Shown: piece after piece, positions 1 to 41,474 of the stretch
Layout of the letters: every line of letters begins with the position of its first letter
Numbering within the stretch: the first letter of the stretch is position 1
Source: an uncultured Alphaproteobacteria bacterium
GTDB taxonomy: Bacteria; Pseudomonadota; Alphaproteobacteria; RF32; CAG-239
Length of the DNA stretch: 41,474 nucleotides
NCBI GenBank assembly: GCA_947588655.1
Contig: CANPYS010000015.1
Coordinates: 1-41,474, forward strand
Direction: 5' to 3'
Position numbers and translations under genes: made by a program
The notes under the pieces: generated by a model
The model's database searches: none
The model's input: only the letters and a program-made list of their open reading frames with translations
What the model was told of the DNA's origin: nothing

Positions 1-1
1 A

Positions 2-156
2 GAGCCTATAAAAACAACAAAAGTAATTGTTGTTTTTTAGGCGAGATAACGCGATTGTTAGCTTGCGAGGTGCTGATAAGTGCCAAAGCAAGCGTTACAG
101 AGCGGTGACCGAAGCGAGTTAGTTTTGCGATGAACGCAAAACTTACGAGCAAGAAG
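2..156. repeat. Dispersed structured repeat R1, copy 1
   Basis: About 155 bp matching a second copy at 25820-25975 along most of its length, with a partial relative at 4633-4681. It begins with a hairpin (stem CAACAA/TTGTTG, loop AAGTAA), continues through nested stems (a GCTTGC/GCAAGC pair enclosing a GGTGCT/AGTGCC hairpin) and ends in a variable hairpin (GTTTTGCG/CGCAAAAC) followed by the conserved CTTACGAGCAAGAAG. The two copies differ in the arms of several stems but keep pairing. No protein is encoded. It may extend left beyond the window. Confidence 0.75.
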
Positions 157-162
157 AGGCTA

Positions 163-193
163 TAAAAACACCAAAAGTAATTGGTGTTTTTTT
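163..193 (-). terminator. Terminator after ileS
   Basis: The stem AACACCAA/TTGGTGTT has the loop AAGTAA and is followed by a T-run in either direction, so it can act as an intrinsic terminator for leftward ileS transcription. It shares its loop with the hairpin at 4-42 but has different, compensated arms. Confidence 0.6.
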
Positions 194-199
194 ACTCAT

Positions 200-3100
200 T
201 TAAGCCACTTGGACATCAAAGATAATCGGTTTGCCCTCTATGGTTTCAGACGTTCCGCCCGCAGCCGTCTGCTCCACCTTAACGGCTAAAACCTGCTCAG
301 CAATATACGCCTCGTTTTCCTTGAGCGCCTGTGAAAGCTCGGCATCTGATGTCTGCCAGCTCAAAACAATGCGATCCGAAATATTAAAGTCTTTATCTTT
401 ACGCAATGTTTGCACCAAACGGACAAAGTCACGCGCAAGACCTTCGCGGACAAGCTCGGGCGTTAAAGTTGTGTTAAGCGTCACGACCGCCTTATTTTGC
501 GCAAACGCGCGTCCAGCGACATTTTCTTTCATCTCAAGGCGCACTTCAAACAAATCAGGCGTGAGCGTTTGCCCTGCAATGCTCAACGTGCCGTCATCAT
601 TTAAGTGCCACACGCCTTGCTTATAAGCCGCCATAACCGCGCCCATTTCTTTACCTAAAGTCTTGCCCAAAAGCGGCGTGTAAAGATAAAGCTTTTTCAC
701 GGCATAAGCGTTTAAGTCGGTATCATAGCAAACTTTTTTAACGTTCAGCTCGTCTTTTACAATCTCCTCATAAGCGGGCTTTAAGGTTGCCCCGACAAGC
801 GTTAAGGAAGAAAGCGGCAAACGGTTGCGCAGATTTTTTTCCTCGCGGATAAATTTGCCAGCGGAACATAAATCTTGCAGAAAATCCATTTCATCCATCA
901 GGTTTTGTTGCAACTCAATTTCGCTTAATGCCGGATAATCGGTCAAATGCACCGATTCGCCTTTGGTGAGTGTTTTATAAACAAATTCACTCACAAACGG
1001 CATCAGCGGCGCCAAAATTTTGCTCAAGTTGAAAAGCACGGTATAAAGCGTGTCAAAAGCTTCGGCGTTGCCTTCCCAAAACCGATCGCGCGAACGGCGA
1101 ATATACCAGTTGTTCAAAATTTCCATAAACGCCGCCGCTTCTGAAGTCGCCTTTGAAACATCATAACTTTCCAAGCCCTCTTGAACGGCGTTGCGTAAAT
1201 GCTTGAGCTTGGATAAAATGTAATTATCCATCGCCTCGCTGGAACGGCTGATTTCTTTAGCCTCATATTCCTCGGCATTGGCATAAAGCGTGAAAAAGTA
1301 AAAAGCATTCCAAAGCGGAATAAGCGCCGGGCGCGCCGCCTTGGCGATTTCTTTGCCCTCTTTATCCACGGCGACATTGCCGCCTTTTAATACCGGCGAA
1401 GAAACCAAAAACCAACGCAAAGCCTCAGAGCCGATGTTTTCCAAAACCTCATTCGGATCAGGATAATTTTTGAGCCGCTTGGAAAGTTTTTGCCCATCTT
1501 CAGCCATCAACAGACCTGTGCAAATGCAGTTTTTGAACGCGGGCTTGCCCATTAAAGCGGTGGAAAGTACGGTTAATGTATAAAACCAACCGCGTGTTTG
1601 GTCAATCGCTTCCACAATAAAATCTGCCGGAAAATGACTTTCAAACCAAGCTTTATTTTCAAACGGATAATGCACTTGAGCATAAGGCATAGAGCCGGAT
1701 TCAAACCAGCAGTCAAACACGTCTGAAACGCGGCGCATAAGCGTTTTGCCGGACGGATCATCAGGGTTTTTATAAACCACATCATCAATATAAGGCTTGT
1801 GCAGATTGGTCACTTCAACGCCTGTTTTTTGTTTTAATTCCGCCAAAGAGCCAAAGACATCAACCCGCGGATACGCCGGATTATCCGACTTCCAAACCGG
1901 TATCGGCGTGCCCCAAAAGCGGTTGCGTGAAATGGACCAATCGCGCGCGCCCTCAAGCCATTTGCCGAAACGTCCGTCTTTAATATGCTCCGGAATCCAA
2001 TTAATTTGCTGATTGTTTTGCACCATTTCATCGCGAAAATCCGTCACGCGGACAAACCAGCTTGACATCGCCTTATAAATCAGCGGTGTATCAGTGCGCC
2101 AGCAATAAGGATAAGTGTGCGTGTATTGTTCTTTTTTAACCAAAAGCCCGTTTTCTTTCAAGAAAGCCAAAATCGGCTCATTTGTTTCAAAAACTTGTTT
2201 TCCCGCATAATCAGGCACTTCCGATGTAAATTTACCGGCCTCGTCAACAGGGCAGGCAATCGGAAAATCGGGATTATACGCGCGGCAGGCCTCAAAGTCG
2301 TCCTGACCGAAGCCAGGGGCAATATGCACCACGCCTGTGCCGTCTTCGGTGGAAACAAAATCGCCCGAAAGAACCTTAAAAGCGCCCTTTTCCTTGAGAT
2401 GCTTAAAGTAAGGGAACATCGGCTCATAAGAAAGCCCCAAAAGCTCGGCGCCTTTTATGGTGCCAACCTGAACGGCGTTTTCAAGTTGCTTTTTATAACG
2501 CCCTAAAAGCGCTTGCGCCAAAACATATTTTTGTCCGTCTTCTTCCATAACGGCATAATCAATATCTTTGCCGACAGCCAACATCAGGTTAGAAGGCAAC
2601 GTCCAAGGCGTGGTTGTCCAAACCAAAATTTTCATACCGTTTTCAAGGGTAAACATCACGGTAATCGCGGTATCGGTTTTTTCCTGATAGCCAAGGTTGA
2701 CCTCAAAGTTTGAAAGGGGTGTTTCCGCCGCCCAAGAATAAGGCAAAACGCGATAATCTTCATAAACCAAGCCTTTATCATAAAGGGTTTTGAAGTTATG
2801 AATCACGCTTTCCATAAAGGGCAAATCCATGGTTTTATAATCGCGCGAGAAGTCCACCCAACGACCGATTCGCTTAAACATTTCAACCCAAATGCCCGAA
2901 TATTTCAAAACATCGGCACGGCAAAAATTATTAAATTTTTCAACGCCGAAGGCTTCAATTTGCTTGCGTCCTGAAACGCCGAGCTGTTTTTCAGCCGACA
3001 TCTCGGCCGGCAAACCGTGGCAATCCCACCCCAAGCGACGGTCAACTTTTTTGCCGTTCATGGTTTGAAAACGCGCCACAACGTCTTTGACGTATGAAAC

Positions 3101-3286
3101 CATAATATGCCCGTAGTGTGGCGTGCCATTGGCAAACGGCGGGCCGTCATAAAACACAAATTCCGCCGCGCCGTCACGGTTATGAACCGATTTTTCAAAC
3201 GTGCGGTCTTCTTCCCAAAATTTCAAGATTTCTTTTTCAAGCGCCACAAAGTCGGGCTTTGCTTTCACATCAGCATAATGTTTCAT
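200..3286 (-). CDS. ileS: Isoleucyl-tRNA synthetase
   Basis: Cytosolic class I aminoacyl-tRNA synthetase that charges tRNA-Ile and edits misactivated valine. The protein is 1028 residues, the length of the long eukaryote-like IleS type rather than the roughly 930-residue E. coli type. The HIGH-type signature is HYGH at 57-60 and the KMSKS-type signature is KLSKR at 600-604. Editing-domain motifs are TTTPWTLPSN near 224 and GTGVVHIAPG near 316. The anticodon-binding helical region follows residue 650. It is a monocistronic leftward gene with a consensus-like promoter about 140 bp upstream and a terminator hairpin directly after the stop. The long type is often associated with mupirocin tolerance; that is family knowledge, not something the sequence proves. 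Confidence 0.98.
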   Translation of the reverse strand: MKHYADVKAKPDFVALEKEILKFWEEDRTFEKSVHNRDGAAEFVFYDGPPFANGTPHYGHIMVSYVKDVVARFQTMNGKKVDRRLGWDCHGLPAEMSAEKQLGVSGRKQIEAFGVEKFNNFCRADVLKYSGIWVEMFKRIGRWVDFSRDYKTMDLPFMESVIHNFKTLYDKGLVYEDYRVLPYSWAAETPLSNFEVNLGYQEKTDTAITVMFTLENGMKILVWTTTPWTLPSNLMLAVGKDIDYAVMEEDGQKYVLAQALLGRYKKQLENAVQVGTIKGAELLGLSYEPMFPYFKHLKEKGAFKVLSGDFVSTEDGTGVVHIAPGFGQDDFEACRAYNPDFPIACPVDEAGKFTSEVPDYAGKQVFETNEPILAFLKENGLLVKKEQYTHTYPYCWRTDTPLIYKAMSSWFVRVTDFRDEMVQNNQQINWIPEHIKDGRFGKWLEGARDWSISRNRFWGTPIPVWKSDNPAYPRVDVFGSLAELKQKTGVEVTNLHKPYIDDVVYKNPDDPSGKTLMRRVSDVFDCWFESGSMPYAQVHYPFENKAWFESHFPADFIVEAIDQTRGWFYTLTVLSTALMGKPAFKNCICTGLLMAEDGQKLSKRLKNYPDPNEVLENIGSEALRWFLVSSPVLKGGNVAVDKEGKEIAKAARPALIPLWNAFYFFTLYANAEEYEAKEISRSSEAMDNYILSKLKHLRNAVQEGLESYDVSKATSEAAAFMEILNNWYIRRSRDRFWEGNAEAFDTLYTVLFNLSKILAPLMPFVSEFVYKTLTKGESVHLTDYPALSEIELQQNLMDEMDFLQDLCSAGKFIREEKNLRNRLPLSSLTLVGATLKPAYEEIVKDELNVKKVCYDTDLNAYAVKKLYLYTPLLGKTLGKEMGAVMAAYKQGVWHLNDDGTLSIAGQTLTPDLFEVRLEMKENVAGRAFAQNKAVVTLNTTLTPELVREGLARDFVRLVQTLRKDKDFNISDRIVLSWQTSDAELSQALKENEAYIAEQVLAVKVEQTAAGGTSETIEGKPIIFDVQVA

Positions 3287-3334
3287 CTTTTCTACCTATT
3301 GTTAAAATTAAAGAATATTTTTTGAAAAATTTTG

Positions 3335-3366
3335 AATATAAAAAAACGAACCCCCTTTAGGGGATA
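3335..3366 (-). promoter_or_regulatory. Hairpin plus T-run in the ileS leader
   Basis: Read on the minus strand, CCCC-TAAA-GGGG is followed after a few bases by a seven-T run. It lies between the likely ileS promoter and the start codon, so it could be a weak attenuator. No T-box features are visible. The stem is only four to five base pairs, so the role is uncertain. Confidence 0.3.
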
Positions 3367-3421
3367 ATAATGAAACGGATTATGTTTAAAACTTTAATCA
3401 TATTTCCTCAACTTCTGAGCT

Positions 3422-3450
3422 AAAATAAACCATCTGAAACCGTATGTCAA
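3422..3450 (-). promoter_or_regulatory. Probable ileS promoter
   Basis: On the minus strand TTGACA is followed after exactly 17 bases by TATTTT, a close match to sigma-70 consensus. Transcription would begin near 3415, giving a leader of about 125 nt before ileS. Confidence 0.55.
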
Positions 3451-3451
3451 C

Positions 3452-3485
3452 AAAAAAGAGGGACTTTGGAAACAAGCCCCTCTTG
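3452..3485 (-). terminator. Terminator of the outer-membrane protein gene ending at 3510
   Basis: On the minus strand an AAGAGGGG/CCCTCTT stem with a 13-14 base loop runs into TTTTTT, about 25 bp after the stop codon of the barrel gene. Confidence 0.75.
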
Positions 3486-3509
3486 AAAGAAGTTCTCTAA
3501 CAGAAAATA

Positions 3510-4139
3510 CTAAAACGCATATCTCACGCCAAGATAAAATTCATTAGAGCGAGATCTCCACTTATTCCGTTCTTCTTCATCACGAATCACAAACGAGCCA
3601 TTGTCCACATATCTGTAGCCGAGGTCAACGGAAACATTGTCTGTCGCGGCATAAGAAACGCCAGCGCCTAACTGCCATGCAAATTCATTAGAAGATTTTG
3701 ACCAATTCTCATCGCTATCATCGCCAGTGTGTTTAACTTTTAGGCGAGCCATGCCCAAACCTGCGCCGACATAAGGCGTAAATTTCGTGCCTGTATCAAT
3801 GTCATAATAAGCATTTAACATAACGGAATTGTTTTCTATTTTGATTTTTTCTCCCTCATCTTTTTCCTCTGCATCATCGTGCCAGTTCAGCTCTAATTCA
3901 GTTCTGATCGGACCAGTTTTAACACCATAAGCAAAGCTTGCGCCAAAGACTTCATCATTTAACTTATTTTTGCCGGTAGACTCACCATCCTTTTCGGGAT
4001 TAAAATCCACCCATTTTACTTTGTTAGACATATCATTATATGTGCCTTTAACAGAAACATATTGTTGAAAATCAAGAGCGTTAGCGTTTGCAGCAAATAA
4101 AACTGTTGCAACACCTGCCATTAATAAAATTTTGTTCAT
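3510..4139 (-). CDS. Outer-membrane beta-barrel protein (porin/surface antigen-like)
   Basis: A 209-residue exported protein. Residues 1-21 are a signal peptide (charged start, hydrophobic core, ANA-LD junction). The mature part has alternating beta-strand composition, with acidic loops rich in Glu, Asp and Lys. It ends in LGVRYAF; the terminal Phe and alternating aromatics are the classic C-terminal signal for BAM-dependent insertion. Segments such as YVGAGLGMARLKV and LGAGVSYAATDNVSVDLGYRY match the OMP_b-brl/Surface_Ag_2-like eight-stranded barrel style. Strand count and ligand are not determined. It is transcribed alone, with its own terminator. A second small barrel protein lies upstream at 4784-5347, but the two do not align beyond the common architecture. 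Confidence 0.85.
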   Translation of the reverse strand: MNKILLMAGVATVLFAANANALDFQQYVSVKGTYNDMSNKVKWVDFNPEKDGESTGKNKLNDEVFGASFAYGVKTGPIRTELELNWHDDAEEKDEGEKIKIENNSVMLNAYYDIDTGTKFTPYVGAGLGMARLKVKHTGDDSDENWSKSSNEFAWQLGAGVSYAATDNVSVDLGYRYVDNGSFVIRDEEERNKWRSRSNEFYLGVRYAF

Positions 4140-4169
4140 AGTCGTATCCTTATAAAGTTAGAACATTTA

Positions 4170-4220
4170 GAGCGTTCTTTTTTAAAAAACATTGTCAAAA
4201 AAGGAACGTTAAAAATCAAT
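4170..4220. promoter_or_regulatory. Promoter/operator-like region upstream of the barrel gene
   Basis: On the minus strand TTGACA occurs about 55 bp before the start codon at 4139, preceded by AACGTTCC. On the plus strand the same DNA reads GGAACGTTAAAAA, which resembles the GGTACGTTTAAAT motif found near the cysteine-module genes at 23.5, 24.2, 24.3 and 36.1 kb. The -10 box is poor, so a regulator site or alternative promoter is possible. Confidence 0.35.
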
Positions 4221-4238
4221 GTTTTTAAATAAAGGATA

Positions 4239-4267
4239 TTGACATTTATAGAGCTTTCAGATAGATT
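4239..4267 (+). promoter_or_regulatory. Candidate rightward promoter in a gene-free stretch
   Basis: TTGACA is followed after exactly 17 bases by TAGATT (four of six -10 consensus bases). No coding sequence follows, but a clean terminator hairpin lies about 60 bp downstream. Confidence 0.4.
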
Positions 4268-4273
4268 GATTTC

Positions 4274-4346
4274 AGACGTTCGTTTTTTTTCAATGTTTTT
4301 TAAACCCCGCAAAATCAGTAACCACAAAGCATTTGTGGTTTTTTTA
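4274..4346 (+). ncRNA. Candidate small RNA between promoter and terminator
   Basis: The promoter-like pair at 4239-4267 predicts a start near 4274. The transcript would end at the AACCACAAA/TTTGTGGTT hairpin plus T-run (4320-4346). The roughly 73-nt product carries no plausible ORF. It lies divergently from the barrel gene at 3510-4139. Porin-regulating small RNAs encoded beside porin genes are known in Proteobacteria, but the function here is inference. Confidence 0.35.
4319..4346 (+). terminator. Intrinsic terminator in the intergenic region
   Basis: A nine-base-pair AACCACAAA/TTTGTGGTT stem with a three-base loop is followed by a T-run on the plus strand. No rightward gene precedes it, which is why a small RNA is proposed at 4274-4346. 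Confidence 0.6.
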
Positions 4347-4382
4347 TTTATAAAATTTGCGAAGTGTATAAAAACTTTTTAA

Positions 4383-4616
4383 GGGATATTAGCGCACAAC
4401 GTCATCTTGAAACCCAAAAACGTCATTCTGACGACCACCCTCCACCGTCATTCTGACGACTGGAGGGAGGAAGAATCTAGGTGGAAAAACCATCCGAATC
4501 GTCATGCTGAACTTGTTTCAGCATCTCTTTTATGAGATTCCGAAACAAGTTCGGCATAACTCTTTTATTTAGGTTGATGACGTTTTTGAGAAGTTTCAGA
4601 GTGACGGTGGAGTAAT
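4383..4616. repeat. Cluster of GTCATNCTGA palindromic repeats (P family)
   Basis: Several GTCATTCTGACGA units and one GTCATGCTGAAC...CAGCATCTC...GAGATTCCGAAAC unit occur here. Related clusters lie at 23243-23336, 24317-24424 and 35698-35930. Repeats of this style are widespread in bacterial intergenic DNA. Translation across this copy gives a spurious ORF containing MPNLFRNLIKEMLKQVQHD, a known hallmark of repeat-derived false genes. Together with 4319-4346 and 4633-4681, this accounts for most of the 645-bp gap between the two barrel genes. Confidence 0.75.
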
Positions 4617-4632
4617 GTTCTGGACTTTTCGG

Positions 4633-4681
4633 CTTCTTGCTCATAAGTTTTGCGTTAATCGCAAAACTTACGAGCAAGAAG
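4633..4681. repeat. 49-bp palindrome related to the R1 right end
   Basis: CTTCTTGCTCATAAGTTTTG pairs with its near-perfect inverse ending in CTTACGAGCAAGAAG, giving a stem of about 22 bp with a five-base TTAAT loop and one mismatch. The right half equals the conserved right terminus of R1 at 142-156 and 25961-25975, so this looks like two R1 ends head to head. Confidence 0.7.
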
Positions 4682-4735
4682 GAGGGCTGTCAGAGTTGTT
4701 TTTTAAGAGGTGGTGTTAGAGTGGTAGAAAACCAT

Positions 4736-4766
4736 AAAAAAAACGCTCCTAAATAGGAGCGTTTTC
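4736..4766 (-). terminator. Terminator of the barrel gene ending at 4784
   Basis: AACGCTCCTA/TAGGAGCGTT forms a strong stem followed on the minus strand by eight Ts. The plus-strand side is also T-rich, so it may act in both directions. Confidence 0.8.
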
Positions 4767-4783
4767 TTTGGAAGTTTTACCGA

Positions 4784-5347
4784 TTAAAACGAATATCTTA
4801 AACCGGCGGTCACTTCTTTCAAGTTGTTCAAGCGTGCCATGCCGAGGTAGGTGTAACGGCCCATCACACGGGCAGCAATATGCTCATTAAAGTCATACTG
4901 CATACCGATACCTGCACGGTAGCCGATTCGTTCTTGATGATGTCCCTTGACTTCAGGATATTTGAAACGAACACGATAGTTTGCCATACCCAAAGAGCCA
5001 AGGAAGTTAAAACCACTGCACCAAACCGGCGCATAACCATACAAATCAGCACCATAGGCTAAAAATTCGGTTTTATACTGCTCGCCGTCACGGTTGCTTT
5101 TTCTCTCGCCGGATTGCTGGAAAAACGCTTCCAAGCCGAGGTAATCATACATTCTGATACCAAGGTTGACAGCGCCTGAATTGTAACTATCTTTCATAGC
5201 ACGTGCGGCACCGCCGAACTTGGCATAAGAATAAATATAGTCAGCACCAATATAAGGTTCATATTCTTTCAGTCCGTCAAAATAAGCGGCGTTGGCATTC
5301 ATAGCGATAACGCTGGCAACACTCGCTAACAATAAAGTTTTTTTCAT
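4784..5347 (-). CDS. Outer-membrane beta-barrel protein
   Basis: A 187-residue exported protein with a signal peptide (MKKTLLLASVASVIAMNANA, cleavage after ANA) and a C-terminal EVTAGLRYSF ending in Phe, typical of barrel proteins recognised by BAM. Inner segments such as YEPYIGADYIYSYAKF, NLGIRMYDYLGLEAFF and IGYRAGIGMQYDFNEHIAARVMGRYTYLGM show alternating hydrophobic/polar strands, consistent with an eight-stranded OmpA/OmpW-size barrel. There is a single Cys in the mature part. It has its own terminator and an AGGAG ribosome site. It is divergent from the uracil-DNA glycosylase operon. The exact role (adhesin, porin or structural) is unknown. Confidence 0.82.
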   Translation of the reverse strand: MKKTLLLASVASVIAMNANAAYFDGLKEYEPYIGADYIYSYAKFGGAARAMKDSYNSGAVNLGIRMYDYLGLEAFFQQSGERKSNRDGEQYKTEFLAYGADLYGYAPVWCSGFNFLGSLGMANYRVRFKYPEVKGHHQERIGYRAGIGMQYDFNEHIAARVMGRYTYLGMARLNNLKEVTAGLRYSF

Positions 5348-5510
5348 ATTTAAACTCCTATTTATAAATAGTTTTGTTTCAATCAGTCAACTAAAGCATT
5401 ACAAAACTTTAGCGTAACACTTCGCTTGTGTATATATTCTGTAAAAAAAGGTTTTAAATAGTGCATTTGAAAAAAATTATGTTACGCTTTCAAAAAAATA
5501 TGAGGGAAAG

Positions 5511-6155
5511 ATGTCTTTTTGCGAACCTGATATAAACTGTTGTTTATGCCCGCGCTTGGTTGACTTTAGAAAACAAAACAAAATCAAGTTTCCAAGCTAT
5601 CACAACGCTCCTGTTGAAGCTTTCGGGGATTTAAGCGCTCAAATTTTGGTGGTGGGTTTAGCCCCCGGCTTAAACGGCGCGAACCAAACAAACCGCCCGT
5701 TCACAAACGATTATGCCGGTGATATTTTATATCCGGCGTTAAAAAAATTCGGCTTTGCGACGGGGGATTATCAAAAACGCAAAGATGATGGCTTTATGCT
5801 TAAAAATGTGCGCGTGACAAATGCTGTGCGTTGCGTGCCACCGCAAAATAAAGTCACAGGCGATGAAATTAAAACTTGCGGATGTTTTTTAAAAGCCGAA
5901 ATTGAATCTATGCCGAATCTGCAAATTATTCTTTCCTTAGGGGCGGTGTCGCACAACGCGGTTTTAAAGGCGCTTCATATCAAACAATCCGCCTTTCACT
6001 TTGCGCATGGGGCAAAACATCTGTTACCAAAAGGGCAGATTTTGATTGATTCGTACCACACCTCACGCTACAACATCAACACGGGCGTTTTAACAACAGA
6101 GATGTTTGAACAAATTATCAAAATGGTACAAGGGACTTTAAATGAAAAAAATTAA
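5511..6155 (+). CDS. Uracil-DNA glycosylase, family 5 (UDGb) type
   Basis: A 214-residue base-excision repair enzyme expected to remove uracil, and possibly other deaminated bases, from DNA. Motif A reads GLAPGLNGANQTNRPFTND (49-67), the family-5 form that lacks the polar catalytic Asp/Asn of family 1. Motif B is SYHTSRYNINTG (181-192). Cysteines at 10/11/13, 108 and 123/125 fit the four ligands of the 4Fe-4S cluster found in families 4 and 5. The start follows a GAGGG ribosome site. It is first in a five-gene rightward operon and overlaps the next gene by 14 bp. Its presence in an envelope operon is odd and may only reflect cotranscription. Confidence 0.88.
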   Translation: MSFCEPDINCCLCPRLVDFRKQNKIKFPSYHNAPVEAFGDLSAQILVVGLAPGLNGANQTNRPFTNDYAGDILYPALKKFGFATGDYQKRKDDGFMLKNVRVTNAVRCVPPQNKVTGDEIKTCGCFLKAEIESMPNLQIILSLGAVSHNAVLKALHIKQSAFHFAHGAKHLLPKGQILIDSYHTSRYNINTGVLTTEMFEQIIKMVQGTLNEKN

Positions 6156-7869
6156 AACTTTAAGCTATATTTTATTTGTGTTTGTGGCGTTTGTTTTGTT
6201 TTTTGCCACCTTGACCGCCACGCTGATTTGGGGCCAGTTCAGCTTTGAGCAAGTGCTTATTCACACTAACCCTGCAGGTGTGCCGAAAGCGCTTGTTTAT
6301 AAAATGCTGGCGGGCGCGTTGTTACCAAGCTTGGTTTTGCTTTGCTTCACGTCTTTTTACAAAAAGAGTCGGCGGATAATCTTACTTTTAAGCGTGATAG
6401 GGCTTGTTTGGAGCGCTTATAAAACCTCTGTCTTTCAATACGTTTTAAATATGTTTCAAGAAACTGAAATTTATAAAGACGAATATGTTTATCCTTTAAA
6501 AACAACGTTTCAATTCCCTAAGCAAAAACGGAATTTGATTGTTTTGTATATGGAATCTTTTGAAGAACTGCCTTATTTGAAAGAAATTGAGGCTTTGCCG
6601 GACGGCGTGTCGTTTGACGGCTTTTGGCAACTACCCGATTCGGCATATACAATTTCTGCTATGGTGCAGGGTTTTTGTGCTATCCCCTACATTGTTAAAC
6701 CGGCGCAAAATTTTGAAAGCATGCAAAATTTTCTTTCTAAAGCCGTTTGTTACCCTGAAATTTTAAGAGAAAACGGCTATGAAACAAGCTTTTTGAAAGC
6801 CTTTGATTTAGATTTTACAAGGACGGGAACATTTTTAAAACTTCACGGTTTCAATGAAGCTATCGGCAAAGAAATTCTTGATGAATCTTTTTCAACAATC
6901 ATCCCCAAAGGTCCTTGGGGCTTGGCAGATAGCGATTTATATGAAATTGCAAAAAAGAAACTAACCGCCTTGAGCAAACAAAAAAAGCCTTTCTTATTTG
7001 CGATGCTGACGCTAGACACGCATTTCCCTATGGAATATTTGGATTCAAAATGCACCAATCAATTTCATGACGAAAGAGATGTGAACATTTGCGCCGATCA
7101 AATGGCGGCGGATTTTGTGCGCTGGATACAAGCGCAAGATTTTTATAAAAATACGACAGTTGTTGTTTTGGGCGATCATCCGTCTTATCTTTCAGAAGAT
7201 GAAAATCGGCAAATTTTTAACCGCTTTTTCAACATGGCGCCGAATGATTCTCTCAAGCCACATCAATGGACAACGCTTGACATCGCGCCTACCATTTTAA
7301 ATGCAATCGGCATCAAAATGCCTGAAAATGCTTTTGGCTTGGGGCGTTCTGTTTTAGGCTCAAACCCGACATTGTTGGAAAAATATGGCAAACCTTTCGG
7401 GCGTGAAATCCGAAAATCTTCACCGGAATACGCGCATTTTGAAGAAAAGACAGTTCAAAACAATCCGCTTTATAAGCCTTATCCTGTTTGGGGCGAGAAT
7501 ATTGTTTTGGCTGAAAAACTTTCAAAATATGCGACGTTTTTTAAGGAAGTGATGGGCGGTTTTTATCTGGACACGCTTTCCTTTACTTTGCCCGAGGTTT
7601 CAACAACAGAGCTGATTTTAGATCTTGATTTTCGGATTATGTTTACGGCCAAAGACAATAAAGAAATCAAAATTTTTGCAAACGGAACGGAAGTTGCTTC
7701 AAAGGCGTATTCTGCTTTTGAAAAACAACCTTATCATCTTGAGGTTAAAATTCCAACAAACCTATTAAACGATAAAAAGCTTTTGCTTGAAATTAAAAGC
7801 GATGCCTTAGGCTTTACGCCGGCGGCAAGTGGTGTCGGGTTAGTAAATTTATCAATCCGGCCTGATTGA
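6142..7869 (+). CDS. OpgB/MdoB-like sulfatase-fold phosphoglycerol/phosphoethanolamine transferase
   Basis: A 575-residue membrane-anchored enzyme. Hydrophobic segments near 8-30, 53-72 and 78-95 anchor it, and the sulfatase-fold (alkaline phosphatase superfamily) domain spans about 130-420. Metal and catalytic elements are YMESF (Glu138), LPDSAYTISAMVQGFCAIP with probable nucleophile Thr170, TLDTHFP and VVLGDHPSYL. The segment around Thr170 closely resembles the MdoB/OpgB block that transfers phosphoglycerol from phosphatidylglycerol to periplasmic glucans. Residues 440-575 form a beta-rich extension. The substrate here could be a glucan, lipid A or other surface glycan. It overlaps the upstream gene and precedes a CDP-alcohol phosphatidyltransferase. 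Confidence 0.8.
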   Translation: MKKIKTLSYILFVFVAFVLFFATLTATLIWGQFSFEQVLIHTNPAGVPKALVYKMLAGALLPSLVLLCFTSFYKKSRRIILLLSVIGLVWSAYKTSVFQYVLNMFQETEIYKDEYVYPLKTTFQFPKQKRNLIVLYMESFEELPYLKEIEALPDGVSFDGFWQLPDSAYTISAMVQGFCAIPYIVKPAQNFESMQNFLSKAVCYPEILRENGYETSFLKAFDLDFTRTGTFLKLHGFNEAIGKEILDESFSTIIPKGPWGLADSDLYEIAKKKLTALSKQKKPFLFAMLTLDTHFPMEYLDSKCTNQFHDERDVNICADQMAADFVRWIQAQDFYKNTTVVVLGDHPSYLSEDENRQIFNRFFNMAPNDSLKPHQWTTLDIAPTILNAIGIKMPENAFGLGRSVLGSNPTLLEKYGKPFGREIRKSSPEYAHFEEKTVQNNPLYKPYPVWGENIVLAEKLSKYATFFKEVMGGFYLDTLSFTLPEVSTTELILDLDFRIMFTAKDNKEIKIFANGTEVASKAYSAFEKQPYHLEVKIPTNLLNDKKLLLEIKSDALGFTPAASGVGLVNLSIRPD

Positions 7870-7916
7870 AAAGCGCCTAACTCGGCTTATTTTGAAATAA
7901 ATTTCAGGAGAAAGCC

Positions 7917-8561
7917 ATGCCCTTATTTTCAACATTTTGCAAATATTTCGGCCGATTTTTAAATGCCTTTTATACTTTGATTGAAAGATTTGCGCGCATT
8001 TTGATAAAATTACACATCAGCGCGAATATGCTCACGTTTTTAGGCTTGGGTTTTGCGCTCTTGGGGCTAAATTTTGCAGCGTTGGAAAGTTATTTTTTAA
8101 CTTTTGTATGCTTAATCATCAACCGCTTGTGCGATGTTTTAGACGGCGCGGTCGCAAGGAAAACCGCCGTAAAACCTTTCGGCATCTTTTTAGATATGTT
8201 CGCTGATATAACCGCCGCGGCACTGTTTATATGGGGCTTTATTTTAGGAAACATTTTTGAAAATGCTGCCGCGGGCTCATTTTATCTGGTGGCTTTCATG
8301 ATAGCATCAACCGCACTTTTAAGCTTTTCAATTATTTCCAAGCAAGATTATGCCGCCTTAAATCAGTCGGGGTTAAAAATCTGTTATTTAGGCGCCCTTC
8401 AAAATGCAGATATATTTACCGCCCTGACGCTTATGTGCCTTTTACCGTTTTGGTTTATGCCCATCGCTATATTTTTCGGTTTACTCTTAATTGGAAAGAC
8501 ATTATTAATAATAAGCGGTGCTTACCAGACGTTGGTAATAGCAAGAAGGACGAACGCTTAA
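7917..8561 (+). CDS. CDP-alcohol phosphatidyltransferase family membrane protein
   Basis: A 214-residue integral membrane enzyme of the family that transfers a phosphatidyl or phospho-alcohol group from a CDP-activated donor (PgsA, PssA, choline/ethanolamine phosphotransferases). The family signature is DVLDGAVAR...GIFLDMFAD, with the metal-binding Asp residues at 73, 76, 93 and 97. The Arg-to-Gly spacing is slightly compact. There are about six hydrophobic segments. The acceptor cannot be read from sequence. It sits between the OpgB-like transferase and a DsbD-like gene, ends one base before the latter, and has an AGGAG ribosome site. The LicA-like kinase at the operon end suggests phospho-amino-alcohol metabolism (inference). 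Confidence 0.85.
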   Translation: MPLFSTFCKYFGRFLNAFYTLIERFARILIKLHISANMLTFLGLGFALLGLNFAALESYFLTFVCLIINRLCDVLDGAVARKTAVKPFGIFLDMFADITAAALFIWGFILGNIFENAAAGSFYLVAFMIASTALLSFSIISKQDYAALNQSGLKICYLGALQNADIFTALTLMCLLPFWFMPIAIFFGLLLIGKTLLIISGAYQTLVIARRTNA

Positions 8562-8562
8562 G

Positions 8563-10308
8563 ATGAAAAAATTTTTAATGCTGACAATGCTTTTATTTGT
8601 GCTTTTGGGCTTGAATTTTCAAGCCACAGCGCAAGCTTGGCAAAATGAGCAGATAAAAATAGATGCTTTCACAAACGAAAATGAGGTTTTAATTAAGCTG
8701 ACCCCCTTAAACGGCGGACATATTTTATGGGATAACCCTGGCGATATTGGCACGCCCACAACCTTTCAGTGGAGCATATCGGCAACGCGCTTAAATGAAT
8801 CTGTGCCACAAAAGTTTGAATTTGAAGACATCTTCGGACAATACGGCTATGAAAAACCGGCTTATTACCTTTTTGATGTTCAAAATTGGGATGGTGCAAC
8901 GGTTCATATCAGCTGGACAATCTGTAAAGAGGAGTGCTTTCCGCAATCGGTGAGCTTAAAAATTCGCAAAAATCCTAATCAGTCCGCGTTTGAAGAAGCG
9001 CAGAAAACCTTTCCGCTTAAAAGCAAGCAAAAAATTGCCGCGCGTATGGAAAAAGGCGCGCTTGTCTTAACGTTGCCACAACCGATAAATGTCGCCGATG
9101 TTTCTTTTGCTCCGTTGGCGCGCGATGTTATTTCTCCTTTAACAAAGGCTGAAATAAAACAAAACGGCGAACTTTATTTTGAAACTCAAGAAAATGCCGC
9201 TTTGCCCTCAGGCGGGCTTTTGTGGTTAAATCAAAAAGCTTATCGTGTTGAGCTTGAGCCGCAAACTGAAGATGAGCCTTGGTTTTTAATTTTTCTACTT
9301 TCTTTTTTGGGCGGTATAGTTTTAAATTTTATGCCGTGCGTATTTCCGGTTTTGAGCTTAAAGGCGTTGGCGCTTGTTCATAATCCAAAGCCAAAGTCGC
9401 ATGCTTTGCAATATCTTTCGGGCGTTTTATGTTGCTTTGGTTTGATGGCGTGCCTGTTGATAGCCTTGCGCCAAAGTGGCGTTGCGCTTGGTTGGGGCTT
9501 TCAATTACAATCGCCTGTTTTTGTGAGCATTATGTTGGGTATTTTTATTTTTGTATGCCTTTTGATGTTGGGTATTATCAAAATCAAAGGACGTTTGCAG
9601 GGCTTTTTAGAGCGCTTTTCGGCGGCAAATTCCTTTTTAACAGGGCTTGTTTCGGTTTTAATTGCCAGCCCTTGCAGTGGCCCTCTCTTAGGTGCGACAG
9701 TCGGCTACGCCTTGTTAAGCGCGCCGCAAGCTTGCCTCCCCATATTTTTAACCATGGGCTTAGGTTATGCCTTGCCGTTTACACTTATGGAGGCATATCC
9801 ACACGTTATAAGCCGCTTTTTGCCCGCTCCAGGGAAGTGGATGCTAACGCTGAGCCGCATTTTAGCCGTGCCGGTATTTTTAACATGCCTGTGGCTTGCG
9901 TGGCTTTTGGCGCACCTTTTATGGCTTGACGACTCAAAGGCAGAAAGTGTCTGGCAACCTTATGACAAAGCGCGCATTGAAAATCTGTTGGCAGAAAACA
10001 AGCCTGTTTTTATTGACTTTGGCGCTAAATGGTGCTTAACTTGCTTAATAAATGAAAAGGCGGTCTTAGATATGCCCGAATTTCAAGAGCGTGCCAAAGC
10101 TTGCGGCATATCTCTTTTTAAGGCGGATTGGACAAACCAAAGCAAAGATATAACTCAAGCCTTGGCGTCTTATGCAAGGGCGAGCGTTCCGCTTTATGTT
10201 TATTATCCGGCCGGCAAAAATTATGAAATATGGCCTCAGATTTTAACAACAAATATTGTGAAAGAACATTTAAATGAGTGTACGTCAGCAAATCGTAGAG
10301 CAAATTAA
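8563..10308 (+). CDS. DsbD/ScsB-type thiol:disulfide interchange protein
   Basis: A 581-residue protein that moves reducing equivalents from cytosolic thioredoxin to periplasmic disulfides. After a signal peptide (about 1-23) comes an N-terminal DsbD-alpha-like immunoglobulin domain with a Cys pair in ICKEEC. About six transmembrane segments of the CcdA/DsbD-beta type follow, with the redox cysteines in NFMPCVFPVL and IASPCSGPLL. The C-terminal thioredoxin-like domain has the active site KWCLTC. Six visible membrane segments are fewer than the eight of E. coli DsbD. It would isomerise or reduce disulfides in exported proteins, and the window encodes several cysteine-rich secreted proteins. 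It overlaps the next gene by 35 bp. Confidence 0.88.
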   Translation: MKKFLMLTMLLFVLLGLNFQATAQAWQNEQIKIDAFTNENEVLIKLTPLNGGHILWDNPGDIGTPTTFQWSISATRLNESVPQKFEFEDIFGQYGYEKPAYYLFDVQNWDGATVHISWTICKEECFPQSVSLKIRKNPNQSAFEEAQKTFPLKSKQKIAARMEKGALVLTLPQPINVADVSFAPLARDVISPLTKAEIKQNGELYFETQENAALPSGGLLWLNQKAYRVELEPQTEDEPWFLIFLLSFLGGIVLNFMPCVFPVLSLKALALVHNPKPKSHALQYLSGVLCCFGLMACLLIALRQSGVALGWGFQLQSPVFVSIMLGIFIFVCLLMLGIIKIKGRLQGFLERFSAANSFLTGLVSVLIASPCSGPLLGATVGYALLSAPQACLPIFLTMGLGYALPFTLMEAYPHVISRFLPAPGKWMLTLSRILAVPVFLTCLWLAWLLAHLLWLDDSKAESVWQPYDKARIENLLAENKPVFIDFGAKWCLTCLINEKAVLDMPEFQERAKACGISLFKADWTNQSKDITQALASYARASVPLYVYYPAGKNYEIWPQILTTNIVKEHLNECTSANRRAN

Positions 10309-11233
10309 AGTTACGCTTCAAAAAGCACCGTTTGAACTTAAAATCAAAAAAGTGAAGAAAATTAAAGGGGGGGGGTCTTCAGAAAACTACATTTGTTTTT
10401 GTTCTCAAAATAAATATTTTATTAAAATTTTTCAAAAAGACGGACGTCAAAGAGCTGAAAGATTGCAAAAAATTTTGGCACTGACTTCAAATCAATCGCA
10501 AGCTTTAAAGCAAACAATTTTTGAAATGGAAGAAAATATTGGGTTGGTGCAAAATTATATATCAGGCAAAGAGCTAAAAGCCTTTCAACTCAACCCCAAA
10601 AATATTGATTTAATTTCTGCAGGTTATAAAGAATTTTTAAAAAATTCTAAAAATCTTCAAGCGTTAGCAGGCAACGAATTTAAACCTGAACAATGCTTTC
10701 AGGAAAACATAAATACCATAAACAGCTTAAAAATAAAATACCCGCAAAACAAATTTTTTCTGCAAAAGATTGAACAAGAACAGGCGCGGATTTTTGCAAA
10801 AATCCCAGCAATTAAGACTCAAAAACAAATTATTCATGGCGATTTAAGCGTGCATAATATGCTTTATAATCAAAAAGAAGACAAGATGATTTTAATTGAT
10901 TTTGAGGGTGTGCGTTGGGGCTATCCAGCTGAAGATATAGCAAAACTTGTTTTAAGCGCCTTGTTCAAATATTGCGTTATTTTCCTTCCGCGAAGAGCTT
11001 TAAAACATATCATATTGGCATTTAACCATAATTTTTGTTTTACGAAAGAGGAATGGCTTTACGGTGTGGTAAATTATTTTTTGATTTCTATAAAACAGCG
11101 TTTGAGACAGGAAAAATTTTTGACATCATGGCGCAAAAATTTAGTCTATATACATCGTTTAAAGATGTTTTCCGAAATTTGCGCGCTTTTGGATGAGCTT
11201 TATGAAACGGGCTTTGGGCGCCAATTGCCATAG
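10274..11233 (+). CDS. LicA/choline-kinase-like phosphotransferase with a poly-G tract
   Basis: A 319-residue kinase of the aminoglycoside-phosphotransferase/choline-kinase fold. The nucleotide-binding loop is KGGGSSENY (about 31-39), the probable ATP Lys is in YFIKIF, the catalytic loop is HGDLSVHNML and the metal-binding segment is LIDFEGVRWG. The three loop glycines are encoded by nine uninterrupted Gs (10367-10375). By my translation, one G fewer or one more leads to an early stop, so slippage would switch the gene off. The gene is more AT-rich and Lys/Asn-rich than its neighbours. It starts inside the preceding gene and its end overlaps the convergent MATE gene by 34 bp. The substrate could be choline, ethanolamine or another small alcohol. 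Confidence 0.75.
   Translation: MSVRQQIVEQIKVTLQKAPFELKIKKVKKIKGGGSSENYICFCSQNKYFIKIFQKDGRQRAERLQKILALTSNQSQALKQTIFEMEENIGLVQNYISGKELKAFQLNPKNIDLISAGYKEFLKNSKNLQALAGNEFKPEQCFQENINTINSLKIKYPQNKFFLQKIEQEQARIFAKIPAIKTQKQIIHGDLSVHNMLYNQKEDKMILIDFEGVRWGYPAEDIAKLVLSALFKYCVIFLPRRALKHIILAFNHNFCFTKEEWLYGVVNYFLISIKQRLRQEKFLTSWRKNLVYIHRLKMFSEICALLDELYETGFGRQLP
10367..10375 (+). repeat. G9 homopolymer within the kinase gene
   Basis: Nine consecutive Gs encode Gly-Gly-Gly in the ATP-binding loop of the LicA-like kinase. Such tracts mutate by slipped-strand mispairing. Shifting the frame by minus one reaches TGA and by plus one reaches TAA within a few dozen codons, so the tract could serve as an on/off switch. 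Confidence 0.85.
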
Positions 11234-12528
11234 CGCAAATAATAAAGCGAAAGCATCAAAATAAAAACACCATAAACAAAATCCGCGCCCCAAGCAACAG
11301 CAAGCGGCATCTGCCATTTTAAAATAATAAACCATATATAAAACAAATAAACACCTGTGGCGGCAAGTTCTATTAAAAAAGCCTTTTTGGTTTGCCCAGT
11401 ACCTGAAACCGCGCTAAAATAAATCCATCCTGGCAAAAGCGGAATAAAGGTGGAAAGCATCACAAAATAAGACTGATACGATAAATCAATAATAATCTGA
11501 TTATCAGTATAAACTCTTAAAATAAGAGGCTCAAAAACAGCCATTAAAACCAAAAGCGGCAGAATAAGTCCAAAGCCGAAAATATTAATTTTTTGACAAG
11601 TTGGCAAAACTTCATAATCACGTTTTAAGCCAATCAAATTGCCGGTTAAGGAGCTTGCTGTAGCTGAAAGCGCATGAACCGCAATATAGGGCAAAGATGA
11701 AACGCTTCGTATAACATTTGAAACTGCCAATTCCTTCTCGCCCAAATGCTCAATAGCGGCAAAAAACAAAAACCATGCAAACACCGAGCCAAACTCTTGC
11801 ACAACGGTCCAAACAGAAAGTTTTAAAATAGCGTCCAAAAGCTTAAAATCGCGCCAAACAAACCGATGAAGGGCATATTTTTGAAGCTTAACGGCAAAGA
11901 AAAAGTAAAAAATATAAAAGCCAACGCCAATTATTTCCGCAATATCAGAGGCAAGTGCCGCGCCGGCAATTTCCATGCGCGGAAAGCCGAATTTGCCGAA
12001 GATTAACAGATAATTCAGCACCACATTTGCCGCAACCATGACCAAAGAAACCCAAGTCAAAATGCGTGTTTTGGTAATCGCGACAAAAAACGCCTGCATC
12101 ATCATTAAAAGCCCAATCGGCAACAAGCCCCATACGCGCCATAAAAGATAACTGTTTGTATCTGCAAGAACAGCGGGGCTTTCAATCAAAAAACTTAATA
12201 ACCGTGGCGAAAAAACATCTGATAAAAAAATAAGTACAAGGCAAGCCAGAAGCAAAAACGAAATGCCCTGATAAAACACCGGCCCAATAGCCTCAAAGCG
12301 CTTTTCGCCGTTGCGTTGCGCCATCATAATCCGCGCGCCGATGCTAAAACCAAAAGGCACCATAAACAGCATAATAAAATACGTTGCGCCAAGCGCAGCC
12401 GCGCCAAGGGCTTCGGTGTTTAAACGTCCCAGATAAATAACATCTGTAATGCTGACCAATTGTTCAATCAGCAAGCTGATAAGAATAGGAAAGCTAACTT
12501 TCCATATATGTTGATAAGTAAAAAACAT
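11200..12528 (-). CDS. MATE family multidrug/toxin efflux transporter
   Basis: A 442-residue inner-membrane protein with about twelve hydrophobic segments arranged as two similar halves, typical of the MatE fold. Characteristic stretches are SFPILISLLIEQLVSITDVIYLG in the first helix region, SIGARIMMAQRNGEKRFEAIG, and the second-half counterpart around WTVVQEFGSVFAWFLFFAAIEHLG. It is a secondary antiporter (Na+ or H+) exporting cationic compounds; the substrate is not predictable. It lies downstream of the histidine kinase on the same strand, with a gap of about 30 bp, so the two are probably cotranscribed. Its 3' end overlaps the convergent kinase gene by 34 bp. Confidence 0.92.
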   Translation of the reverse strand: MFFTYQHIWKVSFPILISLLIEQLVSITDVIYLGRLNTEALGAAALGATYFIMLFMVPFGFSIGARIMMAQRNGEKRFEAIGPVFYQGISFLLLACLVLIFLSDVFSPRLLSFLIESPAVLADTNSYLLWRVWGLLPIGLLMMMQAFFVAITKTRILTWVSLVMVAANVVLNYLLIFGKFGFPRMEIAGAALASDIAEIIGVGFYIFYFFFAVKLQKYALHRFVWRDFKLLDAILKLSVWTVVQEFGSVFAWFLFFAAIEHLGEKELAVSNVIRSVSSLPYIAVHALSATASSLTGNLIGLKRDYEVLPTCQKINIFGFGLILPLLVLMAVFEPLILRVYTDNQIIIDLSYQSYFVMLSTFIPLLPGWIYFSAVSGTGQTKKAFLIELAATGVYLFYIWFIILKWQMPLAVAWGADFVYGVFILMLSLYYLRYGNWRPKPVS

Positions 12529-12559
12529 CAGCCTTATTTTAATCTTTTAATTGAGTTTT

Positions 12560-13981
12560 TCAAGACAGCTGAATAGGCAGATAAACCGTAAAAGTCGTGC
12601 CGTTACTGTTGGTAGATGAAACTGTCAAATTGCCCTGATGCCGTCTAATAACCTGCTTAGCAATAGAAAGCCCCAGGCCAGTACCTTTAATATTTAAGTC
12701 CTTATGTTCCTGAATGCGGTAAAAGCGCTCTGTTAAGCGCGATAAATCTTCAGGCTTAATGCGCGGGCCTTTATTATTAACCGAAACAACCAAAGCTTTG
12801 CCTTGAGCAACGCTAAACGTTTTAGAAGGCGGAATACTTTCCGCAAGCCCAATTTGCACATTTATTGTTCCGGGACTAATGCCGTATTTAAGAGCGTTTT
12901 CCAAAAGATTTTGAAACACTTGCCTAATTTGCGCGGCATCGGCAGGAATTTGTGGCAGATTTTTAAGGACTTTAAGCTTAATTTTAACTTGGCGCTCTTT
13001 GGCTTTAACCTCAAGAGCTTCAATAGCTTCTGACATAATCCGTTCAACATCTGTCGGCACGGACGGACGTTCATGAAGTTGCATTTCAATGCGCGATAAA
13101 GAGAGCAAATTTTCAATCAAAGAAGACATATATTCCGCCTGATCCGCCATAATTTTTAAAAAATCGGCGCGCGCATTTTCATCATCTTTAGCGGTGGTTT
13201 GCAAAGTTTCAATAAACCCCGAAATCACAGAAAGCGGCGTGCGGAGTTCGTGGCTAGCGTTTGCCACAAAGTCGGACTGCATTTTTTCAACGCTTAAAGA
13301 TTTTGATAAATCATAAAGCGCAATCACCGCCACAGCGCGCCCTTTTGAAAACCAAGGCAAACTTTTTATATGAGCGTACATTTTTTGTTCAAGATTGTTA
13401 TGAAGATAAAAGAACAGATTTTCTGCCTCTGTTTCTTTGTTCAAAATGCGGTTAAGCGCGTTGATAAAAGGATGATATTCAAAAACCTTCTCCACATTGC
13501 TTTTGGTTAAATTTTCGCCCAAAAGATTGCGTGCCGCCAAATTTGCTCCAATAATATCGCCCACATGATCAATCATCATCACAGGATCGGGCAAAGTGTC
13601 TAAAACGGCGGCATCAGACATCGTTTGAGCCTCAAGTTCATCTATCCGATAAGCCCAAAACTTATGCATGGAATTAACCGCCTCGGCAATTTGCGAGGCC
13701 TCGTTGTCTGAAAGGTTGATTTTGTGCTGTCCTGCTTCGCCTTTGGCAAGTCGGCGAATATAATTTTTAACAAGTTGCAGTTCAAAACAAGACGGAAGCA
13801 AAATAATCATATTAAAAATAACAACCCATACATACGACAAAAGCGCCCAATAAGGCGTTAAGAGAGAAAGGCTCACAAGCAAGGCAAAAACCAAAGCTGA
13901 GGGAAACGAATATAAAAGAACACGAGTAATATAGTTTGAATCGGGGGCAATTTTTAACTGCCAGATTTTACGCCAAATCAT
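12560..13981 (-). CDS. PhoR-like sensor histidine kinase
   Basis: A membrane sensor kinase of about 473 residues. Numbering from the upstream GTG at 13990, two hydrophobic segments (about 24-44 and 48-68) are followed by a HAMP-like stretch (about 71-118), a PAS-like domain (about 124-235), a HisKA domain with phospho-acceptor His247 in FVANASHELRTPLS, and an HATPase domain with the N box NLLENALKYG and glycine box GTGLGLSIAKQV. PhoR-type kinases commonly sense phosphate or envelope state. No response regulator gene is next to it. ATG at 13981 is preferred because GGCGG lies about ten bases upstream. It is divergent from mutS. Confidence 0.9.
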   Translation of the reverse strand: MIWRKIWQLKIAPDSNYITRVLLYSFPSALVFALLVSLSLLTPYWALLSYVWVVIFNMIILLPSCFELQLVKNYIRRLAKGEAGQHKINLSDNEASQIAEAVNSMHKFWAYRIDELEAQTMSDAAVLDTLPDPVMMIDHVGDIIGANLAARNLLGENLTKSNVEKVFEYHPFINALNRILNKETEAENLFFYLHNNLEQKMYAHIKSLPWFSKGRAVAVIALYDLSKSLSVEKMQSDFVANASHELRTPLSVISGFIETLQTTAKDDENARADFLKIMADQAEYMSSLIENLLSLSRIEMQLHERPSVPTDVERIMSEAIEALEVKAKERQVKIKLKVLKNLPQIPADAAQIRQVFQNLLENALKYGISPGTINVQIGLAESIPPSKTFSVAQGKALVVSVNNKGPRIKPEDLSRLTERFYRIQEHKDLNIKGTGLGLSIAKQVIRRHQGNLTVSSTNSNGTTFTVYLPIQLS

Positions 13982-14012
13982 GAAAAACACCGCCTATAAT
14001 ATAAAAAAACAA

Positions 14013-14040
14013 TGGACTTGTGAATAAATCATAGTATAAT
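14013..14040 (+). promoter_or_regulatory. Probable mutS promoter
   Basis: TGGACT is followed after 16 bases by a perfect TATAAT. Transcription would start about 30 bp before the mutS ATG. The same stretch also carries the 5' region of the divergent histidine kinase gene. Confidence 0.6.
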
Positions 14041-14076
14041 GCAATAAGTTTAAATTCACTTAAGATATTGAAAAAA

Positions 14077-16764
14077 ATGAAAGATATTGACGTCACTAAT
14101 CTTCGGCCAGCTATGGTGCAATATGCTGAGATTAAAAACAAATATAAAGATTATTTAGTTTTTTACCGCATGGGCGATTTTTATGAATTGTTTTTTGAAG
14201 ATGCTATAACTGCCTCGGCCGCCTTAGATATAGCCTTAACAAAACGTGGCAAAACGCAAAGCCAAAATATTCCGATGTGCGGCGTGCCTTTTCATGCGTA
14301 CGAAAACTATTTAACACGTTTGGTGCGTCAAGGTTATAAGGTGGCTATTTGCGAACAGATGGAAACGCCTGAAGAGGCGCGCAAGCGTGGTCGGAACGAG
14401 GTTGTTCGGCGCGATGTTGTTCGCTTAGTGACGGCCGGCACTTTGACCGAAGATGACATGCTTGATGCGCGCCGCAACAATTTTTTGTTGGCGGTGGCTT
14501 ATAGCTCGGCGCAGTTGGGTTTTGCTTGGGTAGATATTTCCACGGGCGCTTTTTATACGGAAGCGATACCTTGTTTAGAAGAGGCGCTTAAAACAAACTT
14601 ACCAGGGTTTTTAAATAGGCTTGACGCCAGTGAGATTATTATTGCCGATTCGTTATTGCAATATTCAAACTTATATGATGTTCTGCGCGATTTTAGAAAA
14701 AAACTAAGCGTTCTGCCTTATGCACGCTTTAATGCAACCAACGCCCAAAAGCGCATTGAAGATTTTTATAAAGTTTCGGCGATTGAGGCTTTGGGCAACT
14801 TTACAAAGCAAGAAATTACCGCCGCCGGTATTTTGTTGGAATACATTGAAAACACGCAAAAAGGGAAGATTCCATTTTTGAAACGCCCCTTAAAGTATAA
14901 CAATGTGCCGTATATGGAAATTGATAGCGCCGCGCAACGCAATTTGGAGCTTGTTATTGGCATCAACGGCGATAAAAAAGCCTGCCTTTTAGGGGTGATT
15001 GATAAGACAATCACAGGTTCGGGCGCAAGGCTTTTGGCTAATCGGGTTAAAATGCCTTCAACAGATATTCTTGAAATTAACAAACGCCTTGATGTGGTTG
15101 ATTTTTTTGTTAAAATTCCTGAAATTCGCCAAGAACTGCGCGAGGTTTTGCATAATGTTTATGATTTGGAACGTTCAGTTTCGCGCTTAAGCTTGAATCG
15201 TGGTGGTCCGCGCGATTTAGCGGCAATTGGAGCAACCTTGTCATACTTGCCGCGCATTCGCAACTTAATTCGTAATTGCAAGCGTTATACAGATATTTTT
15301 GAAAAAATTCCAACCCCTGTTGAAGAAATTTTGCTAAAATTTGGCGAGTTTAGCAATTTAGTTAGCAACTTGAGCGAGGCCCTTGCTGATGATTTGCCGG
15401 CGCACGCGCGTGACGGCGGTTTTATCAAAGAGGGGTATAGCGCCGCTTTGGATAATTTGCGCGATTCGCATGTTTCCAATACAGGGGCGATGGAAAAACT
15501 TGCGGCAAAATATACTGAAATGACTGGTGTGCCAAACATCAGGATCAATCATAACAGCATTATTGGCTATTATCTTGAAATTCCACAAAAATATGCCAAA
15601 GAAATTTTGCAAAATCCGTACTTTATTTTTAAGCAATCGGTCTTAAACGCCGCGCGTTTCAGTACAGCCGAGCTTAACGAACTTGAAAATGGTATCAGAG
15701 CAACTGCGGATAAGGCTTTGTCACTAGAGCTTGAATTATATGCCAAACTGGTGGAAGATGTTTTGTGCGTTTCTGACGAATTAACAATAACGGCCGAGGC
15801 TTTAGCTGAGCTTGATTTTTCCTCTGCTTTGGCGGAACTTGCGATAGAAGGCAATTATTGCCGTCCGGTTTTAGACGATTCGCTTGATTTTGACATCAAG
15901 GAAGGACGGCATCCGGTTGTGGAAGCCTCACTGACTAAAAATCAGGAAGGTCAATTTATTGGAAACGATTGTTCCTTAAACGCGCTCAATAACCGAATTT
16001 GGCTGATTACAGGGCCGAATATGGCGGGTAAATCAACCTTTTTAAGGCAAAATGCAATCATTGCCATTATGGCGCAAATGGGCTCATTTGTGCCGTGCTC
16101 ATCGGCACACATTGGCATAATTGACAAGGTCTTTTCGCGCGTGGGCGCGTCTGATGACTTGTCGCGCGGACATTCAACTTTTATGGTTGAAATGGTTGAA
16201 ACAGCCGCTATTTTGAATCAGGCGACACCAAAATCTTTTGTGATTGTTGATGAAATCGGGCGCGGCACAGCCACTTACGATGGCTTGTCCATTGCTTGGG
16301 CGGTGGTGGAGCATCTGCATGAAATCAATCATTGTCGCACGTTGTTTGCCACGCATTATCATGAGCTGACAATCTTAAACAAAAAGCTTGAAGCTCTCAC
16401 GCTTCATTGTATGAAAATTAAAGAATATAAAGACAACGTTGTCTTTCTGCACGAGGTTACAGAAGGCGCGCAAGATCGCTCTTATGGTATTCATGTTGCC
16501 AAAATGGCGGGCTTGCCGAATTTAGTAATTAAGCGCGCGGAAAAAATTCTGCAATCGCTTGAAACAAATCCTGACCGGCAGACAGTTACCGCCATAGAAG
16601 ATGACTTGCCACTTTTCAGCGTGTTTAAGCAACAAACCCAAAAAGAGGAAACTCTGTCGCCGTTGCAAGAAGCTTTAAAAGCGCTTAACCCTGACGATTA
16701 TTCACCGCGCGATGCTTTAGAAAAACTTTACGAGCTTAAAAAACTTTTTAATGAAAACAATTAA
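14077..16764 (+). CDS. mutS: DNA mismatch repair protein MutS
   Basis: A protein of 895-898 residues that recognises mismatches and small loops and starts repair with MutL. Numbering from a TTG at 14068, the mismatch-reading Phe-X-Glu lies in GDFYELFF (Phe38, Glu40). The connector, lever and clamp domains follow. The ATPase has Walker A GPNMAGKST (about 649-657), Walker B DEIGRGT (about 728) and a conserved FATHYHEL. The C-terminal helix-turn-helix dimerisation region and a short tail are present. ATG at 14077 is a likelier start than the TTG. Intact MutS matters for the nearby homopolymer, because slippage rates depend on mismatch repair. Confidence 0.98.
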   Translation: MKDIDVTNLRPAMVQYAEIKNKYKDYLVFYRMGDFYELFFEDAITASAALDIALTKRGKTQSQNIPMCGVPFHAYENYLTRLVRQGYKVAICEQMETPEEARKRGRNEVVRRDVVRLVTAGTLTEDDMLDARRNNFLLAVAYSSAQLGFAWVDISTGAFYTEAIPCLEEALKTNLPGFLNRLDASEIIIADSLLQYSNLYDVLRDFRKKLSVLPYARFNATNAQKRIEDFYKVSAIEALGNFTKQEITAAGILLEYIENTQKGKIPFLKRPLKYNNVPYMEIDSAAQRNLELVIGINGDKKACLLGVIDKTITGSGARLLANRVKMPSTDILEINKRLDVVDFFVKIPEIRQELREVLHNVYDLERSVSRLSLNRGGPRDLAAIGATLSYLPRIRNLIRNCKRYTDIFEKIPTPVEEILLKFGEFSNLVSNLSEALADDLPAHARDGGFIKEGYSAALDNLRDSHVSNTGAMEKLAAKYTEMTGVPNIRINHNSIIGYYLEIPQKYAKEILQNPYFIFKQSVLNAARFSTAELNELENGIRATADKALSLELELYAKLVEDVLCVSDELTITAEALAELDFSSALAELAIEGNYCRPVLDDSLDFDIKEGRHPVVEASLTKNQEGQFIGNDCSLNALNNRIWLITGPNMAGKSTFLRQNAIIAIMAQMGSFVPCSSAHIGIIDKVFSRVGASDDLSRGHSTFMVEMVETAAILNQATPKSFVIVDEIGRGTATYDGLSIAWAVVEHLHEINHCRTLFATHYHELTILNKKLEALTLHCMKIKEYKDNVVFLHEVTEGAQDRSYGIHVAKMAGLPNLVIKRAEKILQSLETNPDRQTVTAIEDDLPLFSVFKQQTQKEETLSPLQEALKALNPDDYSPRDALEKLYELKKLFNENN

Positions 16765-16841
16765 AAAGGTTTTTAATCAAGCCCCGATTCTTTTTTAAAA
16801 TCAAGCCGAGGAGGGGAGGGCAAAATTATAATGAAACAAAT

Positions 16842-16877
16842 AAAAAAGGCTGAAAATAATTTTACTTTCAGCCTTTT
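16842..16877 (-). terminator. Terminator between convergent mutS and pal
   Basis: AAAGGCTGAAA/TTTCAGCCTTT forms a long stem with a T-run on the minus strand (six Ts) and a shorter one on the plus strand. It sits between the two stop codons, so it can end both transcripts. Confidence 0.75.
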
Positions 16878-16909
16878 ACAATCAAGCGCGTTAAACACGC
16901 AAACTTGAA

Positions 16910-17383
16910 TTACATGTTGCTTGTTTTAACAACAGTCACAGCACGACGATTTTGCGCCCATGCAGCTTCGTTGTTGCCAAGAACAGCCGGTCTTTCTTTA
17001 CCATAAGAAATGGTGGAAATGCGGTCTGATTCAACGCCTTTAGAAACCAAGTATGCTTTCACAGCGTTGGCACGGCGTTCACCTAAAGCCAAGTTGTATT
17101 CGCGGGTGCCGCGTTCATCGCAGTAACCTTGAACAACAACATCAACATTTTGGTGCTTTCTGGCATTGAGCCATTTGACCTGCGTGTCCAAAATTTCTTG
17201 AGCGTTATCTGTTAAAGCAGAGCTATCATAATTAAAGAAGACTCTGTCTTCAGCATTCGCCATAAAATCGCGCGCTTCTTTGGCTTCGCATTCGCTACCA
17301 CCAAACATACCGCCGTTTGAACCGAAAGAAGAACAACCAGCCAAGACAGCCATTGCGCAGAACAAGCTTAAAAGTTTTTTCAT
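16910..17383 (-). CDS. pal: Peptidoglycan-associated lipoprotein Pal
   Basis: A 157-residue outer-membrane lipoprotein of the Tol-Pal system, which holds the outer membrane to peptidoglycan and constricts it at division. The signal peptide ends in the lipobox LAGC with lipidated Cys17. The OmpA-C-like domain spans about 45-155, with the diaminopimelate-binding block GYCDERGTREYNLALGERRA and the terminal AQNRRAV. The length is normal for Pal. The gene stands alone with its own promoter and terminator. The tolQRAB genes are not in the window and cpoB lies 10 kb away at 27456, so the usual tol-pal cluster is dispersed. Confidence 0.95.
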   Translation of the reverse strand: MKKLLSLFCAMAVLAGCSSFGSNGGMFGGSECEAKEARDFMANAEDRVFFNYDSSALTDNAQEILDTQVKWLNARKHQNVDVVVQGYCDERGTREYNLALGERRANAVKAYLVSKGVESDRISTISYGKERPAVLGNNEAAWAQNRRAVTVVKTSNM

Positions 17384-17448
17384 ATCATTTTCTCCATATG
17401 GTTAAAAATCAGTGTCACAAAAAAATCGGAACAACTAATACAATCTTT

Positions 17449-17477
17449 AAATTAAGGAAGAAAAGTAAATTTTTCAA
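17449..17477 (-). promoter_or_regulatory. Probable pal promoter
   Basis: On the minus strand TTGAAA is followed after 17 bases by TAATTT, about 60 bp upstream of the pal start. The surrounding region is very AT-rich. Confidence 0.45.
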
Positions 17478-17583
17478 TAAAAAAAACAAAAAAAATAGAA
17501 AAATGTGACTAAAGACTATGTTTTATATCAAAATAGAGCATATCTAAAGGGATATATCCATTTGTTTATGCTTTACATTTAAC

Positions 17584-17610
17584 AAAAAAGAGGGCATAAA
17601 GCCCCCTTTA
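17584..17610 (-). terminator. Terminator of the unknown gene ending at 17617
   Basis: On the minus strand AGGGGGC-TTTAT-GCCCTCT (one G-U pair) runs into six Ts, directly after the stop codon. Confidence 0.7.
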
Positions 17611-17616
17611 ACATTT

Positions 17617-18378
17617 TTAGACAAGCGTGTTGTTTTCAAGCTTATAAATGCCTTCTACGATGCTCCCTTCATGTAAAGGTTGCCCGTCATTTGCGTCAAG
17701 GCAAAGATTAAAGCTTTCGCGATCGGCTCTGATAATAGCCGGAATGCCGCAGTGCATGTCGCAAAAAATCCACCCTTTATTGATTTTGGCCTGCATAAAA
17801 TCGGGGATTCCGATTGGCAAAGCCCAAACAATGTAGGTGCGCCCGTGCAGAAAGTAGCCGCACGATTTTTTCAAAAACCGCACAGAATAAAGCTTGGGCA
17901 AGTCATCAGGAAGGCTAAATATCTGCAAGCCCCGCTCATGACAGATTTGCTCAAACATTTTTTTCACGCACAAAGCGTTGCGATGTTCGCCGTCCGCCAA
18001 AACAAGCTTAATGTGCTTATCGGGCAAAGCCTGATAGATGGCAGTTTCTTTCAAAAGCAAGTCATCATCATAGTCTTCGCTCTTTTGGGGTTTATGCAGG
18101 GCATAAATTGCACCAAAACCGCGTGTTTTGCCCACGCCATAACTTTGGGTGTGCGGTCGCATACTCTGTACAAACAAGCGTTCTTTCCCAAACCGAAAAT
18201 CAGCAAACGCGCCTTTTTTAGAATCGGAATAAACACCAACCAAAAACATAAAGCCGTCCGGAATGCATTTTTCCAAACACAGGGGCGCCCATTTTTGCAC
18301 ATTAAACTGTTCAAAACAGCTCAAAGTAGATGCGCTGGCGCTTGATCGCGAGCCTGTCAACAATTTGTTTTTATCCAT
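17617..18378 (-). CDS. Protein of unknown function downstream of ftsI
   Basis: A 253-residue protein with no signal peptide or clear membrane segment, so probably cytosolic. I recognise no domain. It holds nine or so cysteines scattered through the chain, some in short pairs (LCLEKC near 34-38; FCDMHCGIPA near 203-208). The N terminus is Ser-rich (GSRSSASASTLS). Predicted structure is mixed alpha/beta with many aromatic residues. It lies 90 bp after ftsI on the same strand, where dcw clusters normally continue with murE, so it may ride on the division operon. It has a good terminator. No function is proposed. Confidence 0.7.
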   Translation of the reverse strand: MDKNKLLTGSRSSASASTLSCFEQFNVQKWAPLCLEKCIPDGFMFLVGVYSDSKKGAFADFRFGKERLFVQSMRPHTQSYGVGKTRGFGAIYALHKPQKSEDYDDDLLLKETAIYQALPDKHIKLVLADGEHRNALCVKKMFEQICHERGLQIFSLPDDLPKLYSVRFLKKSCGYFLHGRTYIVWALPIGIPDFMQAKINKGWIFCDMHCGIPAIIRADRESFNLCLDANDGQPLHEGSIVEGIYKLENNTLV

Positions 18379-18468
18379 AATAATTTTTTAAAAAGTAAAA
18401 CATAAAAATGAATATCTGCTTTACTTATAAGCACGGCTAGAGTGGAAGTCAACACCTTATTTTTAGTT

Positions 18469-20220
18469 TTAAGGCTTATAGGCGGTTTTGAGATTAAGCT
18501 TTTGCGCATTAATATCAAAATCAGAAGGCACATTGAGTTGCGGCGCAATTTCTTTGATGATTTTACCGCCTGTTGGGGCGGCATTCCAGCCCGATGTCAC
18601 ATAGCCCCAAGTTTCTTTAGTGCCTTTAGGCTCGTCTAAAATGACCAAAAGCGCATATTGCGGATGTTCTTGTGGAAAAGCGGCAATAAACGATGTCATC
18701 ACTTTTTTCTCAACATATTTACCATTGACAAGTTTGTTGGCAGTGCCTGTTTTGCCAACAACATCATAGCCTTTAACATCGGCCTTTTTAGCAGAACCCT
18801 GAACGACAACTTCCCGCAAAAGTTTGCGCAATTGTTCAGAGGTTTTTTCTGAAATCACGCGCCGCGGAGCGGGCTTTTTAAAGTCTTTGATAACGCTTGG
18901 ATAATAATAAATGCCGCCGTTCATAAGGGCTGAAAAAGCGCTGATTAAATGCAAAGGGGTTACTGAAATGCCGTAGCCGTATGAAACACTTGCCATGGTA
19001 TCATCGCGCCAACGTTTTTCGCTTAAGAACAGAGGGCGACCTTTTTCAGCAATTTCAAAATCTTGCAAAGGTTCGGCAAAGCCCATATTTTGCAAAAATT
19101 TGCGTTGCGCCTCGCGCCCCACGCGAGATACAAGTTGCGCCGAACCGATATTAGAAGAATATATCAAAATTTCGCCAACCGAAAGCCAGCGGTTTTCGCC
19201 TTTAAAGTCGCTGACAGTCAAACCTTGAATTTTGATTGGTTTAGTGGCGTCAAACTTATCATTTACTTTAACTTTTCCGCTTTCAAGCCCAAGTGCGGTA
19301 TTAAAAGTTTTAAAGACCGAGCCGGCTTCATAAACACCTTGTGTGGTAAAATTAAACAGGGAGCGATCGCCGACCGGAATATTCAAATTCGGATTAAAAT
19401 CAGGCAGCGAAACCATTGCAATCAGTTCGCCGTTTTGCACATTCATAACCAAAGCCGCCGCGCCGACTGCTTGAAAAGTTTTCATCGCGGAAAGCAACTC
19501 TTCGCGCACAGTGTCTTGAACGCCCAAATCTAAAGTTAGGGCCAAAGGTTTAGAAGATTCCGAAAGCCTTTTATGCATAGATTTTTCAAGTCCCGCCAAG
19601 CCCAAATTATCAATGTTTGTATAGCCCAAAACGTGCGAAAACAAATTGTTAAGCGGATAAACGCGCTTTTCGCTTTTTTGAAATTCAAGCGCGGGAATGC
19701 CCAAATTATTAACAGCAACCTGTTGAGCCGGCGACAAATTATATTTAATCATGGAAAAAGAAGTTTTTGGGCGCGTTAATTTTGCCAAAAGCTCTTCGTA
19801 ACCAATTTCCGGAAATAAGGCGGAAAGCTCTTGAGCAACGTTTTGCGGATTTTTCACATGCTTAGGGTTAGCATATAAATTAACGGTTGGTAGCGAGGTT
19901 GCCAACACTGCGCCGTTACAATCCACAATATCAGCGCGTGAAATAAGCGCCGCGGCAGGATGAGGCTTGGATTCAACAGCAGAAGTATCGCCCAAAATTT
20001 GTAAACCATTGACCAGACAAATGTCAAACACCCTAAAAATCAGTGCCATAAAAACAAGCGCAAAAGCCACAATAGCAACAAACATTCGTTGTCGGCACAT
20101 CAGCATAGCGCGCATATTCGCGCCTTCTTCAAAAAATATGTTATTTTCAGCCGCCGAGGGCATCAGCGGTTTTTGGGATAAATTATTTTGAGTTTTGCTT
20201 ACGCTTATTTTAAACAACAT
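18469..20220 (-). CDS. ftsI: Division-specific penicillin-binding protein FtsI (PBP3)
   Basis: A 583-residue septal peptidoglycan transpeptidase that works with FtsW. A cytosolic N terminus is followed by one transmembrane segment (about 47-68), a PBP dimerisation/pedestal region and the transpeptidase domain. Catalytic motifs are SVFK with nucleophile Ser301, SSN at 355-357 and KTG at 490-492. It is inhibited by beta-lactams. It is the last recognised dcw gene here, 10 bp after ftsL. The first 35 residues are a long cytosolic extension; Met36 is an alternative start, but the spacing to ftsL favours the longer form. Confidence 0.96.
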   Translation of the reverse strand: MLFKISVSKTQNNLSQKPLMPSAAENNIFFEEGANMRAMLMCRQRMFVAIVAFALVFMALIFRVFDICLVNGLQILGDTSAVESKPHPAAALISRADIVDCNGAVLATSLPTVNLYANPKHVKNPQNVAQELSALFPEIGYEELLAKLTRPKTSFSMIKYNLSPAQQVAVNNLGIPALEFQKSEKRVYPLNNLFSHVLGYTNIDNLGLAGLEKSMHKRLSESSKPLALTLDLGVQDTVREELLSAMKTFQAVGAAALVMNVQNGELIAMVSLPDFNPNLNIPVGDRSLFNFTTQGVYEAGSVFKTFNTALGLESGKVKVNDKFDATKPIKIQGLTVSDFKGENRWLSVGEILIYSSNIGSAQLVSRVGREAQRKFLQNMGFAEPLQDFEIAEKGRPLFLSEKRWRDDTMASVSYGYGISVTPLHLISAFSALMNGGIYYYPSVIKDFKKPAPRRVISEKTSEQLRKLLREVVVQGSAKKADVKGYDVVGKTGTANKLVNGKYVEKKVMTSFIAAFPQEHPQYALLVILDEPKGTKETWGYVTSGWNAAPTGGKIIKEIAPQLNVPSDFDINAQKLNLKTAYKP

Positions 20221-20230
20221 ACCCTCTGCG

Positions 20231-20593
20231 TTACTTTTCTGCTTTCACCAAAACTTCAAAGCGCTTCAAGTTTTGCGGTTGATTTTTATCGGCGCTTTTT
20301 TCGTCTTCATAAGCAAAGGGTAACGCGGAAAGGTTAATAATTTGTTCAGGCCGTGCCTTATTTAAAGAAATATGTTCTTGAGCGAGCTGACGCAGGCGTT
20401 GTGGTGAGTTTAGATGCGACCATTCCGCTTTCAAAACATGAATTGCTTTCACATCGGATTGAATCGTTGAGTTAATGCGCGTGAGTTCGTTTTCAAGCTC
20501 ATGGACGCGATTTTTCAAAATAAACGATCCAAAGCAGACAAAGCAAGTGAGGGTGAACCAAAGCGTGGTAATAGCAGTTTTGGTATTAATCAT
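20231..20593 (-). CDS. ftsL: Cell division protein FtsL
   Basis: A 120-residue bitopic membrane protein. A short N terminus is followed by a transmembrane helix at about 7-26, a leucine-rich coiled coil (about 30-65, with NRVHELENELTRINSTIQSD) and a polar tail. FtsL partners with FtsB and FtsQ in the divisome and helps activate FtsWI. The family is poorly conserved, so the call rests on size, topology and position between rsmH and ftsI. It overlaps rsmH by 8 bp. Its likely coiled-coil partner FtsB is encoded at 35263-35592. Confidence 0.85.
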   Translation of the reverse strand: MINTKTAITTLWFTLTCFVCFGSFILKNRVHELENELTRINSTIQSDVKAIHVLKAEWSHLNSPQRLRQLAQEHISLNKARPEQIINLSALPFAYEDEKSADKNQPQNLKRFEVLVKAEK

Positions 20594-21521
20594 GTTTTCC
20601 TCCGTCTAACTTAATGCCGTAACGCAGTTTAGCCGAGCGTGCGCGCGGATTCGTGGCACATTCGGATTCTGTGGGTGTTATGGCGTGTGAAATTTGTGAA
20701 AAAACAGCGCTTTTTTGAGAAACAACGGGTGGCGCGTAGCGTGAAACACCTTGAGTTTTGCCGCTTTGTTCCTTAAAAAAGTTTTTAACAATCCGATCTT
20801 CTAAAGAGTGGAAATCCACCACAATCAAGCGCCCGCCTTCTTTTAAAATATCAAGCGCGCCGTAGAGCGCTTTTTGAAGCTCTGAAAGCTCGTCGTTTAC
20901 GGCAATCCTTAAGGCCTGAAAAGTGCGCGTTGCCGGATTAATTTGAGATGCTTTTGGCGGCAAAACTTTATAAATGGTTTGTGCGAGTTCTGTTGTCGTT
21001 TCAAAAGGTTTAAGCGCGCGTGCCTCAACAATTTTGCGCGCAATTTGGCGCGATTTTTTTTCTTCGCCGAACTGATAAATCAAATTAGCCAAAGCCTCTT
21101 CGGAATAAGTGTTGACAATATCGCGAGCGCTCAACCCTTTTTGCGACATGCGCATATCCAAAGGACCTTCTTTCATAAAAGAGAATCCGCGTTCAGGTTC
21201 GTCAAGTTGCATAGATGAAACGCCAATATCAAACATAATGCCGTCAACAGGCCTGCCGACAAGCGAGGCAATGCCGCTAAAGCACCCCTGAATAAACTGG
21301 AAACGGTTGGCATATTTTTTATAAAATTCATCGGCGCGTTTTAAAGCGTTTGGATCGCGGTCAAGGGCAATCACTTGGCAATCGGCCGCCTCTAAAACCG
21401 CTTGAGTATAACCGCCGTTCCCGAAAGTCGCGTCAACATAAACCCCACCGTCGCGCGGTGCCAAAGCTTGCAAAACTTCGGCAAGCATCACGGGAATATG
21501 TTTTTCGCGCGGTGCCGTCAT
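20586..21521 (-). CDS. rsmH: 16S rRNA (cytosine-1402-N4)-methyltransferase RsmH
   Basis: A 311-residue SAM-dependent enzyme (formerly MraW) that methylates C1402 of 16S rRNA in the P site. The SAM motif is YVDATFGNGGYTQAVLE; other conserved blocks are GIMFDIGVSSMQLD, RGFSFMKEGPLDMRM and the late VVDFHSLEDRIVKNFF. The start MTAPREKHIPVML is chosen because it gives an ATGA overlap with the mraZ stop and has AAGGAA upstream. A longer in-frame start at 21602 would lie deep inside mraZ and is unlikely. Confidence 0.96.
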   Translation of the reverse strand: MTAPREKHIPVMLAEVLQALAPRDGGVYVDATFGNGGYTQAVLEAADCQVIALDRDPNALKRADEFYKKYANRFQFIQGCFSGIASLVGRPVDGIMFDIGVSSMQLDEPERGFSFMKEGPLDMRMSQKGLSARDIVNTYSEEALANLIYQFGEEKKSRQIARKIVEARALKPFETTTELAQTIYKVLPPKASQINPATRTFQALRIAVNDELSELQKALYGALDILKEGGRLIVVDFHSLEDRIVKNFFKEQSGKTQGVSRYAPPVVSQKSAVFSQISHAITPTESECATNPRARSAKLRYGIKLDGGKHD

Positions 21522-21988
21522 GCCGTTGTTCCTTGAGATGTTGTTAATGTTGGGCGTTTTTGAAGTGCCGCTGTGCGGATTCGGGTCTCTTCCTTTGCCC
21601 AATTTTCAGGATTCCAAATCTGAAATTTGCGTCCTTTGCCCACAAAAACCGCCGAGTCTTTGATTTGCGCATGAGCCAAAAGCTTTTCGCTTAACATAAT
21701 ACGCCCCGTACTGTCAAAGCAATAGCGATGCGCATCGCCAAAAATAAGGTTTGTCAGTTCGTCTTGAGTCTCAGAAAAAAAGTCGGTGGCATTTTCAATG
21801 TCAGCGGCAAGCTTTTCCAGCAAGTCCTCAAGACAGCCCTCAATACAAGGCGATGAAACACTGCGATAACACACAATTTCAGAGCCGGCCTCTTTCGCGA
21901 TCGTGCGGTATTCTGCTGGCAACGAAACGCGGCCTTTTGAATCTACCTTGTTGGTAACGGTATCCATAAACAGAAACGTTTTGCGCAT
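21518..21988 (-). CDS. mraZ: Transcriptional regulator MraZ
   Basis: A 156-residue DNA-binding protein that represses its own division/cell-wall operon. It has two tandem AbrB-like MraZ modules, each with the DSxGR signature (VDSKGRVSLPAEYR near the N terminus and FDSTGRIMLSEKLL in the second half). The start at 21988 has AGGA nine bases upstream. An in-frame ATG at 22114 would add a basic, non-conserved extension across the promoter and is rejected. It leads mraZ-rsmH-ftsL-ftsI, and a repeat array fitting its own operator lies just upstream. Confidence 0.95.
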   Translation of the reverse strand: MRKTFLFMDTVTNKVDSKGRVSLPAEYRTIAKEAGSEIVCYRSVSSPCIEGCLEDLLEKLAADIENATDFFSETQDELTNLIFGDAHRYCFDSTGRIMLSEKLLAHAQIKDSAVFVGKGRKFQIWNPENWAKEETRIRTAALQKRPTLTTSQGTTA

Positions 21989-22014
21989 GAGAGCGAATCC
22001 TTTTAATGTTTTTA

Positions 22015-22055
22015 TGGTTATGGTATAGCATGGTATTTTATGGGATTCAATGGAA
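22015..22055. promoter_or_regulatory. MraZ-type operator: TGG repeats at ten-base spacing
   Basis: On the plus strand TGGTA, TGGTA, TGGGA and TGGAA begin at 22021, 22031, 22041 and 22051, exactly ten bases apart, with another TGG at 22015. E. coli MraZ binds TGGGN repeats at the same period. The array covers the predicted mraZ promoter, as expected for autorepression. Here the TGG strand is opposite to the direction of transcription, which should be compared with known operators. Confidence 0.65.
22022..22050 (-). promoter_or_regulatory. Probable promoter of the mraZ-rsmH-ftsL-ftsI operon
   Basis: On the minus strand TTGAAT is followed after 17 bases by TATACC. The leader to the mraZ ATG would be about 25-30 nt. 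It is fully overlapped by the TGG repeat array. Confidence 0.55.
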
Positions 22056-22105
22056 AAATTAAATAATTTATTAACTGTTCGCTTTTTGTTCTTTGTTTTG
22101 TGGCG

Positions 22106-22144
22106 CAAAAACAAGCCCTTGTTTTAGGAAATACAAGGGCTTTA
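22106..22144 (-). terminator. Terminator of the cysteine-module gene ending at 22191
   Basis: AAGCCCTTGT/ACAAGGGCTT forms a strong stem with a ten-base loop, followed on the minus strand by GTTTTT. It separates the secreted-protein gene from the mraZ promoter. Confidence 0.75.
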
Positions 22145-22190
22145 GATAAAAAGAATATTTTTTTAAAAAAATTTAACTTTGTACACAAAG

Positions 22191-23210
22191 CTAAAAATCA
22201 AGCATCACACGTATCGGTTTTTGAGCAGCCATTCCATCATATCCAATATGTCCAAGACCAGAAATATGAAATGCAAAGAAATGATGCGAGGTATCACCTC
22301 TATAAGTAGAGGTCCAATAATAATTACTTGTGACTGAAAGCAATGAAACTTGAACGCCCTTAGTTTTAAGCACTTCTAAGGAGGCGTCAATTTGTTTACG
22401 AATGATAGGATCCGTTTTTGGCATTACACCTGGAATACTCGTGTAAGGTTCGTTTGTGAGCTGACTCGTATCCGGATTCCAAAGCATCAGAAATTCGCCA
22501 ACAGACGGCAAAAACCATTTTCCTCGCCCCGTTATAGGATTTGAAGGATCAACATTTGGTGGATAAAAATCTTGAACCATCAAAGCGGCAGAATATTTCC
22601 ACAAAATTTGCGTGTTTTCTTTGCCGGCATAGGCTGAACGCTCGTTATTTTTTAACGCGGCTATAATCGCTTCATGAGAAGGATAAGGTGTCAAAGGTAA
22701 GTTTACGCTTTGTGATTTAACAGAAACCTGTGTTTTTTCTTGCCCGAAAGGATTTTCGGGGTTAAAGTTAAAATTCTCATCAAAAGTTAAATGATGCAAA
22801 CTGATGACTTTGCCATGACGCCCTTCATCATAGGTGTAAAATACGATGCCGACAGGGGTTTTAGTGTTGTCATAATCTTGGACATAACCGCAAGTGCCGT
22901 CTGCATAATAAACATCACCAATTTCACAAAGTGCTTTGCATGCGGTGTAGGTTTTATCGCTTGGGCAAAAGGCAAGCTTGCCACACCAATCCGATTTATT
23001 GGATTTTGTGTAACCCATTTTTTGACAATCAGGCTGTGCGCATTTTTTATACGAGAAGTCAAATGGGCAAAGAATATAGCCGTCCTCAGCACAATTAGGA
23101 TCATCATCTTTAGAATAATTTAATTCTTCACAAGTCGGTTGCTTTTCACAATTAAGCGCTACCGCCTGATTTGAAAACAAAATTGCTATTAAAAATAAAA
23201 CATACTTCAT
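22191..23210 (-). CDS. Secreted cysteine-module protein with FISUMP/DUF1566-like C-terminal domain
   Basis: A 339-residue protein with a signal peptide at about 1-19 (ending AVA-LN). Two four-cysteine modules follow: Cys27/40/48/57 and Cys62/76/82/91, each near the pattern C-x2-[LM][GN]Y...C...C-P-x-D...Y-x2-C. The C-terminal part contains GKWFLPSVGEFLMLW, SNYYWTSTYRGD and a final KPIRVMLDF, the W-LP / YWTST / R-V signature of Lcl_C/FISUMP (DUF1566) domains, which adopt C-type-lectin-like folds. Extracellular binding is plausible but the target is unknown. The first 60 residues are nearly the same as those of the divergent gene at 24449, and the upstream DNA is duplicated too. Confidence 0.8.
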   Translation of the reverse strand: MKYVLFLIAILFSNQAVALNCEKQPTCEELNYSKDDDPNCAEDGYILCPFDFSYKKCAQPDCQKMGYTKSNKSDWCGKLAFCPSDKTYTACKALCEIGDVYYADGTCGYVQDYDNTKTPVGIVFYTYDEGRHGKVISLHHLTFDENFNFNPENPFGQEKTQVSVKSQSVNLPLTPYPSHEAIIAALKNNERSAYAGKENTQILWKYSAALMVQDFYPPNVDPSNPITGRGKWFLPSVGEFLMLWNPDTSQLTNEPYTSIPGVMPKTDPIIRKQIDASLEVLKTKGVQVSLLSVTSNYYWTSTYRGDTSHHFFAFHISGLGHIGYDGMAAQKPIRVMLDF

Positions 23211-23242
23211 TTTTTACTCCTTAATTAAAAAGTTCTCCCATC

Positions 23243-23336
23243 CGAATCGTCATCCAGAAACCACCCCAAATGTCATGCTGAACTTGTTTCAGCATCTCTT
23301 TTTATGAGATCCCGAAACGAGTTTGGAAATGACATT
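23243..23336. repeat. P-family palindromic repeat, left of the cassette
   Basis: A CATCCGAATCGTCATCC unit and a GTCATGCTGAAC/CAGCATCTC double hairpin. The same elements, inverted, lie upstream of the divergent gene at 24317-24424, so this copy belongs to the large inverted repeat around 23605-24202. Confidence 0.75.
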
Positions 23337-23369
23337 TTAGAGAGACTTTCCCTCTTTTGTTCTAGCCAA

Positions 23370-23494
23370 AGAAATGTGGAGAGTGGTGCAGATAAAGTCG
23401 TTTCAAAAGCGAGGAAAATTTGAGCGTACATAGAAGTACGTGAATTTTCCGAACTTGAAGAAAGGGCTTTAGATGTGCCGCTATACACATTTCT
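23370..23494. repeat. Variable-stem hairpin element H, copy A
   Basis: A 125-bp element closed by AGAAATGTG/CACATTTCT. Inside, AGTGGTGCA can pair with TGTGCCGCT using G-U wobbles, followed by a central stem GGAAAATT/AATTTTCC and the capping core GTACATAGAAGTAC (23426-23439). Copies at 25657-25815 and 25976-26084 keep the core and flanks but have different central stems. Relative to the matching right arm of the larger inverted repeat, this copy and a few flanking bases are an insertion. Confidence 0.7.
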
Positions 23495-23604
23495 CAAAAA
23501 AAGGTACGTTTAAATGCGCAAATCGTCAAAGAAATTTATATTTGGAAAAACAATGCATTATTTCCTTGACAAATTGCACATTTAAAGGTACGTTTTTTTG
23601 CACA
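23493..23604. repeat. Left arm of a 112-bp inverted repeat
   Basis: The reverse complement matches 24203-24314 at all but four of 112 positions. The arm itself is a bipartite palindrome: AAAGGTACGTTTAAA near its left end and TTTAAAGGTACGTTTTTTT near its right, each beside a TTGAC-type box 17 bases from the TAC core, so it can be read as two divergent promoters with a shared operator. Confidence 0.85.
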
Positions 23605-23647
23605 CGTTTTTAAATTAACCGTTTGTATTTTCAGAACATTTTTATTC

Positions 23648-23676
23648 TTGACAAAGCGCTTTTTTTCATGTATTTT
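23648..23676 (+). promoter_or_regulatory. Probable promoter of the central small gene
   Basis: TTGACA is followed after 17 bases by TATTTT. Transcription would start about 20 bp before the ATG at 23705. It is inside the inverted-repeat-bounded segment but outside the arms. Confidence 0.55.
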
Positions 23677-23704
23677 TGAGCCAAACTCTAATTATTAATA
23701 TATT

Positions 23705-24139
23705 ATGGAAAAGAAGAATCAACTTAAAGTCGGTGTTGACTTTGGCGTTATTTACCGCCGCAAACAAAAAATTGAAATGCACAATTATCTTGATTTTAAA
23801 CATTTGAAAGACATTTGGGGGATTGCCCTTGCCGGCGTAAAAATCAGCCTGAAACAACCTTGCTCGGCGCATTATAAAGCCAAAGCAAAAGCATATCAAA
23901 ATCAAGAAAAACTGCTTTCTTTACAACAATGGCAAACTGTTTACAACAATCTTGAGGCGTTTAATAGCGCTTTAAGGTTTTTGAATCAAAACGGTGTTCT
24001 CGCGCCTATTATTGAAAAGGTTCAGTATTGGTCTGCGGATGAAGATGACGCGCAAACGGCATGGACTTTTCATTTAGAAACGGGGTGTCGCTTTCGCACT
24101 GAAAAAGATTACGCGCGCCTTGTGCGAACAACCCTTTAA
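23705..24139 (+). CDS. Small FISUMP/DUF1566-like protein without signal peptide
   Basis: A 144-residue protein lying between the 112-bp inverted repeats. It has no signal peptide or membrane segment. The second half (about 70-144) has the FISUMP/Lcl_C layout: LSLQQWQTVYNN, an AFNSALRFL helix, YWSADEDDAQTAWTFHLETG and a final ARLVRTTL. It therefore resembles the C-terminal domain of the neighbouring secreted protein while lacking the export signal and cysteine modules. The start has no obvious Shine-Dalgarno sequence; Met25 is an alternative. It has its own promoter and terminator. The function is unknown, and the domain call rests on pattern only. Confidence 0.6.
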   Translation: MEKKNQLKVGVDFGVIYRRKQKIEMHNYLDFKHLKDIWGIALAGVKISLKQPCSAHYKAKAKAYQNQEKLLSLQQWQTVYNNLEAFNSALRFLNQNGVLAPIIEKVQYWSADEDDAQTAWTFHLETGCRFRTEKDYARLVRTTL

Positions 24140-24141
24140 AC

Positions 24142-24171
24142 AAAAGCCCCTGAATATTCAGGGGCTTTTTC
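24142..24171 (+). terminator. Terminator of the central small gene
   Basis: AAAGCCCCTGAA/TTCAGGGGCTTT with a two-base turn is followed by Ts, right after the stop codon. Confidence 0.85.
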
Positions 24172-24202
24172 AATGCAAAATCAACAACTTATCATTAAAA
24201 TA

Positions 24203-24314
24203 TGTGCAAAAAAAGGTACCTTTAAATGTGCAATTTGTCAAGCAAATAATGCATTGTTTTTTCAAATATAAATTTCTTTGACGATTTGCGCATTTAAACG
24301 TACGTTTTTTTGAG
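24203..24314. repeat. Right arm of the 112-bp inverted repeat
   Basis: The inverse of 23493-23604 with four mismatches. It contains AAACGTACGTTT (24295-24306), a perfect 12-bp palindrome that is the most symmetric version of the motif. The 598 bp between the arms hold one gene. Confidence 0.85.
24278..24306 (+). promoter_or_regulatory. Candidate outward promoter for the gene at 24449
   Basis: TTGACG is followed after 17 bases by TACGTT. The mirrored position in the left arm reads TTGACG-N17-TACCTT towards the gene ending at 22191. The putative -10 overlaps the GTAC palindrome, which would suit repression by a dimeric regulator. The -10 match is weak. Confidence 0.4.
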
Positions 24315-24316
24315 AA

Positions 24317-24424
24317 GATTCTCAAAGGTCATCCTGAACTCGTTTCAGGATCTCATAAATAGATGCTGAAACAAGTTCAGCATGACGTTTGGGGTCGTTT
24401 CAGGATGACGATTCGGATGGGAGA
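24317..24424. repeat. P-family palindromic repeat, right of the cassette
   Basis: Contains GTCATCCTGAACTCG...CAGGATCTC and ATGCTGAAACAAG...CAGCATGAC hairpins plus GACGATTCGGATGGGAGAAC. It is the inverted counterpart of 23243-23336 and would form the leader of the downstream transcript. Confidence 0.75.
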
Positions 24425-24448
24425 ACTTTTTTATTTAAGGAGTAAAAA

Positions 24449-25648
24449 ATGAAGTACATTTTATTTTTGATAGCAATTTTATTTTCAAGTCAGGCGGTGG
24501 CGCTGAATTGTGAAAAGCAACCGACTTGTGCGGAGTTAGGTTATTCCACGCAAGATAATCCGAATTGTTTTTCAGACGGCTATTTAATCTGCCCATTTGA
24601 TTCGCAATATAAAAAATGCGTCAACTTTAATTGCGAGTCGCTTGGGTTTACACAATCAGACAAATCAGATTGGTGCGCGGATATTGCCACCTGTAAAGGC
24701 GATAAAAGCTACACTCTCTGTCAAACACCTTGTATCGCTTGGGATTCTGATACTCTTTCAAGCCTTGCAAGCTCCGGTAAATGTAAAGTCGTGACCATGA
24801 AAAATGACATCAATCTTCCAGAAGATATGACCTTAACGCTTGCCGAAAATACAACAATAGACGGTGGAGGATATGGTTTAACATTTAATATTTCAGGAAC
24901 AAAATCAGGTTTGTTTGCTTTTCAGCTTACAAAAAACAGCGGGCTGGAAAACACCAATGTTCATTATAAGCAAACGGGCAACGCTCATAAATTTGACTTT
25001 GTTCGGGGAAACGGATCTCTTCATCATGTACGCTTTGACGGTGGAGCACCATCTTGGCAGGGCAATCAACACGGCGTCTTATTTTATGACGCTCAAGTAA
25101 CGGTTAGTGGCAGGTTTGAAGTTAATTTTCAAGATCAAGGGCGTTCAAATCGTTTATCTGAAGGCAGCAATATAGATTTCGTCAATGCGCAAGTTACAAT
25201 TAAACAAACCGGTTATAATAAAGATGGCTTTGCAGGAGGAACGATTAAGTTTGAAGATTCAGATGTTACAATAGATAGCGACGAATTTTTGATTGAAACA
25301 ACAAACGCTATTTTTGAAAACACAAAATTTAACTTTAAAGGAAACGGTGATATTGCTTGGTCGGGATCAAGTCATACCTCAAAACTAACTTTAAACCAAA
25401 AAGCCGATGTTTCTTTTACATTGCAAAGACCATCAAATAACCCTGAGCTTGAAATTAACCTTTCAGGGACTTCCGGTGAGCCCGCGCGCTTGGAAATTAA
25501 TGCGACTGAGATGACAAACACAAATATTCGGGCAATGAATGTTTATGACACTTTGGTGTTAAATGGTGTTTCATACCGCCCAAGACAAGTTGGCGAAACG
25601 CCTTTATCGGACATTCAAACTTCGCCTAATTGGGAACGGATAAACTGA
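24449..25648 (+). CDS. Secreted cysteine-module protein with beta-helix-like C-terminal region
   Basis: A 399-residue protein with a signal peptide (1-19) and two four-cysteine modules (Cys27/40/48/57 and Cys62/76/82/91) almost matching the gene ending at 22191. After Cys95 the relationship ends: residues 100-390 are cysteine-poor with short repeating beta-strand turns (for example NTTIDGGGYGLTF, GSLHHVRFDGG, ATIFENTKF-like rungs), the look of a right-handed parallel beta-helix as in pectate-lyase-fold adhesins. It may act as a surface or secreted binding protein. The ribosome site TAAGGAGTAAAAAATG is shared with its mirror gene. It seems to be a module swap onto a common exported head. Confidence 0.75.
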   Translation: MKYILFLIAILFSSQAVALNCEKQPTCAELGYSTQDNPNCFSDGYLICPFDSQYKKCVNFNCESLGFTQSDKSDWCADIATCKGDKSYTLCQTPCIAWDSDTLSSLASSGKCKVVTMKNDINLPEDMTLTLAENTTIDGGGYGLTFNISGTKSGLFAFQLTKNSGLENTNVHYKQTGNAHKFDFVRGNGSLHHVRFDGGAPSWQGNQHGVLFYDAQVTVSGRFEVNFQDQGRSNRLSEGSNIDFVNAQVTIKQTGYNKDGFAGGTIKFEDSDVTIDSDEFLIETTNAIFENTKFNFKGNGDIAWSGSSHTSKLTLNQKADVSFTLQRPSNNPELEINLSGTSGEPARLEINATEMTNTNIRAMNVYDTLVLNGVSYRPRQVGETPLSDIQTSPNWERIN

Positions 25649-25656
25649 TTCCTTAT

Positions 25657-25815
25657 TTTCACATCCAAGCTGCGGAAAGCCAGATAATGAGGCGAATAGA
25701 AGTTTAAAAATAGGTTTGGGAATTTTAGCGTACATAGAAGTACGTGAATTTCCAAACCTATTTTTAAACGATTAGGCGCCCATTAGGTGCCTTTGCATCC
25801 AAACCGCGGAAATGT
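25657..25815. repeat. Variable-stem hairpin element H, copy C
   Basis: The central stem GTTTAAAAATAGGTTTGG / CCAAACCTATTTTTAAAC surrounds the conserved core GTACATAGAAGTAC (25730-25743). Flanks retain AGATAATGAG and CATTAGGTGCC, counterparts of the conserved flanks of copies A and B. The element is bordered by near-identical direct repeats, CATCCAAGCTGCGGAAA and CATCCAAACCGCGGAAA, the second of which leads into copy B. Confidence 0.7.
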
Positions 25816-25819
25816 GGTG

Positions 25820-25975
25820 GAGCCATAAAAAACAACAAAAGTAATTGTTGTTTTTTAGGCGACATCACGCGATTGTTAGCTTGTGAGGCGCTGATAAGCG
25901 CCGATGCAAGCGTTACAGAGCGGTGACCGAAGCGAGTTAGCGACTGCTCAAAGAGCAGAGCTTACGAGCAAGAAG
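25820..25975. repeat. Dispersed structured repeat R1, copy 2
   Basis: Matches 2-156. Differences fall in stems and are compensated or wobble-compatible: GGCGCT/AGCGCC here against GGTGCT/AGTGCC there, and terminal hairpin CTGCTC/GAGCAG here against GTTTTGCG/CGCAAAAC there. It ends in the conserved CTTACGAGCAAGAAG. It sits between GAAATGTGGTGGA and GTGGTGCAGATA, which are nearly adjacent in H copy A, so it appears inserted in H copy B. The 25649-26087 gap holds only H and R1 elements. Confidence 0.75.
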
Positions 25976-26084
25976 TGGTGCAGATAGAGTGATTTCAAGC
26001 CCGAAAGTACCGCAGTGTACATAGAAGTACATGAGGAAACTTTCGGGCTTGAAATTGCTCTAAATGCCAGCTAGACACATTTCC
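25976..26084. repeat. Variable-stem hairpin element H, copy B
   Basis: A perfect 16-bp stem ATTTCAAGCCCGAAAG / CTTTCGGGCTTGAAAT surrounds the core GTACATAGAAGTAC (26017-26030). The flanks GTGGTGCAGATAGAG and CTCTAAATGCC...GACACATTTCC match copy A in position. The 5' closing arm GGAAATGTG appears to lie at 25808-25816, split off by R1. Confidence 0.7.
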
Positions 26085-26087
26085 CTT

Positions 26088-26300
26088 TTATTTCTTGACG
26101 ACAACTACTCGGTCCGGCATAAACTGCGCCCAAATCAGGTATATAGCCGATAAGCCGACCAAGATATAAATGACGCGCGCCAAAATGCTCAAGTTGCCGA
26201 AAATGGCCGCCACCAAATTAAAGTCTAACAAACCGACCAAGCCCCAGTTTAAGCCGCCGATGATTGTCAGCCACAAAGCGATTTTTTCAATATAATACAT
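26088..26300 (-). CDS. DUF378 family small membrane protein
   Basis: A 70-residue inner-membrane protein with two hydrophobic helices (about 7-33 and 40-62). The segment TIIGGLNWGLVGLLDFNLVAAIFG is the DUF378 signature. The C terminus is short and basic (DRVVVVKK). The family has no established function. It stands between the H/R1 repeat region and tilS, with its stop codon only 4 bp from the end of the H element. A GGAGG ribosome site precedes the start. Confidence 0.85.
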   Translation of the reverse strand: MYYIEKIALWLTIIGGLNWGLVGLLDFNLVAAIFGNLSILARVIYILVGLSAIYLIWAQFMPDRVVVVKK

Positions 26301-26384
26301 TGTATCCTCCCCATAAAGGTTTTTAATTTTATCAGGAACGATATATGTATCTGTTCAAAATTTTCAATATCACGAAAAAATTTT

Positions 26385-27452
26385 TTAAGATTCTGTGGCA
26401 ACGTACCAAGCTCTTAAAGCTGAGGGAATTTTGGCTTTTTTGAGTTTTGGGTGCGTTTGAAGATATTTTTTCCAAGCCTTATGCGCGCTTCCCAAAACGG
26501 CGGCTTTTTCAGGGAAAAACCAAAGTTGCTGATTTAAACACCGAACGGCGCAATGTCCCAAAGTTGCCGCCTTAAAAGATTCGGCTTGAAGAGAGGCGTC
26601 TAGTTTTAAAAGCCTTTCAGCGCGTGGCGGATAAGGATTTTTGCCCACCTCGCGAATAAGCTTAACCAAAAGTCTGTAGCGCATTTCTTCATCTAAAAGC
26701 ACATAATCTGCCTTCAAACAACTAAAAGCAAAATTGCCGTAACTGATGAAAATTTTTTGAAAATTTTCATCAGTTATTTGTTGCAAATATTTTTGAGTTT
26801 TTTGGAGTCGCGCGGCTGTTTCAGAAATTTTGAGCGCGCTGATGCCCAATTTTTCAAGCAAAGGCAAAGCTTGCCTCATCTTAACGCGCAAAAGCTTGTC
26901 ATCAGCATTAGATTCGTCGGTTATCCAATGAATATGGCGCGCTGAAAGATAATTTTTCATAACCTCGGGCGGGGTATTTAAGAACGGCCGCGCAAGCTTA
27001 ACCCCTGGCCACTTTGCAACGGGCGACATACTGCAAAGCCCGTCTAACCCGCTTCCTCGCTGAAGACGCATTAAAAAAGTCTCCGCCTGATCATATAAAT
27101 GATGCGCCGTCATCAATACTTTTATCTGATGTTTAAGACACCAATCCGCCAAAAGCTCATAACGCGCCAAACGCGCCGCCTCTTCAACGCCTGTTTGAGG
27201 TTTAAGACCTTTCCAAACCAAAGTATGATGTTCTATGCCGTACTGTTTCATAAGCGTTTGAACATATTTGGCTTCTTTAGCGGCGCTTGGACGCAGACCA
27301 TGATTAACCGTTAGCGCCACCAACCGATACCCCAAAGGCGCAAGTTCTTCTTGAGCCATTAAAACCAACGCCAACGAATCCGAACCGCCCGATACGCCGA
27401 CAGCTAACTCTTTTTGTGTGATGTTATTCTGTTTTAAAAACTCCGAAAACAT
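26385..27452 (-). CDS. tilS: tRNA(Ile)-lysidine synthase
   Basis: A 355-residue cytosolic enzyme that converts C34 of the CAU-anticodon tRNA-Ile to lysidine so that AUA is read as Ile. The PP-loop SGGSDS is at 21-26; LTVNHGLRPSA and the HHLYDQAETFLMRLQRGSGLDGL block are typical of the family. The C-terminal substrate-recognition region is short and diverged. It lies 3 bp after cpoB on the same strand, so the two are cotranscribed, an order seen in many alphaproteobacteria (tol-pal, cpoB, tilS, ftsH). ftsH does not follow here. Confidence 0.95.
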   Translation of the reverse strand: MFSEFLKQNNITQKELAVGVSGGSDSLALVLMAQEELAPLGYRLVALTVNHGLRPSAAKEAKYVQTLMKQYGIEHHTLVWKGLKPQTGVEEAARLARYELLADWCLKHQIKVLMTAHHLYDQAETFLMRLQRGSGLDGLCSMSPVAKWPGVKLARPFLNTPPEVMKNYLSARHIHWITDESNADDKLLRVKMRQALPLLEKLGISALKISETAARLQKTQKYLQQITDENFQKIFISYGNFAFSCLKADYVLLDEEMRYRLLVKLIREVGKNPYPPRAERLLKLDASLQAESFKAATLGHCAVRCLNQQLWFFPEKAAVLGSAHKAWKKYLQTHPKLKKAKIPSALRAWYVATES

Positions 27453-27455
27453 CGG

Positions 27456-28295
27456 CTATTGACACCCCAAACGCTTCATTTCTTCCGCCGATTTATTTAA
27501 TATATTCGGCTCAGCGTTAGGAAATTCTTTGGGCAGATTAACCAAAGCCGCGCAAGCCTCTTGCTTTTTGCCAAGTTGCCCCATAGAAAGCCCAAGTTTT
27601 AAAAGGCAGTCCGGACCTTTTGCACCGGTTTTATATTGCTCATAACCTTTGGCAAAAGCCACTGCCGCGCGGGTGTAGTCTTTATCGTTATAATAAACTT
27701 CGCCAAGCCAATATTGCGCATTGCCCGCTAATTTATGATCAGCGTATTTTTCCAAAACAAGGTTGAACATTTGCGCCGATTTTTGAGAATCGCCAGCTTT
27801 GAGCGCCTCTAAACCCATTTGATAAAGTTCTTCCGCAGAGGCAGATTTTTCAGGTTGCAAATCTTTTAAGCCACCTGATGAAACCGCGTCCCCAACAACA
27901 GATTTTGGCGCGCCTTTAGCAACAGCGGCATCAAACTTTTTAGGCGTTTGAACACTGTTTTGCGCCGCCGGAATAGGCTTGTTTTCTAAAAGCTTAAAGC
28001 GCACATCAAAATCATTGTTCATTGTGTTAAGTTTTTCTTCCAGAATTTTTAACTGATGTTCAAGCGTATCAATTTTGCCGCTCATATCGCGCACGGTTTG
28101 ATCATACTGTGTAAACTGCGCCGCGGCGTTGGTGTTAGAAACGCCGTCAATGTTATCGCGATACACTTTGCGTTGCAAAAGAACCATTTCTTCCCTAAGA
28201 GCGTCAATTTGCTCCTGAACTCCGCTTGAATCTTGCGCTAAAACGTTTGAAGCACAACAAAAAACGCCAAAAGCCAAAACTAGAAAAAACTTCAT
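27456..28295 (-). CDS. cpoB: Tol-Pal associated periplasmic protein CpoB (YbgF)
   Basis: A 279-residue periplasmic protein with a signal peptide (1-20, cleaved after VLA), an N-terminal coiled coil for trimerisation (about 25-100, SGVQEQIDALREEMVLLQRK and DTLEHQLKILEEKLN), a Pro/Ala/Lys-rich linker and C-terminal TPR repeats (about 155-279, with AEELYQMGLEALKAGD and AQYWLGEVYYNDKDYTRA). CpoB links outer-membrane constriction by Tol-Pal with septal peptidoglycan synthesis. It is separated from pal but still coupled to tilS. Confidence 0.93.
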   Translation of the reverse strand: MKFFLVLAFGVFCCASNVLAQDSSGVQEQIDALREEMVLLQRKVYRDNIDGVSNTNAAAQFTQYDQTVRDMSGKIDTLEHQLKILEEKLNTMNNDFDVRFKLLENKPIPAAQNSVQTPKKFDAAVAKGAPKSVVGDAVSSGGLKDLQPEKSASAEELYQMGLEALKAGDSQKSAQMFNLVLEKYADHKLAGNAQYWLGEVYYNDKDYTRAAVAFAKGYEQYKTGAKGPDCLLKLGLSMGQLGKKQEACAALVNLPKEFPNAEPNILNKSAEEMKRLGCQ

Positions 28296-28403
28296 CTCAA
28301 ACCTCGCTGATTAATCAATTTAAGCTACTTTAACAAAAAACTTTCAAACACTCAAGCATAAAAACACACCCTTGCCCAAGCGACAAAGGCGTGCTTTTAA
28401 AAC

Positions 28404-28435
28404 AAAAAAATCCGCAGGCTTTTTCGTCTGCGGAT
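28404..28435 (-). terminator. Terminator of the BI-1-like gene
   Basis: On the minus strand TCCGCAG/CTGCGGA with a nine-base loop runs into seven Ts, shortly after the stop at 28445. A second imperfect hairpin lies at about 28362-28398. Confidence 0.8.
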
Positions 28436-28444
28436 AAAGATTTT

Positions 28445-29173
28445 TTAGCGTCTGTCGCCCATAATACGGAGCAAATTCAAAAACAGATTGATAAAGTCCA
28501 TATAAAGCGAGAGTGCGCCGGCAACAGCCTTACGGGTTAAGGTATCTTCGCCGTCCGCAGACATATAAAGATTGCGAATAGCTTGAGTATCATAAGCGGT
28601 TAAGCCCACAAACACCGCAACCGAAATGTACGAAAGCGCAAAGTAAAGCCCCGAGCTTTTCAAAAAGATGTTGACAATGCTTGCGATAATAATGCCCCAA
28701 AGCCCCATAATCATAAAAGAGCCAAGGCCGGTTAAATCGCGCTTGGTGGTATAACCATAAAGGCTCATCGCGCCGAAAGTGCCTGCCGTAATCAAAAACA
28801 CGCGCACCATGCTTGAGGCGGTGTATAAGAGCAAAATCGGCGTTAAGGAAGCGCCCATCAAAGCGCAAAACGCCCAAAACACACCTTGCACTTGAGTTGG
28901 TGTTCCACGCATAATAACCCAGTTAAAAACAAAAACCATAATTAACGGCGATAAAAACATCAACCACCCAAAGCCTGATAATGAAATGTTTTGTGTGGCG
29001 GCATCCGCGTTAAAAAACATATTTATCAAAGAGGTGTTGATAACAAGCCACGCGGCTAAAGCTGTAACGCACAAACCGCCGGCCATAAAGTTATAAACTT
29101 TAATCATAAAAGCGCGCAAACCTTCATCAACGTTGGTCTTGGAAGCGCTTGAAACATAAGATTTTGACTCCAT
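28445..29173 (-). CDS. Bax inhibitor-1/YccA family membrane protein
   Basis: A 242-residue integral membrane protein with seven hydrophobic segments and the BI-1/TMBIM pattern. Recognisable stretches are RAFMIKVYNFMAGGLCVTALAAW at the first helix, LMGASLTPILLLYT, YGYTTKRDLTGLGSFMIMGLWGIIIAS and the ending AYDTQAIRNLY...ALSLYMDFINLFLNLLRIMG. Bacterial members include pH-sensitive calcium leak channels and FtsH partners. The role here is not determined. It has its own ribosome site (AAGGAGAATG-like) and terminator. The gene upstream at 29243 is on the same strand. Confidence 0.93.
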   Translation of the reverse strand: MESKSYVSSASKTNVDEGLRAFMIKVYNFMAGGLCVTALAAWLVINTSLINMFFNADAATQNISLSGFGWLMFLSPLIMVFVFNWVIMRGTPTQVQGVFWAFCALMGASLTPILLLYTASSMVRVFLITAGTFGAMSLYGYTTKRDLTGLGSFMIMGLWGIIIASIVNIFLKSSGLYFALSYISVAVFVGLTAYDTQAIRNLYMSADGEDTLTRKAVAGALSLYMDFINLFLNLLRIMGDRR

Positions 29174-29242
29174 TGCATTCTCCTTAAAAATGTTCTGATA
29201 AATAATATAGAGTTTTTTTTTATGAAAATCAATAAACTTATT

Positions 29243-29695
29243 TTATTGCCCACCAGGGCTGACGGCTTGCATAATAGCGTCATAGTTTTTTTGAAGTTCT
29301 TGTTGTTGATTTTTCAAATCAGTTTCTAGTTGGTCAAATTCAGGCAAATCGGGTTGTTTGAGCATTTTTTCTTCATCACTGAATGAAAAGCTCATAATAA
29401 AGAGCATACTAAAAACAAAAGCGGCGACAAACATCAAAAAATAACCAACCATTGTTTGTAAGGTGTTGCTCCAATCGGTTTGATAACCGCCTGAATAATA
29501 TGTCCGGCGGAAAAAATAAACATAAAGCGCCGCAATAAAAAACATCAGCAGATAAAAATGATAATTTGTATATAGGGCGTGCAACTGCTCCTCGCTTAAA
29601 ACGCCAACGGCAATAAACCCGAGCAAAATGCCCAAAAGAACCATTGGGTTAAAAATAATGCCGGTTGTAAAAAGTGCCAAAATACCTTTAATCAT
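29243..29695 (-). CDS. Small membrane protein of unknown function
   Basis: A 150-residue protein with three hydrophobic segments (about 4-30, 45-62 and 80-105) and an acidic, Gln-rich, probably coiled-coil tail (about 108-143, with LPEFDQLETDLKNQQQELQ). I recognise no family. It lies between glmM upstream (53 bp) and the BI-1-like gene downstream (69 bp), all on the minus strand, so it may be cotranscribed with either. An AGGAGGAT-type ribosome site precedes the start. Confidence 0.75.
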   Translation of the reverse strand: MIKGILALFTTGIIFNPMVLLGILLGFIAVGVLSEEQLHALYTNYHFYLLMFFIAALYVYFFRRTYYSGGYQTDWSNTLQTMVGYFLMFVAAFVFSMLFIMSFSFSDEEKMLKQPDLPEFDQLETDLKNQQQELQKNYDAIMQAVSPGGQ

Positions 29696-29748
29696 TGAAT
29701 CCTCCTTTAAAGTTATTCAAATCATAAAAAGGTTAAGTAAAAAAAACT

Positions 29749-31101
29749 TTAAGCTTTTTGAAAATTTCGGACAGTTTGAACAAGTTTTTGCGCGGTTGTT
29801 TCCACCAAGGTGGCATCTTCGGCTTCAACCCTTATTTTAAGCACAGGCTCTGTACCCGATTTTCTAACAATAACCGAGCCGCGACCCTCAACTTGTGCCA
29901 CAGCTTCAGAAATAGCTTTTTGAACGCTAGGCTGATTAAAAGTCTGATTGACTTGTTCCGGCGTTTCAAAACGAATGTTATGAATTTGACAAGGGCATTT
30001 TTCAAACAGCGGAAAAATTTTACTCATTTTTTTGCCGCTTTTCATTAAACCGTAGCAAATCACGAGTGCCGTTAAGAGCGCATCGCCCGTTTTGGCATAA
30101 TCCGAAAGCACCATATGCCCCGATTCTTCGCCACCGACATTAACGCCGGTTTCTTTCATTTTTTCAATCACATAACGCTCGCCAACTGGCGTGCGATAAA
30201 AATCAAGCCCCAACGTTTTAAGATATTTTTCAAGCCCCAAATTAGACCAAATGGTAGCAACAGCGGCGTTGCCTTTTAAAAGGCCTTCCTGATGATAATA
30301 TGTTGCCAAAAACGCAATAATCTGATCGCCGTCAAGACGCGTTCCATTTTCATCGGTAATAATAATGCGATCGCCGTCGCCGTCAACGGCAATGCCTAAC
30401 TGCGCGTGACTATCCCGTACAACCTGCGCCATTTTTTCGGTATGTTGCGAGCCGCAATCCTGATTAATGTTGCGCCCATTCGGCGTATTGGCAAGGGTAA
30501 TGATACCAGCACCCAAATTTTTAAAAACTTGCGGCATAATTTCATAAAACGCGCCATTTGCACAATCCAAAACCACGCGCAACCCCTTTAAAGCATCGGC
30601 ATCAGGCGCGGTTGAAAGCGCGTTTTGAATATAATCGGCAACCGGAGATGTATCAGAAAAAATCCGCCCGATTCGTTCTGGCTCGGATTTAAAAACCGTG
30701 TCACTTAGTAATAGTTTTTCAATTTCAGCCGATTCGGAATCAGAAAATTTATCGCCTTCATAATTAATCAGTTTAATGCCGTTATCTTGATACGGATTAT
30801 GCGAGGCGGTAATCATAAGCGACATATCCACGTTTAATTTATGTGTTTCAGCCGTTAAGAGCGGTGTTGGCACAACGCCCAAACAAACCACGTCAACCCC
30901 TTCTGAGGCAAAGCCTGCGGCAAGGGCGGCTTCAAGCATATCGCCTGAAAGACGCGTATCTTTGCCAATAGCGACGCGGCGCTTTTGGGTGCAGACAAGC
31001 CGACTTAAAACCTGCGCCAAACGAAAAACAAATTCGGCATTCATTGGGTAAGTATTTGCCACGCCACGCACGCCGTCTGTTCCAAAAAGTTTATTTGACA
31101 T
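29749..31101 (-). CDS. glmM: Phosphoglucosamine mutase
   Basis: A 450-residue enzyme that converts glucosamine-6-phosphate to glucosamine-1-phosphate, feeding UDP-GlcNAc synthesis for peptidoglycan and lipopolysaccharide. The phosphoserine loop is TASHNPYQDNGIK with Ser100. The Mg-binding loop is DGDGDR, the sugar-specificity loop GEESGH and the phosphate-binding loop RKSGTEPVLKI. The length is typical. It starts 11 bp after rnhB on the same strand, so the two form an operon. Confidence 0.97.
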   Translation of the reverse strand: MSNKLFGTDGVRGVANTYPMNAEFVFRLAQVLSRLVCTQKRRVAIGKDTRLSGDMLEAALAAGFASEGVDVVCLGVVPTPLLTAETHKLNVDMSLMITASHNPYQDNGIKLINYEGDKFSDSESAEIEKLLLSDTVFKSEPERIGRIFSDTSPVADYIQNALSTAPDADALKGLRVVLDCANGAFYEIMPQVFKNLGAGIITLANTPNGRNINQDCGSQHTEKMAQVVRDSHAQLGIAVDGDGDRIIITDENGTRLDGDQIIAFLATYYHQEGLLKGNAAVATIWSNLGLEKYLKTLGLDFYRTPVGERYVIEKMKETGVNVGGEESGHMVLSDYAKTGDALLTALVICYGLMKSGKKMSKIFPLFEKCPCQIHNIRFETPEQVNQTFNQPSVQKAISEAVAQVEGRGSVIVRKSGTEPVLKIRVEAEDATLVETTAQKLVQTVRNFQKA

Positions 31102-31112
31102 CGTTTTTCTCC

Positions 31113-31742
31113 TTAAGAAGCCTGTTGCAAAACCTCAGCCACAGGACGATAAGTTTTGCGATGTTCCGGACACACGCCGTATTTTAACAACCCCTCAATG
31201 TGTGCTTTTGTGCCGTAGCCGGCGTTTTTTTCAAACCCATAATAAGGGTATTGAAGGGCGAGTTTTGTCATCAGCCGATCACGATAAACTTTCGCCAGAA
31301 TAGAGGCCGCCGCTACGGATAACGACTTGCCGTCGCCCCCGATAATGGTTTGCACCTGAGCGGGAAAATCAGCCGGTGCGCGGTTGCCGTCAATAAGGGC
31401 GAAATCGGGCTTTTGTGGCAAAGCTTCTAAAGCGCGGCGCATGGCCAAAAACGTGGCTTGCAAGATGTTAAGCCGATCAATTTCCGAGGCATCGGCAGAG
31501 CCAATTCCATAAAGCAAATGACCATTTTGCGCCTCGTCAAGTAAAAGGTTATAAAGTTTTTCGCGCTTTTTTTTAGAAAGTTTTTTAGAGTCGTTTAATT
31601 CTGAAAGAAGAACAGGATGACAATTTTTATTTAAAAAAACAACGGCGCCGGCAATAACGGGCCCTGCCCATGGACCGCGTCCGGCCTCGTCAATGCCGGC
31701 AACAAACCCCCGATATTGATTTTCAAAACTAAAATCAGGCAT
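31113..31742 (-). CDS. rnhB: Ribonuclease HII
   Basis: A 209-residue endonuclease that cuts RNA in RNA-DNA hybrids and starts removal of single misincorporated ribonucleotides. Catalytic acidic residues lie in GIDEAGRGPWAGP (Asp18, Glu19), LIDGN and the later block SVAAASILAKVYRDRLM. The C-terminal YPYYGFEKNAGYGTKAH matches the conserved family ending. It is first in the rnhB-glmM operon. Confidence 0.97.
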   Translation of the reverse strand: MPDFSFENQYRGFVAGIDEAGRGPWAGPVIAGAVVFLNKNCHPVLLSELNDSKKLSKKKREKLYNLLLDEAQNGHLLYGIGSADASEIDRLNILQATFLAMRRALEALPQKPDFALIDGNRAPADFPAQVQTIIGGDGKSLSVAAASILAKVYRDRLMTKLALQYPYYGFEKNAGYGTKAHIEGLLKYGVCPEHRKTYRPVAEVLQQAS

Positions 31743-31807
31743 AAAATTGTCCTTTCAATTTTATGCTCAAGATACATTAAAATAAAAGTTGGCGCAAGTT
31801 TTATTTC

Positions 31808-32116
31808 TTAGTTGCGGACAATCGGCAAGCCCTCATAATCAGCTTCAATAATGCCGCCAATAACCACGGCAACGTTTTTATAGCCTTCTTTTTCAAACAT
31901 TTGCGCGGCTTGTGACGAGCGTCCGCCTGATGAACAGATAATGTTGATTGTTTCGCCCTGCAAATGATGATCTTTAATAAAAATTTCAGGTTCTAAGGTT
32001 TTAAGAGGTTGAAAAATGTGCGGAAATGCCAGACTTTCTTTCTGATATTCGTCCTCATCACGCACATCTAAGATAACCGAATTTTGTGTTAAATCTTTAG
32101 GCTTAATAAAGCGCAT
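31808..32116 (-). CDS. Rhodanese-like domain protein
   Basis: A 102-residue single-domain cytosolic protein. Family blocks are ILDVRDEDEYQKE near the start and NIICSSGGRSSQAAQMF with active-site Cys in the loop CSSGGRS, followed by GYKNVAVVIGGI. Such domains carry sulfur as a persulfide on the Cys for sulfur relay or thiosulfate metabolism. The partner is not visible nearby. It is a single gene with an AGGAGGT-type ribosome site, divergent from the tentative NADAR-like gene. Confidence 0.88.
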   Translation of the reverse strand: MRFIKPKDLTQNSVILDVRDEDEYQKESLAFPHIFQPLKTLEPEIFIKDHHLQGETINIICSSGGRSSQAAQMFEKEGYKNVAVVIGGIIEADYEGLPIVRN

Positions 32117-32267
32117 TTCAACCTCCTTTGTTTTTTTAAGAAAATATAGTCTGAGTAAAAAAACATTTAAATCAAACCAAAGTATAAAAAAGCTTTTGGC
32201 TAGGAAGATATGAAATTTGATTGACTTTTACAAAGAAAGCGTTAAATTAAATTGTAAAGGAACAAAA

Positions 32268-32984
32268 ATGAGCATGCAATCTCAAATAAATAAAGAGCTT
32301 AAAGCTTTTCAAAAGTTTATGTCAGAATATGCTTTTGAACCAAAAGAGATTATGACGCAAAACGACGTGCAAATGTGCGATAACATGCCGATATACGGCG
32401 ATGACGGCAAAATAATCCCTGTTTGTGAAAAATGGCTAAACACCGGTTTTACAATTAGTAACGCGTCATCAAAAGTTCTTTCAAATTTATTTCCGTACAG
32501 TTTTGTTTTTAAATCACAAAAGCTTGAAAGTATTGAGGCGGGGATTCAAAGCCTTAAATTTCCTGATCCTGAAATGCAAAAATATGTTTTCAAATATTCG
32601 GGCATAACCGCGTTTCATGTGCAAGCAACCTCGGCTTATAATTGGAAAGAAACAGGCATTGTTTATTGGCAAGGGCAGGCGATAAATCGGTTCAGCAAGG
32701 AATATGATGATTTCATTGATGAGCTTTACATATCAGCGGCGCAAAATCCACTGTATAGAAGCGCGCTATTAAAGGTTGATAAGCCAATTATTCATTCTAT
32801 TGGTAAAACCGATAAAACTGACACGCTTTTAACACGCTTTGAGCTTGAAAAACGCTTAAACGGCTTAAGCGCTTTTTATAAAGATTATACGCGGGAGCAT
32901 AGCCGCCAATTGCAAGCAAACCTAAGCTGGCGGCCCATTTCAACCCCGAGCCCTATCAATCAGCTGAAAGACAAATCCAGATAA
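32268..32984 (+). CDS. Possible NADAR/YbiA-like protein
   Basis: About 238 residues from ATG 32268, which has AAAGGA just upstream; an earlier in-frame ATG at 32217 lacks a ribosome site. The middle reads VLSNLFPYSFVFKSQKLESIEAGIQSLKFPD, similar in layout to the NADAR block (SNF-P-F...G...-S-EH--Q--KF), then VYWQGQAINR and NPLYRSALLKVDKPIIHSIGK, which resembles the NADAR ending. NADAR proteins act on ADP-ribosyl groups, and some reverse DNA ADP-ribosylation linked to phage defence. Similarity is judged by eye and the usual terminal W-G motif is not clear. It lies alone between rhodanese and smpB. Confidence 0.45.
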   Translation: MSMQSQINKELKAFQKFMSEYAFEPKEIMTQNDVQMCDNMPIYGDDGKIIPVCEKWLNTGFTISNASSKVLSNLFPYSFVFKSQKLESIEAGIQSLKFPDPEMQKYVFKYSGITAFHVQATSAYNWKETGIVYWQGQAINRFSKEYDDFIDELYISAAQNPLYRSALLKVDKPIIHSIGKTDKTDTLLTRFELEKRLNGLSAFYKDYTREHSRQLQANLSWRPISTPSPINQLKDKSR

Positions 32985-33001
32985 AATTATTGATTATTCA
33001 A

Positions 33002-33493
33002 TTATACTTTGTTTGTGCTGAGCAAGCGGGCTTTGTCACGCTTCCAGTCGCGTTCTTTGATTGCCTCGCGCTTGTCATAAACTTTTTTACCATGCGCCAG
33101 TGCCACTTCAAGTTTGGCGCGTCCGTTTTGATCAAAAAACAACTTGATAGGAACAAGCGTTGCGCCTTTGCGGCTCAAGCCATTTATAATTTTAATAATC
33201 TCGCGTTTTTTAAGCAAAAGCTTGCGTTCTCTTTTTTCAGCATGACTTTCATAACCTTTGTTGGCATATTCGGCAATAAACATATTGCTCATAAAAATCT
33301 CGCCATTTTTTTCAATGCCATAAGCATCTTGAATATGCGCATGTCCCAAGCGCAAAGATTTGACTTCTGTCCCCAAAAGCTGAAGCCCCGCCACAAAAGT
33401 TTCTTCCAATATATAATCAAAGTGGGCACGGCGATTTTGCGCCACCAACCCACTTGAAATAAACTGTCCGGAATTTTTTTTCTTCGGACTCAT
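33002..33493 (-). CDS. smpB: SsrA-binding protein SmpB
   Basis: A 163-residue RNA-binding protein that brings tmRNA to stalled ribosomes for trans-translation. The beta-barrel contains QNRRAHFDYILEETFVAGLQLLGTEVKSLR, a near-perfect SmpB signature, and the basic C-terminal tail ends in KVYDKREAIKERDWKRDKARLL. The length is normal. It starts one base after the bactofilin stop, so it is translationally linked to the bactofilin/M23 genes. The tmRNA gene is not visible in the window. Confidence 0.97.
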   Translation of the reverse strand: MSPKKKNSGQFISSGLVAQNRRAHFDYILEETFVAGLQLLGTEVKSLRLGHAHIQDAYGIEKNGEIFMSNMFIAEYANKGYESHAEKRERKLLLKKREIIKIINGLSRKGATLVPIKLFFDQNGRAKLEVALAHGKKVYDKREAIKERDWKRDKARLLSTNKV

Positions 33494-33494
33494 T

Positions 33495-33929
33495 TTACTT
33501 GTTTAACCCATTCACGGCATGCAAAGGCGTAACAACGGCCTTAGCGCCATTATCAGCGCGGGGCGTATGAATGCAGTTGCCCTCAATATAAGCCCCTGGT
33601 TCAATAGCCAAAGACTTGTGCAACACATTGCCAACCATACGCGCGCTAGAGGCAATAAACATAACATCAGCCTCGGCGTGTCCGTTAAGTGAGCCGTAAA
33701 TGCTCAAATTTTTGGCATAAACTTTGCCTTGAACTTGTCCATTTAAGCCAATAATCAGCTCCGTGCAATGAATATCGCCTTCAAGTTTGCCGTCAATTTG
33801 CAAAATATCAGCACTTAAGATATCGCCTTTGAGCTTGGTGCTGGCGCTGATAATGCTCGGCACGGGCGCTTGCGAACGGCGTTTAAATCTGTTCCATTTC
33901 AAAGTTAAAGCTCTTAGATAATTTTTCAT
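33495..33929 (-). CDS. Bactofilin (polymer-forming cytoskeletal protein)
   Basis: A 144-residue protein with the DUF583/bactofilin right-handed beta-helix. Repeating rungs with Gly and hydrophobic positions are visible at about 25-130 (TKLKGDILSADILQIDGKLEGDI and so on). Bactofilins polymerise at the membrane without nucleotide and place envelope enzymes. Here the gene lies 11 bp after an M23 peptidase on the same strand, the pairing seen with cell-shape bactofilins such as Helicobacter CcmA and its Csd1-type peptidase. It may recruit that peptidase to curve or bud the cell wall. Confidence 0.93.
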   Translation of the reverse strand: MKNYLRALTLKWNRFKRRSQAPVPSIISASTKLKGDILSADILQIDGKLEGDIHCTELIIGLNGQVQGKVYAKNLSIYGSLNGHAEADVMFIASSARMVGNVLHKSLAIEPGAYIEGNCIHTPRADNGAKAVVTPLHAVNGLNK

Positions 33930-33940
33930 GTAAAATCTCC

Positions 33941-35173
33941 TTATAATTGAGCCTGAATAAATGCCATCGGATCAACATTTACTCCGTTATAAATAACTTC
34001 GTAATGCAAGTGCGGACCAGTTGAACGCCCTGTTGAGCCAACTTCGGCAATTGCCTCGCCACGCTTGACTTGCTGACCTTTTTTAACATAAAACTTGTTC
34101 AAATGAGCATAACGGGTTTTAAAACCGTTGCCATGATCAATTTCAACCAAATTGCCAAAGCCTGACGCCCAACCGGCACGAATAACCTTGCCATTTGCCA
34201 TGGTTTTGACGGAATTACCTTTATTGCTGGCTAAATCTACCCCTTTATGACGCGCCGACTTGCTGTTAAACGGATCAGAGCGCCGTCCAAAAGGCGAGCT
34301 TAGCCAATAACTCCAAACAGGTTTGCCAAGTGGCACAGACTTCATCATTTCGCGATAATAATCAACCGTATCAATCTGATTAAAGACCTCTTGCAGTTTT
34401 TGGCTGATTTTTTCATTATTCACCGCCGGAACATCGGGTTCAAAAGTGCCACCAGCGTTATTTTTCTTGCTGTTTGCCAAGGGGTTGAAATATTTGTTTT
34501 GGCGCTTGATAGATTTATTGATAGAAGAAATGGTATCTTTAATTTTGTTCATTTCTTGTTCAGAAAGTTTTTGAACGCGCGCTAAAATCTCCATTTCAGA
34601 GGTTTCAAGCTTTGAAAGGCTATCTTCAAGCATACTGATGCGCTCAATCAGCTCGCCACGTTCCGAAAGCGCGCGGTCGCGTTGCAACACGGCATCGCGC
34701 ATGGTAAGTTTTTCCTCAACCTCTTCAGGGCTTACCCAATCTGTGGAGTCGGTAATTTGGCGAATCCGGTCTTCCATAACTTCCGCCTGCCTTTTATAGC
34801 GGTTTAGTTGCGATTCGTCTGCTAATTTATTTTCATCAATCAAATTAAACATAGAGCTGATGTTGCGGTGAATCGCCACAAAATCAGTCATCAAGTCAAC
34901 ATAAGCGCCGCGGGTTTGATTAAGCTCCCAGTCTTTGTACGAGATAATCTGCCCCGATTTATTGTACATGTAGTTGGAATAAGCACTCCAACCACCAATA
35001 AGCAACACCACAAACACCAAAAGAACCTGAAGCCGTGACGAAATGTTAAACACTTTCGCACGACCGCCGCTTCTAAAAATAATCTCTTTTTTAGAGAAAA
35101 ACGGCTTTTTGGTTGCGTATTGAACCATTGAATTTTTTTTCAGTTTAATTTTGCGAACTTTGCGTATCATCAA
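33941..35173 (-). CDS. M23 (LytM) family cell-wall metallopeptidase
   Basis: A 410-residue inner-membrane-anchored periplasmic peptidase. The cytosolic N terminus is basic, a transmembrane helix lies at about 48-66, coiled-coil segments run from about 115 to 225, and the LytM domain covers about 290-405. Zinc ligands are His309 and Asp313 in RHKGVDLAS and His390 in HLHYE, with His388 catalytic, so it should be an active D,D-endopeptidase. The coiled coil may contact divisome or bactofilin partners. It is upstream of the bactofilin and downstream of ftsB, all leftward. Confidence 0.93.
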   Translation of the reverse strand: MMIRKVRKIKLKKNSMVQYATKKPFFSKKEIIFRSGGRAKVFNISSRLQVLLVFVVLLIGGWSAYSNYMYNKSGQIISYKDWELNQTRGAYVDLMTDFVAIHRNISSMFNLIDENKLADESQLNRYKRQAEVMEDRIRQITDSTDWVSPEEVEEKLTMRDAVLQRDRALSERGELIERISMLEDSLSKLETSEMEILARVQKLSEQEMNKIKDTISSINKSIKRQNKYFNPLANSKKNNAGGTFEPDVPAVNNEKISQKLQEVFNQIDTVDYYREMMKSVPLGKPVWSYWLSSPFGRRSDPFNSKSARHKGVDLASNKGNSVKTMANGKVIRAGWASGFGNLVEIDHGNGFKTRYAHLNKFYVKKGQQVKRGEAIAEVGSTGRSTGPHLHYEVIYNGVNVDPMAFIQAQL

Positions 35174-35262
35174 AAAAACTCTTCAAAAAAAGCCTTTCAA
35201 CTTTCAAAATTTAAAACACATACGGGGTATATTACTCAATTTGAAAAAAAAATCAAAACATT

Positions 35263-35592
35263 TTATTGAGTTACTAAACCTTCATCTAAAATAACAAATT
35301 CGTTTGGGTGCAACATATTAAGCACAATGTGTGCGCGCTCGTCCAACATATCTAAATCAAGGCTTTCAGATGATAAAAGGCGAACTTTGTCTTCCCATTG
35401 TTTTTTTTCAAAGTCGTATTTTTGCAAAACGTCTTGCGCTTTGCTGACTTCTTGCGTTAAAGCGAAGTAACGAATCAGCCCTCTTTCGCCTTTCACGGCA
35501 TAAAAGCTGAAGTAAATAAAGGTCAAAATCACCACAAACAAAAAACCTGATGATGCCCTGAATTGACCGAAAAAGCGAATAAAACGACTCAT
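35263..35592 (-). CDS. ftsB: Septum formation initiator FtsB/DivIC family protein
   Basis: A 109-residue bitopic protein. A short cytosolic N terminus is followed by one transmembrane helix at about 16-33, then GERGLIRYFALTQEVSKAQDVLQKYDFEKKQ, a coiled coil with the family GxxGL motif, and a tail with LDMLDERAHIVLNMLHPNE close to the FtsB/DivIC ending. It would bind FtsL (20231-20593) and FtsQ in the divisome. It lies 89 bp upstream of the M23 peptidase on the same strand. Confidence 0.85.
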   Translation of the reverse strand: MSRFIRFFGQFRASSGFLFVVILTFIYFSFYAVKGERGLIRYFALTQEVSKAQDVLQKYDFEKKQWEDKVRLLSSESLDLDMLDERAHIVLNMLHPNEFVILDEGLVTQ

Positions 35593-35697
35593 TTTTAGCC
35601 TTTATTTTTTGTTATTTTGTTCCATATTTTATGCTGTGTTTCTTAATATTGATTTAAAAGACATAAAAATTTGGTGTTTGGAAAGCGAGATAACATT

Positions 35698-35930
35698 CCC
35701 CACAACGTCACTCTGACGACCGTAGGGAGGAAGAGTCCAGGACACCCCTCTCATCGTCACTCTGAGGCGAAGCCGAAGAGTCCAGGGCAACCAACCTTTC
35801 CGAATTGTCATGCTGAACTTGTTTCAGCATCTCATTAATAAGATCCCGAAACGAGTTCGGGATGACGATTCGGATGTATTGTTTCCACCTGGATTCTTCG
35901 GCGGTAAACCGCCTCAGAATGACATTTTTT
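35698..35930. repeat. P-family palindromic repeats upstream of the second cysteine-module locus
   Basis: Three or four units: GTCACTCTGACGACCGTAGG, GTCACTCTGAGGCGAAGCC, GTCATGCTGAAC/CAGCATCTC...GATCCCGAAACGAGTTCGGG, and a CTTCGGCGGTAAACCGCC hairpin. The combination GACGATTCGGATG is shared with 24402-24414. The remainder of the 35593-36176 gap is AT-rich and holds the motif pair listed next. Confidence 0.75.
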
Positions 35931-36035
35931 ATGGGGTTTCAAAATCACGATTTTTGAGAGTTTTAGGATAATGATGGAAAAAAGATTCCAAAAAAGTAAG
36001 AAAAACCAACTAAGAGCAGGCAAAATTAACTGTCT

Positions 36036-36151
36036 TAAAAAAACGTACCTTTAAATTAGAAAATTGTCAAGCTTTTTTTTCAAAAAAAATCAAGCACTTA
36101 ATTTTTTAAAAATGCCCCAAAAAAATGCACAAAAAAAGGTACGTTTAAATG
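36036..36151. promoter_or_regulatory. Paired GGTACGTTTAAAT operator-like motifs
   Basis: AAAAAACGTACCTTTAAATT at 36037-36056 and AAAAAAAGGTACGTTTAAAT at 36131-36150 face each other, as in both 112-bp arms of the 23-24 kb locus. TTGACA lies on the minus strand exactly 17 bases from the first TAC core. No other stretch noticed in the window carries this pairing, which ties all four cysteine-module genes to one regulatory signature. Confidence 0.55.
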
Positions 36152-36176
36152 AGATGTTTTTATATGGAGAAAAGGC

Positions 36177-36713
36177 ATGCCTATCATTATTTTTATACTT
36201 TTGATGTTGTTTAGTCCATTAACTTACGCTGAAACATGCGTCAACGATTATGGTGGAAACAATAGTTGCGTTGAAGGGCGCACATATGGAGAAACGGCGG
36301 GCGATTGCACTAAACTTGGCTATACTGCCACAAGTTGCAACGGCAAAGCATTCTTAAAATGCCCGTTTGATAAAACAAAGCTCCGTTGTATTGAAAAAAA
36401 TCAGATTATTGAAAAAATAAATTGTGAGGAGCTAGGCTATTTAGCAACACAACCTTCATGTGATGAAAATGGTTTTATAATGACCTGCACTGAGGATGAA
36501 AAGACATTTTATAAATGCATAAACGCTATCTCTTACAACTGCCAAGAATATTTTTCGGCAAGCATGGTTACAATGAACAACAATTGGTGTAAAACAGCCG
36601 TTTCTTGCGATGAAAATAGTCGTAAACTTTGTGCAGAAATCAATACAACAACAACCGATACTTATAATAACCTTCAAGAAGATTTAAAAAATCTTCCACC
36701 GAATAAATTTTGA
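36177..36713 (+). CDS. Secreted three-module cysteine-rich protein
   Basis: A 178-residue exported protein with a signal peptide (1-18, cleaved after TYA) followed almost entirely by four-cysteine modules: Cys44/54/62/71, Cys83/95/104/114 and Cys122/138/144/152. The first two open with C-x2-LGY, and the first contains CPFD as in the 22-25 kb proteins. No further domain is present, so this is the minimal family form. A GGAG ribosome site precedes the start, and the next gene begins 16 bp downstream, so the pair is an operon. Disulfide-stabilised extracellular modules are likely; the function is unknown. Confidence 0.78.
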   Translation: MPIIIFILLMLFSPLTYAETCVNDYGGNNSCVEGRTYGETAGDCTKLGYTATSCNGKAFLKCPFDKTKLRCIEKNQIIEKINCEELGYLATQPSCDENGFIMTCTEDEKTFYKCINAISYNCQEYFSASMVTMNNNWCKTAVSCDENSRKLCAEINTTTTDTYNNLQEDLKNLPPNKF

Positions 36714-36729
36714 ATAAAGGAGTAAATTA

Positions 36730-38340
36730 ATGAAAAAGTTTTTTTTCTTATTTTTGCTGTTAGCCGCCATGCCTGCAATGGCAGATTTAACGTGTAAAAC
36801 AACTGAAGGGTGCACCTCTTCCAACCCCGCTAAAGATTGCGAGGCTTTAGGCTATGATGCCAAAACAAGCCTTGATAAAGACTGCGAACACTCCTTGCAA
36901 TGCCCTTTTAGTAAAGATTATGCTAAATGCGTGAAGTGGAAGGATCAAAAAATTGATTATGCTGAGGCATGTAAAGCTTTGGGGTTTGAAAATCAGCCTA
37001 GTTGTCCAGCTGCGTTATGGGAAAGATGTCCTTTTGAAGGGTATGGATATTATGCAAAATGTAAAAATCAAACATCTAGCTGTCAAGCCTTAGGCTTTGT
37101 AGAACAAGAAAGTTATATTGACATGGAGGATCACCTTACAAAATATTATCTTCCTTATTGCTGGGATCAGGTAAATTGCACTGACGACACCGGCATCCAA
37201 CATTATGCCCTTTGTGTCAAAGGGGAATATATGCCCTTATGTTCATATTGGGAAGGAAAGGGAGGAAATTTATGTCCAGATGATGATAGCGAATCTGATT
37301 TTAATACTCGTGTTGTTAAGGTTAAAGGAGCGTGGAAACATAATGCATTTACAACTGCATTTATAACACCTCTTTTAAAAGGTGGAGTAAAATGCATCAA
37401 ATGTGGTAGATGTTTGGATGATCTCTATTTTGTTGGCTACAATGATAAAGATAATATTTCTAAAGGTAACTTACTTGCCTTAAAAGAAGGTTTAGAAACT
37501 GATCGCTATACTATTGGTGATCATATAATAACTTATTGCTCTCAGTGCGGGGATACCAAAACCACTTCATTTAACATCACAGAGCAAGATAATGACGATA
37601 AACTTGATCTTGACTCTGTTTGCCGTACCCCCGATAATCCTGATCCTGTTGGTCCTGGTGGTGGCTCAGGTGGCGATTCGGGTGGTAGTGAAGGATCATA
37701 CAGCTTGTGTAATTGTGATGTTAATGACTATGTTGATAAAAATGGTCATTGCCAAAAAAGTAGTAATGGTGCCATTGCACAAGTTTATTTCGTAACAACA
37801 GAGTTGAACCTTGTAGAATATGGTGGCAATAGTAGTTGTTCCATAGGTGAAGAAAATTGTTATGTAAAAGCTGCGGCATTAAGCACCACGACCGGAAACT
37901 ATACGATAGATAATAGTCAATGTGTGGATGCTACAACAAAAACAGCCTTCTCAACTATTGAAGAGGTATATAGATCTTGGAGAAATAGTAGAGATGAGGA
38001 TGAATTATATAATATGTTCTATACTACCAATAGTAAAGCCGGTCAGCTTAAGGGTAGCCTTTGGTACGGTGGTGGAAGACAGGTAAGCAGTTTTTCTGTA
38101 GAAAATGATCTTTCTGACTGGCATTGGTACATACCAACAATTTTGGAAATCTGGCTTTCAGGTAAAACTTCTCACCTTTCAGATACACCGGCAAAATCAA
38201 GTAATAGTTCTGGTTCTTGCGGGGTTTGGGCATCTGATGGCTTAGAAGGCTCAAATAACAAAGTATCAGGCCAATTTTATCCGCATGTGTTACTGTATCA
38301 AGGGTGCACTCCTAAGAACGGTACGCATATTAAGCCATAG
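36730..38340 (+). CDS. Large secreted cysteine-module protein
   Basis: A 536-residue exported protein. The signal peptide (1-18) ends AMA-DL. Three four-cysteine modules follow: Cys37/52/58/67, Cys81/92/100/111 and Cys118/144/150/162, opening C-x2-LG[YF] and usually with CPF at the third Cys. Next come CxxC pairs (CIKCGRC and CSQCG), a flexible Gly/Ser linker (VGPGGGSGGDSGGSEGS) and a short CNC...C knot. The C-terminal domain (about 350-536) has WHWYIPTILEIWLSG and CGVWASDGLEGS, reminiscent of FISUMP/DUF1566 but more diverged than the gene ending at 22191. Its AAGGAG ribosome site resembles that of the 24449 gene. Confidence 0.78.
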   Translation: MKKFFFLFLLLAAMPAMADLTCKTTEGCTSSNPAKDCEALGYDAKTSLDKDCEHSLQCPFSKDYAKCVKWKDQKIDYAEACKALGFENQPSCPAALWERCPFEGYGYYAKCKNQTSSCQALGFVEQESYIDMEDHLTKYYLPYCWDQVNCTDDTGIQHYALCVKGEYMPLCSYWEGKGGNLCPDDDSESDFNTRVVKVKGAWKHNAFTTAFITPLLKGGVKCIKCGRCLDDLYFVGYNDKDNISKGNLLALKEGLETDRYTIGDHIITYCSQCGDTKTTSFNITEQDNDDKLDLDSVCRTPDNPDPVGPGGGSGGDSGGSEGSYSLCNCDVNDYVDKNGHCQKSSNGAIAQVYFVTTELNLVEYGGNSSCSIGEENCYVKAAALSTTTGNYTIDNSQCVDATTKTAFSTIEEVYRSWRNSRDEDELYNMFYTTNSKAGQLKGSLWYGGGRQVSSFSVENDLSDWHWYIPTILEIWLSGKTSHLSDTPAKSSNSSGSCGVWASDGLEGSNNKVSGQFYPHVLLYQGCTPKNGTHIKP

Positions 38341-38355
38341 ATTACCTTAATAAAA

Positions 38356-38511
38356 GCACCTGAGCGAAAAGGAGGTAAATAAAGCTAGGTGCAAGCGTTT
38401 TGTGGATGAGGTTTCAAGCACATCAATGATCTCCTAAAAAATGATGTTACAGCATAAAAAGCCTCATCCACGAAAAAGGACAGTCCGCCACTCGCGGACT
38501 GTCTTTATTTT
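38356..38511 (+). ncRNA. Candidate structured RNA ending in a terminator
   Basis: Hairpin 1 (38356-38392) pairs GCACCT with AGGTGC and holds AAAGGAGGT in its loop. A longer stem pairs TGTGGATGAGG (38401-38411) with CCTCATCCACG (38462-38472), and inside it ATCTCCT (near 38429) could pair with the AGGAGGT loop as a pseudoknot. A strong terminator closes the unit. It could be a 3' UTR of the preceding gene or a separate RNA. It matches no class I recognise (not tmRNA, SRP or RNase P). Confidence 0.35.
38478..38511 (+). terminator. Terminator after the second cysteine-module locus
   Basis: GACAGTCCGC/GCGGACTGTC with a five-base loop is followed by TTTATTTT on the plus strand. Confidence 0.85.
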
Positions 38512-38516
38512 AACCT

Positions 38517-38540
38517 AAAAAACGGCTGAAAAATTCAGCC
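38517..38540 (-). terminator. Terminator of the gene ending at 38550
   Basis: ACGGCTGAA/TTCAGCCGT with a three-base loop and Ts on both sides; on the minus strand it directly follows the stop codon of the unknown gene. Confidence 0.85.
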
Positions 38541-38549
38541 GTCTTTTTA

Positions 38550-39146
38550 TTAAAGCATATCATCCATTGCCTTTTGAATATCGCTTAAAAACGCGCGATA
38601 TAAAATTGGCTTTGGATAACTTATGAGGTTGGTTTTGCCCTCATGCGAATTGTAGTTGCATGAAAAGGCTTCAACTTTCAGCTCATCATCGTAGAAAAGT
38701 ATCATCTCAATATTGAGATGATGACATTTTGCAAAAAGATGAAACTGAGCCTGCGCCACAAAGTACGCATCTTTGAGCAAGTGCCCACAAAGCAACTTGT
38801 GATCCAAAACCTCGTCATTGGTATAGACAACCTGCGAACCGTGCTTATATTTATAAACGATGTTGTTCTCGTTCATAAAAGTGCCGACTTCAATGTCATC
38901 TGCGCCAACTTTGTGACCAATTTCCGCACTGAAAAACTGTGCCGCCTCTGATTTTGATGCAAACAAATCCGCATGATAAATCTTTTTAATTGGCACAACA
39001 ATCGGCGGACGTTTCAGATTTTTTGCGCCGGCGGCAACGCGTTCTTCATAAGCATTCAGATTTTCTGTTGCTTTGTGAACAGCCGCTAAAAACCGATTTC
39101 TTTTTTGGTTTTGCCAACTTTGATAAAGCGTTTCAATAATTTTCAT
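38550..39146 (-). CDS. Protein of unknown function
   Basis: A 198-residue protein with no signal peptide or membrane segment, probably cytosolic. The N-terminal 60 residues are basic and helical (SWQNQKRNRFLAAVHKATEN); the rest is mixed alpha/beta with several aromatic and His residues (KCHHLNIEMILFYDDEL). I recognise no domain. It is a monocistronic leftward gene between the candidate structured RNA and rlmB, with a strong terminator. Confidence 0.7.
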   Translation of the reverse strand: MKIIETLYQSWQNQKRNRFLAAVHKATENLNAYEERVAAGAKNLKRPPIVVPIKKIYHADLFASKSEAAQFFSAEIGHKVGADDIEVGTFMNENNIVYKYKHGSQVVYTNDEVLDHKLLCGHLLKDAYFVAQAQFHLFAKCHHLNIEMILFYDDELKVEAFSCNYNSHEGKTNLISYPKPILYRAFLSDIQKAMDDML

Positions 39147-39218
39147 AAGAATTTATTTTAGTGAATAATAATATTAAGTAACTTTATATTTTGTCACTTT
39201 TTGAAGTTTTGTCAAGCA

Positions 39219-39959
39219 TTATTTGCGGCGTTCGTAAAGGACAATCGCCGCGGCGGTTGAAACATTGAGGCTTTCCACTTTTTCGCTTATTGGCAGGCGC
39301 ACCGTGACATCACAATTTTCTTCAACCAAGCGCCGCATGCCCGAACCTTCACTTCCCATCACAAACGCCCATTTGCCGTTTTTATCCAAGCTTTCAAGCC
39401 CCGCTTTGGCGTAGCCGTCCATGCCGGCAATCCAAAATCCGTTCTTTTTCAAAATTTCTAAAGCCCGAGATAAATTCGTCACGCGCACAATAGGCATCAG
39501 CTCTAACGTGCCGGCGGCGGCTTTCGCCATTGCGCCACTTTCAACTGGCGCGTTTTTATCTTGCACCACAAGCGCCGCCGCGCCAAAAGCCGCGCATGAG
39601 CGAATAATCGCGCCAATGTTTTGCGGATCAGTTACCTGATCTAACACCAAAACTGTCGCTTGCGTTTGATTTTTAAGGCTTTCACAAAGCTCTTCTAACG
39701 ACATATTCGCCAAAGGTTTGCAAAAAAGAGCAAAACCCTGATGAACCGAATCGGGTGGCAAAAGGCGCTCAATTTCTTTTTTATCGGCAACAACTACCGG
39801 CAAATTCGGAAAATCGCACCGGATTGTGGCGGCGTTTTCTGCCGTTACAACCAGCTTTTGAATTTGACGCGCCGGATTATGCAACGCCGCCAAAACCGCA
39901 TGCCGTCCATAAAGAATAAGCGGCGCTTTGGTTGGCGCAAATGTATTGGGTTTGCTCAT
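39219..39959 (-). CDS. rlmB: 23S rRNA (guanosine-2'-O-)-methyltransferase RlmB (SpoU/TrmH family)
   Basis: A 246-residue SPOUT methyltransferase expected to methylate G2251 of 23S rRNA. A short N-terminal substrate-binding domain (YGRHAVLAALHNP) precedes the knotted domain with motif 1 LDQVTDPQNIGAIIRSCAAFGA, motif 2 FVMGSEGSGMRRLVEENCD and motif 3 LPISEKVESLNVSTAAAIVLYE. The N-terminal YGRHAV favours RlmB over TrmH or TrmL. It overlaps the murQ stop by an ATGA, so translation is coupled. Confidence 0.92.
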   Translation of the reverse strand: MSKPNTFAPTKAPLILYGRHAVLAALHNPARQIQKLVVTAENAATIRCDFPNLPVVVADKKEIERLLPPDSVHQGFALFCKPLANMSLEELCESLKNQTQATVLVLDQVTDPQNIGAIIRSCAAFGAAALVVQDKNAPVESGAMAKAAAGTLELMPIVRVTNLSRALEILKKNGFWIAGMDGYAKAGLESLDKNGKWAFVMGSEGSGMRRLVEENCDVTVRLPISEKVESLNVSTAAAIVLYERRK

Positions 39960-40843
39960 GAAATAACCTTTCTTAAAATTCCGCCGGCGTTTTGCAAAAG
40001 CTTTTCAGCCTCATCAGCGGTGCAATTTCTTTTGAGCATCACGCAGGCTTTTTTAACACTTTGCCCCGAGTCGTGTAAAGCGCGCGCCGCCGTTTGGGCA
40101 TCAACGTCGCAAATTTCCGAAACAAACCGGATGCCGCGCTGAACAAGCTTTTCGTTTTTTAAGCGCACATCTATCATATAATTATGATAAGTTTTGCCGA
40201 TTCTAATCATCGCGCCCGTAGAAAGCATATTCAAAACCATTTTTTGCGCCGTGCCAGATTTCATTCGTGACGAACCTGTCACAACTTCCGGCCCAACTTC
40301 CGTGCAAATAAAAATATGGGCAAATTCTTTCATTTTTGCTTCAGGGTTTGAGCTTATGCCTATTGTTACGCACCCCAAAGCTTGCGCTTTTTGCATAACC
40401 GCTAACACATACGCCGGATTACCCGAAGCCGAAATTCCAACAATAACATCGCCTTTTTGGGGCTTGAAATCCGCTAAATCAGACAAGCCAAACGTGGCGT
40501 TATCTTCCGAGTTTTCCACCGAATAACGCAAAGCCTTGTCGCCACCCGCGATATAACCCGAAACCATACCATGCTCCACCCCAAACGTCGGCCAACATTC
40601 GGAGGCATCTAAAACACCCAAACGACCGCTTGTCCCCGCGCCAAAATAAGCTAGTCTGCCGCCTTTTTGAAAAGATTGCGCTATTGTCTCAATCGCCTCT
40701 GCAATTGGTTGGAGCTGTTTTTCAATTACAAAAGCCACTTTTTGATCTTCCGCATTTATGAGGCGCGCAATTTCAAAAGAATCCTTTAAATCTATATCCG
40801 CGGTTAAAGGGTTGTTTTTCTCGGTTAAAATAAGCTTGTTCAT
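39956..40843 (-). CDS. murQ: N-acetylmuramic acid 6-phosphate etherase
   Basis: A 295-residue SIS-fold enzyme that removes the lactyl ether from MurNAc-6-phosphate, giving GlcNAc-6-phosphate and D-lactate during cell-wall recycling. Signatures are LTEKNNPLTADIDLKD near the start, GRLAYFGAGTSGRLGVLDASECWPTF with the SIS phosphate site, GISASGNPAYVLAVM, and VGPEVVTGSSRMKSGTAQKMVLNMLST. The start MNKLIL at 40843 is preferred to 40879, because the extra 12 residues are not family-like and GGAG lies upstream. It forms an operon with rlmB. Confidence 0.95.
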   Translation of the reverse strand: MNKLILTEKNNPLTADIDLKDSFEIARLINAEDQKVAFVIEKQLQPIAEAIETIAQSFQKGGRLAYFGAGTSGRLGVLDASECWPTFGVEHGMVSGYIAGGDKALRYSVENSEDNATFGLSDLADFKPQKGDVIVGISASGNPAYVLAVMQKAQALGCVTIGISSNPEAKMKEFAHIFICTEVGPEVVTGSSRMKSGTAQKMVLNMLSTGAMIRIGKTYHNYMIDVRLKNEKLVQRGIRFVSEICDVDAQTAARALHDSGQSVKKACVMLKRNCTADEAEKLLQNAGGILRKVIS

Positions 40844-40906
40844 CAAAAAACTCCACTTTGTTGAAAATAAACTATGCAAAATTATTTAAGATTTCATAAA
40901 AAAATA

Positions 40907-40935
40907 TTGACAAGTCCGAAAAAATAAGGTTATTT
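40907..40935 (+). promoter_or_regulatory. Probable promoter of the tRNA-Tyr/tRNA-Gly/tuf operon
   Basis: TTGACA is followed after 17 bases by TTATTT. Transcription would begin about 45 bp before tRNA-Tyr. It is divergent from murQ. Confidence 0.6.
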
Positions 40936-40985
40936 GCATTGAAGAAGGCAAAAAGATTTGTTCTTTTCCCGTCTTACTTAAAAAC

Positions 40986-41071
40986 GGAGGGGTGGCAGAG
41001 CGGTCAAATGCAACGGACTGTAAATCCGTCGACTTTCGTCTACGATGGTTCGAATCCATCCCCCTCCACCA
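40986..41071 (+). tRNA. tRNA-Tyr (GTA)
   Basis: An 86-nt tRNA with a long class II variable arm and encoded CCA. The acceptor pair GGAGGGG/CCCCTCC, anticodon loop CTGTAAA (GTA) and T-loop GGTTCGAATCC are clear. An antisense ORF across it would read MDSNHRR, a well-known artefact. Confidence 0.96.
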
Positions 41072-41097
41072 GTTGGTTTTGTTCTGATGTGAAGTTT

Positions 41098-41171
41098 GCG
41101 GGTGTAGCTCAATGGTAGAGCAGAAGCCTTCCAAGCTTATGACGGGGGTTCGATTCCCCTCACCCGCTCCA
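41098..41171 (+). tRNA. tRNA-Gly (TCC)
   Basis: A 74-nt tRNA with encoded CCA. The acceptor GCGGGTG/CACCCGC, D-arm GCTCAATGGTAGAGC, anticodon loop CTTCCAA (TCC) and T-loop TTCGATT are standard. It lies 26 bp after tRNA-Tyr and 52 bp before tuf. Confidence 0.96.
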
Positions 41172-41223
41172 AGTTCTTCATATCGGAAAATGGCTTAACC
41201 TTTTTAAAGAGGATATTTATACT

Positions 41224-41474
41224 ATGGCAAAAGAGAAATTTGAGCGGACAAAGCCGCACTGCAACATTGGGACGATCGGTCACGTGGACCACGGCAAGAC
41301 AACGTTGACAGCGGCAATTACAAAAGTATTGGCGGAGCAAGGTGGGGCAAGCTTTACAGCTTATGACCAAATTGATAAAGCGCCAGAAGAAAAAGCGCGT
41401 GGTATTACCATTTCAACCTCGCACGTTGAATATGAAACAGCCAACCGTCACTATGCGCACGTTGACTGCCCTGG
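41224..41474 (+). CDS. tuf: Elongation factor Tu, 5' part (runs off the window)
   Basis: The first 83 codons of EF-Tu, the GTPase that delivers aminoacyl-tRNA to the ribosome. The start [20 protein letters not shown] leads into the P-loop [10 protein letters not shown], the switch I region with ARGITI, and the HVDCPG of G3 at the window edge. AAAGAGGA lies about 12 bases upstream. The tRNA-Tyr, tRNA-Gly, tuf order is a common bacterial arrangement, usually followed by tRNA-Trp, secE, nusG and ribosomal genes. The rest lies beyond the window. Confidence 0.98.

What the first reader, a model, noticed from the sequence alone, without database searches (positions are those of the whole stretch)
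23493..24314. Gene cassette bounded by 112-bp inverted repeats carrying outward and inward promoters
Two 112-bp arms with only four mismatches surround a 598-bp segment with one small gene. The similarity continues outward through P repeats into the first codons of two divergent secreted-protein genes, so several hundred bases are mirrored. Each arm carries TTGAC-type boxes in both orientations. Inversion, gene conversion or exchange of the outer genes' variable C-terminal parts by recombination in the shared heads is conceivable. Simple inversion would flip the central gene relative to its surroundings. No recombinase is visible, so host recombination or a distant enzyme would be needed.
Basis: partly seen in the sequence, partly recalled or inferred. 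Interest (0 to 1): 0.8.

Follow-up and report, generated by a model that had tools for sequence, protein, structure and literature searches.

The report
Tiny flip-switch promoters for surface proteins
The mirrored DNA is two copies of a very short promoter switch that appears to flip by site-specific recombination, and about fifty such switches in this gut bacterium each sit in front of one secreted adhesin-like gene, most of them in the orientation that points away from the gene.

Summary
The mirrored arms are real, but they are not the ends of a gene cassette. Each arm (23493-23600, 24207-24314) is a self-contained, nearly palindromic element. About 50 copies lie scattered through the 1.55-Mb genome, and 40 of 49 secreted-protein genes sharing the same head have one within 650 bp upstream (4 more are cut by contig ends). 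The large mirror arises because two such modules lie back to back.

Between paralogous loci with matching outer flanks, in this genome and a congeneric one, the inner 73-84 bp occurs in both orientations; one 93-bp pair is 92/93 identical only after reverse-complementing. Crossover falls in AAGGTACCTT. One core end carries TTGACA exactly 17 bp from TAC[CG]TT; it points away from the gene in about 40 of 41 loci here and 45 of 48 in the relative. So these look like minute invertible promoters (phase-variation switches).

A Hin-type serine invertase encoded elsewhere, 84% identical in both species and beside pfk, is the likely enzyme. The two folded family members resemble adhesins. Nearest parallels: Mycoplasma penetrans mpl genes and Bacteroides Mpi. 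Same-locus inversion and transcription were not tested.

The parts
23493..23600 (-). Invertible promoter element of the left gene; GT|AC centres at 23505/23506 and 23589/23590 (84 bp apart); TTGACA-17-TACGTT points away from the gene (towards the central gene), TTGACG-17-TACCTT points to the gene
24207..24314 (+). Invertible promoter element of the right gene; centres 84 bp apart; TTGACA points away from the gene, TTGACG towards it
22191..23210 (-). Secreted protein, shared Cys-rich head plus tail of class A (Lcl_C-like); 339 aa
24449..25648 (+). Secreted protein, shared Cys-rich head plus beta-helix tail (class B); 399 aa
23705..24139 (+). Small central gene, 144 aa, unknown function; has its own TTGACA-17-TATTTT at 23648-23676 and lies downstream of the outward box of the left element
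24179..24191 (+). AATCAACAACTTA, fits the IHF consensus WATCARNNNNTTR; same position in 36 of 42 elements, outside the invertible part, on the side away from the gene (absent at the left window element)
   Evidence: IHF binding itself is inference
23258..23341 (-). Dispersed repeat (GTCATGCTGAAC...) between element and gene start
24330..24420 (+). Same dispersed repeat (GTCATCCTGAAC...) on the right side
23370..23494 (.). Hairpin repeat with the conserved core AGCGTACATAGAAGTACGTGA, between the left element and its gene; shared by many modules of the family

Best explanation
Each arm is a minimal invertible promoter. Two inverted sites centred on AAGGTACCTT (here AAAAAAAGGTACSTTTAAA) lie about 84 bp apart, eight helical turns. 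A Hin-type serine invertase encoded elsewhere (G000 C16, beside pfk) exchanges strands in the GTAC centres and flips the core. One core end carries TTGACA at the right distance from the TAC[CG]TT that the site itself provides. Pointing to the gene it would switch transcription on; pointing away it leaves the gene off or weakly on. About 50 such switches each serve one dispersed gene, mostly of one adhesin-like family. In the assembly about one member is on, and both window genes are in the off-type orientation. Shown: number and position of copies, both core orientations between matching flanks, conservation of the box and spacing, presence of an orthologous invertase. Inferred: reversibility at one locus, identity of the enzyme, promoter activity, surface exposure.
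For: (1) Flanks fixed, core inverted. G001 L186 against L243: core 92/93 identical when reverse-complemented, 63/99 as it stands. L189 against L180: 92/106 inverted, 66/113 direct, with near-identical flanks (..TTAACTATAGC and TTGATGCGATTCGA). G000 L020:7711 against L010:6099: 97/104 inverted, 82/106 direct, with distal flank 23/30 and proximal flank 12/12. L196 is a third case in G001 with the usual flanks. (2) The orientation that is rare in each genome puts TTGACA towards the gene: 1 of about 41 in G000, 3 clear of 48 in G001. (3) TTGACA stands exactly 17 bp from TAC[CG]TT at one core end in 49 of 51 G000 elements and 13 of 14 strict G001 elements. (4) Outer arms differ between copies (AAAAAA or ATTTAA, even within one element) while AAGGTACCTT is constant, which places the crossover there. 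(5) Centre spacings are 73-74, 82-85 and 95 bp, close to 7, 8 and 9 turns. (6) A serine invertase orthologue is in both genomes with the same neighbour (84% identity; best in other genomes 66%), and the paired sites were found only in these two of 21 genomes. (7) Targets are mostly secreted adhesin-like proteins, also a glycosyltransferase.
Against: No locus was seen in both orientations; the comparison is between paralogous loci of assembled genomes. The -10 hexamer TAC[CG]TT is far from TATAAT and a generic promoter scan does not flag it. In G000 only one clear ON copy exists. In the window elements the gene-facing box TTGACG is only one base off, so OFF may be leaky. The enzyme is assigned by conservation, not by proximity. 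Segments of 73-95 bp are shorter than the switches listed in the paper read (154 bp and up, PMC5903667).
Confidence: 0.84

Rival explanations
1. The elements are fixed bidirectional promoters or regulator sites that were copied with the genes; the few reversed copies are old rearrangements and no inversion happens now.
For: About 98% of G000 copies and 94% of G001 copies have one orientation; both ends carry TTGA-type boxes in G000; no same-locus evidence.
Against: Reversed cores sit between unreversed flanks at four loci in two species, with the breakpoint inside the 10-bp AAGGTACCTT; an invertase orthologue is conserved with the elements.
Confidence: 0.1
2. The 108-bp palindromes are a MITE family (non-autonomous transposon with outward promoters) that inserted upstream of many genes.
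For: Short, terminal inverted repeats, high copy number, outward TTGACA boxes.
Against: Copies are not scattered: 40 of 49 family genes have one within 650 bp upstream and few lie elsewhere; conserved flanks extend beyond the palindrome on both sides; the outer arms vary while the centre is constant.
Confidence: 0.03
3. One reading: recombination between the two arms flips the 598-bp segment with the central gene, or swaps the two outer genes.
For: The arms are 96% identical and inverted, so either homologous recombination or the invertase could act between them.
Against: Most of the ~50 elements are single and have no such partner; the relatives of the central gene are not bounded this way elsewhere.
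Confidence: 0.03

Closest known systems
mpl (P35) lipoprotein family of Mycoplasma penetrans
   Same: A large paralogous surface-protein family (38 genes), most members with their own invertible promoter and switched independently (PMC2268961, PMC10502178)
   Different: Different phylum; mpl genes lie in clusters whereas these are dispersed, mostly singly; here the candidate enzyme is a serine recombinase; no sequence comparison with mpl was made
Mpi system of Bacteroides fragilis
   Same: One serine recombinase encoded at a distance inverts many promoters (13 regions) of surface products (PMC4747536, PMC5903667)
   Different: Mpi acts largely on polysaccharide operons; here about 50 sites, mostly one protein family; the inverted segment is much shorter; repeat centred on GGTACC
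Invertons catalogued in gut bacteria (PhaseFinder work)
   Same: Short inverted repeats (10-40 nt) around flipping DNA near cell-surface genes (PMC11892184)
   Different: An earlier read-based survey found none in 4 Alphaproteobacteria samples (PMC5903667); no paper found here describes this repeat or this family
Hin/Gin-type DNA invertases
   Same: About 200 aa, Resolvase domain, nearest solved relatives are DNA-invertases
   Different: No Fis-type enhancer was sought; one enzyme would serve about 50 sites; an IHF-like site stands beside the switch

Membership tests
Invertible promoter (inverton) | Short inverted repeats flank the segment | tested here: met
   AAAAAAAGGTACSTTTAAA class; 51 elements in G000 regions (one of them of a second class) and 14 strict in G001
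Invertible promoter (inverton) | Segment found in both orientations between fixed flanks | tested here: met
   Between paralogous loci in two species
Invertible promoter (inverton) | Both orientations at the same locus within one population | not testable with these tools
Invertible promoter (inverton) | Promoter inside, directed by the orientation | tested here: inconclusive
   TTGACA at exactly 17 bp from TACSTT at one end, but the -10 is off consensus
Invertible promoter (inverton) | A site-specific recombinase in the genome | tested here: met
   Serine invertases at C16 and C13, a broken one at C18; otherwise two Xer-type enzymes, one prophage integrase and two large serine recombinases
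Hin/Gin-type serine invertase (C16 gene) | PF00239 N-terminal catalytic domain with YxRVS motif | tested here: met
   E 5.8e-32; MIYGYVRVSS
Hin/Gin-type serine invertase (C16 gene) | C-terminal helix-turn-helix | tested here: inconclusive
   No Pfam HTH hit for C16; weak HTH_23 hit for the paralogue C13
Hin/Gin-type serine invertase (C16 gene) | Inverts the GGTACC sites | not testable with these tools
   Inferred from conservation in the two genomes that have the sites
MITE | Target-site duplications and empty sites | not tested
   Conserved flanks outside the palindrome speak against it
Phase-variable surface family of the mpl type | Each paralogue has its own switch | tested here: met
   40 of 49 genes, 4 more cut by contig ends
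Phase-variable surface family of the mpl type | Products exposed at the surface and switching observed | not testable with these tools
   Signal-peptide-like starts and adhesin-like folds only

The most novel reading that the evidence does not exclude
A single serine invertase controls about 50 dispersed one-gene switches of 73-95 bp, possibly the shortest natural invertible promoters described, with site spacing set in whole helical turns and the recombination site itself supplying the -10 box. Together with free head-tail shuffling this would make an antigenic-variation-like system in gut Alphaproteobacteria in which about one adhesin is on at a time.
Probability: 0.4. Interest if true: 0.82.

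Novelty: new variant of a known kind. Interest (0 to 1): 0.72.

Why it matters
If the switches flip, a 1.55-Mb gut alphaproteobacterium devotes around fifty loci to independently switchable adhesin-like proteins, a scale of phase variation comparable with the Mycoplasma penetrans mpl family but in a class for which an earlier read-based survey found no inversions (in only four samples). The very short segments with spacings near whole helical turns would also be a useful test case for how serine invertases work on DNA shorter than its persistence length. It also shows how easily such switches are mistaken for cassette ends or mobile elements when a single locus is read.

Tried and rejected
A diversity-generating retroelement was considered because the tails resemble Lcl_C: the genome has one reverse transcriptase, but it lies in a prophage beside a tail-like protein. 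Two copies first read as ON (L020:217, L027:379) were rejected after the flanks were inspected: the whole modules face minus-strand genes. An exact core pattern gave nothing in viral contigs. The mraZ-side locus in G001 has no family gene, so no orthologous-locus test of orientation was possible. A weak 24-bit hit at L171 was discarded and L190:1809, between two genes, was left as ambiguous. The helical-phase argument rests on few independent classes and is only suggestive. Two papers sought for sizes and motifs were not held.

Full report
What was checked. A search of the own genome with this stretch returned 133 matching stretches that fall into roughly 45 to 50 places. Each arm is itself an imperfect palindrome: it matches its own reverse complement and carries a TTGA-type box at both ends facing outward.

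What surrounds the copies. In fetched stretches around the hits, nearly every copy lies about 100 to 550 bp upstream of one gene of a large family starting MKYVLFLIAILFS.QAVALNCEKQPTCEELNYS. Of 49 distinct family genes, 40 have such an element within 650 bp upstream; 4 more begin so close to a contig end that it cannot be seen, and of the other five one has a more divergent copy. The mirror in the window is therefore two modules, element plus gene, lying back to back with a small gene between them.

The congeneric genome. G001, whose mraZ-rsmH contig corresponds to a rabbit-gut MAG annotated as uncultured Alphaproteobacteria (CANRJO01), has about the same number of family genes and related elements of 91 or 102 bp with ends AAAAAAGGTACCTT and AAGGTACCTTTTTT. 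A pattern for such pairs hits only these two genomes of 21 searched, with no control hits.

Both orientations. Oriented to their genes, most G001 copies read distal GGTACCTTAAAAAA..TTGTCAAG to proximal GTTGCATTTAAAGGTACC, so that TTGACAA points away from the gene. L186, L189 and L196 have the reverse complement of the core between the same kind of outer flanks. L186 against L243 is 92/93 identical after inversion and 63/99 without; L189 against L180 is 92/106 against 66/113, with the same flank sequences. In G000, L020:7711 has the usual distal flank (AAAATCAATAACTTATT..GTGTGC) and the usual proximal flank (GAGAGAG), but its core is inverted: 97/104 against 82/106 relative to L010:6099. Two further copies first scored as inverted were rejected because their flanks are inverted too. 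This is what site-specific inversion leaves behind, and not what duplication or insertion of a whole element leaves.

Where the crossover falls. In G001 the outer arms come in two kinds, AAAAAA and CAATTTAA, sometimes one of each in a single element, while AAGGTACCTT is constant at both ends. Core and flank switch partners there. The distance between the two GT|AC centres is 73 or 74, 82 to 85, or 95 bp, close to 7, 8 and 9 turns of 10.5 bp. This is suggestive only, because the number of independent classes is small. These segments are shorter than the 154 to 314 bp (966 bp for the Salmonella flagellar switch) quoted for known switches in PMC5903667.

The promoter. In 49 of 51 G000 elements and 13 of 14 strict G001 elements, one end has TTGACA exactly 17 bp before TAC[CG]TT, the latter lying in the recombination site. 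In the usual orientation this end faces away from the gene, and the gene-facing end has TTGATG, TTGATA, TAGATA, GCAAAA or, as in the window, TTGACG. The -10 is poor by the general consensus and a simple promoter scan does not report it, so promoter activity is inferred from conservation. Counting by orientation, about 40 of 41 G000 family genes and 45 of 48 in G001 (clear cases) are in the off-type orientation. Both window genes are off-type, possibly leaky. The TTGACA of the left element points at the central gene, which also has a TTGACA-17-TATTTT of its own at 23648.

The enzyme. G000 has two intact small serine recombinases (C16, C13) and a broken third (C18), two large serine recombinases, two Xer-type enzymes and a prophage integrase. 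The C16 protein has the Resolvase domain and its nearest solved relatives are DNA-invertases. It is 84% identical to a G001 protein beside the same pfk gene, while no other relative exceeds 66%. The C13 invertase adjoins a different switch, with GGAACG sites, next to an outer-membrane protein gene; the same kind of switch occurs in this window at 4193-4291. C16 is therefore the best candidate for the GGTACC sites, by conservation and exclusion.

A conserved neighbour site. In 36 of 42 G000 elements a sequence fitting the IHF consensus starts 39 or 40 bp before the distal centre, outside the invertible part; background is about 0.004 per such stretch. Common descent may account for the constancy, and the left window element lacks it.

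The proteins. The family shares a signal-peptide-like start and a Cys-rich head, followed by one of two tail classes. Class A tails match Lcl_C in 9 of 18 members (best E 5.3e-8), and the model of the window protein resembles a Bacteroides fimbrial protein (4eps, E 7e-6) and, more weakly, the Legionella Lcl C-terminal domain (8q4e, E 0.04, probability 0.99). Class B tails form a predicted beta-helix closest to the SRRP adhesins of Lactobacillus reuteri (5nxk, 5ny0), with Pectate_lyase_5 adhesive-domain hits in 4 of 15. An adhesin role is inferred. Some switches stand before other genes, including a family 8 glycosyltransferase.

Head and tail shuffling. Mean identity of the first 165 nt is 0.785 for pairs with the same tail class and 0.784 for pairs with different classes; one pair has 97.6% identical heads and unrelated tail classes.

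Comparison with the known. It works like the mpl family of Mycoplasma penetrans, where most of 38 paralogues have their own invertible promoter (PMC2268961, PMC10502178), and like Mpi of Bacteroides fragilis, one distant serine recombinase acting on 13 regions (PMC4747536). A read-based survey found no inversions in four Alphaproteobacteria samples (PMC5903667). The literature searches found no account of this family, within an open-licence library. I file it as a new variant of a known kind, invertible promoters, with same-locus switching untested.

Noticed in passing
window 4193-4291, and L235:3694-3785: A second switch class with GGAACG-centred sites (74 bp apart) upstream of an outer-membrane beta-barrel gene (3510-4139, -); a near-identical copy lies between a serine invertase and another outer-membrane protein gene. 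Both have the same orientation, with an internal TTGACA pointing away from the gene.
   Followed up: partly
L058 (G000 C3:50000-62000), 4167-8392: Prophage with a likely diversity-generating retroelement: reverse transcriptase 7241-8392 and a tail-like protein with a C-type-lectin-looking end at 4167-6860.
   Followed up: partly
window 23370-23494, 25691-25790, 25974-26070: Hairpin repeats with a constant core (AGCGTACATAGAAGTACGTGA) and variable, pairing stems; also in front of many family genes.
   Followed up: no
L237:2708-3286 and L239:2670-3257 (G001): Degenerate resolvase-like paralogues lacking the YxRVS catalytic serine directly behind intact invertases; possibly regulators.
   Followed up: no
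L236 around 3310-3890 (G000 C18): Third invertase gene interrupted by at least one stop codon, near a GGTACC element at 2542-2641.
   Followed up: no
window 36036-36159: Weak matches to the element upstream of further Cys-rich secreted genes (36177-36713, 36730-38340).
   Followed up: no
G001, e.g. L180, L197: GC-rich stem plus T-run sequences that look like terminators end just before the distal arm of several elements, which would shield the switch from read-through.
   Followed up: no
L242-L244, L247 (G001): Several near-identical copies of a second long surface-protein family (MRKFIAVIFLGLVAGAYSVQAACF) with the same switch, all off-type.
   Followed up: no
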